Source: Lineus longissimus (Eukaryota; Nemertea; Pilidiophora; Heteronemertea; Lineidae). Taken from it: a DNA stretch of 64,000 nt. The translations under genes were made by a program, and so were the position numbers. The notes beneath the pieces are model-generated. The model was not told where the DNA came from and did no database searches. It was given only the letters and a program-made list of their open reading frames with translations. Of this stretch, positions 1 through 64,000 are shown in pieces (within the stretch, counting starts at the first letter, position 1; each line of letters begins with the position of its first letter). The stretch lies in assembly GCF_910592395.1 (NCBI RefSeq), contig NC_088310.1, positions 4,657,501-4,721,500 of the forward strand. The letters run 5' to 3'.

Positions 1-299
1 CTGATCTAGCACAACATTCTCTTCCATATTCCTGACACCGTTTGTACCACGGTTCACGTAAGAGGCGTCATGTTCACCAATGTTGTTGTACACCGTGCGT
101 GACACTGGAAACTTTGCAACTGTTCCAGCCATCAACAAACTTGATGTTTTCCCACCTACGCAACACAAACTCTGGCCACCTTTTCCACCCAATACTTTCC
201 TCTAGCATTTTCCTCTCTCTAAATCATGGTTTTGAGTATCTTCACGCAGATTTGGAGTTAAATCGACCGGTTTTTCTACGCGAAATCACTGTCATCACT

Positions 300-360
300 G
301 AAAACTGATCAAGATGGCGACTTCACTACAACAAGAAATCCAGTCACGTGACACAACAAA
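300..360 (+). promoter_or_regulatory. Candidate promoter/initiator with YY1-type and E-box motifs
   Basis: AAGATGGCGAC at 311-321 is a YY1-type initiator-downstream motif and GTCACGTGAC at 343-352 is a perfect palindromic E-box (USF/bHLH type). The ATG at 314 opens a frame reading MATSLQQEIQS before a possible donor, GTGACA. The surroundings (CGACCGG, CTACGCGAAA) are richer in CpG than the rest of the left end. No following exon could be identified. Confidence 0.3.
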
Positions 361-495
361 ATAAGTCCGAGGACGACGATCGGGTTCATTTCTATTAAAA
401 GAAAATAAATCCAGTGCTCTATAATTCTTATATACGTCTTATTTTGACGTTGATATCACCAAATCACTTTCACAGGATGACAAGTTCATGTACTA

Positions 496-584
496 CAGGC
501 TGGCCCAGAATCATGCAATAGAATTCTATTGTGGAGGGAAAACCTTTCTGTTAGTGGTAAATTCTGCGGTTCTGGGCCACCCTG
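496..584. mobile_element. 89-bp MITE-like element with TA target duplication
   Basis: CAGGCTGGCCCAGAA at the left end pairs with TTCTGGGCCACCCTG at the right end (one mismatch), and a TA dinucleotide flanks each side (494-495, 585-586). This is the layout of Tc1/mariner-derived miniature elements. No transposase is present. Confidence 0.65.
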
Positions 585-840
585 TAGAATTTCGTGAGTT
601 CCTCATCAGGTCTCGTTAGGGAGTTTTTCCCAAATGTACGCGATGATGACGTGCCCCATTAACAGGACGTAACATCTATTTTAAAATGCGTTTCCAAAGT
701 GAATGCATGAGGACAACCCATTTGTGTCGTATATCACTGGAAACGCCCGATTCCCCTGATTCTGCAGGATGTTAAATCGGGCATTTTATTTCTTTAAATA
801 AATCATAAGCGTCGCATTTGCTCCTAGCTCTGTTCACCAT

Positions 841-882
841 CCCAATTGGCAATCATCCCAAATGGCAATATTGCCAATTGGG
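841..882. repeat. Inverted repeat (13 bp arms, 16 nt loop)
   Basis: CCCAATTGGCAAT pairs exactly with ATTGCCAATTGGG. The loop repeats part of the arm (AAATGGCAAT). It could be a small foldback element or a hairpin; nothing nearby shows a function. Confidence 0.6.
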
Positions 883-1302
883 CCGGACAATCACGAAAAA
901 CCCCAAATATTATACATTTCTTCCTGAATAATTCTTACAGAGACCATTCTCCCATGAAAGACAGTTGCTTAGCTACACAAAAATCAAAAAAAAATCGAGG
1001 GTCAACCATTGAACTTTTGAGATATGTTGAATTTTGCACAAATCAGCGAAAAACGCACCAACATTTCAACACGGGGCCGACGCACATCCAAAGTTCAGTG
1101 TACACATACGTCGGCAACAACAGTATAAATGCGTAGTTTCTTGTTAGTCGCCTATTGAGTAGCGCTCTAGGTTTCAGAAACTCCAAAAAAACATGTCTTT
1201 GCCAAAACAACTGCTGAATCAACGCTGACATACTGTAAGGACCGAGAAATCAATGATTTTAGGATCTACGGGTTGGCCGCGCATGAATAAAAAAAACACT
1301 CC

Positions 1303-1344
1303 CTTCTTCTTCTTCTTCTTCTTCTTCTTTTTCTTCTTCTTCTT
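1303..1344. repeat. (CTT)n microsatellite
   Basis: About 14 CTT units with one TTT interruption. A shorter (GTT)n run lies at 1618-1636 and a (CAT)n run at about 41948-41967 inside a Numb intron. Confidence 0.95.
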
Positions 1345-2503
1345 GATTGAGATCCTCCCGTTATGCGAGAAACCCTGCTATTACGGCAGGTGGAGTTCTT
1401 GAATATTACCAAAAAGAAGGGAATGAAATTCCCACGAATAGATAAGCCATATAGTTCATCATACGTTAGAAGTCTTGCAGAAGCTGGTCCCTCTTAACGA
1501 CGAGCAGATGGCACAGGGAGCTGCAGAGCTTATTAGAGATGCTTATGCTTGCTTTGGATTCAAGTTTAATCATATTGTCAATATTATCAATAGTTAAGTG
1601 GTTGCTGTTGCTAGTGTAGTTGTTGTTGTTGTTGTTATAGTGTATGCCATTCAGTGTATGCTTGTCTACTTTATAGCCCCAACCGTTTATGATTGCAGAC
1701 CTCAGGGCAGTGAGACCTCAAGGCAGTGACATGTATTCATCCACGACCGGAAGTGTGGCAGTCACATAGAGCTTATCAAAATGTCAAGTTGTGGTAAACA
1801 CATGGCTGGGATGGACCAAAGTGGAATTAATTCTCAATCTGTGGTTGATTCATAATCTACAGAGTCAGGCCATCACAGAAATATGCTTTTTTATAATATA
1901 TTTAAGAAAATGTGGTCTCACTGGTCAGTTTAGAACTTGTACTTTGACAGGGCCATATCAATGCGCCAGTATCGTTTTGATGGATATGGTGTACGTAAAT
2001 CTCTTTTTCTCAGGCATTCGGTATTGGAATGTTATTAAACTTTATTATGCTATTGGCAAAGGGTTCTTCTTGACACATATAAAATTTTGTGCAGATTGAT
2101 TGGTCCAACGAGTACTTTTTTTACCAAAACTTATGCACAACAATGTACACGTAATGTACACATGTTTTAATAGAGGACTCTGGCCATAACCCAGGTCGAG
2201 TTGGTTTTTTACCCAGGCCGAGTTGGCGTTAGGCCGAGATGGCCCTGCACCAATGATTTGACGGGACCCAAGCGGGCGCCGTCTGAACTAAAAAAGTGGA
2301 ACTACGCGATTACTTAAAATCAAAAATTAACCCGTCTATGTTTTATGATTAAAAAAGTTGTATCCTGTACATTGTATTCCGTCTTTTAGTAACTAACATG
2401 TCTTTGCATCTGATTTCATTTTTTTGTTGCCTTAAAAGAGAAAAAACGTTATGTCGGTGAATTGGTTTCGATGGAGATGACCCTTACAAAAAGATTTCAG
2501 ATT

Positions 2504-2620
2504 CACCATGGTAAAATCGGAGTTTACCATGCTCACCATGGTGAATGCAGCGTTCCCGATGGTGAATTCAGAGTTTACCATGCTAACCATGGTGAATGTA
2601 GAATTTACCATGCTCACCAT
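2504..2620. repeat. Short palindrome-rich repeat bordering the minisatellite
   Basis: The string AGTTTACCATGCTCACCATG recurs with small changes at 2521, 2572 and 2603, with spacings of 51 and 31 bases. TTCACCATGGTGAA-type palindromes fall inside each copy. The block runs directly into the first 68-bp unit and shares CAACATG/ACCATGGT words with it, so it may be the seed from which the array grew. Confidence 0.7.
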
Positions 2621-5600
2621 ACTCCACCGTGTTGACAACATGATGAAGGAGATGAGACAGTCACAACCAGGCTGAATCAGTCTTTGCTGCTTTGCCAAGT
2701 TGTCAACATGGTGAGAGAGATGAGACAGTCACAGCCAGGTCGAATCAGTCCTCGCTGCTCCTCCGTTTTGTCAACATGGTCAGATAGATGAGACAGTCAC
2801 AGCCAGGCCGAATCAGTCTTTGCTGCTTTGCCGAGTTGTCAACATGGTAAGAGAGATGAGACAGTCACAGCAAGGCCGAATCAGTCCTGGCTTCTCCACC
2901 ATTTTGCCAACATGGTCAGATAGATGAGACAGTCACAGCCAGGCCGAATCAGTCTTTGCTGCTTTGCCGAGTTGTCAACATGGTAAGAGAGATGAGACAG
3001 TCACAGCAAGGCCGAATCAGTCCTGGCTGCTCCACCGTTTTGCCAACATGGTCAGATAGATGAGACAGTCACAGCCAGGCCGAATCAGTATTGCTGCTCT
3101 GCCAAGTTGTCAGCATGGTGAGGGATGAGACATCCACATCAAGGCCGAATCAGTCCTGGCTGCTCCACCGTGTTGACAACATGATGAAGGAGATGAGACA
3201 GTCACAACCAGGCTGAATCAGTCTTTGCTGCTTTGCCAAGTTGTCAACATGGTGAGAGAGATGAGACAGTCACAGCCAGGTCGAATCAGTCCTCGCTGCT
3301 CCTCCGTTTTGTCAACATAGTGAGAGAAATGAGACAGTCACAGCCAGGCCGAATCGGTCTTTGCTGCTTTGCCAAGTTGCCAAAATGGTGAGAGAGATGA
3401 GACAGCCATAGCCAGGCCGAATCGGTCTTTGCTGCTCTGCCAAGTTGTCAACATGGTGAGAGAGATGAGAGAGTCACAACCAGGCCGAGTCAGTCTTTGC
3501 TGCTCTGCCAAGTTGTCAACATGGTGAGAGAGATGAGACAGTCACAGCCAGGCCGAATCAGTCCTGGCTGCTCCACCGTTTTGCCAACATGGTGAGAGAG
3601 ATGAGACAGTCACAACCAGGCCGGATCAGTCTTTGCTGCTCTGCCAAGTTGTCAACATGGTGAGAGAGATGAGACAGTCACAACCAGGCCGAATCAGTCC
3701 TGGCTGCTCCACCGTTTTGCCAACATGGTGAGAGAGATGAGACAGTCACAACAAGGCCGGATCAGTCTTTGCTGCTCTGCCAAGTTGTCAACATGGTGAG
3801 AGAGATGAGAGAGTCACAACCAGGCCGAATCAGTCTTTGCTGCTCTGCCAAGTTGTCAACATGGTGAGAGAGATGAGACAGTCACAGCCAGGCCGAATCA
3901 GTCCTGGCTGCTCCACCGTTTTGCCAACATGGTGAGAGAGATGAGACAGTCAAAACCAGGCCGGATCAGTCTTTGCTGCTCTGCCAAGTTGTCAACATGG
4001 TTTGAGAGATGAGACAGTCACAACCAGGCCGAATCAGTCTTTGCTGCTTTGCCAAGTTGCCAAAATGGTGAGAGAGATGAGACAGTCACAGCCAGGCCGA
4101 ATCAGTCTTTGCTGCTTTGCCGAGTTGTCAGCATGGTGAGAGAGATGAGATAGTCACAGCCAGACCGAATCAGTCCTGGCTTCTCCACCATTTTGCCAAC
4201 ATGGTCAGATAGATGAGACAGTCACAGCCAGGCCGAATCAGTCTTTGCTGCTTTGCCGAGTTGTCAACATGGTAAGAGAGATGAGACAGTCACAGCAAGG
4301 CCGAATCAGTCCTGGCTGCTCCACCGTTTTGCCAACATGGTCAGATAGATGAGACAGTCACAGCCAAGCCGAATCAGTATTGCTGCTCTGCCAAGTTGTC
4401 AGCATGGGGAGGGATGAGACATCCACATCAAGGCCGAATCAGTCCTGGCTGCTCCACCGTTTTGCCAACATGGCGAGGGAGATGAGACAGTCACAGCCAG
4501 GCCGAATCAGTCTTTGCTGCTCTGCCAAGTTGTCAACATGGTAAGAGAGATGAGACAGTCACAGCCAGGCCGAATCAGTCCTGGCTGCTCCACCGTTTTG
4601 CCAACATGGCGAGGGAGATGAGACAGTCACAGCCAGGCTGAATCAGTCTTTGCTGCTCTGCCAAGTTGTCAACATGGTAAGAGAGATGAGACAGTCACAG
4701 CCAGGCCGAATCAGTCTTTGCTGCTTTGCCAAGTTGTCAACATGGTGAGAGAGATGAGACAGTCACAACCAGGCCGAATCAGTCTTTGCTGCTCTGCCAA
4801 GTTGTCAACATGGTGAGAGAGATGAGACAGTCACAGCCAGGCCGAATCAGTCCTGGCTTCTCCACCGTTTTGCCAACATGGTGAGAGAGATGAGACAGTC
4901 ACAACCAGGCCGAGTCAGTCTTTGCTGCTCTGCCAAGTTGTCAACATGGTGAGAGAGAGAGATGAGACAGTCACAGCCAGGCCGAATCGGTCTTAGCTGC
5001 TTTGCCAAGTTGCCAAAATGGTGAGAGAGATGAGACAGTCACAACAAGGCCGGATCAGTCTTTGCTGCTCTGCCAAGTTGTCAACATGGTGAGAGAGATG
5101 AGAGAGTCACAACCAGGCCGAGTCAGTCTTTGCTGCTCTGCCAAGTTGTAAACATGGTGAGAGAGATGAGACAGTCACAGCCAGGCCGAATCAGTCCTGG
5201 CTGCTCCACCGTTTTGCCAACATGGTGAGAGAGATGAGACAGTCACAACCAGGCCGGATCAGTCTTTGCTGCTCTGCCAAGTTGTCAACATGGTGAGATA
5301 GATGAGAGAGTCACAACCAGGCCGAGTCAGTCTTTGCTGCTCTGCCAAGTTGTCAACATGGTGAGAGAGATGAGACAGTCACAGCCAGGCCGAATCAGTC
5401 CTGGCTGCTCCACCGTTTTGCCAACATGGTGAGAGAGATGAGACAGTCACAACCAGGCCGGATCAGTCTTTGCTGCTCTGCCAAGTTGTCAACATGGTGA
5501 GAGAGATGAGACAGTCACAACCAGGCCGAATCAGTCCTGGCTGCTCCACCGTTTTGCCAACATGGTGAGAGAGGTGAGAGAGTCACAAACCAGGCCGAGT

Positions 5601-6692
5601 CAGTCTTTGCTGCTCTGCCAAGTTGTCAACATGGTGAGAGAGATGAGACAGTCACAACCAGGCCGAGTCAGTCTTTGCTGCTCTGCCAAGTTGTCAACAT
5701 GGTGAGAGAGATGAGACAGTCACAACCAGGCCGAATCAGTCTTTGCTGCTTTGCCAAGTTGCCAAAATGGTGAGAGAGATGAGACAGTCACAGCCAGGCC
5801 GAATCAGTCTTTGCTGCTTTGCCGAGTTGTCAGCATGGTGAGAGAGATGAGAGAGTCACAGCCAGACCGAATCAGTCCTGGCTTCTCCACCATTTTGCCA
5901 ACATGGTCAGATAGATGAGACAGTCACAGCCAGGCCGAATCAGTCTTTGCTGCTTTGCCGAGTTGTCAACATGGTGAGAGAGATGAGACAGTCACAGCCA
6001 GACCGAATCAGTCCTGGCTTCTCCACCGTTTTGCCAACATGGTGAGAGAGATGAGACAGTCACAACCAGGCCGAATCAGTCTTTGCTGCTTTGCCGAGTT
6101 GTCAGCATGGTGAGAGATGAGACAGTCACAGCAAGGCCGAATCAGTCCTGGCTGCTCCACCGTTTTGCCAACATGGTCAGATAGATGAGACAGTCACAGC
6201 CAGGCCGAATCAGTATTTGCTGCTCTGCCAAGTTGTCAGCATGGTGAGGGATGAGACATCCACAGCAAGGCCGAATCAGTCCTGGCTGCTCCACCGTTTT
6301 GCCAACATGGCGAGGGAGATGAGACAGTCACAGCCAGGCCGAATAAATCAGTCTTTGCTGCTCTGCCAAGTTGTCAACATGGTAAGAGAGATGAGACAGT
6401 CACAGCCAGGCCGAATCAGTCCTGGCTGCTCCACCGTTTTGCCATCATGACGAGGGAGATGAGACAGTCACAGCCAGGCCGAATCAGTCTTTGCTGCTCT
6501 GCCAAGTTGTCAACATGGTAAGAGAGATGAGACAGTCACAGCCAGGCCGAATCAGTCCTTGTTGCTCCACCGTGTTGACAACATGATGAGAGAGATGAGA
6601 CAGTCACAGCCAGGCCGAATCAGTCTTTGCTGCTTTGCCAAGTTGTCAACATGGTGAGAGAGATGAGACAGTCACAACCAGGCCGAATCAGT
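2621..6692. repeat. Minisatellite array, about 60 units of 68 bp
   Basis: A core GATGAGACAGTCACAACCAG followed by GCCGAATCAGT recurs every 68 bases. Two unit types differ after that core: type A (CTTTGCTGCTCTGCCAAGTT) and type B (CCTGGCTGCTCCACCGTTTT), interleaved in AB and AAB patterns. Some units lack three or four bases (the GTGAGGGATGAGACATCC variant). 68 is not a multiple of three, so the array cannot encode a repeat protein. It sits between two nongenic stretches, about 6 kb upstream of Numb first exon A. Confidence 0.97.
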
Positions 6693-9600
6693 CTCTCCAA
6701 CACTCTCCATTGATTTTTAAACATTACCGTATCACCAACTCCAGTCTCGTTATTGATTGATAGATGGCAATGCTGCTGACATAATTGAAACTGGACTGAG
6801 CATGCGCACATCATTTGATTACTCGCCATGTTGAGAGATGGATCATAAACATTCCAATCAAACAATCAAAGGCCCGATTTAAATATGTATTCAACTGGTT
6901 TCTAAAGGGAGTCAAGCGTGGATTAGAATTGTGAACAATAGGCTTATCCGCACTGGATATTCAAGTAGGTTCAATTCGTTTTTCCCGCCCGAGGAATGAT
7001 GTAATTGGGTTATTTTTTTCCAATCGTTTTAATATTTCGCCGGTACATTTTTTGGGAACCACCTGTGACTGTCATGATAGTGTAAAAACGTAGTGTATCT
7101 TACACTGTGTCGGTTCCGATACAGCGCTACTCGCCGCTAGTGAGATACAATATTTCATGTTGTTTGTACTTAGGTCATCGATCATCACGGAGGTCTGCTT
7201 ATGTAATAAATACAAGTCTGGTTGTGCATATCTCTCAATTCAATTACTCTCAAGAATAAAATAAGGATGGATAGTCGATGTCTGTATACTCTGGGTCAAA
7301 ATTTCAAGATTGAGATAGAAACAGCTGGCTGCAGGATATGAGAGGCAGTATTCAACGAACCTATCGCCTGCACATCCTTATAATGAGCACCAAGCTTTAG
7401 GGTAGTATAAGTATTTCGTAGCTGGGGATTAACCTGATTCTCCCCAGGTTCATAAAAAAAGATTGCACTTCATCTTTTAAAACCAACTGATCAACTAGTC
7501 TAGTCTGATGAGGTCCACAGTCCTGCTCAAAGCGGATCTGCAGATATAGGGAGCTGAATACTGCCTGTAATAAACTGCATATATGATCATTAGGCATCCA
7601 TGTCGCTTTTTAGGTAAAATCTCTCTCCGCCAACTTTGCCATCTCTAAACATAGGAAATGTTGGCCCGTCATCAACAGTGATGTTTTGTTCTGTACTTTT
7701 GGCTTCTGCACCGAATGCTGTCTGGAGACGGTTACTGATCATCTCCACTGCCAGTCAGTAGGGTATTTTAAGGCATTCCAACTTTGTTTCTGAGTTTAGA
7801 CCCATCCCTGCTAGAACTTTATTTTGGTAGACAAAAAACAACATGTTTTTGGTAGGGTTTATTGCTTGCTATTGATTGCTTATGTACCAATCAGAGTTCT
7901 GTTTTACCAGTTACTGTTGGTAACACTGTCTATGGCCTGCATGTTCATTCCTGAAGACAGCCAGTGTATCTGGTGCTAATTGCTATTGGCAGAGTAACTA
8001 TTAGTGCAGTGAGTAAGTAGCTATTCCATAATCTGCATGGGCTTATAATACTTGTGTAACCAACCTATAACACTAGGTACATGCAGGCCCATCCATCAGC
8101 TCATTCTTCCCCTAGGCTACCTCGGCTTATGATTGCATTGTTTCCTTTATTGCTTTCCCTCAGATTTTACCCTTGAGGGCGAAGGAGACATCCATTTATT
8201 CTCTGATATGCCCCCAAGTTGTGTGTGGCAGCTGGTCTGAAATAAACCCTTCTCCTGCAAAACATGGGCTGAATCCATGTCTGTTCATGTAACGATAGTC
8301 GGGAGACAAATAGGCTTCAAAGTGGTTGTCAGTGCTTATCCTGACAGATCCTGGGATCTAGAAAATGATTTTACAGTAAATCTGATTATTCTGCTCCCTT
8401 GAATTGATTCAGGTATGTCATAATTGTGACTATATCACAGAAATGAGATCAGAACCATCAAACCGCTATTATATTTGCACTGGCATAATAAGTTCCATAT
8501 TTATAAATGTCCTATTGGAAATGATTGATTGATCATAAAAACACACTTCATGTACTTGATGATTTTCAGTGAGCAAGAGAGAAGAGACCAACATTCTGAT
8601 AAGATTGGATGATGATTTTCGAACCATGTAAAATCATACACCTATTCCTAGTAATAAGACATAAATCGAAGATCTTCTTCTCCATGATCATTTGGCCAAT
8701 TAGTCTGCTTATGACAGACATGATTTTAAAGTGTAGTTAATGGTCCTGGCCGGATCTAGTGGCTGTAGATGGTTACCATGGTGACCACTCACAGGCATGA
8801 TGGCGGCTTTGTATCCTCGGAGACGAATGTTCGGTTGATCCAATTGCACCATAAGGTCAGGGTTGATCTTCTTGCTCATTATGGTCTGCCCGTGGGGTGG
8901 TGAGGCCGTGATGTTGACTTCCTGCAATGGCGGCATTAGCCGTTAAGGGGATACTCAACCCAACCTGAAATGGAGAAATTGGCGAGTTGGATCATTGATG
9001 CTTTATACAGGTTTGTGAAAATATCCTCTTGGGCCATTCATTTCGTACGCCCGGCATAAACATAATATTTCAGACCCCTTCTCATCCTAGATAATGGTGA
9101 CCCCAAATTTTCCAAACCCCCACGCTCACCCCGAGGATACATCCCTCAACACTAAATGGAATTTTGCATTCGAAAGAGTACATATAGTACTCATACTACC
9201 AGTGAATGTATTATTGCTCATTGATTCTGGGTAGCTCTTGAACCCTCACCGGTGTTTGACATGTCTATCACATTTGCTAATGATTCACCGATTCAACATG
9301 TTCAACAACATGAAATTCCTAGGCCCACACTTTTGATTCTATGTTTAGTCCCGAGGAGGTGCCACTAAATTCACAGGTGCATGGAAACTTCAGCACTATT
9401 GAGTTTTTCAAAAGGGCAATCTAGGGATTCTCTTTTAGGATGGTATTAAAGCTGCCAAGGTAGGATGGGACGCCCTGACAAATGGCCTTGTGGGAATACT
9501 GGATAAAGGAGTTTATTCCCTTAGGCGTCAATGACTGCTAATTGATGAGCACAGATAGCTGATACCAGGTCAACTTATCGTGAAAATGCTCTCAAGTGTT

Positions 9601-12600
9601 GATGAACGAAGACAATTTTAAATGCTCCTTCGGAGTTCTGAGTGCAGGCTACATCAGCGTGGAATTGATTGGAGATTGTGAGGTCATACTGCAACCTTCC
9701 ATGCCGCAAAATATAGATATTGAGGGTTTTCTTGATGAAGAAAGATGGTCAGATATTTTTCCATCCTGTAATACGCTTACCTGACAAAACAGATATCAGG
9801 ATGGTTTTCCATTTGATAACCTAACATCCCCTACTGGATTGTTGGTGTTTTCCACTCGCACATAATTTTCCCAACTGGATTACTTGTACATTGCAAGCCA
9901 CAGTTCTTGGGCAACTATGTCATTGTCGTCTAATGACATGTTATGGACGAGTACAACATGTTATGAGGATGGACGAATCCATGCATCAGATATTGATCAG
10001 CTGGCGTATTAATTTAGATATTATTCTGGGCCATCAGGCAGAGCTGATCAGCTGATTATGAAAAGAAATGTTCGGTTCAAAGGTTCAAGAAGACACGTCA
10101 CGGCAGCGATGATGGTCAGATTTTCGTTTCCCTGGGGTAATTAATCTAGGGTGTAAAGTTTGGATCACAGTTTGTCATGAAATGCCCGAAAGGGGTACAC
10201 CGTTTGTGAGTACTGGCGGTCCAGGAAAATAGAAAGGCAGTTATACACAATGCTGTAGTGCAGTTATTATGCATACAAATTTGATGAAAATTTTGAAAAG
10301 GCCACTTACCGACAGGGTATGTATTGTCTTCTCCCGGAAACTTGACTAATTGGGATCAGTCGTATGCTCCTATGTCAATATGTCGTGGGCTCTTCTTCCG
10401 ATCCAGTTTAAGCCGTCATGATGAACATCTCCAAAGCATCTGAGTAAAGGGTTCTTGGGGTCCTTCTGCATGATGCCCTCACAACCTTCAAAGCATTTGA
10501 GTGAAGACTCGGAGACCTCGAGATCTTACATGTTGTTGATCTAGTTGTCTCCAAGGTTATTGATTGCCTTTGTGTCTGGGATGCTTGGACCCTCTGGTGA
10601 TGAGGTATGTAACCGCCACATGGCTCAAATGCTGATTTTCTCAGGATATGAGGAGATGGATTCTTGGCCTTGAGATGCCTGAAATGTGGAAGTTTTCTTT
10701 GAAAGATATAAATGAAGTAAATATTGTAATTTTTAGTTCAGTGTTGGTGTCTCTGCCGAGAGTTATATCATCTTGGCAAGCTGAGTAGAATCTGTTCATG
10801 TCTTTGTCTTTGAGATTGAGATGTTCCCCTCGGAATGTGGACTCCAGGAATGCATGGGTTGTGACCCAGCCAATTATCAATTCGTACACTATGTATGATA
10901 TCAATATCTATTGTATCTGGTTACTATTGGCACCTCCCACTAATGGTCAGACAAAACAATGCCAGAGACTTGCATCATTGTATTGTATCTTACTCATCTT
11001 AGAAAGGTTAAAAGTATATGTATCCCCCCCCTCCCCCCACATGCCTATTGGAATTCAGATAGGACACCGATGTTGTAGATGACATGGCATTTTGAACTCG
11101 TGGATGGTTTATTGAAGATTTGGAATGATAGAAGCCGACCAACCCTACCAAGAGCTGGTAGTGTTCTATTGACATTAATGAGACTTGTGCTTTTCTGAAC
11201 CATCCAAGCCAAAAACCAAGTTCAGCAATCGGTTACATGTCACATGCACTCTAACAGTTCGTCCAGTGGGCTACTTGCTTCCATTGAGCTATTTGGTTCT
11301 AATAAAGGGGTTGAAGCGTGCGTTATGTAGAGTGTTTGTCATGTATTAGTTTGTCCTTGTATCTGTTATGATGACAGCCACTAAGCCATGATAGTGAGTG
11401 TGATTGATGTATGATACATCACTTTAAATCATCCTGCTGGTTGATGGATGCAGTGTGATTGACTCATCTCATTGTAGAGTGCATCTCTAATGCAGTGGTC
11501 ATATAAAACCCTGTCCTCCCCCTGGCCATGGTCAGGTTCAACGTTAGAAGGTGTCGGAACTGTGTCGAAGCCCAAGTTAGTGATTTTTGTAAAAAAAAAT
11601 TTTGTCGAACAAAGGGATAAATGATGTTGAATGATAATCTCAGAAGGTCATGATTTTAAATTGTGACCAATTTCACCAATTTCTGTTGACCTTTTATTGT
11701 GTTTGTCCTTACTCCCTGTGAAAAGCTCCAATCTAATTAGGCCAGTTATTCATTCTCTATACAAATTTACAATAGGATATCGATCATAATCTTATCATTT
11801 TGACATGCCTAGAACTTTTTGGAGGGTTATGTCAAGTTACCACGAAGTCTATAATATCCAAATTGACATTGTAAATATATCAGAAATGGTTTGAAAAACC
11901 ACTGTAACGGCCCAATTAGAAGAGCGCTGGATAAATCAATGAAGTTGCCTCTTTTCCCTTTGAAAATATATCCGAATCTATTGACAAACCCCCAAGCTGT
12001 TGTTTCAGTCAGTCTGCTACTTTCCCCATTCAGTTCATGTTTGATAAGTGGCCATGCGTATTAAGCTGGCTGGCGGTGGGGGGCTCATTGTTTTATGTTT
12101 GTAACAGGTGTTTGGTTGGGGACATGGATGCGGAGCAGTAGCTGACTACCCAATGAACAAATTGAGTATCTTTTATACGTCATAGTGATTCATGTGGACT
12201 ACGATTCTGTATTCGAGAAGCATTGAATTGAGTGTTCCATCAAGGAGATTGGTGTATCCCGTTGCCAAAATTTATCTCCTACTGAGGCCAGTTGGTAATG
12301 CCACGTCTTCAGTTCACACCTTTCAAGAATAGGAGACAGAACTTACCTGAATGAACTGTCCATTCCTTGATCTTCATTTATTCATTCCCTTTGGCGCTCA
12401 TTCGATTATTCATTCACTGCCTTTCAACAAGTATCAGGAAGTCTTGCTGGAATGTTGAGACAAGGAAACATTGTATCATTCAGTCGACATCCCCAACTCC
12501 TCCATGGTGTGGACCTGGATGATAACGCCTCATTATAGTGCAGTTCTTTAATGGGCCATACCTTGTCCCCTGCTTAGCTTATGAATGGCAAGTGCGGGTC

Positions 12601-12790
12601 TGAGCATGCCATAAGGTGTCAGCTGATCACTGTGGTATTTCACTATTCACTACACCTATTGTAAGGTCCGTGAATTCCACATAGAGGCTTATTGATAGGA
12701 GTCCTGGGACATAGGAAAGAGTTGACTGGTGTAGTGCCCTTTTAACAGTGTGTTTTCGGATTTCTTGAGGAGTGCTGTGGATAGATCAAA
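6693..12790. other. Intergenic, no gene seen; probable upstream region of Numb
   Basis: About 6 kb between the minisatellite and Numb first exon A. Open frames are at most 95 codons, overlap in several frames and look like chance. An inverted pair of GGCAGTATTCA-type words lies near 7348 and 7555. Untranslated Numb exons or enhancers could lie here but cannot be recognised without transcripts or alignment. Confidence 0.6.
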
Positions 12791-12846
12791 ATGGCGGATA
12801 AGATTAGAAATTTCTTTCAGAGACGAAAGTCTTTCAAGGGTGGAAG
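12791..12846 (+). CDS. numb: Numb alternative first coding exon A
   Basis: Encodes [18 protein letters not shown] plus two bases (AG), followed by donor GTAAGG. Joining to the G at 30312, or to the cassette exon at 19853, keeps the frame. The peptide is strongly basic with an RRKSF site, like the membrane-binding, aPKC-target N-termini of other Numb proteins. The start lies in CAAAATGGCGG, a YY1-type motif often placed just downstream of transcription starts, so a promoter close upstream is likely. The exon lies 17.5 kb before the common exon. Phase, donor and peptide character all support it. Confidence 0.75.
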
Positions 12847-15800
12847 GTAAGGGTTGATTATGAGTTGTCTTGATATGACATATTTTTCATGTTTGCTGTT
12901 AGATTACCGTATGTTAGGTGTTTGCCAGATCAGTTACCAGTAGCCAAATTGCTATAAGTGCCCTACCCATGTATCTACATGGACCTGTGTACATGTACGT
13001 GTATCAATTTACATGTATATTGGACCAAGTGGGGTCCTTGTTTAATGTTGAATGAAATACGACACAAGTTGATCATGGTCAGTGAATTCAACACTCAAAT
13101 GTTTCAGTTCACTGTGGTAAAATGAAAGTAGTAGAGATATTTCGTGATTGCCAATCTGAAAATTGAGATGTTTTGTAGGTTTAGTAGTCAGAAATCTTGA
13201 ACTTGTTACATGTTCACTTCATCATTCATAGGAAAATGAATCCTTCACATGCAATAGAATCAATAAATAGACACTACAAGTACACTGCCTTGTGTTATTC
13301 GCCATTTGCAACAAGTCTACACTCACTGTATGATTTCATATGGTTCAATATTCACGCCATTCACTGTATTTATGTGGTATAGACCTGATATCAAAATCAG
13401 GACTGGTGTATGAGGTGATAGAACAAGGGCCTATTGCTTGAATCGATTCATATTGTAGAATATGTTGATTGCAATATAGCATTGTCATCGCTATAGGCTG
13501 GCAAGTCCAGACTAGTATCAAAGAGTAAGCTAGAATATTGCATTTGATGGAGTGATTGTGCATGAAGTTGTGCACTCACATGTGTATCACCTGCTAACTG
13601 ACTTTCAAATGCTAGGTTTATTGCCATTGCCATTGGGTCCACGGAGGAAGCCCGACTTCTCTGTGAAATTCATATTTCTGCGTTTTAGTACGCCGAATTT
13701 ACATAAACCCAGGTATGTGTTTTCCAAGTATGCATGCACATGACATACATCCGCATACATAGACCATTGTGTAATTATGCGACCTTTCTGCTGTTGCATG
13801 ATTGCTCATCCATATTTATAAAGTCCCAGGCTTGGAAAATTAAAGTTTGTCTGGCATTATAGACACCTGGTAATTTCATGGCTTTATTTACTTCATGTGA
13901 CAGATAATGACCCTGATATCTGAAATTGTGTCATTGCAATCCATCTCCTTCTGTTTCATTATACAAAATAGATTCCTTTTAGTATAAAAGCATACTGCAC
14001 ATATACCAGGTTGGCCATATGTAAGTAATGATTTTAAACGTTCCTTGTTAACTTGGATAACACTTCACAAGAACTTGATCCATTAATACAACAGGGCCCT
14101 GTATTGGTTTTGGCAGAGTGGCCAGATACCATTGTCATGCATTTAGGTATATGATAATACCACTTTACAACCTTGAAATGGTAAAAATTAAGTTTCCTGT
14201 TCCATTCGTTTTTGGTGATGAGAGCCAAAAGTTTGTGCCGTGTACACGAGAGATGGTCACTTACGAGGAAGGATCGACTTTCAACCCTTAAAAAGCCAAG
14301 CTATATACTTTCAATATTTTTCATCAACCTTACTCTACAAATGTGCAAGACTCGACTCTTTGCGCATGATCTTGTTGGAGCATTCTTTCTGTCCTTCAGA
14401 TGAGATGTTCCCTCAGTTAACATCGGTGTGTGTTGAGAGAAACAGTACATACATGGCATATTTGAAACCTATTGTTTCATATCAGATGAACTGGAATGTT
14501 ATTGGCCTTGTCGGGTCGTCTATCTAATCATTGTTTGCATAAAACGAAATAGTTGGCAAAGTTGCAGTTTGTAGCAATTTGGATCATGGAGAGAAGCATG
14601 TTGCCTACATAAAGTGGCGCCATCTCTCCACGCAGCACTTCCCTAGAGTTTCCAAGACCTGATATCTCCCGAGTAACTGTCTTTGCACTGGTTGCCTTTG
14701 CACCACTTATCAAATCCAAAAAATAAAGTTGGCTACACCCATGAAATACTGTTGATGTCATTCAAATAACAAAGACAGTAGGCCCCATAAAGGTAAGACA
14801 AACCTGTGAGATAATTACATCTCACTGCAGCAAGCAGAATGAATTGCCTGTTAGATAAATCCCTTGCATTGAGGTTGAAGAGCTGAGTTCCCACTGCCTG
14901 TGATGGATACGCATCACAGCATAAACATAACTCATAAGTGATGTGGTCATCCGATGTTGCAGGACCCAGGACAGCCTGATCTGATCCATCAATATTGAGT
15001 GAATGTAATTGGAATCTTCATCGATGAGATGGTATATGTTTGTGTCTCTCGGGAAGACTTCATTGATTACCATGCTCAGGGATGAATCATGAATTAGATG
15101 GTCTTTCCGGCAACTTCCTCCAACTAATCAGTTAGATTGGTTCTAAGTGGACTCACAAGTACATTTGATATGATGGTCATGCCTTTTGTACTTATTTTGA
15201 CTATCAAGGAAAACTCCGTCTTTGGACGGCCCCAAAAGGTCAAATATCGTTGGAGGTGAGAAGCTGGTAACCCTGCTCTGTATCGTCACAATTTTCAACC
15301 CAAACAAGTCCAAAGCCCTACCTGAGCAGGTAGTATTTGAGACATTGTGATCTCAGAGCCTCATTTGTCACGATGCATTACAACTAGTGTACAGATGATG
15401 CGTAACTTCCTGGTTGAGACGTTCAAGACTTAGTGCTGATATTCATGATTTGGACTTTCCAGGTCATGCCAAGCATACACTACTGGTCATTGATCCTGTT
15501 GTTGTGTTCCTCCTACACAGATTTGTTATAGGATTTCATCATTTTCCCTTTGAAAACATTTTCACCAAAAATTTCTCAATGATATAGAGGTTGCACAATG
15601 GTTTATAATCTGTTGACAATGCCAGTCATTCATTGTCAAAAGTGTGATGTGGACATGAATCACCAAATGTACATGAAGGCCTATATAAAGAATTGGTTAA
15701 GAAATATCAATTCTTGGTAAAGTGAATCAAAAAAAGTACATATTGTTGTCTGGAAAAGCCAAAGAATAGGTTAAACCTGAATGGTAGCCTAATTCATATC

Positions 15801-18800
15801 ATAATTAGCCATCATTATTAGCACAGCGCTAAGCATGGATTATAGGGGCAACCCCTTCTGTGAGCTTAGCAGGTAGCTAGGGGTATTTGGCCCAAACTTG
15901 ACCAATGAGGCCATATGTTTGCATTGAGGGATATTGTTGTGTCTACACCCTGACAAAGGGCCGTAAACAAGAACTTTTGAATATCCTGCTGACCACCACA
16001 AAAGAACTGCCCAGGGTGTATACCTGTGCACTGAGCTAGCTGGCATACAAGGACATGTCTTAGCCTTGGATGGCTAATTTCATTCTGTAGTTCGATCATT
16101 AGGAATATCGATTTTGAATCATATTTCTTGCATACTTTGATCTGAGAAAATGCCAAAGCCGTTCTACCTTCGGATGATTCCGAGGTTGAAGAAGGACAGC
16201 CATAGAAGGTAAATGTCTAATTATCTTTTCACCATCAACTGAATCGAGCTGATAAGTGTTGTAGAACCTTGCATGCAGGCAGCCTTTGTGAAGGAAGCAA
16301 GCAACTGCATAGTCCAACCCAAGAAAGTGACAGAGCTCTTGAGGCAGTTGAGAGGCAGCATAACCCGGGTATGGCAAACTTTATTTTGAAAGTTAGCATA
16401 TTCCTGGCCCACCAAAGCTGGCAAACGTTGATGTGACTGTACGAAATGGTTCCCTCAGCCACCCCAAAGTGTAGTTCGTCCCACATTACGAGTCAGTTGT
16501 GTTGGGATATGAGAGCGTCCTGCCCCTCCTACAAATATTTTAACTTGGAGTGTCCTGGATACAGAGCAGATGAAGAATTTACTTCTCATCCAGGTCAATG
16601 TTTATTCAGGTCCTTGGAAAAATATCCGTCATCTTCCCATATGCTACGGTATCAAAATATTTGTCAATGAGCTGCAGCACTCAAGGACTGGAGATGTTCA
16701 TTGTATTCAGTGGTACTTTAATAATCATGAGGAAGCCAAGGTCCTGTCAAGCATGCATGGGCTCGATCAGTCCCAAGGTCACATTGAGCTTGGGCTGGCA
16801 GTCAGCTTGGCAGCTAGCTCCTGGGGTCAGCTACATTCTTCATTCTGCATGAAAGTAACCCCCAAAATTTCGTTTTGTATCCCCTCATTGGGTGTAGAGC
16901 AATATGTACCTGCACCACCCATGTGCAACTTTTCGAAATGAAATGCTAACCTGTCAACACTAAAACAAAATTTTACCTTAGATAGAAGGAGTTGATAAGG
17001 TCCGATTCATTGAATAACTGGACGGAAAGTTCCTCACAATCCTTTGATATCACGATTGGCATCTTGCAAGTCATTTCACGGTGTTTGCTGGTGAAAACTG
17101 GCCTCTTGCATTCCGTCATGGTAAATTCTTCTTTTCAATGGCGACTTCAACGTATCGAAAGATGCACGGTTGCGGTTGTGTTCATTGTGTTGGAAACGAA
17201 CCAGTCAGCGTACCTGTGGAGGTTTCTGGTTTGTTATTTAGCTTCTCACCATTACCATGAATACAGGGACCAGGTTCTTCCGTGCACGCAGGTATGATAA
17301 CAAAAATAGACAAGTCATCCAGCTAATTGATATACTGCATGTTAGACTTTTTCACTCAATCACAAGATAAGGTATGAAGAACCAGTCATCCTGGTTAGAC
17401 GCATCCGTCTTTGTCAGTTCTACTCAAAATCTACCGCATGTCAAGTCTACTACTGCTGTAAAGAATACGTTTTTGGTAGTGTTGCGCCGGTAACTTCACC
17501 ATGGAGCACGATAATACGTCGTACGAAAATGATTTTAGATACAGCAGCCTGGAAAGGTACAGACACCAAGAAATGGTTGGGAATGGAGAAGTCAGTTTGG
17601 GGTAAGATGTATCTTTCAGATGCTTTGCTAGTTACCCTGGCTTGTGGTCAATCTCTGAGGGACCTATATTCAGTCTTGTTTGCTGCATCAGTCTTCAAGC
17701 AAGGGTATACCTCTCCAAGACTATACCCTCGTTGCATGAGCTTGTGACTGGAAACACCAAAACTGCAATATTCCGCTGGTGTCAAATCATGTGCTGACTA
17801 TCAGTCTGGTGCAGCTAAGAAGGACAGTGCTCTTATGCAGGACACTCAGCTTGGCTGATAGTAGTTTGTTTTCACAATCATGTGCGAAGAATTCACCAAC
17901 AAAAGGTTGATGTGAACGAAACCCAGTGAATTACCACTCTAGGCATAGATATACCCATTCCCTTGAGACATTCAGTTGATCTCATGCAGATTTTGTATCA
18001 ATTTCTTCCTTAGCAACCAAGTTTCACCTGCAAACACTCCATGGTGACGACGACTTCAAATGTCAAATGTTAGAACCATTGCGTCTGAAGAATATTTCTA
18101 TGTTAATCAGGTCTCACTAAAGAGAATTATTTATGGCGCTTCGATTAAGGGTTTGGTATGGACAGTTGATGATGCAACATGAGCATGCAGATCTCTGAGG
18201 CAATAATAGGTTGCCATTAGCACATCTAGCCAAGCAAATGGCTCATCTAATTTGTCCATCTTTGATTTGATATCCATTTCCTCTGGAACAACCATTCTTC
18301 ACCTACAGATCCTGCACCCAGGCTAAAAAGGTCAAACATGAATGTCATGAGGATATCCAGCAAGCTTTGAGTTTGGGCACCCACCTCAGGGAAAGTCATA
18401 AGTCATGCTACGTGCTTATGACATATCGATGAAGCGTGGACCTCATCATCATGCAGCCCAAGATCAATAAGATACTGTGCACTCTCCTTTGATTGTGTTA
18501 CAGCCATTAGTGTGTACGTTAGCAATCGATACCTTCGATGAACATTGCTGCTGTCCTTGTCTCTCTATATCCAGGATGGAACATATAGCGAAAAGTGCCC
18601 CTAGACATTGGTCTTTTTTCCTGACTTTATGAGCCTTTTAGACAAGCTGCCGTCTAAGGACCATAATGGTTTACACTACAGCCTGGAGCGGGCAGACAAG
18701 GGATTTCTTCGGCTTTAGATCCAAAACATCAGGCAACAAAAATAGTAATCACCTGTCTGTGGCATACTATTTTATTTCCTTTTGGTTGGGACTGGAGTTG

Positions 18801-21800
18801 TGAAGGAAGGTGGACGGTTCCTCCACATTATGACAACATTGTGACGATAGGTATTTTTGCTAAGCCTATAAGTCTTTACTGTATTAAGTATGAAATTCTG
18901 TCCACTTTCACCGGCAATTACCCTCATTACAATGCCTGGCTCATATTGAATATCTAGTGAAGATTATCTAATGACTGATCTGTGCGACTTAATAAGATGA
19001 TGACATGATTGCTACAGAATGGTACACACAATTTCCCTGCAATAGTAAATTGAACTTTTGATGACAATAAATTGGTGTGTTTTTGAAATAGTCCACTGGT
19101 AACTTATCAGTTGATAATAGGCATAGACAAATTAGCCCTGATAAAGGTACTTGTCCTATATAATGCAGGCCTAGCTACTCGAATGTGCTCATACAAGTCA
19201 CCAGACATAAGATTGGTCTATACCATAGAGAATACCACCTTTTTTTATCGACCAGCTTTTGAATATGCTTTATCATATCATATGGGGATTAAATTCTCGT
19301 TTTGGGCAATCTTTACTCACAGTGTTGTCCAGTTTAGTCCAAATGACATACTTCTGTTAGCAGGGCTTTGCGTGTATGAGATTTTGAATAGCACTTCTTT
19401 CACCATCGAGGACTATAGTGTTCTAGGCTTTATCATATACCAAGCCAATACCTTGTGTGTTATGTGAACTTTGTCATCATGTCTGAGGGTAACTTTGACA
19501 TCTTGGAATCCATCCCTTGGCACGGGTTTCAGTTTCCGCGGCTCAGCAGAGGGTATAGCAGCACAAGGTAGTTTCACTTCTTCAGGAACAGTTTTCTCCG
19601 AATGCGTCAGTGGAGTTATCCTTGCCCAGCAGACAGATGCAGGAATTGTACTGGGAGGCCGTTACCCAAAAGAACCTTGTGAAAGATATCTCTAAGCATG
19701 AGACAGCTTTCTTTCACTTGGCTGTAATGCATTATCATGTTTTTATAACAGAGATACGATTATTCGAACTTTTCTACCATAGAGCACATTATAAGGCAAC
19801 ACTGAGAAACCTTGTAGGTCTTTATATACTAAATATGAAATTCTCTTTGCAGGAAACCCCGTGAAGACCCCAACACCAACCCCGAAGTACATAGCAATAG
19901 GTAAATTTGCCTTTCTCTTCATATTTCCTCCTCCTTTCTGTTGTCACTTCCTAATCTATCACTGGTCATTGATTCCTGTGTCATGGCACTGTCATAGCAT
20001 GATCGATTGGTAACATGGGAGAATCACATTGGTATTTGGCTTAAATTGATCGAACATTCCTAAATGTTTGATCGGCGATGTGACAATGGAGTTGTAGATA
20101 GATTACTGACTTGATTTTATATGGGTAACGAATACAGACGAATGATATGTGAGTTAAAGGCAAACATCCTCTTCCTTGTGGAATTAGAGATGACGTAGCT
20201 GGTTCAGTGCTACCCGGGTGTTGACTCGTCTTGAGAGATAAAAAAAATTATTCTGTAGCTTTTTGGGTTTGCCTAACTAATTTGGATGCCAATAGAATAC
20301 AAATGACTGAGCTTCTCTGTATAATGGTATCAAATTCTTTAGCTTCATTTGTAGTCTCTCTTATCCTCTAGCTGTCTTGGTAATGGGTGTTCAGTATTTC
20401 TGCCTTTGTTGGGGTTACAGGTGGTTTTTGAAAGCTTGTTCAGGCATTTCTGTCATATTTTGTAAGCATTTGATGATTTCATATGAAGTGATTGATGTTG
20501 GCCGATCGGTCATTCGGAAAGACAGACATGATCCCAAATCGTCTGCCAGCTTACAAAGTCAGCCAAAGCGCCGATGCTCATCAGTTTTCGCTGTAGAAGA
20601 AGGCAACAACCTCTCTCCTGGGAGGCGAAAAATGTCTTACAATGAAATGGAACTTGTCAGTCAAAGCCAGCAGGGGTTGGAAGTACTCTTGGTGGTGTGG
20701 CTCATTTGTGTTCTGAATACCTTTCTTATTTACTCCACCTGTCCTTGTAGACCACGGAGGTATCTTTTAACGAGCATCACTGTCATTACACATGCTGTAA
20801 AAACCACCTGAGGTGCAGACACTCTTGTTCTGGCTAGATATTCTGAACTGTGGTTGAACCTCACATTTGCTGTTGTTATTTTCAGTTGCAATTTCTTATT
20901 ACCCATTTTCTCAAATAAGAACATCAGATCTGGGATATCAAACCTAGTGATTACCAGCTTTACCTGCAGACAAGAGATCCTTTTGTTGCACTACATAGCA
21001 GCAATCATAATCACAGGAAGGAATTTTGATAGCTCGTTTGCGTGGCGCCGTCAGAGACTGCATGAGACTTATCAGAATATTAGGACCGGCATGCTTTATT
21101 GATGAGTTGTGTCTTTCTCTCTTATGATAATCCACTGCTAATGATGAGCGACTCCTAGTCCTAATAAGGTCCGAGTACTATCAATTACCAGAGGGAAATG
21201 GCTCAAATGCATTTCTGAGCAATAAATTCATTCATTGCTCCTTCCGCAACAGAGTCCCAATTAATTAACACAGCATTATCTCCCAGATGAACCGGTTTCT
21301 CATCCAGTAATAAATTCCAGCTTATCTGCAATGGTATTCTTGCCTGGCTTCTTCTTGGTGTCATTCGAATGCGACTTGCATAAAGAATAACCAGAGATTG
21401 CTATTGTGATAAATTTGTTCGACAGTATGCTGGCAGTGCATCGGAATCATCTTCTGTCTTTGAGGATATGAGCTGGGTTTGCTTTTCCTTTGGACTAACA
21501 TTGAGGTTCATATCATAATTTTTGTCTCTAGGAAGTGGTCTCTATAATGCAGAACTTAGATTTTTTTGCATTTCCTGTGCCAATATTTGGCAAAAAAGAT
21601 AATGAGAGAGTATTCCAATTTCATGAGGTATGCTGGCATTAATTCATATCCAGCAATAACAGACATTTTTTGAACCTGTCGCTCATAAATTGTATGAAAA
21701 CTCATCTTCCAATCCATTAGCTTCTATCTGGCCAGCTTCATCAGCTGGGTTTAGTTGAATGACTGCCTGGACTATTTTTGTCCGAGTCTGCACTTGTTAC

Positions 21801-24800
21801 CAGTTGAGTTATTTCTCCGCCTTGCCATGATCGATTGGATTAATGAATCTTTCTTGGTATAACTGAGGAGATCTCAGATCTCAAATATTTTGCAGAAATG
21901 CACCCCAAGACATTTGAGATGTCTTTTGGAAAAGACACTAGGTGACAAATGAATCTTGGAGATCCTGTCAAACTTGGGGCTGTATGAAATGGTTGGTCTG
22001 AAATGTCATGCAGAACCAAACCAGAGATCTAAGGAACCTTTGGAAACCTGCAGTAACTGAATAGAACACAATGCAAAGATCCCTCGTAGTCGTACTTTTC
22101 ATTGCTTTTAAACCAGTTGCAGTTATCAGTGAGTAGTCTTGACACCTCCCAGGACAACACTGCAGCAGAGCCCACTCTCGCGATCAATCCTTTGACTAAA
22201 AAAACCGCCTCCTTAGATTGCCGTGAAGACAGTATTGATTAGCTCATTGCCACTCACGTCTCTGCTAAAAAAGAATTGAATCCCAACCGGTGCATTATTC
22301 ATAATTCCTCAGATCCTCATGGAACTGAGACGTGCTTCAAGAAAGCTTTTTTCAGAATATACCTTTTCACATTTGTTGTTGTTGTGATAGCTGTCTTCGC
22401 TCAGTTTCTCATGTGATAAAACTTAACTTTGAAGAAAGGATCATTGAGTAGTGTATATCTTGTCTTTTGAGCACAGGTTTGCTTTGATTCTTTGGTCTGT
22501 ATTCTCATTAGACATGTCAGAACAGGATGATCAAATGCTACATCGCCAAATTTTTTTGGCCATCATTACGAGCACATGAGCTTACAAATTAAACCGCTTA
22601 AAGTTAAAAGCTCAATTTCTCAGTTGATTTTGCTGAGAATGCTGTGATGATAAGGAGATGTTTCGCTTTGATAGAAGTGAATCAGTTTTTAAGCTGGTTC
22701 ATTTCTGATTGGAGTAAGTTATCATTGAGAGAGGGATTACAACTCTATTACTATTCAGATACGGAATCAAAATGTCTTGTTTGCTGACTGCTTTTGTTTC
22801 AGCTAAATTGGCTTCGTGCAGACTACTTGAAACTTGTATTGTTTTGAGTACTTTTAATGCATTTTAAATGACTTTCTCATGAAAATGTTAATGAACAGCT
22901 GTTGAAGCACCTGAATGAATTTATGTATCATGTTGCAATTGTTGTGAAGTTTATAATTCATGTGCTCCAGTTTTCATGGAACTCTCCATATGAATCAACA
23001 GGTTGCCAAGTGCGCTGGCAGAAAATCGTGTATAAGTTGACAAGCTCCGCACTAGTTATTGTGAAGCACTAGATATTGTGAAGTATCTTTTTTAATGGTC
23101 CGAGTGGAATACCTGTCATTTGTGATAAGGTATTCTTGGATTTTGACCTGTGTGGAATAGTTTGGGTTAAACCAGTCTGTTCCCAACGGTATAATTTCAG
23201 TTCAGACCCAGTGTTGCCGGTTGGATTTTCGATAGCTGTTGACAGTTGTGTGAGATTTTTGAGTTTTCAGAGTGGATTTTCATTTGAAATCTCAATAAAT
23301 GTGGCAGCTCTGTTGATAAAAGAACATTTGTTGAAGAAATATTCGATAAATTTCGTATGAAATCGGATTTTAATGTGTCCAACTCTGTAGACCAAGTTAG
23401 GATACAAATCTGTGGACGTTACTTGTTGATGATACGTTGTGGCAAGTGGACACTGAACAATATGCCTTTGGGGAAAGTTCCTGGTTGGATATTTGCATCA
23501 TATTTCCCTTCTAAAAGGTAAGCTTCTCATCTTGATCAGTTGAAGGTTAGCATCCATCTGATTGCTGACCAGCATCGAAAATCTTTAAGGAAGCCAATGT
23601 AATGATTCAGCCTGGAGAACATCCATCTAACCTGTGCATCATTCAACTTTCGGCAAGTTTCTGACCTGTGGCTTTTGATATCATTCCTCTCCGTTAAGAA
23701 AATAATTCCACCAATCAGACTCGGTTGATGGTCTGTCAGGCTCTTCTTGTGGGGTTTCATTTGTTTCTATCTGTGTGATGCCCCAGAAGAGGTGACTGAA
23801 TAACATGACCCATCGTGCTGAGCAAAAGACCCTGAAACTCAGGATGTCAACAAGTATATTAGCAGTAATTACCTGCATGCCACTGACCAATGTCACCTCA
23901 GGTGAACTACGACACCCCAAGCTAATGTAATGGGACTTTTAATGTCACAGATGAGCAGATGTTGTCATGAAGATTTGCCAGACGACAGTGTCTGGCAATT
24001 GACAGTTACGTATGTACGAATATTTCCGGGTGCTGGGTAAACAGCTGTCATTAGTCAATTGGCGCCTTTAGCTGGAGTTTGAACCGATCATTTCGTTCCG
24101 TAAGTTACTGTTCTTCCCTTGTGCGATCACACATGAAGTGCAGTTCAATTGTTCAAGGAAGGATGTACCATTCGGATAGGACATGCATTGATTTTGAACT
24201 GTTGATGTCAAAGCACTCTTGTCCTGTTTGTCTGTCATTGTTTGGACTTTCATTTGGTGGGAAGAAGTTTCCTTGAACCCTTCTTGAAAAGAACATTCTT
24301 GGAAAGATTGGAATGAAGATCAAATAGGTTACCCTAAGCAGCATTCTTACTTGGAGGATTTTTGAGTGTTGTTGAATCTGAAGTTCATTTGGCATGGCGA
24401 TGAGTGGTTCTGAAGAGGCACTAAAGGCAGTCGTCCTGGCCCAGTACAGGTCTTGATGAGGGGTGGGGCTGTGTTGACAAGTCAGTCTGATATGATGTTA
24501 GTAACTGTGGTGCCTGCATGCATGGTTAACTTGATTGATTAACATTGGGTGTCGTGGCTGCTGAATTCTGAATTTGCAGTATTCACTGTCTTGGCTGTGA
24601 AACATCTGTATCATGCCAATCATATTGATTATCGCATCCTTGTTAGATTCGTGGCCCAGTCTTTATCTTTGATATGAACTGTTGATTTATGAAATTTTGA
24701 AAAATATAGATATGAGGTGAGCATATTCAGGTCTATATAGGCTGTTTCCAATTAAAGATTCCAATTTTTCTTGTTTTCTTCGCACTTTTGTTAGTGTTTG

Positions 24801-27800
24801 TTGGGCGCCAGTTTGGATTACAAGAGAACCTCTTTAGAAAGGACATTCTCTGTACTGACAAGTGCTGTCCTTAATATAGAGGTGTCCTGATAAGAGAGAT
24901 CAAATTAAATGGAGACAACTAATCATGGACTAAAGGTAGTGTCCTTAATAGTGAGGGTGTACCTATCAGAGAGGTGTCCATTGAGGGAGGTTTGCCAAGT
25001 GACTCTGTCTTCTGCCAGGGAGTAGAAGTCCATCACATGCAGATGTTTCTTCTTTGGATTGGGTCTGGATCACACGACTTGTGATCATTTTAAAGAAAAA
25101 GTCACCTCTAGTTTTATAACAGTCATTAGGATGTCCTGATGTCTAGGCCAAATGATAACATTCTACATGTAGGTCTAATAATTAGTAATTATTGGCATTA
25201 TATTGAGTTATCAGTGGACTTAATCTGAATGTGTCATTTGTCTTGAAAAATTATTCTACCACTTACTTTCTGTTCATTACGGCTAACGGCTAAAGGCTGG
25301 GAATATGGCATTGTTTAAGAAGGGTGGGGAGATGCCACCTCTTCCGTAAGTATAACTTGCAGGGATTCTTTTGTTTTTAGCAAATTATGGACAGCGTTTG
25401 ATATTGGAGGTAAAAAGGGAATATGTGACTCATGCAGTATTTAAGGTTAAAAAACTAAAAGATACGCTTAATCACAGTGGTTGTCCTCATGCATATATGT
25501 TGTACAAATATCATGTACTTTGGACCTATTGTACGTAGCAGACATAATTGTTGCTTTATATTCCTGGCCGAAAAGAAAGTTGATGTGGACCTTGTGACAT
25601 CAAGGGTGAAAGGATTGGTGCACTAGACAAGGTCTTCATGTTCATTATGTTTTGGCTAGGGCTGGGGATCATTTTCTAGAGTCAGACAATCCAAAAGATT
25701 TCCTCTGGCTCTCAAAGTTGTGCCTCTCTAATTTCTTGTGTCTTTTGTGTGAAAAAGCTCATCCCAACACATTTTGACTAATAGCAGTCACAATAGGTGA
25801 CTCACAAGTTTTTGATAGTATACTCCATTTAAGCAAAAGCGTTGTTATCATGAAGCCTTGTATGTATTTGTGCAGGCCTGCTGTTTGGCTTAGTCATGGT
25901 AGTTTTCATATGGTAACATCTGGCCCGTTATAGGCTTACACGTGTATGTATTTTAAGATATTCATCAATAAAGTTCTTGATTTTAAAGCTCAACTTGAAG
26001 AGAAGTCAATATAAGGCTACCTCAGTTAGTAGGCCTAGTGTTCATCGCAGAGAGGGATTTGAGTATCAATTTATCAAGAGAGACTTAAATCATATCAAAA
26101 GCATCCATGACTGAGATATATTGATGCAGTGAATCTTACTTTTCGGCTCCCTAGTGCTATCCTGCCCTAAAATGTTCCAAATCCCCACTCTAAACAGCAC
26201 AGAGGGCATTGCTCTCCATGCTATTCTCCATTACTCTCCATGCTAATCTGCCCTAACTCCGCCATCACATAGATGTCAAGTAACATTGTTGAATTGATGA
26301 CTTTTCTGTATTTTCCCTTGATATTGAGTCTCATTGATTCTTATCATAAACTCACCACTCAATCTCACACATGTTGATATTTTGTTGTTTCTATAGCGAC
26401 GAGTAATCGAACAGGTGCACGGCAGCCATTGTTTGAAGATGTCTGATCATGACTGAGTCATTGGGTGTGGGCGTCTCCCGGGCTTGGGTGGAGCATAATT
26501 CCCCATTGATTGTCAATGATTATTATGACCTCATGGGTTTAGTGAGAATCCTGCTCTGCACAGCAGAGTTGACAGTCTGGCAATATCTTTCGTCGAGCAA
26601 GTTGTGATTTCTTTTTCTGATTCATTTGGATAATTTAGTGCCAAGTGAGATGGTCATTGAAAATATGACCCCCACTTTTGCGCATCTTTATGACGGGCCT
26701 GGTCCTACTAATTTTGATGGGTAAGGCTTTCGATTTTATCGAACAAAATGACCTTCAAGTAGTGTCTTGTCGAGTTGCTGTCAGGATCCTTGTAGTGTAG
26801 ATACAAGCAATTTTCTCTGCTTTCCGCAGGGACCGAGAGTGCTTGGTCCCATACATGAGTCAAGTATCAATAGGGCTCATAGTGTACAACTTGATGGTAT
26901 GTTATATGCGAGAATAACCTGTATATCATCTTGATATCATGTATACATGTTCGTGTACATTTGTGTACATAAGTGTATAAATACGCTGTAAAATGCATAG
27001 TTGATTTTGTGTCCTGTTGAAAGATTTACTATTTACTGATTAGCTGTTCATATGGGGCAATCAATTTGATATCGATCAGGTTATGTGGGTTGTGAGTCAA
27101 TTTGAACTGTGATAATTTTATGACGAGTTTCCTGGCGGTCAGCACCTCCTTCTCTCTCTTTGTATCTCGACTTGAGGATGTAAGTAACATATCAATTTTT
27201 TTTAAATTTGTGTCAAATAATATGTCAACACTTCCAATATTGATTCAAGTTTGAGGTCAATGGTAGAGCGGCATAAGCTCAAAAACCTAATTCCTAAGGG
27301 TGATGTATGGGTAGTTTGGTGAAGTACAGAAACTTTTAGGAACTGCTCACACAAGTAATATTGTGTATATCTGCTGGCAATAGGTTATAGGCCTTGTGTG
27401 ATACTCATCTATATCATCTACATAAATCTTGTACTGATATTTGGCACATCCTGCTATTTGGGACACCACAGTGGAACACAATTTAACCACTATTGCTCAA
27501 CCCATCAAAGTGACAATTATTTGGATGTGTTTATAGCCAGACAGAGATGATTAGTCCCCTACATCTAAATTAGCCTTCAGTGTATGATGAGTTGATAGAG
27601 TTGTATTGAATTAGTTGTCTCACTACATTCTTCGAGGATGGAGCTATAAAAATGAAGGACAGATTCAATACCACCGTGAGGTTTTTCGCAAAATGGCTGC
27701 TCAAGCTGAGGTGCTTTGTGAGACAAGAAATACCGACCATGAGATATCAATTTCTATTTTAAAACATCTCATTCTCAAACTTTAAGTATGAGGTGATGAT

Positions 27801-30800
27801 AATTTCAAAGAGATTTCAATTCAACCAAATTAGGTCAGTATTGGTTGGCCTGGGAGTTTGAAATAGTTATTCTTGATTTTCTAAAACTGTCCGCTATTGT
27901 CCTGGGTTCTTGAGTGTCTATTCCCAGTCCAAATTCATTCCAACACAACTTTGACAAAATCAGCTGTTTACTCCCTACAAAAGTGGTCATAAAATTAACA
28001 ATAAATCATGCAAATTTCAAGGGATTTGATGATGAAAGACGAATATATTGTTCCGCACTTGAGCGCTTTTGAGCCCACAGTCATCCCTATTCATTAAATG
28101 ATAATTTATCAGTTGTTTTTCGTATCTGTTCGTGGCTGCTGTATACTCGTGCATGTGCACATGGTGTGATCAGTAGATCTGGGTCAGGCTTACATGTTTA
28201 CCTGCCTTTAAACACAAGGGCTCTTAAAAATCAGCTGCTCGGGGTCTAGGACGGAGTGTTCTGAGAGAGAGCTCGTGTATTTGCGTATATGAAGCAACAG
28301 GATTCGCTACTCTGTTAGTTCTGGTCGCAATATTGCGTGTATAGGATAACGTTGTGTCGACATTCTCTACACCCTAGTCATGGCTGCGATGATGGGATAC
28401 GCACCCGTATTTAAGTCATTCACACGGGATTCACATAGAGAGAGTGAAAACAAATCGGAGGATGGGGATGGAGAGAAATCACCACGGTATGTTCTGTGTC
28501 TCTGTTTTACCTTGGATTTTTGCTTTGTCGAGGTACATCATTTGTTCAGGAATTCCATTATGTCTGTAACAACTCCACGTTATAGGCCTTCCTGGATCTT
28601 GTTGTGACAGTGCTGATGGTGTCCCCATATGCTTTTAATTGCTGGGGTCATGACCTAATTGCAGGTGTACAATGTAGCAATTTAAATGTGTCCCAGATTT
28701 TGGCAGTTCTGAGTCAGTCGATGTATTTTGGTGGCTGCCATGATTGCTGGTATTCAGGTCACTAGATCTGTATTTGGGAGGTTTTAGTAGAGGCACTCTC
28801 TTCTCTTGGACTTGGGTTCACTCTTCTCTCAAGGAAGAGGTGAAGTTTATTATCTATCGTAGAGTGCTTCAGGATGGTTTCTCAAGTATCTCCTATCTCC
28901 ACACCCTTCAGATCATCATCACTCAACTTACGTGTGACTGGTCAGAGAGCACACTGTTACATTGGGTGGGGCTCAGTGATCTTTTCTACTGGGTGTCCTA
29001 TCAGTCACAAAATAGACACACGCCTATATATATGAGGCAGTATTTTCATCCACAATGGTTGAATGAGTATGGTAGAACTGCATGACGCTGTATGAAACAA
29101 GCGTATTGATTCGTTCTCGCTTGAACTCATATTCGCATCGTCATCATGCATTGAGTCAAGTCCAGTTTGATGTGTATGAGAAAAATCATGCATATGTTCT
29201 ATAATATTGGGTCCCATTAGAATTCTTTTGTAAATTCATGTGTAGAAAAGTGTAGATAACCTATCTCCCCCCAAACTGTTCATTCAACAAGCAGCATACA
29301 TTGAACACAGGAAAGAAATAGAGGATATCATATCATATTTATGATATACCTGGATGCCCTCAAGTTGTTCATCAATAACTTGAAAAACAATATGTTTTCG
29401 CACTATTTTGAGTTCATCAATGAACTAGTCCGAATTTACGTCACTGGAAATAATTGATCTATGATACTGCTGAGGAAAGAATTTTAGAATGCTAAAGCAG
29501 AAAGTTTATACATGGGGCAGGATGTTATGAAATCTGGCTTAGGATGTTATAAAATTTTTGAGAGTGTGATAACGAAGAGACATCCAGAAGTGTTCGTATT
29601 ATGAAAAAAAGATTCTCACAAATGAATTGACTGACAAATTGTGCTAGTGAAAAACAAAGACCATGACCAAGCTTAACGTAGCTGATGTACTGAATGGTTA
29701 TGATAATTTTTCTCAGAAACTCAATCGATATTGTAGTCAATAACATGATCGAAATCATGAGGAAAGACATGACATGGGCAAGAATGAATTAGGCTGACAC
29801 CGGGGAGGTACATGGGTCAATATTACCAGAAGCCGTGATGCAGAGATTAGCCGATCAGATTGATGGATGACACAAATGGTCCGTAGAGCTATTCGGGTCA
29901 GCTAGCTATGTAATGATCACCTGGTGAAGTAAAGATGATGGCACACGAATTGTTTCAGTACATGTGACCCATCACTGCCAAAGGAGGCACATATTGCACA
30001 GAAGACGAGCCTAAAATCAGGTGATAATGGAAGAAATTGATGTACTCTGAATTCAAAACCAGACAGACAACAGTGAAATGAACAACCAGTCCATCTCAAC
30101 CTGCCAATCTCAAAATGACATGCACCTGGTTTTGATGTGATGGTCAGAACATGGCGTATAGTTTCATCATCTGATACTGGTAGTGGTACTTTGATCTGGC
30201 ACCCAATTGCAGTTTCAATTTCCTTTTCTTTTCTAGTAAAGCCTGATTAAAGCTTACGGTAAGCCGGTATAAAAGATGTCATTGATGTATCTCCTCTTTC
30301 TCTCATTTCAGGGGATTTAAGAGATCACATTCAATGAGAATGGAAAAATTTAAGAGGACTTTCAGTTTTCGAAAGAAAAAGGATCACGTACCAGAATGTA
30401 GTAAACCTCACCAGTGGCAGGAAGACGAAAAGAAAGTTCGAGAGGGCACATGTAGTTTCCAAGTTAGGGTAGGTAGAATGATTTGTTAATCTAAGGCATT
30501 TTGCCATTTATCATACTTTCGTGGTCGTTTTCATGAAAATGAACTTTGAAATTTAAATTTAAATCCCAAGAAATAATTCAGTTGTCTATATTGCTTGCCA
30601 ATCCTGCCATCAATGTCTTTGTTTAGGTTAAAGCTGATTAGAAGCTGAAATGAATGTTACATTCACCGATGTACCAAAAAAAAAGTTTAGCCAATCAAAT
30701 TTTCAATCCCATTGGTATGACATATCTGCGATCTGACAATTCCAGTTGACTTGTTTGGTGTTCAGGGAGAATAAATTGAACCACTAGCTCTAAGTGACTA

Positions 30801-33800
30801 TTTCCTTTATTGAAACACTTTAGTCTGGCATAAGCTTGCTCATTCACTTCATTGAAATATTGGAGTGAAATATGAAATGATTGGGATTTAAGTTTGTCGT
30901 CATGTTTGAAAGAGGTTAGTGCAAGCATACTCTGGTCCATCGTCTACCAGGATAGAACCTGGTGAGGTTATTGTCACCCATAACTGGCATATTCAGTTTG
31001 ATGAACCAGTGTGCACCACCAAGTGGTGAAATTTGTAACTACTTGATCCACTTTGCCTTCCTCTGTATGTCTCATCCAGTTCATTTTCACCAGTCTTGTC
31101 AACTTACCTGTAATCTTGTGATTGAAAGAGCTTCATCTTCTCATACGCCACAGATTCTGACTGATCTCCTGCGTTTTGTGTCTTCTACGCTTTGTGAGTG
31201 ACTTTCTGACAAGTGCAACCAGTTTCACTAATTGTTCTGTGATTACATGTCAACCACACATGGACAAGAGCTTTTGTTGCAGTGACAAAGTCTTTGGGTC
31301 CAAGATGAAAGATAGCTCGTGCCAATCATAACCACTGCTCCCCAAATCAACTCGGTGGATGAATCTTAGATGCATTTATGCAAATACCCGTAAACCAGTC
31401 CCATTAACTGCTGATATACGAGCTGGTTGGCTCCGTCTGCATGTAAAATATATCAACGCAGTTGTATTTGCTTCCCATGTTTTCACATCCAGTATTGTGC
31501 AAGACGCGTAATAGAATGCTTTATCGATTGCTGTCCTTATACATCCTAACACTATGCAATAAACATAAACAGTACATAGCTATGCTAATGACTGTCAGGA
31601 GTGTAGTTATTTTTTTATATTCTCTTAAAAAGCCCCTTCCGGTCATTGGGGTGAACGAACTGGCGCTGATATTACCATGGAAACTATGAAAGAAGTGTTT
31701 GCGTCTTTGCTTCCAGTTGGGGTGGTAGTTTTACCAACATTGATGGCATGGATTATAGTCGTTCTGTCACTAACAAACGACTGTTCATCAGCAACAATGT
31801 GTCAAAAAACATAACATGTCGCATTGTGAGTTGATGCTAAATTGAACTTTCAATTCATTGGCAATGACATTTATATCAAGTCTAGTGTCAAGTTTAGATT
31901 AATCTACACTTGGTGGTGTGAAGGAAATTGCCCTTCACATCACTCGAAAGTGAAATTGCGTCTTAATGTCAATGTTGGTTGACAGCAAATTTACTCAAAT
32001 GTTGCCCATCATAGATCTTTCTTGCAACTCTACACCTGTATTTTGGGTATGGGGATGTCAACTACTCAATCTCAGATACTGTAGAAGACAGCCTCAAGTA
32101 ACAAACTCCCTGCACAGAAAAATTGGGTGGAATCCTCAAATATCTCACAGGAATCGCTACAAGATACAAAAATAGATGTAATCAATGGACGAGTGCTGTG
32201 TTCGTCATTAGATTTAGCTCAAGTGAAGTCTGTCCATTCATAGCATGTATTGATCCGGTATTAGCTGTCTGACAATGTACACTTGATGTATGGGTGACAT
32301 TTACTCAATGTGCCAACGAGTTGATTCGAATGTTGGAAAATATTGACCAGATTTTAAAGGAGGTAATTCAGATACTTGGCCAGATTAGGTACTTGATTTT
32401 CACGTGATATCCATTGCTGCATTCATAGCAGTAGCATATGTATTGATCCCAAATCAGCTGTCTGACAATGTACGTGTGATGTATTGGTGACATCTACTAA
32501 ATATGAATACGAATTGTCAAATTGATTCAAACACTGAGGACACTAACACAATCTCATTGATTAGGTGATGTTCTGGGAGATTTACTAACCCTGTTTGATA
32601 ATTTTGAAACATTCCTGTCATTAACGTTTTTGTAGACTGCGTAAGTTGATGAAGTGAATGTGATCCCTACACCGCATCGGTTTCCTTTGGTTTTCATTGA
32701 ATTCTTTATCAGCCTGTGGAGACAATAAACCAGCTCACAGAGATGGCGTGCCACTGTCCAATTCATCTTCACTATCCAATTTATCTTCACTTATACTAGC
32801 TAACTTGTGGCTCCACGTCCCAAAAGGCACAATTTAATCATCCAAAGGATAAGGAGAATTTTATGCCTTATTCATCAACTCTTCTTGGCTCCTGTTTACT
32901 AATACAACGTTGGATCAAGTTTTTCTCAATCTTTGTGTGATGTTGACTCTGCATCTTTCAAGGGAGCAATCGTCAGAAACTAGAGAGCCGTGTTTCCATT
33001 AATGGGTTTTCCTTGCTGTTGGTCTCCTCGGAACGATTGACATGTAAGACTTGATGTGTAGGCAACTTCATACCATCAAAAAGTGGCCTTAACAATTGTG
33101 TATTTTTCTCATTGCAGTACCTAGGATGTATAGAAGTTTTCGAGTCGCGGGGTATGCAGGTCTGTGAGGAAGCAGTAAAAGCATTAAAACAGGTAAGAAG
33201 TTTCCCTTGACCACTCAAAATGATCAACCAAGTGCCCTCCAGGTAACAGGCTTTGCTGTTGGTTACTTCCGTTAGGTTTCTGATGTCTGTCCATTTGCTG
33301 AGTGGTAGAAGCATGCAATCATCTGAAAATAATGCATCTTGCACCTTGGAGCAGATCTCGTAGTGCTGGATGTCAAACTGTTCATGAGCATTTCTTAACA
33401 CGGTCTCGCACTTCACCAGCGCAAAGCACCACGGGCTTAAAATTCCCTTCCATGGCATCAAGTATGCTTGGAACTACTTTTGGTTGTACTTTCAAAAATA
33501 GCTTGAAATGAAGGAGATAAGTGAGTCCCAGGAAAGTAACAAACATTGAAAGTTTCCATGCTTCGCTGATCGGATGGCTTGGCCAGGTAGATGCTGATGT
33601 TCTGTTAACTGTATCTCATGGGAATGGAACAATGACGATCAATCAAGTTTGATTGCATGGGTTGCCTCGGAGTGAAAACATTGTGAAGTGTATAAAAATT
33701 GCGGTGTTTATAGAAAAGGTGTTGCGCAGCCTAGCCATTGGGAGTGATATGTATCCAGATATTTTTCTAGAGAAACGAAGGACAGGGCCGGTAAGAAGAT

Positions 33801-36800
33801 GGGAGTGATCCATCACTCCCCTGGTCCAACTTAACTTCATATACAAGTGAATTACATCAATCCCTACGCTTCAGTGAGATTAAACTCCACTGGAGTGAAT
33901 TGATAGCTGTGTACATCTCCTGATGAGCTCTGCAAGGCGCGCATGGTCATAGCATGCTACACTTGGCCACATGAGGCCATGATAATCATTCTGCGTTGAA
34001 GCCATTTGGCTTTGCTGGATTGGGTCATGCAACTGAGATAAACATCAGATATTCCGCACCACATTTGACGTTCCCTTGACGTTTCTATGATTCCTAATGC
34101 CGCAAGTTAATGAGGCATAATCCTTTCTGATTGGTGTTCATGGTCGGTCGGCATGGACATATTGTCCAGCTTGTCGATTCCGGTACATATTACTTGTTGG
34201 AATATGTCAGAGTGGATTTCGCTCAAAAGGGAACGTGTATTATATGGGTGCAGTATGGCTTTATGGCTTCTAAATGATATTTAGATGGGCTTGGTTACTT
34301 TTGTGATTGGTGAAAGGTGATATTTGTCGCTGGTTTTCAGTGTTAGGCTTCTTCACTGCCAACTAAAGAGGAAGTGCATGTCAAGCAATTTTGTACATTG
34401 ACTACTAGTTGGCGGCATTGATTGCTGTACCAAATTATCATTTCCATGACGCTGGAATCTATACCAGAAATTTGCTTCCCAGTTGACCGTCTCCATTGGA
34501 AAGGACTGCACTCAGTGAAAGTAGATGGGATTAATTCCGAACTGGTACAGCATTGAGGGGATCTTACTTCATAGTAACCACCACTATCTTGAGTATGAGC
34601 CTGTACCCTTGCTGTCAGTGGGGAAATCTTGCCTCCATCTTGCAGTGATGATGTTCATGCATGCAAAGCCTTGCATGTCTCGGTGTAATCACTGACATGC
34701 CTAATTGGATGAGCGACTAATTTGGCTCATAATTTGTTGAAAATGAGATCTTCAGATCCAATGGGAATCTAAATATTGAGAAGAAATTGCTGGCTTCGGT
34801 TCCACACTGAAGCCAGTAATGAGTATTAGAGCTCTCTTGCAAGTTGCATATTCAGAAGTAACATTGAATTTCTAATGAAGTTCAAATGGCGATAACCATC
34901 CCCATGGTCCTCTTGACTCAAAAGATGTAGCTCTCTCCTAAACAGTACTGCAAGTGAAACCAACATCAGCACCATTTGAGTCCTACAGATGTAGTCATTG
35001 TGGGTTCCTAATTGCCTCCCCAAGAACTAATTAAAAAGCAATCTGTTCTGAAGTGCAACTGGAAGACCAAGTTTTCAACCGTATTGAGCTCAGATGGATG
35101 GCTTCAATAATTTTTCATGCTGTATCATTAAGTTGATTTGTTTAGAGCCCACCAACCCAGACAATTTCATGCATGTACAATGTATGATACTGACTGAAAG
35201 AAGGAGAGACGAAGTGTTGTATAAGTGATGTGCCGAAAAGATTGCCCAGTGAATTTCTTTTGACAGCCTGCAGTGCTTCAAAATTCTAAATGGGTTGGTG
35301 GAATTTCCATCGCATACTATTTTAGTTGACGTGTACGTGCCAGTATACCTATGTTTTTGCTAATAATTTATTTTAAATTTAACTCTTTCAATGTTTTTCA
35401 GCAATGTAAAGGAAAATATCAGCGAGCAGTATTATACGTGTCTGGCGATGCCCTCCGTGTTGTAGATGAGATTAGTAAGGTGAGTTCATGTCAGGTGGCG
35501 CCACTGGAGAAGAGTAAATTTGACGTCTGCTGCTGCACAGTGTCTTGGAGAGTTAGTCGTCATCTGCATGGCTGCATTGTTGTTCATCCCAATAGATTTG
35601 TAGCTTCCTGCATGTCAGGTAGTGGATTAACCCTTTTGCTGTGGGAGGCTTTATATCAGACTGGCAGTTCCGATAAAAAAAGATGTAACAAAATTAGTAG
35701 AAAATGCTATTTGCAAAAGGGTTAGCCTTCTTAGCAGTATTATAGTCAGTAAACCTGTTTTGTTTGGAATGATAAGCTCCACATTTAGTAGGTAGTGAAC
35801 TTGCATAATATCTCTTAGCATTTGTTTGTACCCCAAATCATGATGCTTTATTTTGACATCTTGCATTTGAATTCTGCAGAATTTCAAGAATATTGCTCTT
35901 GAATTATACTCAATGGTGACGCTGGGTTTCAAGTGATGGGTTTCCATGCAGAAATCCCAACAAAAATACAACTTATTCGATTAATTGGTAGGAGATAGTT
36001 GATGTTTGTCAGATATTCTAGCAATTGTCACATGACAAATGGGGACAGAAAGGAAATGAGTTTCTGTGGGAATCAATCTTAAGTGCACTTGTTCAAAAGT
36101 TGGTACAAAAAATATTTGGTGAAAATTTGAAATTTAAAGAATTCTGTTACAGTCTGCCCAAAGAAGATTAAGCCCTCTAGTAAGATTATCTGCCGAAATA
36201 GGCACTCTGTGCAATTACCTTCGTCACTTTTTGAGTTTATTTCATTTTATTGCTGTAATTTCATTTTTGCAACAACTGTGAAGAAATAGTCATGCTATTT
36301 TGCAAATTAAAAAGATCTTGGTGAAGTTCTTACTAGCTTGTGGTGGTCATTCACTGCTAAACTAACGCTATGCTATCGCAGTGCTGCGCCTTCCATAATG
36401 TTTTTTCATCCATAATTGTAACATTATATGCAGAATAAATAATATTGCAGCTACTGTATCATTACACCGCTAGTGCCAATGGCTATTCTATTCAACCTAT
36501 CCCAGACTAAGTCCTGGAGGATTTTCACTGGCCTCAAGGGTAAAAAACATAATGATTACCAAGCTTAGAACTGCAACAATTTGGGTCCAAATATGGCTCT
36601 TTATGTATCCCTTGAGCATGTCAAAACAAAACGTCTAGTTGCTTTATATGGAACAACCCAGCCAAAAGCTGGGAGCACCAATTCTGATATTTTTGTCATG
36701 TTACGATAAAACCTTTTAGATGGGGACAAATGCAACATCTCGGTTCGAATGAAAAAAAAAGAACAGTGTCGAGCTCATGTAATCTTTTCGAACGGTAAAA

Positions 36801-39800
36801 AATACCATCTGCAGAATGGCATGAATATTTTTTGTTGAGCATGGCGTGATGTGTCGTTGCCTCCACAGTTGTGCCTCTCTCATTCTGTCGTTTCGTGGCG
36901 CTTCAAGTACTTGCTGTATTATATTCAGGTGAAGGATACCAAGGGCATAAACTCCAATAAGGTATGATCTTTGCTGCCGCACCTTGGAACTGTTGCTTGC
37001 CTTGCACAAAATGACACTGTACATGTGAAATATCTTGGGGTATGGGGATCAAGGGACCTTGGGTTTGAATGTACCTGGATTGACCCTCGGGGGACTGATG
37101 GTATCCTACTGACTGTCCAGAGGTAACGGTTAAGTTCAAGGTACATGACATGGAACCTATTTGGGGATTGGGTGATACGAACTAATGGATAAGCAAACAT
37201 ATCTTTGATGTCAGTTCTTGACGTTAGTTATCCATCAGTCTTTGGTGCCTTAAGAAAGAATTACTTGTACCCAACTGCTTGCTGGCTATATGACCAAGTT
37301 TCAGTTTGGATAAAAGGAAGTGCAGCTCATGGCAACACATTTGAAGATGGTGCCACTTCATCATTAGTATCCCTGCATCACCATCTGTAACTATAGTTGA
37401 CCCAGCTTTCGCATATTTCATTCAACACCAATGAGTATATAGCTATTGAAAATCATCTTCAAAATGTGAAACTCTTCGTAAACGTTCATGAAAATTGTTG
37501 TAAACATATCTTTGTACAATTGACATCTGTTTTACTTCTCAAGTGACTAAACCCTTCCCTTCATTTCCACCCTTCCCTGTTGTAGACCATCTCTCTTATT
37601 CCTCTAACCACCATCATGTTCAGAAATAACATCGCTTGCTGCCTCCGCAATCACGTAACACTAAATTCTCAAACCATATCTGTTATCCAGTTCATGTTAC
37701 TTTTGCCCCCCACTGTCCATCCTCTTACTTGGCTCACTTCTTCATGTGTGTTCATTGATTTTGTCCCAGAGTCAGAAAGAACAAGTGTGGTTTAATAGGA
37801 GTGGTAGCTTTAGTCGGCTTATTGACAGTTGATGGTATGACAATCAAGTGATATTTTTTACTGCGTCAAAGCAGGAAGTGGTGACAATACTCTTAACCCC
37901 CCCCCCCCCATAAGATAGCTGTAGCATTTGGTGAGAATGTATTCTCCAGCAATGTTGCTGTATTGGATATGGTTAACCTGTTTAGTACATCTTACCCTAG
38001 TAAGCCCAGTTTCCACTTAATAATAGGCAGTTTATGGCCAAGAGCAGACAATTCATATTGCAAAATAGCTAGCTAATTCCTATAAGAGTGCTGGGTTATC
38101 TTGTTGTAACAGAGGAAAAACATCAAGGTCCAACCTAGCCTGGGCTTGTAGGAATGATGCCACCACTACATTGTGAAGGCACTGTCTGTTGTTGAAGGTA
38201 CTCATGTTGTTGTTTGAAATAATGAAAAGAGTTCTATTATCACATTGCAATAGAGTTAAATGTCCACATCTGAAATGGCTGCTGATACATGGAGTGAACT
38301 TGGCTTTGATGTTGTCGATAATGCAGTAATTATTATGCCTTTGAAAGCAACAATTTGAGAAATATGTCGTGGTAATCACTCCATTGTCATAATCATTGCG
38401 TGGGCTTGAGGAATTATGCGGCAATGGCTCTCCCACCGGCACTTTGAAGTTGGCATTCTTAAGAAAATGTGCAATTATTAAACAGAATATATCACCAATA
38501 TAAAAGGTCCACCTTTATAAAAGTCCTCTGTGTTATATCTTATCATTGCCCACATGACATTCACGGTGTCATGTCCAAATGTTGTGATGTTTACCATTCA
38601 CAGCCGCCTCATTTGCATGATGTACACTCGGATTCCCGGAACTACATTAATTATTCGAATCAATAAAAAAATTAAACAGAATCTCTTTAGAAATATTGAT
38701 GATTCTAGATTTGAAACAAAAGAGTTGTGGATTATAATTTCTTGTCGCTCTGTTGGGAGTTTGTGTTATTGCGGGAAAAAGCTCTATTGATTTTGTGTAG
38801 TTTACATAAAGCGCTGTTTTGTACAAATCCATGTCTAAAGAATTGATTTTACAGGCAAATAAACTGCCTGTTTAAGTGTTTTTATATGGATTCCCTCGTT
38901 GTCAGTAAACGAGGAAGCTAGCTGGCAGAGAAGGTTCTTGGAGAACTTCAGAAAAGTGGTGGCTGGGTCTTGTGGGCACAAAAACGCACGGAAGCCTGTA
39001 ACTGCTGGCTGAACGCTGCTTCTTTCCCAGCACCACTTTGATCAGTATCCGAGCCCTGTTGGTTCCTTTTAGCTGGTATTCTATTTCCAATACTGATCGT
39101 GTTTCACGCATGATTACAGGAGAACAAGCCGGTGTTGTGAACCGCAGGGGATTCAATTCACGCTGGTTCCTATATGCTTTTTAGTGGTGCTTCTTTCTGG
39201 TGTTCTAATCTTAGACAACATCTGATTGGTGTATTGGAGAGCCCATTATCATTAGTAGCATGGTGCCATCAGCAAAGCGCCTCCTAAATGCTGTGCATTT
39301 TAACTGCTTTTACCCCAGATCCTAGATTTGCACGCAAATAATTTCCGCTTGTTTGTCTCTTTGGGACACATTTTCATAAATATAGTCTCTTCTTGTATCC
39401 TTCCTTTCCATGCAGTTCTGTTCATTGTTATGTTTATACACCCTTAATATGAAGATCCGTACTGTCCCTTTCCAGTATGAGGTGGGGGTGAACTTGTATA
39501 GATTGTATATGATGGTTTGTTTAGACTCTTGAAGCATGTATCCTTCTTGTAAGCTAAGCTGAGGATGACTGTTTGATTCCCATTAGAACAGTAGGCACTA
39601 CATCTCTCCCAGAACATCCTTCTATAATACCATCCAGCCGTTGCTTGCAATTTGCTTACTCTTTCAGGGATTAATTGTTGATCAGACCATAGAAAAGGTG
39701 TCGTTTTGTGCCCCGGACAGGAGCCACGAAAAAGGATTTGCGTATATTTGCCGTGATGGCACGACGCGACGTTGGATGTGCCACGGTTTCCTGGCGATAC

Positions 39801-42800
39801 GTGAAACAGTAAGTTGCCTTTCATCGTTTAATCATTTCATATTCCAACTTTTCAGGGTTTAATAGTGGATCAAACGATCGAGAAAGTATCGTTCTGTGCG
39901 CCGGATCGCAGCCACGAGAAAGGCTTTGCGTATATTTGTCGCGACGGCACAACCAGACGGTGGATGTGTCATGGTTTTTTGGCACTTAAAGAGTCCGTAA
40001 GTGTTAGTATTGAACTCTTTAAATCTCCTAGAGATGTTGTACCAATAAATGTCGTAACGCACACTCACATCTAGACAACATGACGGGTTCGTAAGTATTA
40101 AAACTGTAACAAATAACACACAATAGCATATCAAGTAGCATATAGATGAAGTGTGGTGTAAAGAAATCGAAGGGGAAACCTAATGTAAGCACCAACCTAA
40201 CAAATGTAACAAAAAGCTATCTAATAACTCACTGTAACTTTTAACAGCTGGATACTGTAATAATCTGTGGAACACCCGTGCTGCCCCATTATGGTAGTTT
40301 GTATATTAGTATTGCGGCCGGTTTCTATGATGGCGCACCCCTTCGTGTGGTGAGACAGAGCGTGACCAGAGTTACCCAAATATTGTTGATCAATCTCTTT
40401 GTGTTTACTCTGTAAACAAGAAGCCTGCCTCATACCTACAAATCACACCTCTCTGTAACAACTGGTGAAGATGAGGTTGTTTTCTGTAGCTCTTCCTATG
40501 GTAGATAACCCTTAGATGTGGTTATCTGGTTTCAGTAGTTTGCCTACGAAAATGAAAAGCAGATGAACTAACTAATCTTAGACGCTATGGTTCTGACAAG
40601 TTACAGCTCACATCCTTGATGCATGTGTGAAAATCAATATGATAGTGTGATGACTAATTTGATAGCCTTCAACTTGAGATGTCTGATTTCAAGATCTCCA
40701 TGGTGTACTGGAATCAAAAGAGAGATGTGTCAGGCTTAAGAAATATGGAAGCCATCTCGTTCTATCACGCTGTGTAGTTGGAGTTTTTCAATTATTGATA
40801 CCAGGACTTTGTTTCAAATGGACTGTCAGATACCATTGGGAAGAAACTCTGGATACAGCCAAGAAAGACAGCATGGTCGCAGGGTTCAAGTCCAAGTGTT
40901 GGGCCACCAAGTTTAAGGTTGCAACATTCAAGGACAGACTCATTTGCTCTGTGTGAGCTTACCTAATTTGTCACCGATGTAGATTGCTTCATAGCGTGTT
41001 GTCTATATTTGAGCTGAGGACACATTGTTGCCAAGTCTTGTTAGCGGTGTCATTTGATTGACATACCAATTATCTCGTCGATAGCTTGGTCTCAGCCGCG
41101 TAATCTCCGTATGGTGATTTTCCCACCTTGTTTTGCAATATTCGTGGCAACCGTTATGTGGTGGTCGCGAGGGATCCATTTCAAGTGGTTTCAAATTCAA
41201 ATGGATCACAAGGCTGGAAGTCCCGTTAGTAACCCCTGGTGAATGTAATGTACATTGACGTAAACCAAACATAATGAAGTCTTACCAGTCGTTCATTCTC
41301 CAAAGCCCATTAACATAGTCTAAAATTGATCCTGAATGTGATGTGAGCACTTGAGTTCTATGGACGTGTTGGACCTACCATGAGCGTTGCTGACCGGCCC
41401 ATCTTGCCTCATTGATCATATCCTGTGGCCACCCACACGATTGCTTAGCAATTATGATAAAGGAGTAGATTTGTGATGATTTATTGGAGGCCGTAAGCCA
41501 TGTCCCCTGGGTGTCATATTTTCCAAGAATACAGGGCATGAATCTTCTGCACAGGAGTAACTGTTTCCAGTGTATCAGGTGGTTTCGTCAAGACCAACAG
41601 GTGTTGCTAGCATCTAACTTCGGCTCATTATATAATGCCAGGGTTGCAACTAGCTACAGCTTATCGCAAATAAGGAAAGTATGAAATTCTTCAGTCTGAG
41701 TAGTAGGATTTTCAATCGACATTCCTTGCTGACTGGAGTATTTCACGGCCTGAGAATGAGTAACGATTTCTGCTCATGTTTTTTGCTGCTGTCTCATGCA
41801 GTGATTGATTGATGTGGGCAATTAATCCTCGAGGTGACAGACAGTAGATATTATGATGGCCCAGAGGAACTGCTGCAGTCACTCATCTCATTGACTGATA
41901 CCTTTTAGTCTTTTGCATCAGTTAGCAGTAATTGCTATTCTAATCAGCATCATCATCATCATCATCACCATTGTTGTCTTTGTCAACATCGTAGCACATC
42001 CTGAACTTGGTCCTTTTCACTTGGTTGCTACCACATATAAGACCCATCAGAGACTTGGTCCTCTATCGCTATAACTTAAGATAATGCTATCACTGTAACA
42101 TTCACCGAACCATACAATGTCTTTGCACTTGTAGCCCCTGTGTATAGCCTGTCCCTCTGTCAGTAGTTGATATTTTAGTCCAATGTCTTGTCAGTTTCTC
42201 TTTCATTGCCATTACAGCCAGGTATCCTTTTCTCCCAACACTACAAAAACTTTGTAGTTGGGCCTGTTCACCAAGGTTTTCAAACATTTCATCAGAAATG
42301 AGAAAACTTACATCTTTGATAGTTTTGTTTTATTCTCTTCTTTAACTTGTTTCAGTTAGCCAGAATTGGCCAGACTTTTGTTTGGGTAAGGTTCCGGCAT
42401 CTATCCTTGGATAGGGGTTACATTGTCGTGAATGTCTAGTTACAGGATACCCTCACGGAGTATATAGGAATGTTCACTCACTGTTTTAAAACTAGCATCC
42501 AAATTCACAATTGTATAATCAGAGCACTTTGTGAGAGTACATGTCATTTTAGAATCTTCACTTTAAATTTGTCAGTGAGATCATGTATTGTTAGCTTTTT
42601 GATTTAACTCACAAATCTGTTCTTATTCTTGCTGCACGTAAGCTTCTTATAACTTTGGTTAGGATCAAATGTGATAATGACAACATCTAAGCCATCGGCT
42701 TGCAGTTTTTGACAGCAAAATATGACGTTATGTCAGTGCAATAGTTCTACTTTATTACATCATATTTGTGGCATCGCAAGAACTCTTAAGCTGTGTTGCA

Positions 42801-45800
42801 GTGGCATAAAGTCATGCTTTTGCCGCCAAGACTTCATGTTTGCCGTCAAATATGGCGGCTCTGCATGTCATGCAAAAATGACACCACCTTGGTCAAGGGA
42901 GCACCAGCTCATCCTGTGGGCTTTGCCAGTCCACCTGGTTTGCATGTCACTGATCTTGAAACATTGGCAGCTGAAAAAAGGATCCATGTATAGGCTATCA
43001 CAATCACAAATCACCAATTGCCATTGTTTTTGTTATGCCTCTCTATGATATCTCATATTTCATCATCATATTTTCGACATCTTGGCCCAGACTTTTCTGC
43101 GCTGTATCATGAATATGTGTTCTTCCACATCGTGAGCTGTCACTCGGAGCCATCCCAGCATTCATTCATCAATTCCATGAGGACATGCAGAAATTAACAA
43201 ATGATTAATAAGACGCTGGAGGTTTAGGATGAATAATCAATTTTGCACTAATCATAATTTTGATGCTAATTAGTGATAATGCTGCTGCCATGATCTGTTG
43301 TATGCACAGACATCTTTTTTGGGAGGTTTCATTTGGTGCCGTCTTGGGATGAGTGGGACCACCACGAACACAACAAATAAAGAAGCCCACTTACTAATTG
43401 GCGAGAGGATGAGCCTTAATAGCCCAGATGGTTATGTCTCATCTCCAATCAGGGTTGGGATCAGATCACAGGGCAATATACCAAGGTTCTCTGAATGCTG
43501 AAAGATAGAAATCTGTCCATTTGCCATATCTACACCAATCAACTAGCTTTGTTTCTTTCTTAGAATGTAACCTTTACAATACCCCCTCCTGTAATTTATT
43601 GCCAGATAAGTTCTCCACCATTGCATCATGAAATCTCACAGCTGTCACCAGTTCACTGCACTGAGGTTATAGTGATGGGCTTACCAATGCCTTGTCCGTT
43701 ATCATCGTCTGTTGCACATTCAATATCGCATGTAAGAAGTTATCTGTGTCGATTTGTGTTCATCAAGCTTTCAATGTTACAAAGAAGAAGTGGTGTTTGA
43801 AACATATTTTGACGCATTGTTTCGTCTCATTAATTCTGACCAGTCATAATTTCAAAATCTCTCTCCTCAAGGGCTCTGTTATCAAATGTTGCTACCAGTC
43901 CTTGTGTGGGTAGCTATAAGCTACTTAAGTATCATTTCCGGTTGTCTTCTTCACACATAAGAGGATCTGTCTCAGATATTACATTAATAAAACGTGAAAG
44001 CATAACTTGATATTCTTTCGCGATATCATCAGGTATGCCTTGGTTGCCATGGTAACATGAGTTGAATAACAACTGGACAGAAAAAGCTATAAAGAGATGT
44101 TTGTAAATGACTACTGGTGCTCATTAAGAACAAGTCGTTTGAGGTTGTTTTTCTTATATAAAGGCCATGTTGGCAATTATTTTTTGTCCTTCATTAGCTT
44201 TATTACAGATGCATAAAATTGCTTATCGGTGGTCTAAATTTGTTTTGATGAAGTTGGTGATCATTTTATTCACATTGATTGTGATAATTGGCTGGTGTGT
44301 GGTAGAGGGTGATATGTGGAAGTGGCTGGTGGGTGGGCCTCGTGCATTCTTCACCCTTAGGTTGCTGGTTCAGGCTTTGATTTATAGGTCATAATCACTT
44401 ATAGTACACATTGATAAACACAAGGCTATAATTCTGAGGGCTATAATTCAAATTGTACCAGCTTTCTCTTACTCTGCATTTTTAACCACAAATAATGTTC
44501 TTGGGAATGTCACAAGATATCAAGTCAGCAGCAGAGACTGACGTCCAAAACTGCCATAAAATGACGACACAGCAGGCCTCGATTGCCTCAAGAGATGAAA
44601 AACTGATAGCTTTATGCAGAGCATGTCTCCTTCGTCCTTCGTAACGGATTTCCTCGAGCCCGAGGCATCCTGTGTGAGATACTTGCAAATTAAATCAATT
44701 GAGCTGAGATTACCCATCTCCCGTTGTTTACATCGTCATTCCTGGGAGGATTGGCACTATAAATAACCCAAGTGACGACCACAAATCCAACATTAAAATT
44801 TTTGCAATTGATTTATTAAATTAGCGTTATGATAATGAAGTAACACGATATCAGAATTTTTATGGGGGAAGTGCACGAATTCAGTCCCCTTGGAAATGAT
44901 GGTTTAATATTTCCTTGAACTTTTTTTACACTCTATTTTCACCAAAATTTGTGGTAAGAATAAAGAATAACTGTGTCCTTCTTACACAGTATTATTCCTA
45001 CTAAGTAGTATCTACTTGTACAGTTTCTTGTTGCTGCCAATTATGACCCAATTCGAGGTATCTTTGGAACTCTCATGAGATCAATCGAAGATTGAGAGTT
45101 GCTCAGTTGTCATTAAATTTTTTTCCGTGACGTAATTCTTCTTATTTCATGCCATCCACTTGCCATTTGGAATCTTATGGAGCAATAAATCCTTCTGATA
45201 AAGAACACATGCAACATCCTCAAACCTAACAGAAGAGCTATTCTCTGAATGGCATCTCCTGGGCCGCAGTTCATTTCTACATCTCCACGACTGTCAATTA
45301 CAAAAAAGAATTCGCCCTGTTTTCTCCAGCTTTGGAAAATCAATGGCGCTTGTGGATTGACTCACAGAGAAGCCATTTCAATGAAAAGTTAAGGAAATCA
45401 CGTTGGAGTCATACACTGTTCTTCTGTGTGGTTACTAAATTACCAATTATCATTCAACAGATTTTGTCTTCTATCTCCATTCTTCCATTCCCTCAATCGG
45501 TGCAAGGCTAGAGAGGTCATCTAACAAGTGGCTTAACATTGTCAGGTGCTGCACCCATGGTCTTGTGGAGGAATATGGTCTAATGTGGTAGTGGTCAATT
45601 CCAGTACAGTGGAACCTCCTCTATCAGAACACCCTCTCTTCTCTATTAAGGACAATACTGGCAGTCTCGAGGTCAATTCTTTTAAATTTGACCTCGGTTA
45701 TCAGGACACCTTTCTATTAGGGACAGCCTGTGTCAGTCTTGAGGGTATCCTTAATAGAGAGATTCCCATGAATTACAGCGCTTACGCTTCAATCAATCAC

Positions 45801-48590
45801 TAATCATACTTTTCTTGCCATTTCCAGGGTGAGCGCCTGAGCCATGCAGTGGGCTGTGCTTTTGCCATTTGTCTTGAACGTAAACAGAAGAGAGATAAGG
45901 AATCGGGCGTGACGGTCACATACAGTGAGGATAGGACAAGTTTCACAAGGACAGGATCATTCCGACAAGCATCCATCACAGAGCGGCTGCAGGATCCACA
46001 GAGCGCCCTCGTAGCAGGTATTCAAAGTTAGCACAATTTTACATTTCGGGGAAAGAGTGCAGTTGTAGCAGAGTTAGTTTGGTTTTGCCTGGCTATTAAC
46101 GGCAATGGTTCAAAAATGGGGCAATGGTGTGATAGTAGATGATGGTACTGTTAATCAGGAAGATCAAATTGCATCATGACGTCCATTCTGAACCATCAGA
46201 GTTACTTGGTTCGTTACCTCTCCTCATTTGTGTAACAGACTCCGGGATGGCGGAATGGATCCAAAGCTTGAGGGCAATATGCATGATGTCATGTTCTGAA
46301 AAGATTTTGGGTAAAGACAACTTTCATCCACTGCTGGCTTCACGAGGGTAGGAAGCTGAGAGGTCTTCTGGTTGTGACATTATCAGGAAGTATTGGTGGA
46401 TTTCATCTGAGATGTTCTCAAAGGCATGTTCAAATATATCTTTATCAAATTACTCTGTAAAACTTGTACGTGTATTGAAAGATTTTTGTTTTGTAGGCCT
46501 GCCTTGAAACGTACCATCTTATTTCAGATCCTGTTCCACAGAGTCGACAAGAGAACCCGTTTGCGGTGGAAAGGCCGCACGCCACCCCCAACATGTTAGA
46601 ACGCATGGGCTCGTTCCGTGGTTTCTCTAAACTAAACGAGTCTTCATCACCGTTCAAAAGACAGTTATCTCTACGTGTTAATGAACTACCATCAACGATT
46701 CAGCGACAGCAAAATATGGGCTACACGAATGAAGGAGATTCGTTACATCATACCAACGGTCCAGGTTTGTCCGGTTTGTGCATGTCTACGTCATCATTTC
46801 CATCTGTCGTAGCATAGCCTTTCCTCTACTTCTTGGTTTGAAGAGTTTGATCACGGAATAAAAAAAGTCAGGATTCTTTTGGAAGAGTGAAACCTGAAAA
46901 GGCATTCAATTTGAGAAAGGCACTTACCATTGCCAGCTGTGGAATTTCAAATACAGTCTAGCAAGGGCGATGAAATGGATAGTTCTGATATGTTTTGTGA
47001 TCAAACTCTTTTCATGTTTTCTTGGGGGGGGGGGGGGAACAAGCATCATTGTCACATGTAACATCTTTCATCTTTATTGCTACATCTCTGGAAGATTTGA
47101 CATTGACCAAAAGATCTGTTGGCTGTATTTTGAGTTAGCTTTTGTTGTTTCAGTTCGGGGGAGGGGTGGGGAGGTGCATGTGCAAAGTATTGTGCTGTAA
47201 ATACTGGTTGATGCATGACAAAACCATGTCTTCAAGTGTGTTTTACTTGTTCTGTTGAAAAGAATCTGTTTTACATCTCATCCTTTCGAGATGACAGTGA
47301 CCAAAGACGACACCAGAAGAAAACGAGTTGCCCTACTTGAGTTAGATTTTCTGCGTAACTTATCGACATGTCTTTGGAGATTAAGGATGTTCGCACCAAT
47401 CCTATGCCCTGGGCCCAGTTGGTCAAGCCAAGCTTTGTCTCAAACACTGGTGTCAACTTAACTTGGCAAGTCTTAAGGGCTTAACTGAAGGAGTCAACGC
47501 CAAGTAAAGTTAATACCAGCGTTAGTGACAAAATTTGCTTTGAACAACTAGGCCATGGTTCTTTTTTATCATGACACGTTTTTAACACCGTCTGTCTTTG
47601 CCTTACAGCCAGTCCAATTGCGGAAGCGTCTCCGACGAAGGAAAATCAAGACTCAATAGCCGAGATGTGTGCTCAGTTATCATCAGGTCTTTCGGCGCTC
47701 TCTGGTGACGATCCTTTCAATCAAGTTCAAGCGAAAGGTCAAGTGAATATGAACCATGGCATGGGACCCGTGCCGGGAGCCACTCCACAAAGTAAGTTGG
47801 CCTATGGAGACATTGAAGATGATTTGAACTCTCCAATTGATGAGTGTGGCTGTTGTTAAGCCATCTGTAGACATGCGTACTGGCTGGTTTGAAGAGTCTA
47901 ACTTGCCAAATTCGAGTCTCAAACTGACTTCAATGATGCCTTGCAGAGATAATCTCTTTCAGCCAAGCTTATGCCTTGGTATCACAAGAGATGCAACAGA
48001 ATTTTAGCTTCAGAACATTGGTATCCATGGTTGAAAAGTTAACAGAATTTCATTGCTGTTAGTGTTTGCAATAATAGCGTTTGTTCTGATTTACAGGCGT
48101 TGGAGCGGCAGGCCAGCCTAACCCTTGGGGGAGCCCCAAGCAGCCAAACACAGCAGACTTCTGGCTTAACTCTCAAAATGTTGGAGGGAGTGGCGACGTA
48201 TCGATGAATATGAACGTGACTAGGACGCCACCGGCAGCAACGGCTCAAATCCATCACCAACAGCAACCTGTGGCATACAACCAGCCGATGGACGCAGCCG
48301 CTCCCAACAGAGCACCACCACTCAGCCAAACTCGTAGTCATTCCATAGATACTGGTTCAATGCATGCGACCCAGCACGCGCAAAAGGCACCAACACTTAG
48401 GGAAATTTCCGAGCAAAATAAAACGCAGCGAAATTGGCAGAGTATGACGGGTCAGGGACCGGCAGCCACAGATCCTTTTGATGTAGCTTGGGCGGCCAAA
48501 GCGGGCGGGAAGCCTAAACCTGCACCACAGCCTACAAATCCGTTTGCCAACAATTCGCATCCAGTAAAGGCTTTTGAGGTTCAGTTATAA
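12791..48590 (+). CDS. numb: Numb, PTB-domain endocytic adaptor and cell-fate determinant (whole gene, spliced)
   Basis: Numb is a cortical adaptor that antagonises Notch, is inherited asymmetrically at division, and links cargo to clathrin endocytosis through alpha-adaptin and Eps15-type EH proteins. The spliced product is about 536 residues with the first exon at 12791, close to fly Numb. Seen in order: a basic N-terminus with a Ser in [10 protein letters not shown] (aPKC-type site), a PTB domain at about residues 60-200 ([68 protein letters not shown]), the Numb-family motifs [12 protein letters not shown] and [19 protein letters not shown] and NPF motifs, and the C-terminus AFEVQL. All exon phases agree. 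Unusual points are the tandem duplicate PTB exon, three first exons and a cassette exon. Family identity is certain; isoform use is inferred, since no transcript data are available. Confidence 0.97.
19853..19900 (+). CDS. numb: Numb candidate cassette exon (48 nt)
   Basis: An acceptor (TTCTCTTTGCAG) and a donor (AG|GTAAAT) bound 48 nt, exactly 16 codons. Entered in the phase left by exon A it reads [15 protein letters not shown] and leaves the same phase for the common exon. Inclusion adds 16 polar residues between the basic N-terminus and [10 protein letters not shown] without shifting the frame. Only first exon A lies upstream of it, so it should occur only in that isoform. A chance in-phase match is possible; the smooth peptide and good sites favour a real exon. 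Confidence 0.5.
24819..24995 (+). repeat. Interspersed repeat, copy 1
   Basis: Contains CTGTCCTTAATATAGAGGTG then TCCTGATAAGAGAGATCAAA and later AGTGTCCTTAATAGTGAGGG. The copy at 45608-45772 in the opposite orientation shares these blocks in the same order. Copies differ by many substitutions, so they are old. No coding capacity. Confidence 0.7.
25305..25345 (+). CDS. numb: Numb alternative first coding exon B
   Basis: Starts at ATG in GAATATGGC and encodes [13 protein letters not shown] plus CC before donor GTAAGT. It ends in the same phase as exons A and C, so splicing to 30312 gives [20 protein letters not shown]. The peptide is short and carries only two lysines, so it would weaken the basic membrane-targeting tail. 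No clear core promoter was identified upstream. Support is the exact phase match and near-consensus donor. Confidence 0.55.
28380..28486 (+). CDS. numb: Numb alternative first coding exon C
   Basis: Encodes 35 residues beginning [17 protein letters not shown], then a Ser/Glu/Lys-rich stretch ending EKSP plus CG, with donor GTATGT. The phase matches the common exon 1.8 kb downstream. The flanking 130 bases upstream are richer in CpG than most of the intron and contain the palindrome CGCAATATTGCG at 28326-28337, consistent with a separate promoter. The resulting N-terminus is more acidic than that of exon A. Use in transcripts is not shown by sequence alone. Confidence 0.65.
30312..30468 (+). 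CDS. numb: Numb first common exon (basic tail, start of PTB domain)
   Basis: After one base completing the Arg codon left by any first exon, it reads [20 protein letters not shown] and on through KPHQWQEDE to CSFQVR, ending in donor GTAGGT at phase 0. [14 protein letters not shown] aligns with the start of vertebrate Numb (MNKLRQSFRRKK) and with the internal second start of fly Numb. The ATG at 30334 or 30340 could therefore start translation by itself. The Ser in TFSFR is the expected aPKC target that controls membrane release. Confidence 0.95.
32234..32536 (+). repeat. Diverged direct duplication in a Numb intron
   Basis: CATTCATAGCA...TGTATTGATCC...AGCTGTCTGACAATGTAC...GTGACAT recurs at 32234-32335 and 32419-32536, about 200 bases apart, with scattered substitutions and indels. 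It looks like an old local duplication; there is no open frame. Confidence 0.7.
33118..33192 (+). CDS. numb: Numb exon, PTB strand beta1 and helix
   Basis: Twenty-five codons, phase 0 to 0, acceptor ATTGCAG and donor GTAAGA. It reads [19 protein letters not shown] then VKALKQ, nearly the same as fly Numb. The sequence directly after it is where vertebrate Numb has its optional 11-residue PTB insert. A 162-codon open frame lies antisense over this exon and is treated as a shadow. Confidence 0.96.
35402..35479 (+). CDS. numb: Numb exon, middle PTB strands
   Basis: Twenty-six codons, phase 0 to 0, from acceptor TTTTTCAG to donor GTGAGT. It encodes [20 protein letters not shown] then VDEISK, matching the fly segment LLHVSGDGLRVVDDETK. 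It joins cleanly to either copy of the next exon, both of which begin [13 protein letters not shown]. Confidence 0.95.
39668..39808 (+). CDS. numb: Numb duplicated PTB exon, copy 1 (IRET form)
   Basis: Forty-seven codons, phase 0 to 0, acceptor CTTTCAG and donor GTAAGT. It covers [34 protein letters not shown] and ends LAIRET. When joined to GERLSHAV it gives IRET-GERL; the last residue is Thr, as in vertebrate Numb (KDTGERL). The other three residues depart from the usual KD pattern. Copy 2 starts only 47 nt downstream and encodes an identical peptide up to residue 43. The two are probably mutually exclusive. Confidence 0.93.
39856..39996 (+). CDS. numb: Numb duplicated PTB exon, copy 2 (LKES form)
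   Basis: Forty-seven codons with the same phase and length as copy 1, acceptor ACTTTTCAG and donor GTAAGT. Residues 1-43 equal copy 1, but most codons differ silently (about 28 changes). The last four residues are LKES, so the joined product reads LKES-GERL, close to fly Numb (CKDSGERL). Both copies have intact splice sites and no stop, so neither looks like a pseudo-exon. Including both would stay in frame but duplicate part of the PTB fold. Confidence 0.93.
39997..45827 (+). other. numb: Numb intron after the duplicated exon (5.8 kb)
   Basis: No third copy of the duplicated PTB exon was seen. It holds a (CAT)n run, an inverted GATCCATTT pair near 41173-41208, a coding-like stretch at about 42870-42990, and an interspersed repeat at 45608-45772. 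Sequences that select between the two PTB exons could lie here or in the preceding 4.2-kb intron. Confidence 0.6.
45608..45772 (-). repeat. Interspersed repeat, copy 2 (inverted relative to copy 1)
   Basis: On the minus strand it reads GGCTGTCCCTAATAGAAAGG, TGTCCTGATAACCGAGGTCA and TTGTCCTTAATAGAG in the order of copy 1. It begins next to a TACAGTGGAACCTC end and stops 55 bases before a Numb acceptor. Confidence 0.7.
45828..46017 (+). CDS. numb: Numb exon, C-terminal PTB helix and linker
   Basis: Encodes [20 protein letters not shown], the C-terminal PTB helix that packs against the peptide groove, then [19 protein letters not shown] and the conserved [15 protein letters not shown]. It ends at phase 1 with donor GTATTC. 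The RTGSFRQ serine is a basic-context kinase site. An interspersed repeat ends about 55 bases upstream of the acceptor. Confidence 0.96.
46528..46764 (+). CDS. numb: Numb exon with NPF, 14-3-3/aPKC sites
   Basis: Begins at phase 1 (completing Asp) and reads [20 protein letters not shown], then [14 protein letters not shown] and [16 protein letters not shown], followed by a polar stretch ending at donor [14 protein letters not shown] and KRQLSLR correspond to vertebrate Numb Ser276 and Ser295, which aPKC and CaM kinases phosphorylate to bind 14-3-3. The donor is weaker than the others in the gene, which would allow regulated use. Confidence 0.95.
47024..47037. repeat. Homopolymer G run (14)
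   Basis: G14 in a Numb intron. A second G14 lies at 55739-55752 and a C13 at 37897-37909. Such runs often cause assembly or sequencing errors. Confidence 0.9.
47609..47791 (+). CDS. numb: Numb exon, SPIAE segment and DPF motif
   Basis: Begins by completing Ala and reads [15 protein letters not shown], then [20 protein letters not shown] and FNQVQ, ending at phase 1 before GTAAGT. SPIAE-SP and the QLSSGLS segment match fly Numb (SPIAEVSPAK, QELSQGLSLL). DDPF is an alpha-adaptin-ear type motif. If the following intron is retained, the frame continues 21 more codons to a stop after the residues ECGCC. Confidence 0.92.
48097..48590 (+). CDS. numb: Numb last coding exon, DPF/NPF endocytic tail
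   Basis: Completes Ser, then a low-complexity Pro/Gln/Asn-rich tail ([26 protein letters not shown]) and [17 protein letters not shown] followed by TNPFANN. It ends KAFEVQL and TAA. DPF binds the AP-2 alpha-adaptin ear and NPF binds EH domains in the family. The final residues match fly QSFEVQL and human KTFEIEL, fixing the true C-terminus. Confidence 0.96.
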
Positions 48591-49339
48591 CCCCGGCTAC
48601 TCAGACACTAGTGAAGTGCGTGACATATCTTACTCTGATATTCAGGAATCTGATAACCCCCAAGGAACCATGAGTGGAATTTTTTTAAGTGACAAATTTT
48701 AGATATTTTATTGAGCTGAAACAAATGTTTTTATCTGGAGACTCATGTATATGACCTCTGAAAATGGTTCCGTTAGACCTAGACTGATTTTTATCGGTGT
48801 TCTTGGACACGAAGGCCTATTACCTTTACAAGGCTGTGGTGTGCGGTGCTAGCGGACCGAGAGTCCAAAGCAATGCGGTATTGAGGATCTAGCATTCATT
48901 TTATCGTCCAATGGAATAATACTGAACCAGACAATGGCCAGTTACGCGGTGTTCTATGTGATAGGCTGGCTGTTCAGTGACTCGAAGACTTCATGGATTT
49001 TTATTGTTTGTGTATATTGAGAATTTTCTCGTCCATTGACTCTGTGAAGTTGTCCTTTGATTGAAGTGTATTTCGAGTCAACATTGGAGTGGGTCACATT
49101 TCATAAAATACAACAGATTTTAAAGATGTTGAATGTAATCATTCAAGCTTCTACTTGAAATACTATCAGTTCTGTGTCTCCAGAGTCAAAGTTAAATAGG
49201 TTACTGCACATTGTGTGAAGGCTCGGCTAAGGGCCTGGATGCCAAACTGAACGGTGATGACTTGGGTGTGTCACAGCTTTTACACTACATGTTCAGCAGC
49301 CTGCTCTAATATTGACTCATGATTCTACTCAAAATTGCC

Positions 49340-49345
49340 ATTAAA
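49340..49345 (+). terminator. Possible proximal Numb poly(A) signal (ATTAAA)
   Basis: ATTAAA 750 bases past the stop. ATTAAA also occurs at 49903-49908 and 51717-51722. Any of these would shorten the 3'UTR and remove downstream regulatory sequence. The hexamer is common by chance. Confidence 0.25.
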
Positions 49346-51728
49346 AGAGAGGAGTGTTTGCTTTAGGTAATGCACAAATGTACAATGACCTCCTCTAACC
49401 TTGAAATATTGCTCTATGGAGGATGATGTTTATAGTGCGCTGCTCTGCATAAGTGTATATTAATAGAAGGTGGTGACCTACTTGGATGTTGACTCGAGAT
49501 AAAATATGTATGTGACCCTCCTTTACAAAACCAATCACTTGTTCCAGATCTTCATATTGAAGAAAATGGCTGGGAAAAGGTGTTCAAAGTTAACTATTTC
49601 CCATTGAATGTCAACCAGAAAAGTATGTGTAACTTCTGAAATCGGTCTGATTTTTGCATAACGAGGGGCTTTGCTTGCTCTTCCTTGCTTAAAAATCAGT
49701 TGAAAATACTCAGAATGCGGCTTATGACTGGTTTTGTGTTGGAGGGTCACATATTAGAGTCGATTTTGCTCAAGTTTGCTTAAGTCCTGATACTTTTTCT
49801 AGGACACTGCATATCAAAGTACAGTAATTGAATAGTTAGCAAACTTGAGATACAACGGGTCTTGGCTATTTGTGTCCATATTGTTAAAAAGGTTATACAT
49901 GTATTAAAGATAATTGGTTTTAGCCGCTGTCATCCAATTTAACCCTTTGGTGTTTACCTGCTTTGGCCCTGGAGAAATGATTTTTAACTTCACCCTTTAT
50001 CCTGTCTAACAGTAATGTCAATACTGGGTTATGTTTTAGCATCATGAAGCCTATCACCTCACACAAATGTTAGATACTGAGTAACTGGGTAAAGTTTAGA
50101 AATGGCAGCACTGAAGTCCCAAAATATAGAATACTAATTCCTGTGCTTTAGATCAGCAATATCTGAACCGATCATGGGGCACTTTTTTGCAGTAATCGTG
50201 CTCAACTGGGCAACTGGGTTACTCGATAGGATGGATTTGTAGTATTCATAGTATTGTGCGTTAAAATCAGCAATTGATCGGCCATGATTTCAGCATTTTA
50301 TATAAAAATCAGTAGCGTAAAATTCTGCTTTAATAATGATAATAATTATTTTTGAATGATTATTTTATAAGCATCCTTGTGTTTCGTGTATTCATGATAG
50401 AGACACATAGACATGAATGTATGTGTTTGCTGGTTTAACCTTTCTGTCCGGCCCAATTTACTTCTATAGGCGCTTGTTAATGCTCCAGAAGAGCCCATTA
50501 TGGGATGTGGGAACATATTGGGTAAGAGCAGTGAACACAGGCGACTAAATCAAGAATGGCAGTCACGGGAACAGAAAATTTCTTTTTGAGTTTGACCAAT
50601 TAGCAGTGCAGAGTTTTTACTGCTACAATCAGTCGCCTGTATGCGCCAAACTCAGGATGCCATGAGGTCAATGTGTATACGTATATAGATGTAATATATA
50701 AAGGGCTATGTGGACCAGTTTCTTTGGTGCGAGTACATTGTATTGCAAGGTGACTTGATCACGTTATACATGTATAATACAGTTTGGAGAAAAATGTACT
50801 GCAGATTGAAGTGAACTTTGATGAAATGGATTTTGTTTACTCAGTTTTATGATGTCTCGGTTCAAATCTGTGAAAAGGCTTGCTTCTTGTTCCTGTGAAT
50901 TACAGCAAAGTGAAGGAATATTTTTGTTTTAAATGAATTTGACATTTTGCTTTTTATACCAGTTTATTTTTACAGAACAGGATTATGAGTTCAGAATGTC
51001 CTGCTGTTGGTTTGAAGGAACTAAGAGTTTTATCCTTTTTTGTTAGGAATGATTTTACTCTTGGTCTCAAGTGAAGTTTGGGATAGGTATGTTAGATATC
51101 ACACTTAAGATGCTTTTCATGATGTTATTGTGGCTTGACATCAGGAATGACGTTGGGCCACAACCAAAAAAAGTGTGACTTGTGACATCTGGTGGAAATC
51201 TCCCAACACCACAAGCAATACAGGCTCTTTTGAGACTCTAGCGTCTGTCCTGATGTAGTCCGTCATTGCACCATGATAAACATCTATAGTGAACTAGTAT
51301 TCTGAAGGTCAACTCTAATATTGGTTCGAGATGTAGTTCATCTTATTCTTATTCTTATAAAAATCTGATCATTCCATATTTTAGCAATACTCTGCAAGTG
51401 TCTTGAGATTTGATGTGAGCTAATAATATCAAGAATCCATAAAGACCACTCTTTGTTTAATTCTTGATGATATTGGTTGTGTTGAAAGTATCTGTCTGCT
51501 TTGTGTCCTATTTATCCACATGAACTGTTTGTTGAAAGTTGAAACAGTTGTAACAACAACCAAATTTGAAGGAATATTGAATTCAGCCTAACAACTATGG
51601 TATTTGTCCCCAAATGCTCCAAATCATGGTGCTTGCAGACATATACATTTTTCATCACCTTTAAAATTATTTAGTTTATTTCATATGACCATAGAGATTG
51701 GTGCATTGTAGCCTGTATTAAACAGTTA

Positions 51729-51910
51729 TTGCCTATATTGCTTCGAGTTGGTGGTCTAGAAGTTGTAAATCACCTGCCTCTTCCACTTGGCCTAAGGTTC
51801 AGGGGCGGATCCAAGATGGGGAGAAAGTGGGGGCATCTGGACCCTCAATTTTCAGAACATTTTGGTAAAATTCAATTAAGATTTCACAAGTTCAAAGTAT
51901 TTGACCCCTT
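51729..51910 (+). mobile_element. Possible tRNA-like repeat joined to a CAGGGGCGGATCC-type repeat end
   Basis: TGGTCTAGAAG fits an A box and AAGGTTCAGGG a decayed B box. CAGGGGCGGATCCAAG begins at the B box and resembles ends of non-autonomous hAT-like elements in marine invertebrates. No matching right end is seen, so this is a fragment at best, within the Numb 3'UTR. Confidence 0.3.
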
Positions 51911-52042
51911 CCTTTTTGTGTAACTCCGCGGTACAGATTGCCCTATAGTCTGGTATTTATCTTTTTCATGGTCAGGGTTGCATATCTAATCTTAGGAATG
52001 ATTCTGGTTCACTGCCAGGAAGACCACCAGCTGTGGTTTGTA

Positions 52043-52048
52043 AATAAA
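52043..52048 (+). terminator. Probable distal Numb poly(A) signal (AATAAA)
   Basis: The first canonical AATAAA after the Numb stop, in TAAATAAAGC. A second lies at 52126-52131, followed by a T-rich stretch (TTGTGTGTTCTTTTG) that suits a downstream element. Both lie before the CCS 3' end. Confidence 0.5.
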
Positions 52049-52329
52049 GCTGTAAGGAATGTAAATTTGGCCATAAAATAGTAACTTGTAATAATATTAA
52101 TCCTTATGATAATAGCTTCATCTATAATAAATTGATTCAAATCACTTTGTGTGTTCTTTTGCATCTTTCTTTTCTGTGGTCGAGCTGCTTTTCACAGGAA
52201 ATTCCTTTGGTTCTCAGTTTTGATCTTTACACTCCAGAGTATGAAGACAGAAGCTGGTATAAAGACGGATGTGCTCCCCTGCAGTATTGGGGAAAAGTTT
52301 GTGAAGTGTCGCCAGACTGCCAGGCAGAC

Positions 52330-52525
52330 TTGGCTTATTAGACACCCTTCACTTTCACTTCTAAACTGTCTCTTACTGCCAGGCACCAAGCAAGAAGGCA
52401 ATTTGTACCCTCGTAACAAGCTGGCAGCTAACTGACCAGCCTCATCAGAACGAGCTACCACTTCTCAAACCTTCAAGCTCTCTGATGCAAGGTAGATGCC
52501 TGAGCCACTAGACAATCTGGATTTG
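52330..52525 (-). mobile_element. Candidate tRNA-derived SINE
   Basis: On the minus strand TAGTGGCTCAGGCA (52497-52510) resembles a polymerase III A box and AGGTTTGAGAA (52462-52472) a B box, about 25 bases apart as in tRNA-derived SINE heads. The body continues for 130 bases without coding sequence. It lies between the Numb and CCS 3' ends. Confidence 0.45.
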
Positions 52526-52881
52526 TGTACTCCTTTGGTTCGTGGACAGATTATTTTGCATGGCTACAGAAAGCGATAGCCCAGAGTACAGAAGATAGTC
52601 CAGGGTAGAATTTTTTGCTCCATGGCCTATCTTCAGGGGTTTCAATTTCCTTCCACACTGAATGGAGGGGTAAGGTACCGCCAATCCATTCATCAGGTCT
52701 AGTTGCCTACCATATGAGACTAATTTGTGCAGGCTTGGATGAACAAGCCACAGGACTTATGGCCACAGGGAGTGACAGTGAAGACGATTTAAGCAGTGGA
52801 GAACTGCCAAGGAGCTGCAGGCAAACAGCAGCAGAAGAAAAGAGAGGAAAGAAAATCAAAATATACATTCAAATGATCATA

Positions 52882-52887
52882 TTTATT
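52882..52887 (-). terminator. CCS poly(A) signal
   Basis: AATAAA on the minus strand (TTTATT on plus), 71 bases beyond the CCS stop codon. It gives a short 3'UTR that need not overlap the Numb trailer. Confidence 0.7.
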
Positions 52888-52957
52888 TCTGAAGAAAATT
52901 TCAACATATCATACATTAGAGTAGCACCACTTGTCTAACTTCTGCCATTAAATTTGT

Positions 52958-53105
52958 TCAAAGATTTGCCATCGCCTTCTTTTGGCGTTCCGGGCCAACT
53001 AATGGTACATCTCGCTCATCCCAGAGGGTGACACCGTCACATAAACAAATCTTCTTTGGGTTCTGGAACAGTCCTGATGACCTTGCTATGATGCCGCATG
53101 CAACT
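52958..53105 (-). CDS. CCS: CCS exon 7, CXC copper-transfer tail
   Basis: Completes Arg, then VACGIIARSSGLFQNPKKIC, LCDGVTLWDERDVPLVGPER and QKKAMANL before TGA. Human CCS has LACGIIARSAGLFQNPKQIC and SCDGLTIWEER. The CxC pair needed for copper delivery and disulfide formation is present. Confidence 0.96.
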
Positions 53106-55224
53106 CTACAAAAAGAAAAAGAGCTGAAGAAATAGTGAGTGAATGTACAGTACTGTACAATTACATAACATGAACAATGTATGTGGTGAAAGAAAAAACT
53201 GAGACTGGCCAGTACAGCCTAACACAGAAGCAATGTTGTACAATGGTTTGTAGTGACACCTGTTGGCCATCCAGTGAACCGTTCAAATCATGCCGCCTGC
53301 TGGTGCTACCTTTCTAGTATTTTTCTTCCATTATTCTTACCTGCAGTCCTCCTTTTTGCCAAAGTTGTCCGTATTTTTCATCAACCTTTTGTCGTCTTTG
53401 GAATGTATGACCAGTGATCGTCCGATCATTTCCCACACCTTCACGTTCTTGTTCTCCCATCTGAATGTGGCCCGTCCATCTTTCCCGGTAGTGACCATAC
53501 CAAGGTTACCAATAACCTAGGAATAGAAAAGATCAAAAGCTTCAGCATCATATCACAATCAGAATGTGGCTATCAAGACCCTTGTGAAAATCTCAATAGG
53601 TTATCAGCCTAAACACTGTTACCAGACTGTGGGTCGGCTTCAATGAAGACTTGATGGATATAGAAACACTGAGGGTCTTTGTTTGGAAACGAGGGTCTGG
53701 GTTTCCTTATATCATTAACAAAAAATTAGAGGTCAATTCTAATCCTAGAGTTTATCTCTCCCTGTTAGTTTTAAATAACTCACCTGTCCATTTGAATCTT
53801 GCAATACATCCCCACAGCTAAAATTGAAAATGTGGATGCATCATTCCATGATTGTCAATGTCTACTCTTGCGAACGCTCAAAGTAAGGAATTTCTCGACA
53901 TTAACTTGTGACCTAAGAACAAATGACTAACTTTGTGAGTAAAAATAGGGAGCATGATGCTGACATTTATCTTCTAAAAATCTTTTATATGCCTTAGGCC
54001 ACTCACCTCTCACAGCCTTCAGACATGTCCCCCAACTCATGGACAAAGACTCCATGTTCCCCTGGTAGGAGTCCATCAATAGTTCCCTCAAATAAACACG
54101 TGTCTTCATTCAACTGGACTATCCTGGTCATGCCGGTCACAGGGGTGTCCTTTCGATCCATGATGGAAACTGCCGCTCCAAGGCTCTGTCCTGAAATGGT
54201 ACAAATATCAAACAAGTTTTCAAATTATTCAACAAGCCAAAAAGGTACACATATAAGTTTAAGTTCCCGCTTCCATTGCTTCACACTGGTGACCTCTGTA
54301 CCTACCAAGGGTGTTGCCCATTCCTTTCAGGACAGCGCGACGACCTGTTGTCTCCATGATGTCTTGTATGACCTGTGATGGGAGACTTGTCTCAACCACA
54401 ACCGTCTCAGTTGGAAGATCAATACTGAAGGACTGTATGCCTAAAGGGAGAGAGATTAAGATGACACAAATACTGCTACTTAAATACATGGCTTGCATAA
54501 ACTTTTGCTAGTACTAATGAAGGAAAAGTCTTTCAATGAATATTTTTACTTGTTGAAGGAACTGAAATAGAGGTAAAAGTTTTTACAAGGAAACTCCTCA
54601 AGTGTGATATGGATGTCCGTTGGAAGCATAAAATCTCTGGCAGGTCTAGTATAGTGGTACCAAATAGCCAATCAGTATATTCACCATCTTGTCCTTCCAG
54701 GCTGTTCCTTATTGCAGTCACACAACTCTGGCATGTCATCTGAACATTGTACTCAATCTGAAAATGTGAAATATACTATAGATAATAAAATGATCATAGT
54801 TTTTTCATGAATTAGGTGAAATCTGACTTTCAATTTAAAAGACAGTGCTCAGTCAGTAAAGATGTGTAAAGATAGCAGGCAGGTCTAAAAGAATTTACTC
54901 CTATATACCAATTACATGATCATCAACAATGTAACCACCTTCGAACTATGTAGCATGTAGATGTACGACATGAAGATGTGTGACATGTATGTTTGTCATG
55001 CATTGCAATGCATGCACAGCCACAGCAGAAGTCATCTTTTCGGTTTTCTGAACATTCAGCTATATCTTAAGAATGTCACACATGAAACATTCCCGAATTT
55101 TAAAGTTGAATAACTAATTCATCAATTACATCCTTTTTCAGCAAAGATAAATGATGGTAAAATGTCCTTTTTGGATAAAAACAAAATTTTTTTGACAAAA
55201 TACCTTTGCCATGGGCGCTGCCAT
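52958..55224 (-). CDS. CCS: CCS, copper chaperone for superoxide dismutase (whole gene, seven coding exons)
   Basis: CCS loads copper into Cu/Zn SOD1 and forms its disulfide, in cytosol and mitochondrial intermembrane space. The spliced product is 256 residues (human 274). Seen: domain I with VQMTCQSCV (Cys16, Cys19, copper-binding), a SOD-like domain II from about residue 78, and domain III with ICLCDG (Cys228, Cys230, the CXC transfer motif), then VTLWDERDVPLVG. The disulfide cysteines Cys136 and Cys211 (in VACGIIARS) are kept. Domain II has lost the zinc loop and copper ligands (see findings). All seven exons agree in phase. The gene is tail to tail with Numb and divergent from PC. Confidence 0.96.
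53341..53516 (-). CDS. CCS: CCS exon 6, second half of SOD-like domain
   Basis: Encodes VIGNLGMVTTGKDGRATFRW, then ENKNVKVWEMIGRSLVIHSK and a Lys/Asp-rich stretch ending KKEDC. KVWEMIGRSLVIH matches human KVWDVIGRSLII. The loop with the fourth SOD copper ligand (GRGGH) is replaced by a lysine-rich segment. Confidence 0.94.
53784..53817 (-). CDS. CCS: CCS exon 5, shortened zinc-loop region (34 nt)
   Basis: A very small exon that completes Ser and encodes CGDVLQDSNGQ, with acceptor ATTTTAG and donor GTGAGT. In human and fly CCS the matching region holds about 20 more residues, including the zinc ligands of the NHxNPxxxxHGxP loop. I searched both flanking introns by eye on the minus strand and saw no missed exon. 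Confidence 0.88.
54007..54190 (-). CDS. CCS: CCS exon 4, first half of SOD-like domain
   Basis: Encodes QSLGAAVSIMDRKDTPVTGM, then TRIVQLNEDTCLFEGTIDGL and LPGEHGVFVHELGDMSEGCE. GTIDGLLPGEHG is the family signature. The SOD HVH copper pair is reduced to FVH (Phe125, His127). It ends at phase 2 before GTGAGT. Confidence 0.95.
54306..54440 (-). CDS. CCS: CCS exon 3, rest of Atx1-like domain
   Basis: Encodes GIQSFSIDLPTETVVVETSL, then PSQVIQDIMETTGRRAVLKG and MGNTL, ending at phase 1 before GTAGGT. TTGRRAVLKGMG is the conserved end of domain I (human GTGRQAVLKGMG). Confidence 0.95.
54685..54757 (-). CDS. CCS: CCS exon 2, copper-binding MTCQSC
   Basis: Encodes IEYNVQMTCQSCVTAIRNSL then EGQD, ending at phase 1 before GTGAAT. 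This is the first strand, the metal loop and helix of the Atx1-like fold; human CCS has FAVQMTCQSCVDAVRKSL. Both copper-binding cysteines are present. Confidence 0.95.
55204..55224 (-). CDS. CCS: CCS exon 1 (start codon)
   Basis: Encodes MAAPMAK and splices (GTATTT) at phase 0 to IEYNVQMTCQSC, giving a chaperone start of the usual length before the MTCxxC motif. The context AAGATGGCAG resembles a YY1-type motif near transcription starts. A second ATG (MAK) lies four codons later. Confidence 0.8.
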
Positions 55225-56854
55225 CTTGCTTTTTTTCCTTGGGCCCAGGTGAAAGATTGAAATGATGTGCACGAGCTCCTGTACATTGTTGTGTATCTAT
55301 CTCTTAGGTCCAAGGTTAACAGTGTTTAAAGGGCAAGGCCAAGGAAGGTCGTTGAAGATCAGGTCGATCGATTGAAGGTAAATTGGACTGATTTCTAGCT
55401 TAAAAACATGGTTAATATTTGATACCACATCTATATCATACGTGTGAATGTAGTGGGAATTACATTACGTTAATGAATTGGATGTTTTTGTTGCATTCGG
55501 TGTTCAAAACGTCAAAAACTCCATCCCTTTAAGTTTCATCCTTCTATCTCCTGACCTTAACAAGTTGTCCTTCCTCCTGTGCACCCAACCAGCACATGCA
55601 GTAGGCCAGAGATGATACCAGGTCATGCATGCATTGATCTGCTGCATGTCTGATACAACAATTTGCGCTGACTGTAGACTTTTGACTGTGAGTGATGGTA
55701 TGATGCTGTAGCCGGTGTAGGTTCTCTGCGGGGTGGCCGGGGGGGGGGGGGGCACTTCTCCTATTCCTATCTATCTGGGTATGCTTCATCGGTGTCCCAG
55801 TTTCAGCCCACAAGTCAACAAGGCAAAGGGTGGTGATTTACAATCCCCGATCAGAAACGATATCGTCTGATCGATTCTAGGACAAATCCATTGAATAACA
55901 GCACTTATATCATCAAATTGATAACCTTTTTGCGGGCCGCGATCGGGGATTGTAAAGTTGTTCCATTAAAAAATTGATGTTAACCCAATATTTTGCATAC
56001 TTACATATCTTGTTAAAAATATTGGGACATGTAAGACCAAGAGTAAGACCAAGCTGAGTTTATAGTTCAAGAAGGTATAAGAGTTATCAGAAGTCATTGG
56101 ATCTTCACTTGACTTCAGACTTTGTGAACGAACCCATCAATTACATTTGTCCCCTAAATTGGACTCTGTATTGATAAAGTACTAGATAAGGACATTGATA
56201 ATGACCTTCAATTAATGTTGAGGTCATTATTTAATGTGCGATCAGATTACATACCAGTTGCTCTCCACTTAGGTCAGTGCTGAGGATTTGTAAAAGTGCA
56301 TTGAGCCTGTCGACCACTTTTGTCCCATAGGCCTGGATTGAATTGAACTCTAAAAACTAAATGATAATGACCTTCCCTAGATAATTACCCTTATTTACTC
56401 AGCAGATAAAGTAAAACAGTCACCTGTGTGTTCAATGTTGGGGTCTGCCACAGAAACGAGGGATTATTGTTCTGTATCATATTTATCTTGAACTTTATGT
56501 AGGGTCAATGGTGGTGATTCATTTGTACAGGTTTAGACAGGTGCACTTTTGGATGTATTTTGATACATAACCTTTTCAAAATTGCCCAATAGTTCTGACT
56601 GTACTATAGTTTTAGACATACCTTATTTTACATTTACAAGGTCAGTTCACTGGTATACAGCCAACTGCTGTCGAATAGTTCAAAAGGATATCACATCTGC
56701 CATCTTGATTTCTCTAACAAATCGATTACATTGTAAATACACAAATATTACTGCTTCAAAGTAGGATACATTTTGGAATATCCCATGATTATCTTAGTGC
56801 TAATCTATCTGTAATCTGCAACCTAAAAAAATGTGTTCTATTTCTTTACTGCAG
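55225..56854. other. CCS-PC divergent intergenic region
   Basis: The two genes are transcribed away from each other across 1.6 kb. It holds the 112-bp MITE-like element, a 14-G run (55739-55752) and no recognisable exon. The untranslated first exon and promoter of PC should lie here. No TATA box or clear CpG island was found by eye. Confidence 0.6.
55841..55952. mobile_element. 112-bp MITE-like element with TA target duplication
   Basis: CAATCCCCGATC and GATCGGGGATTG form perfect 12-bp terminal inverted repeats flanked by TA on both sides (55839-55840, 55953-55954); with flanking bases the match extends to 16. The interior is AT-rich with no coding potential. It lies in the CCS-PC divergent intergenic region. 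Confidence 0.7.
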
Positions 56855-56888
56855 GATTAGCAAATTTGTGACCTGCACAAATTGCACC

Positions 56889-57084
56889 ATGCTGCGGCTT
56901 CAATCCAGGGCCACCCAGCTCAGGGCTGTTGCCAGCCAACTGCCAGTCTTTGGCACTCTCACCAAGTCCAACCCTGGCTACCGGCTACCCCAGGCGTTCC
57001 AGACATGCCTCCGATGCACGGATGCGGCACAACTTCAACAGACATCCCAAAAGGAGATCAAGAAACTAATGGTGGCAAACAGGG
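56889..57084 (+). CDS. PC: PC first coding exon with mitochondrial presequence
   Basis: The chosen start is ATG at 56889 ([18 protein letters not shown]), which is Arg-rich and lacks acidic residues as a matrix-targeting peptide should; human PC also starts MLKFRTV. The exon then reaches [11 protein letters not shown] and donor GTAAGA at phase 1. The exon itself begins at an acceptor (TTTACTGCAG) before 56855, so a noncoding exon lies upstream. The frame stays open back to that acceptor, so an earlier start cannot be excluded. Confidence 0.9.
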
Positions 57085-60000
57085 GTAAGAATCCATTGAT
57101 GAAATGTTATCATAGTCAGTCACCTTGACTCCCCCTCCACCCCCAAGTAACCCCTTGGGAGGGGGGTACATGTTTTACATTGACTGTTGCCTTTATCTTT
57201 CATTCAGTTTCATGTGTGTCGGTGTAAGTTAAAATGTTGTAAAGAAAGATTGATTTGGTTTTCAGGGGAGATTGCTATTCGTGTGTTTCGAGCATGTACA
57301 GAGATGAACATCAGGACAGTTGCCATCTATTCTGAACAGGACATGATGCAGATGCACAGACAGAAAGCTGATGAATCATACCTGATAGGCAAGGGTCTGC
57401 CACCGGTCGCAGCTTATCTCAACATACCAGAAATCATAAATATCGCTAAAGTAAGTCTTGGTTTGGTGCTGAGGGGCCACTCATCAAAGGCCTGAAAATG
57501 TGTTGCCCAAGAAGCATTGTCTTAAAAGACAGCAATACTTTCCCTCTGAAGTTGCTAAATGTAGTATTAGACTACATGGATGTGGATGAAGAGGATGTTA
57601 GGTTGAAACTCACAATCAAACATTTTTATCATCTGCAACTAAAAATAAAGATATCTAAATCCTTTCTTTGCAGGAGAATAACATCGATGCCATTCACCCA
57701 GGTTATGGGTTCTTGTCTGAGCGGTCAGACTTTGCCCAGGCGTGCCAGGATGCAGATATCGCATTTGTTGGCCCATCGCCTGAAGTTGTGGCCCGGATGG
57801 GAGACAAGGTTGAGGCCAGGATAGCTGCTATTGAAGCTGGTGTCCAGGTTGTGCCGGGAACGCCAGGCCCAGTCCATGAGGCCTCTGAAGCTGTGGATTT
57901 CTGTCAACAGTATGGTCTTCCAGTTATGTTGAAAGCGGCCTATGGTGGCGGGGGGCGTGGAATGAGGGTGGTGAGAGAAATAGAAGATGTGGAACAACAG
58001 TTTAATCTGGCATCTTCAGAGGCTTTAGCGGCTTTCGGCAATGGTTCCATGTTTATTGAGAAGTTTATCGAGCGCCCCAGACATATTGAGGTGCAGATTC
58101 TTGGTAAGTTAGGATTTGAAACACGCCAGACTTTGATATCATCATTTGCTGTAGGTTTTAAAACATAGTATTTTGATTCTTCTTTCAAACCTGGTATATG
58201 CCCTATGCAGGAATATAGACACAAAAAGAAGCTTGTTTTAGCTGAGAACTAATGAAATTGTGCATGGAAAATAACCTGTCTCCTCAAAATATTCTTGGCT
58301 TAACTTTTTACGGTCTAGGTGCAGCAATTTCTTTTTGTCTCCAGGTGATTCCAAGGGCAATGTCATCCATCTGTACGAGCGTGATTGCTCCGTTCAAAGA
58401 CGTCACCAAAAACTTGTTGAGATCGCACCTGCACCGATGCTGCCTCCCGGCATCCAGGAAAAGCTTACTGCAGATGCTGTAAGACTGGCCAAACATGTCG
58501 GTTACAAGAACGCTGGCACGGTTGAATTCTTGTTGGACGAACATGGCAATTATTACTTCATCGAGGTGAATGCGAGGTTGCAGGTGGAACACACGGTCAC
58601 TGAGGAAGTCACAGGGTAAGTGCTACGATATGTAGAGAAAAAATCTAACTGTTGTTGAGTGCCAACTTGATTGCCTGACTATTTCCGCCAGTTATTTATT
58701 CATCAGGTTGGTCTTTGTCATATTCAATCAATGCCTTCTTTCAGTGTTGATCTGGTACAGGCACAGGTCCGTATCGCCGAAGGTAAAACTTTGGAAGAGT
58801 TGCACTTGAATCAAGAAGACGTTGGTCTGCAGGGGTGTGCCATCCAATGCCGTATTACCACTGAGGATCCATCTCTCAATTTCCAGCCAGATACCGGCAG
58901 AATTGAGGTAGGTGATTTATTCCCCATTCACAAGTTTTTAGATCACCTTATGCCAAGTTCTCTAAGATTTTCCAGAATCAATTAACTCCTATCGTTGGCA
59001 CTTTTGTATGACACCTATGTAATCAGATCAATAATCCTCACTGTTCCTCTTCACCAGGTGTTCCGTAGTGGAGAAGGCATGGGTATCCGTATTGACAGTG
59101 CCTCGGCCTTCGCTGGTGCTAGTATATCACCATATTACGACTCTCTCCTCGTCAAGATTATCGCCCATGCCCGGAATCACAAGCACGCCTGCTCTAAAAT
59201 GTTGAGGGCATTGAAAGAGTTCAGGATTAGGGGAGTCAAGGTAAGAGATCTCCAACTTGATAATTTAAGGCATAATCCACCGAGAGATGGCTTTCAACAC
59301 GTTTTATAGCACCAACCCACGAGGTTATCATGTCACCAAAACCTCTGTGGTCAAAACCAGGGTACTACACAATTCATTATAAATATGAAACATTGTAACT
59401 AAGGTGTTCTAGAATGTTTATCAGAACAAAAGCCCCTCTTCCTTATAGACCAATGTGCCATTCCTCCTCAATGTTGTCGAACATGACAAGATTCGCTCCG
59501 GAATCGTCGATACGTACTTCATAGACGAGAATCCTCAACTATTCAAATTCGCCCCCAGCCTCAACCGAGGTCAGAAGCTGCTGAAGTATTTGGGTGAGAT
59601 TATGGTCAATGGGCCGCTCACACCACTTGGAACTGACCTCAAGCCATCAGAGGCTGTGCCCAAGTGCCCACCTGTACCATTCAGTAAGTATTTGGAGAAT
59701 CCTTTGTAATTTTTACCAGCTTCGTAACCCTTTTGGATTTTTGCAAGGTATGGAGTCCATGATAGGCTCCTGTTCACCTATGTGGGATCTCTTATTTACC
59801 CTGGCATAGACACTCGGGATAAGCCACCACAGCTTTTAGTCTCATCAGGCTGACTCCTGAATACATTGCTGTTGTTGAGTAACAAACAATTTTGTCGCTG
59901 AATTTGCTTTGTAAGGAATCCTTCTTGAGCTATACTAGTTATCCTGCCTCAAAGTGCTTCGAGCTTCACTGAAAATGAAAGTTAAGCCTCTTGCATTGAT

Positions 60001-63000
60001 TGCCTGTGACATGTGTCAGCCATGTCTCTTTGATGAATCGGCAAAGTTATTTATGCTTTCCTTACTGCTTCAACAGAAGATAAAACAGGGCGCCCTTTGA
60101 GTCATCATAGAGATGACAGTAGGATACATGCTTTTTTGGGCCTGTGGGTCTTCAATGATAATCTCATGCTAACTTGCTTTGGGCATGACAATGATGGTGT
60201 TCTCAATTTGTCAGGTCGTAACTTTGCATCAAGGTTTTGGCATTAACTTAGCTCAAGTTATTGGTATTGGTGATGAGATTTCAATTTTTAGTTCTTCTTG
60301 GCTGAAATCATTCTGTGGAAAGGCAAAGTGTACGAATGTGGTTAAAAAGTATCTCGGTCAGACAGTAAGCGGCAGAGTATAAATCGATATTAATGTTAGG
60401 ATATCTATGCTTTTAAAATAGTATTTCTGCATGAAACGATCCACTTTTGAAGATTTTTTATTGTTTTTTATGTGTATTATTCATTTGACTGGTGTTTGTT
60501 TTTAAATCATAGGAACAACAGGACAATACGGTGAGAGATATGATATAACATCATCGGGAATTTAAAAATCATCGTCTTTCGTGTATATGACATTAACCCT
60601 TTGAGCTGGTCTGCGCAAAATTGTTTTTATCAGATACAATTTTCAGAAAACAGGTTGGGACTTAGTAGGTGGTGACAGTGTTACTGACCCTAGAACTGGT
60701 AAAAATTTACTAACCACCAGAAAAGAAACGCACCTTATGACTGTTTCTACTTAAGCCTTTTTTTCGCTTTGGTCACCAACGCAAATGAAAATATACTTGG
60801 CTGCAGTGAGTGTTTGGTATAAATTCAAATTACCTGCTGAATTACCAAGTGGATCTGAGTAGATTTTCTGCGCCTGCGACCGAAGGCTCTGGTAATCTCA
60901 GTCTGAACACTGGTGGTGGAGGTTGTGCTTCATATGCTGCAGTATTATCTAAAATGTATATACATGTATTCAGAAAGTGATAGGATTGTGTGTCCAACTG
61001 GCACACGTAATTAATTTGCTTCGAATAATGTTTTTCAATGAACTATGCTCATTGGGTTTACAATCTAGACACATGCTTGAATAAGCGCTTTCAGTTCTTC
61101 TTGAATGTTTGATAGCAATTTAAGCTTTGTATGCGTTAGAGTAGTTTCATTTGGTCAATCTTAAAGATTTTATTCAAACCAAAAAATGGGCATGAGAGGA
61201 GGCCCTTTGATACATGCAAAATAGCAATTGAGTTATGTTAGAATGTGGTATATTTCAAGTGATGTGGTGTTGGCAATATTGCTTTGCATGGCAAGTCAGT
61301 ATTGGGTGTTATTCATTGCAAGTTCTCACTTTGAAACCCCTCAGCCCTGTGAATTAGTGATTCCGAACTAAGATTCGTCCAGAACTGACCTCTGATATTA
61401 ATTATCACTGTATGTAGTTATATTCATTTATCATTCCTCTTTGAATTACCCTGGTATTGTTTTGTTAACATTGTTTTTCCATCCTCCTTTCACTGCATGT
61501 ATATTGAACATCCCTTTTGAATGTTTGTATGCAAAATGCTGAAGTTTACATATGTAGTTCAACTTTTACATTATATATGTAAATTAAATTTGATTGTACA
61601 TGTTTATACAGATCGCACAGCTGGGAATAAGCAAGTACTGTGACAACAAGGATTTCAACAAGGAGTTGTTTAGAGGGTACATGTATGAGTTTTATGGATG
61701 GGGAGCAAAAAAAAATTTTCGAAAAAGTTTTAGAATTGCAAAACTGTATGTTTGCTCAATTTTCTTAGGGTGCCCGTACTTCTTTGATTGTGAAAATGGT
61801 CATGTTTATTTACTTCCTCCGTCTCTATCTTCCAGGTAATCTTGTGCCAAAAGGATTCAAGGATGTATTGAACAAGAACGGCCCTAAGGCGTTTGCCAAG
61901 GCTGTTCGTGACCACAAGGGCCTCCTGTTGATGGATACCACCTTCAGAGACGCACATCAGTCCCTGCTTGCCACCCGCGTACGAACCAAAGATCTCATGA
62001 CGATATCGCCCTTTGTTGCCAACAGTTTCAGAAATTTGTACAGTGTGGAGAATTGGGGAGGTAAGAAGTAAGAAGAGGGGAATCCATACAAACAAAGGGT
62101 TGTCACTTGGGCACCGGGTAAAAAAACTGTGGTGAAAAAGTCTAGAAGCCTCTTCAATAAATGCATTACAAAGATCATATGAAAATAGGATTCGGGATCA
62201 ATTTTGAGAGATTTACTGCCCATAGAAAGTCAATTTTGTGTCTAATTAGGTTTCCAATTATATTGTTTTGTATTACTCTTAATTGTAAAATTAAAACATT
62301 CTATAATTTCAGGTGCTACATTTGATGTGGCCATGCGATTTTTACACGAGTGTCCATGGGAACGTCTCCGGGACCTTAGACAAAAAATACCCAACATCCC
62401 CTTCCAGATGTTACTCAGAGGCTCGAATACAGTTGGCTACACCAACTACCCAGATAATGTTGTCTTCAAGTAAGTTATGTAACCCTTTGTTACAAACATC
62501 ATTGAAAAATGGCAGCACTATGACTGCATTCTGTATAATGAGTTATCCTATAGCTGTCTGATCGAAAACGTTTGCAAAAGGAAGCAGTCGAAATTTAAGG
62601 ACGTACATATTACCAGATACCTTTCAAATGAACATACTTACATTTACATTTCAAATGGGTTGACCACTCTTTTCAGATTCTGTGACCTTGCCGTGAAATA
62701 TGGTATGGACGTGTTCAGAATCTTTGATTGTCTCAACTATATTCCAAACATCGTGATCGGTATGGAGGCAGCTGGACAGGCAGGTAGGTGCCTATAGATC
62801 CCGTCTTTTAATTGGAAACAGCGTTTACCTTCTAAATATGTTCTGATCAGCCCAAACTGTTATACTACATTACAGTAAAAAGAGGATATCACAAATAATT
62901 ATCATTTTCTCTTCACACATGGCTCCAACAAGTGTCACAGTCTTCACAAGGGTTATACTGCCCTCCACAGTAAACTAATAAGTAATTTCCCCTCTACTAG

Positions 63001-63955
63001 GTGGTGTTGTCGAGGCCTGCATCTCCTACTCTGGCGACGTCTCTAACCCAAACCTGACGAAATATACCTTGGACTATTACCTCGACCTGGCCACGGAGCT
63101 CGTCAAAGCGGGAACTCATGTTCTTTGCATTAAGGTGAGTTCCTGTAAATAACAGGGTGTTCAAAATTCACAAATGAAAGACCTTACGGTATAAGACAGC
63201 TGAAAAGAAACGAATGTCGCTCAGATGTTCTCGCTTGTCTTCTTTAGGATATGGCAGGTGTATTGAAACCCAGGGCAGCCACTATGCTGATCGGAGCATT
63301 GCGCGAGAAGTTCCCCGATATCCCCATCCATGTCCACACGCACGATACCGCCGGAGCTGGTGTCGCCGCCATGTTGGCCGCGGCTGAAGCTGGAGCAGAC
63401 GTCGTTGATGTCGCTGTCGATTCCATGTCCGGTATGACGTCGCAGCCAAGTATGGGTGCTATCGTTGCGGCACTGAAAGGCACTGAACTCGACACAGGTA
63501 TATAAAGCTACTTATTTCCAAATCACTGTGCCATAATTGTCATCGAATGGAAACTGTAGTAATCACCAAGGAAGTACTACTGAAGAAGAAGAGGACAAGT
63601 GATAGATCCTTTGTGTCCGTCTGCTCACTTTCTGTTCATGCAGCATCTCTAAAGCTACCCTGTCTACTTGGTAAATGACATAAAAGATGCCATCGTTTTG
63701 TTTTTCCCAGGTATTGACCTCCAGCATGTCTTTGACTACTCCGCTTACTGGGAGCAGACTCGCGGTCTCTACGCCCCGTTTGAATGCACCGCCACCATGA
63801 AGAGCGGTAACGCTGATGTTTATGAGAACGAGATCCCAGGCGGCCAGTATACAAACCTGCAGTTCCAGGCGTTCAGCTTGGGTCTTGCTGAACAGTTTCA
63901 AGAGGTGAAGAAGATGTACTCTGTGGCCAACCAGCTGTTGGGAGATTTAGTCAAG
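56889..63955 (+). CDS. PC: Pyruvate carboxylase (partial, N-terminal 927 residues over 13 exons)
   Basis: PC is a biotin enzyme of the mitochondrial matrix that makes oxaloacetate from pyruvate, bicarbonate and ATP. The window holds about 927 of roughly 1180 residues: a mitochondrial presequence, the biotin carboxylase domain with the ATP-grasp loop [14 protein letters not shown] (near 214-227) and [11 protein letters not shown] (near 344-354), a linker, and the carboxyltransferase domain with [11 protein letters not shown] (near 587), the lysine of CIKDMAG that is carbamylated in the family (Lys762), and metal-binding HTHD (near 792-795). The end of the carboxyltransferase and the biotin-carrier AMKM region lie past the right edge. 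All internal phases agree. Identity is certain. Confidence 0.97.
57266..57450 (+). CDS. PC: PC exon 2, biotin carboxylase N-terminal lobe
   Basis: Completes Gly and reads [20 protein letters not shown] then [20 protein letters not shown], ending NIAK at phase 0 before GTAAGT. It matches human [20 protein letters not shown]. Confidence 0.96.
57674..58103 (+). CDS. PC: PC exon 3, ATP-grasp entry
   Basis: Encodes [20 protein letters not shown] through MGDKVEAR and VVPGTPGP to the glycine-rich ATP loop [13 protein letters not shown], then [17 protein letters not shown], ending at phase 1 before GTAAGT. It is the largest PC exon in the window. Confidence 0.97.
58345..58615 (+). CDS. PC: PC exon 4, biotin carboxylase active site
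   Basis: Encodes [20 protein letters not shown], then [15 protein letters not shown] and [20 protein letters not shown] with [15 protein letters not shown]. The EVNxRLQVEH segment supplies catalytic and metal-binding residues in the family. Ends at phase 2. Confidence 0.97.
58745..58907 (+). CDS. PC: PC exon 5
   Basis: Completes Gly, then [20 protein letters not shown] and [20 protein letters not shown] to TGRIE, phase 0 before GTAGGT. The segment closes the biotin carboxylase core. Confidence 0.96.
59058..59240 (+). CDS. PC: PC exon 6, end of biotin carboxylase domain
   Basis: Sixty-one codons, [34 protein letters not shown] and [14 protein letters not shown], phase 0 to 0. SPxYDSLLVK and RGVKTN are conserved in biotin carboxylases. 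Confidence 0.96.
59449..59683 (+). CDS. PC: PC exon 7, biotin carboxylase to carboxyltransferase linker
   Basis: Encodes [31 protein letters not shown] and [20 protein letters not shown], then a Pro-rich linker ending VPF at phase 1 before GTAAGT. A 2.15-kb intron follows, the longest in this part of PC. Confidence 0.95.
59684..61835 (+). other. PC: Long PC linker intron (2.15 kb)
   Basis: Separates the biotin carboxylase and carboxyltransferase parts. It holds the 18-nt candidate microexon and an open frame from 61594 that starts after an acceptor-like TTTATACAG and reads [15 protein letters not shown]. That frame does not fit the phase of either neighbouring PC exon, and its donor is poor. 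Confidence 0.6.
60513..60530 (+). CDS. PC: Candidate 18-nt PC microexon
   Basis: Acceptor TTTTTAAATCATAG and donor GTGAGA bound 18 nt that would enter and leave at phase 1. Inclusion changes the linker from PVPF-S-NLVP to PVPF-RTTGQYG-NLVP without breaking the frame. The linker between the two catalytic domains tolerates length changes in the family. Short in-phase matches do arise by chance in a 2-kb intron. Confidence 0.3.
61836..62060 (+). CDS. PC: PC exon 8, start of carboxyltransferase domain
   Basis: Completes Ser from exon 7 and reads [20 protein letters not shown], then [20 protein letters not shown] with TRVRTKDL and YSVENWG, ending at phase 1. [10 protein letters not shown] is the carboxyltransferase signature; its first Asp is a metal ligand in the family. 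Confidence 0.96.
62313..62469 (+). CDS. PC: PC exon 9
   Basis: Completes Gly, then [20 protein letters not shown] and [20 protein letters not shown], ending with VVF plus AA at phase 2 before GTAAGT. [18 protein letters not shown] is conserved. Confidence 0.96.
62677..62783 (+). CDS. PC: PC exon 10
   Basis: Completes Lys, then [20 protein letters not shown] and [15 protein letters not shown], phase 1 before GTAGGT. Human PC has RVFDSLNYLPN here; the Ser-to-Cys change in FDCLN is mild. Confidence 0.95.
63001..63134 (+). CDS. PC: PC exon 11, ends at the carbamylated lysine
   Basis: Completes Gly, then [20 protein letters not shown] and [16 protein letters not shown], phase 0 before GTGAGT. 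The exon's last codon is the lysine of CIKDMAG, which is carbamylated to bind the active-site metal. Confidence 0.95.
63248..63497 (+). CDS. PC: PC exon 12, metal-binding HTHD
   Basis: Encodes [40 protein letters not shown] and [20 protein letters not shown], ending at phase 1 before GTATAT. The two His of HTH bind metal in the family. GC content is clearly higher than in the introns. Confidence 0.96.
63711..63955 (+). CDS. PC: PC exon 13, last in window
   Basis: Completes Gly, then [40 protein letters not shown] and [18 protein letters not shown], ending DLVK at phase 0 before GTGAGG. The coding sequence continues beyond 64000. Confidence 0.95.
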
Positions 63956-64000
63956 GTGAGGCATGGCAGGCATTATGATGAGACTGTGGTTGAAAGTTTC

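Follow-up and report, generated by a model that had tools for sequence, protein, structure and literature searches.

Core exon pair in the PTB domain of Lineus Numb

In the nemertean Lineus longissimus, the gene for Numb, a protein that sets cell fate in asymmetric divisions via its PTB domain, carries one exon of that domain twice in close succession. This arrangement raises the question of whether the two copies are alternatives of which each mRNA takes one and, if so, what the choice would change in the protein. We addressed this question in a stretch of 64,000 nucleotides from contig NC_088310.1 (positions 4,657,501–4,721,500 of the forward strand), here called the window and numbered from its first letter. 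Our reading is that the twin copies of exon 4, which lie 47 nt apart, are old and intact and are probably spliced mutually exclusively, through an intron that is predicted to be too short for efficient removal.

Exons 4A (39668–39808) and 4B (39856–39996) lie on the plus strand, are each 141 nt long and are in phase 0 at both ends. Each copy has cag directly upstream and gtaagt directly downstream, and an intron of 47 nt (39809–39855) separates the two. The initial annotation had described two adjacent same-phase exons of 141 nt with intact splice sites, and this was borne out: its exon end points and lengths were exact, as were the neighbouring donor at 35479 and acceptor at 45828. Its further statement that both exons encode the same PTB segment also holds, with 44 of 47 residues (105 of 141 bases) identical and the Pfam PID domain matched by 4A alone and by 4B alone. 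The first 43 residues (GLIVDQ...CHGFLA) are the same in both copies, followed by IRET in 4A or LKES in 4B, and the three differences are all conservative (Ile/Leu, Arg/Lys and Thr/Ser). When the 391-Mb genome (391,118,348 bases in 30 contigs) was searched in six frames with the 4A peptide, matches appeared at the 4A and 4B sites and nowhere else.

Gene model and the public isoform X4

The coding exons of Numb span 23357–48590 on the plus strand. Among full-length homologues the best was P0121, protein numb-like isoform X4 of Lineus longissimus, from a cluster of 16 member sequences on one contig. When ten exons of the window are joined and 4B is ended at 40002, the translation equals X4 letter for letter over 590 residues. 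The initial annotation was right about both the gene and the tandem duplication. We identify the product as Numb by PF00640 (PID) and PF06311 (NumbF), both above cut-off, and by DPF and NPF motifs in the translation.

All ten exons are on the plus strand. The first coding exon of X4, placed by the rebuild, lies at 23357–23517 and is followed by exon 1 (30312–30468, with an internal ATG at 30340), by exons 2 (33118–33192) and 3 (35402–35479) of the PTB domain and by microexon 3b (36929–36961), which adds 11 residues to the PTB domain and is included in X4. Downstream of 4B are exon 5 (45828–46026), which encodes the C-terminal helix of the PTB domain, exon 6 (46528–46773) with the NumbF domain, exon 7 (47609–47791) and exon 8 with the stop codon (48097–48590). 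In exons 5 and 6, X4 uses 9-nt extensions (46018–46026 and 46765–46773), and shorter ends at 46017 and 46764 are possible by sequence. X4, the sole Lineus isoform read of the 16 cluster members, contains 4B without 4A. The microexon and a second 4B donor at 40002 were absent from the initial annotation, and X4 uses both.

Protein consequence of the exon pair

The 4B donors stand in tandem, 6 nt apart (gtaagt|gttagt). Use of the downstream donor, gttagt, extends 4B by 6 nt (39997–40002), and X4 carries this extension as Val-Ser after LKES. Exon 4A continues as gtaagttg, without GT at +6, and a Val-Ser donor is unusable there.

The same junction varies in other species. Extra residues between exons 4 and 5 were present in 28 of 120 Numbs among the matches listed; within these 28, again among the matches listed, Val-Ser stood alone in 10 and longer inserts, many of them aromatic and basic, were found in 18. 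Named carriers of junction inserts besides Lineus are molluscs. Some open reading frames read through into the intron: 14 of 31 with one particular 14-residue form continue as Val-Ser-Val, equivalent to GT at +6, as do 6 of 88 with other forms. These comparisons show that, in spiralian Numb, the junction between exons 4 and 5 is a place where splicing, as predicted from the sequences, repeatedly alters one PTB loop. Between 4B and exon 5 of Lineus, no mollusc-like aromatic/basic microexon was found with either strict or relaxed criteria.

Inserts at the exon 4/5 junction of molluscan and other Numbs measure 6 to 22 residues and are often aromatic/basic, as in WYFKGRNRRS, VSRFFKGRHRNRRS and IARFFRLKTQG; the carriers are P0128, P0134, P0135, P0146–P0149, P0153–P0158 and P0161–P0163. 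We take these inserts to be similar in composition to that of vertebrate exon 3 but to occupy another loop of the PTB domain. Three other spiralian Numbs, P0151, P0164 (from the annelid Paralvinella) and P0166, have a long basic insert between exons 2 and 3, presumably the site of the vertebrate exon 3 insert.

In an AF2 model of X4 (40 sequences; mean pLDDT 56 over 590 residues and 64–88 in blocks from 161 to 240), exon 4 covers residues 169–215 and forms strands at 170–181, 191–198 and 204–211, followed by a loop to 217 and a helix at 218–242. The modelled PTB domain is closest to solved Numb PTB chains, including that of the Drosophila Numb–Pon peptide complex, and we assume that the ligand groove lies between the first exon 4 strand and the C-terminal helix. 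All differing residues (212, 213 and 215) fall in the loop that leads into this helix. Both proteins would fold into the same PTB domain and recognise peptides of one kind, and would differ in the strand–helix loop (IRET versus LKES) and in the Val-Ser option, available to 4B only. The initial annotation spoke of two Numb PTB isoforms, which is formally right, but the isoforms differ by just three conservative residues.

What this difference does is the functional half of our account. The 4B Val-Ser site is in the same strand–helix loop to which molluscan Numbs add aromatic/basic inserts. Tentatively, and with the odds against it, the duplication may have divided a single exon with a tandem donor into two specialised ones, 4A giving an insert-free loop and 4B a Val-Ser-capable one; switching between them would then adjust the PTB domain of Numb, and with it cell-fate decisions, in a nemertean. 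A rival to this functional half only, which has a substantial although minority chance of being right, is that the copies are used exclusively while their proteins are interchangeable, the pair being retained by drift or to regulate amount, and the difference in the loop having no effect. In its favour, the differences are three in 47 residues and conservative, and the exons of other species also vary here, with Ile, Leu and Val at the first differing site and either Arg or Lys at the next. Less easily accommodated are the clustering of the three differences within the final four residues, next to the junction at which 28 of the 120 listed Numbs carry inserts, and the unequal donors, which differ in the Val-Ser option.

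Age of the duplication and selection on both copies

Thirty-one codons differ between 4A and 4B, 28 of them silently and 3 by replacement. When 36 random changes were introduced into 4A in 5,000 simulated sets, the number of residue changes averaged 23 and never fell below 14, compared with the 3 observed. By the Nei–Gojobori method the silent proportion was 1.0 (beyond correction) and dN was 0.05. Among the 44 codons that specify the same residue in both copies, 28 differ, where fully randomised silent choice would give 25.0–27.4, and the introns flanking 4A and 4B agree at just 12 of 40 positions on either side. These last two comparisons rule out a duplicate that stems from assembly or from haplotypes. 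Because silent change is saturated while 44 of 47 residues are kept, the duplication is, on the evidence of the codons, old, and selection has maintained both copies.

Exon position 19 is Ser in 4A and 4B alike. This residue is found in 13 of 291 other proteins with a readable exon among the matches listed, and the Numb of a second nemertean, Tubulanus (P0122), lacks it. This gives a faint hint that the duplication may postdate the divergence of Lineus and Tubulanus, or that 4A and 4B may have evolved in concert. No second species with the exon pair was found among the homologous proteins listed, and no exon ending in LAIRET was seen elsewhere in 329 homologous proteins among the matches listed. 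These 329 are the distinct proteins from lists of 120 each, out of 573, 3,928 and 223 matches. The 4B ending (Lys, Ser) and donor are the commoner spiralian form. Since 4B keeps the tandem donor seen elsewhere and 4A cannot use it, it seems to be 4A that changed, with 4B the older form.

A rival view is that 4A is silent or nearly so, with only 4B spliced and 4A a relic kept by chance or for a role in DNA or RNA. It would agree with 4B being the copy in X4, the sole Lineus isoform read, and with the divergence of 4A from the commoner spiralian ending and donor. An unused exon, however, should have lost codons, splice sites and residues, and 4A has all 47 codons open, both splice sites kept and 44 of 47 residues retained at saturated silent sites, which makes a silent 4A unlikely. 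From this selection we infer that 4A is used in mRNA.

Likely exclusive use of the two copies

If both copies are used, exon 3 or microexon 3b would join either 4A or 4B, exon 3 also serving as the upstream partner of 3b, and each copy would then join exon 5. Joint inclusion and double skipping alike keep the reading frame; because joint inclusion does so, exclusion must come from splicing itself. Within the 47-nt intron, the best branch-point-like site is TTAAT; its A, at 39831, lies 22 nt downstream of the 4A donor and 25 nt upstream of 4B. This position is a prediction, guessed from a loose motif. Joining of 4A to 4B would be blocked with donor and branch point ~22 nt apart, and if the intron were retained, the reading frame would meet a stop 17 codons beyond 4A.

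By local and genomic standards the intron is short. Elsewhere between exons 1 and 8, Numb has 8 introns, all of at least 305 nt, compared with 47 nt here, and four introns of the next gene, with ends placed by eye, measure 223, 241, 129 and 150 nt. Plus-strand exons downstream of Numb (window 57184–59240 and on) we take, reading by eye, to be pyruvate carboxylase. Myosin genes of the same genome supplied 37 approximate introns of ~113 nt or more, with 0 of 37 under 100 nt, in a sample that comprises only neighbouring matches abutting in the profile and may miss introns. Two pairs of myosin-head matches resemble duplicated exons in their own right: C1:18539747–18540169 and C1:18540244–18540519, with overlapping profile ranges (295–435 and 288–379), and C1:1809808–1809903 and C1:1811021–1811119 (profile 121–152 and 120–152).

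Two candidate switches were also considered. The fold of 39640–40030 was no better than that of shuffled sequences (z 0.65; 72 of 100 shuffles folded equally well or better), which gives no support to RNA pairing. In 2.5 kb around the pair, UGCAUG, GCAUG, ACUAAC and ACUAAU, which we take to be splicing-factor motifs, occurred 2, 6, 1 and 2 times against 1.8, 3.7, 0.35 and 1.0 expected from the window, with no clear excess.

In the available text of a study of OGDH, a distance of less than ~50 nt between donor and branch point is described as a steric barrier (PMC7969005). Human introns of 43, 49 and 56 nt do get spliced, according to the accessible part of another report (PMC4463651), and this counts against steric exclusion at 47 nt. 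Among the matches listed, none of the 329 distinct homologues contains the exon twice, and 322 of the 329 show its core motif. Joint inclusion of 4A and 4B, which would duplicate the three-strand block within the PTB domain, would keep the frame (141 nt being a multiple of three) and could draw on the spliceability of 43- to 56-nt human introns (PMC4463651, as far as its available text goes), but is highly improbable given that none of the 329 listed homologues has two copies and X4 has one, that the 47-nt intron is an outlier for the genome and that strands 170–181, 191–198 and 204–211 would repeat inside one compact fold. Mutually exclusive use of 4A and 4B, which the initial annotation had proposed as probable, is likely on indirect grounds, judged from the 47-nt intron, the lack of both copies in any of the 329 homologues and the stop that intron retention would bring.

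Relation to known exon pairs and to Numb splicing

An early precedent for exclusion of this kind is alpha-tropomyosin, in which, as Smith and Nadal-Ginard are said to have found in 1989, two exons are mutually exclusive because of an unusual branch point location; in Lineus Numb, by comparison, the whole intron measures 47 nt. Vertebrate OGDH exons 4a and 4b offer a similar case, as described in the accessible text, in that the duplication is ancient and exclusion is achieved by a branch point near the upstream donor, an arrangement that is predicted in Lineus (PMC7969005). According to the same text, the OGDH mechanism was mapped experimentally and one copy holds a calcium-binding motif, whereas in Lineus the mechanism is predicted and the copies differ by three conservative changes (PMC7969005). 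Exons Ab and 3 of vertebrate U2AF1 are likewise tandemly duplicated and mutually exclusive and, like the Numb pair, lie inside a conserved domain and yield isoforms of one essential-type protein, as far as the available portion of that study describes them (PMC5224494). There, trans factors regulate the exclusion and nonsense-mediated decay lowers double inclusion, whereas double inclusion in Lineus keeps the frame (PMC5224494, same portion).

Alternative splicing inside the Numb PTB domain also has a precedent in NUMB exon 3, which the accessible text presents as an 11-residue cassette reported in chordates (PMC6778778). Lineus differs in swapping a core exon of 47 residues, and its microexon and Val-Ser donor are at sites other than that of the NUMB exon 3 insert as given in that text. 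The survey behind that report covered 31 proteomes, including Lottia and Capitella and no nemertean, and its main text does not use the term 'mutually exclusive' (PMC6778778). Among the matches listed in a search of open-access titles and the starts of abstracts, with subscription papers outside its scope, none reported that a PTB exon of Numb is duplicated or used in a mutually exclusive way. The exon pair is of a known kind and, for Numb, apparently new.

If exclusive use of 4A and 4B is true, a whole core PTB exon is swapped by splicing, which would be a new way to vary the PTB domain of Numb. The pair also provides a clean case in which to ask why exons with near-identical products are kept adjacent until their silent sites saturate.
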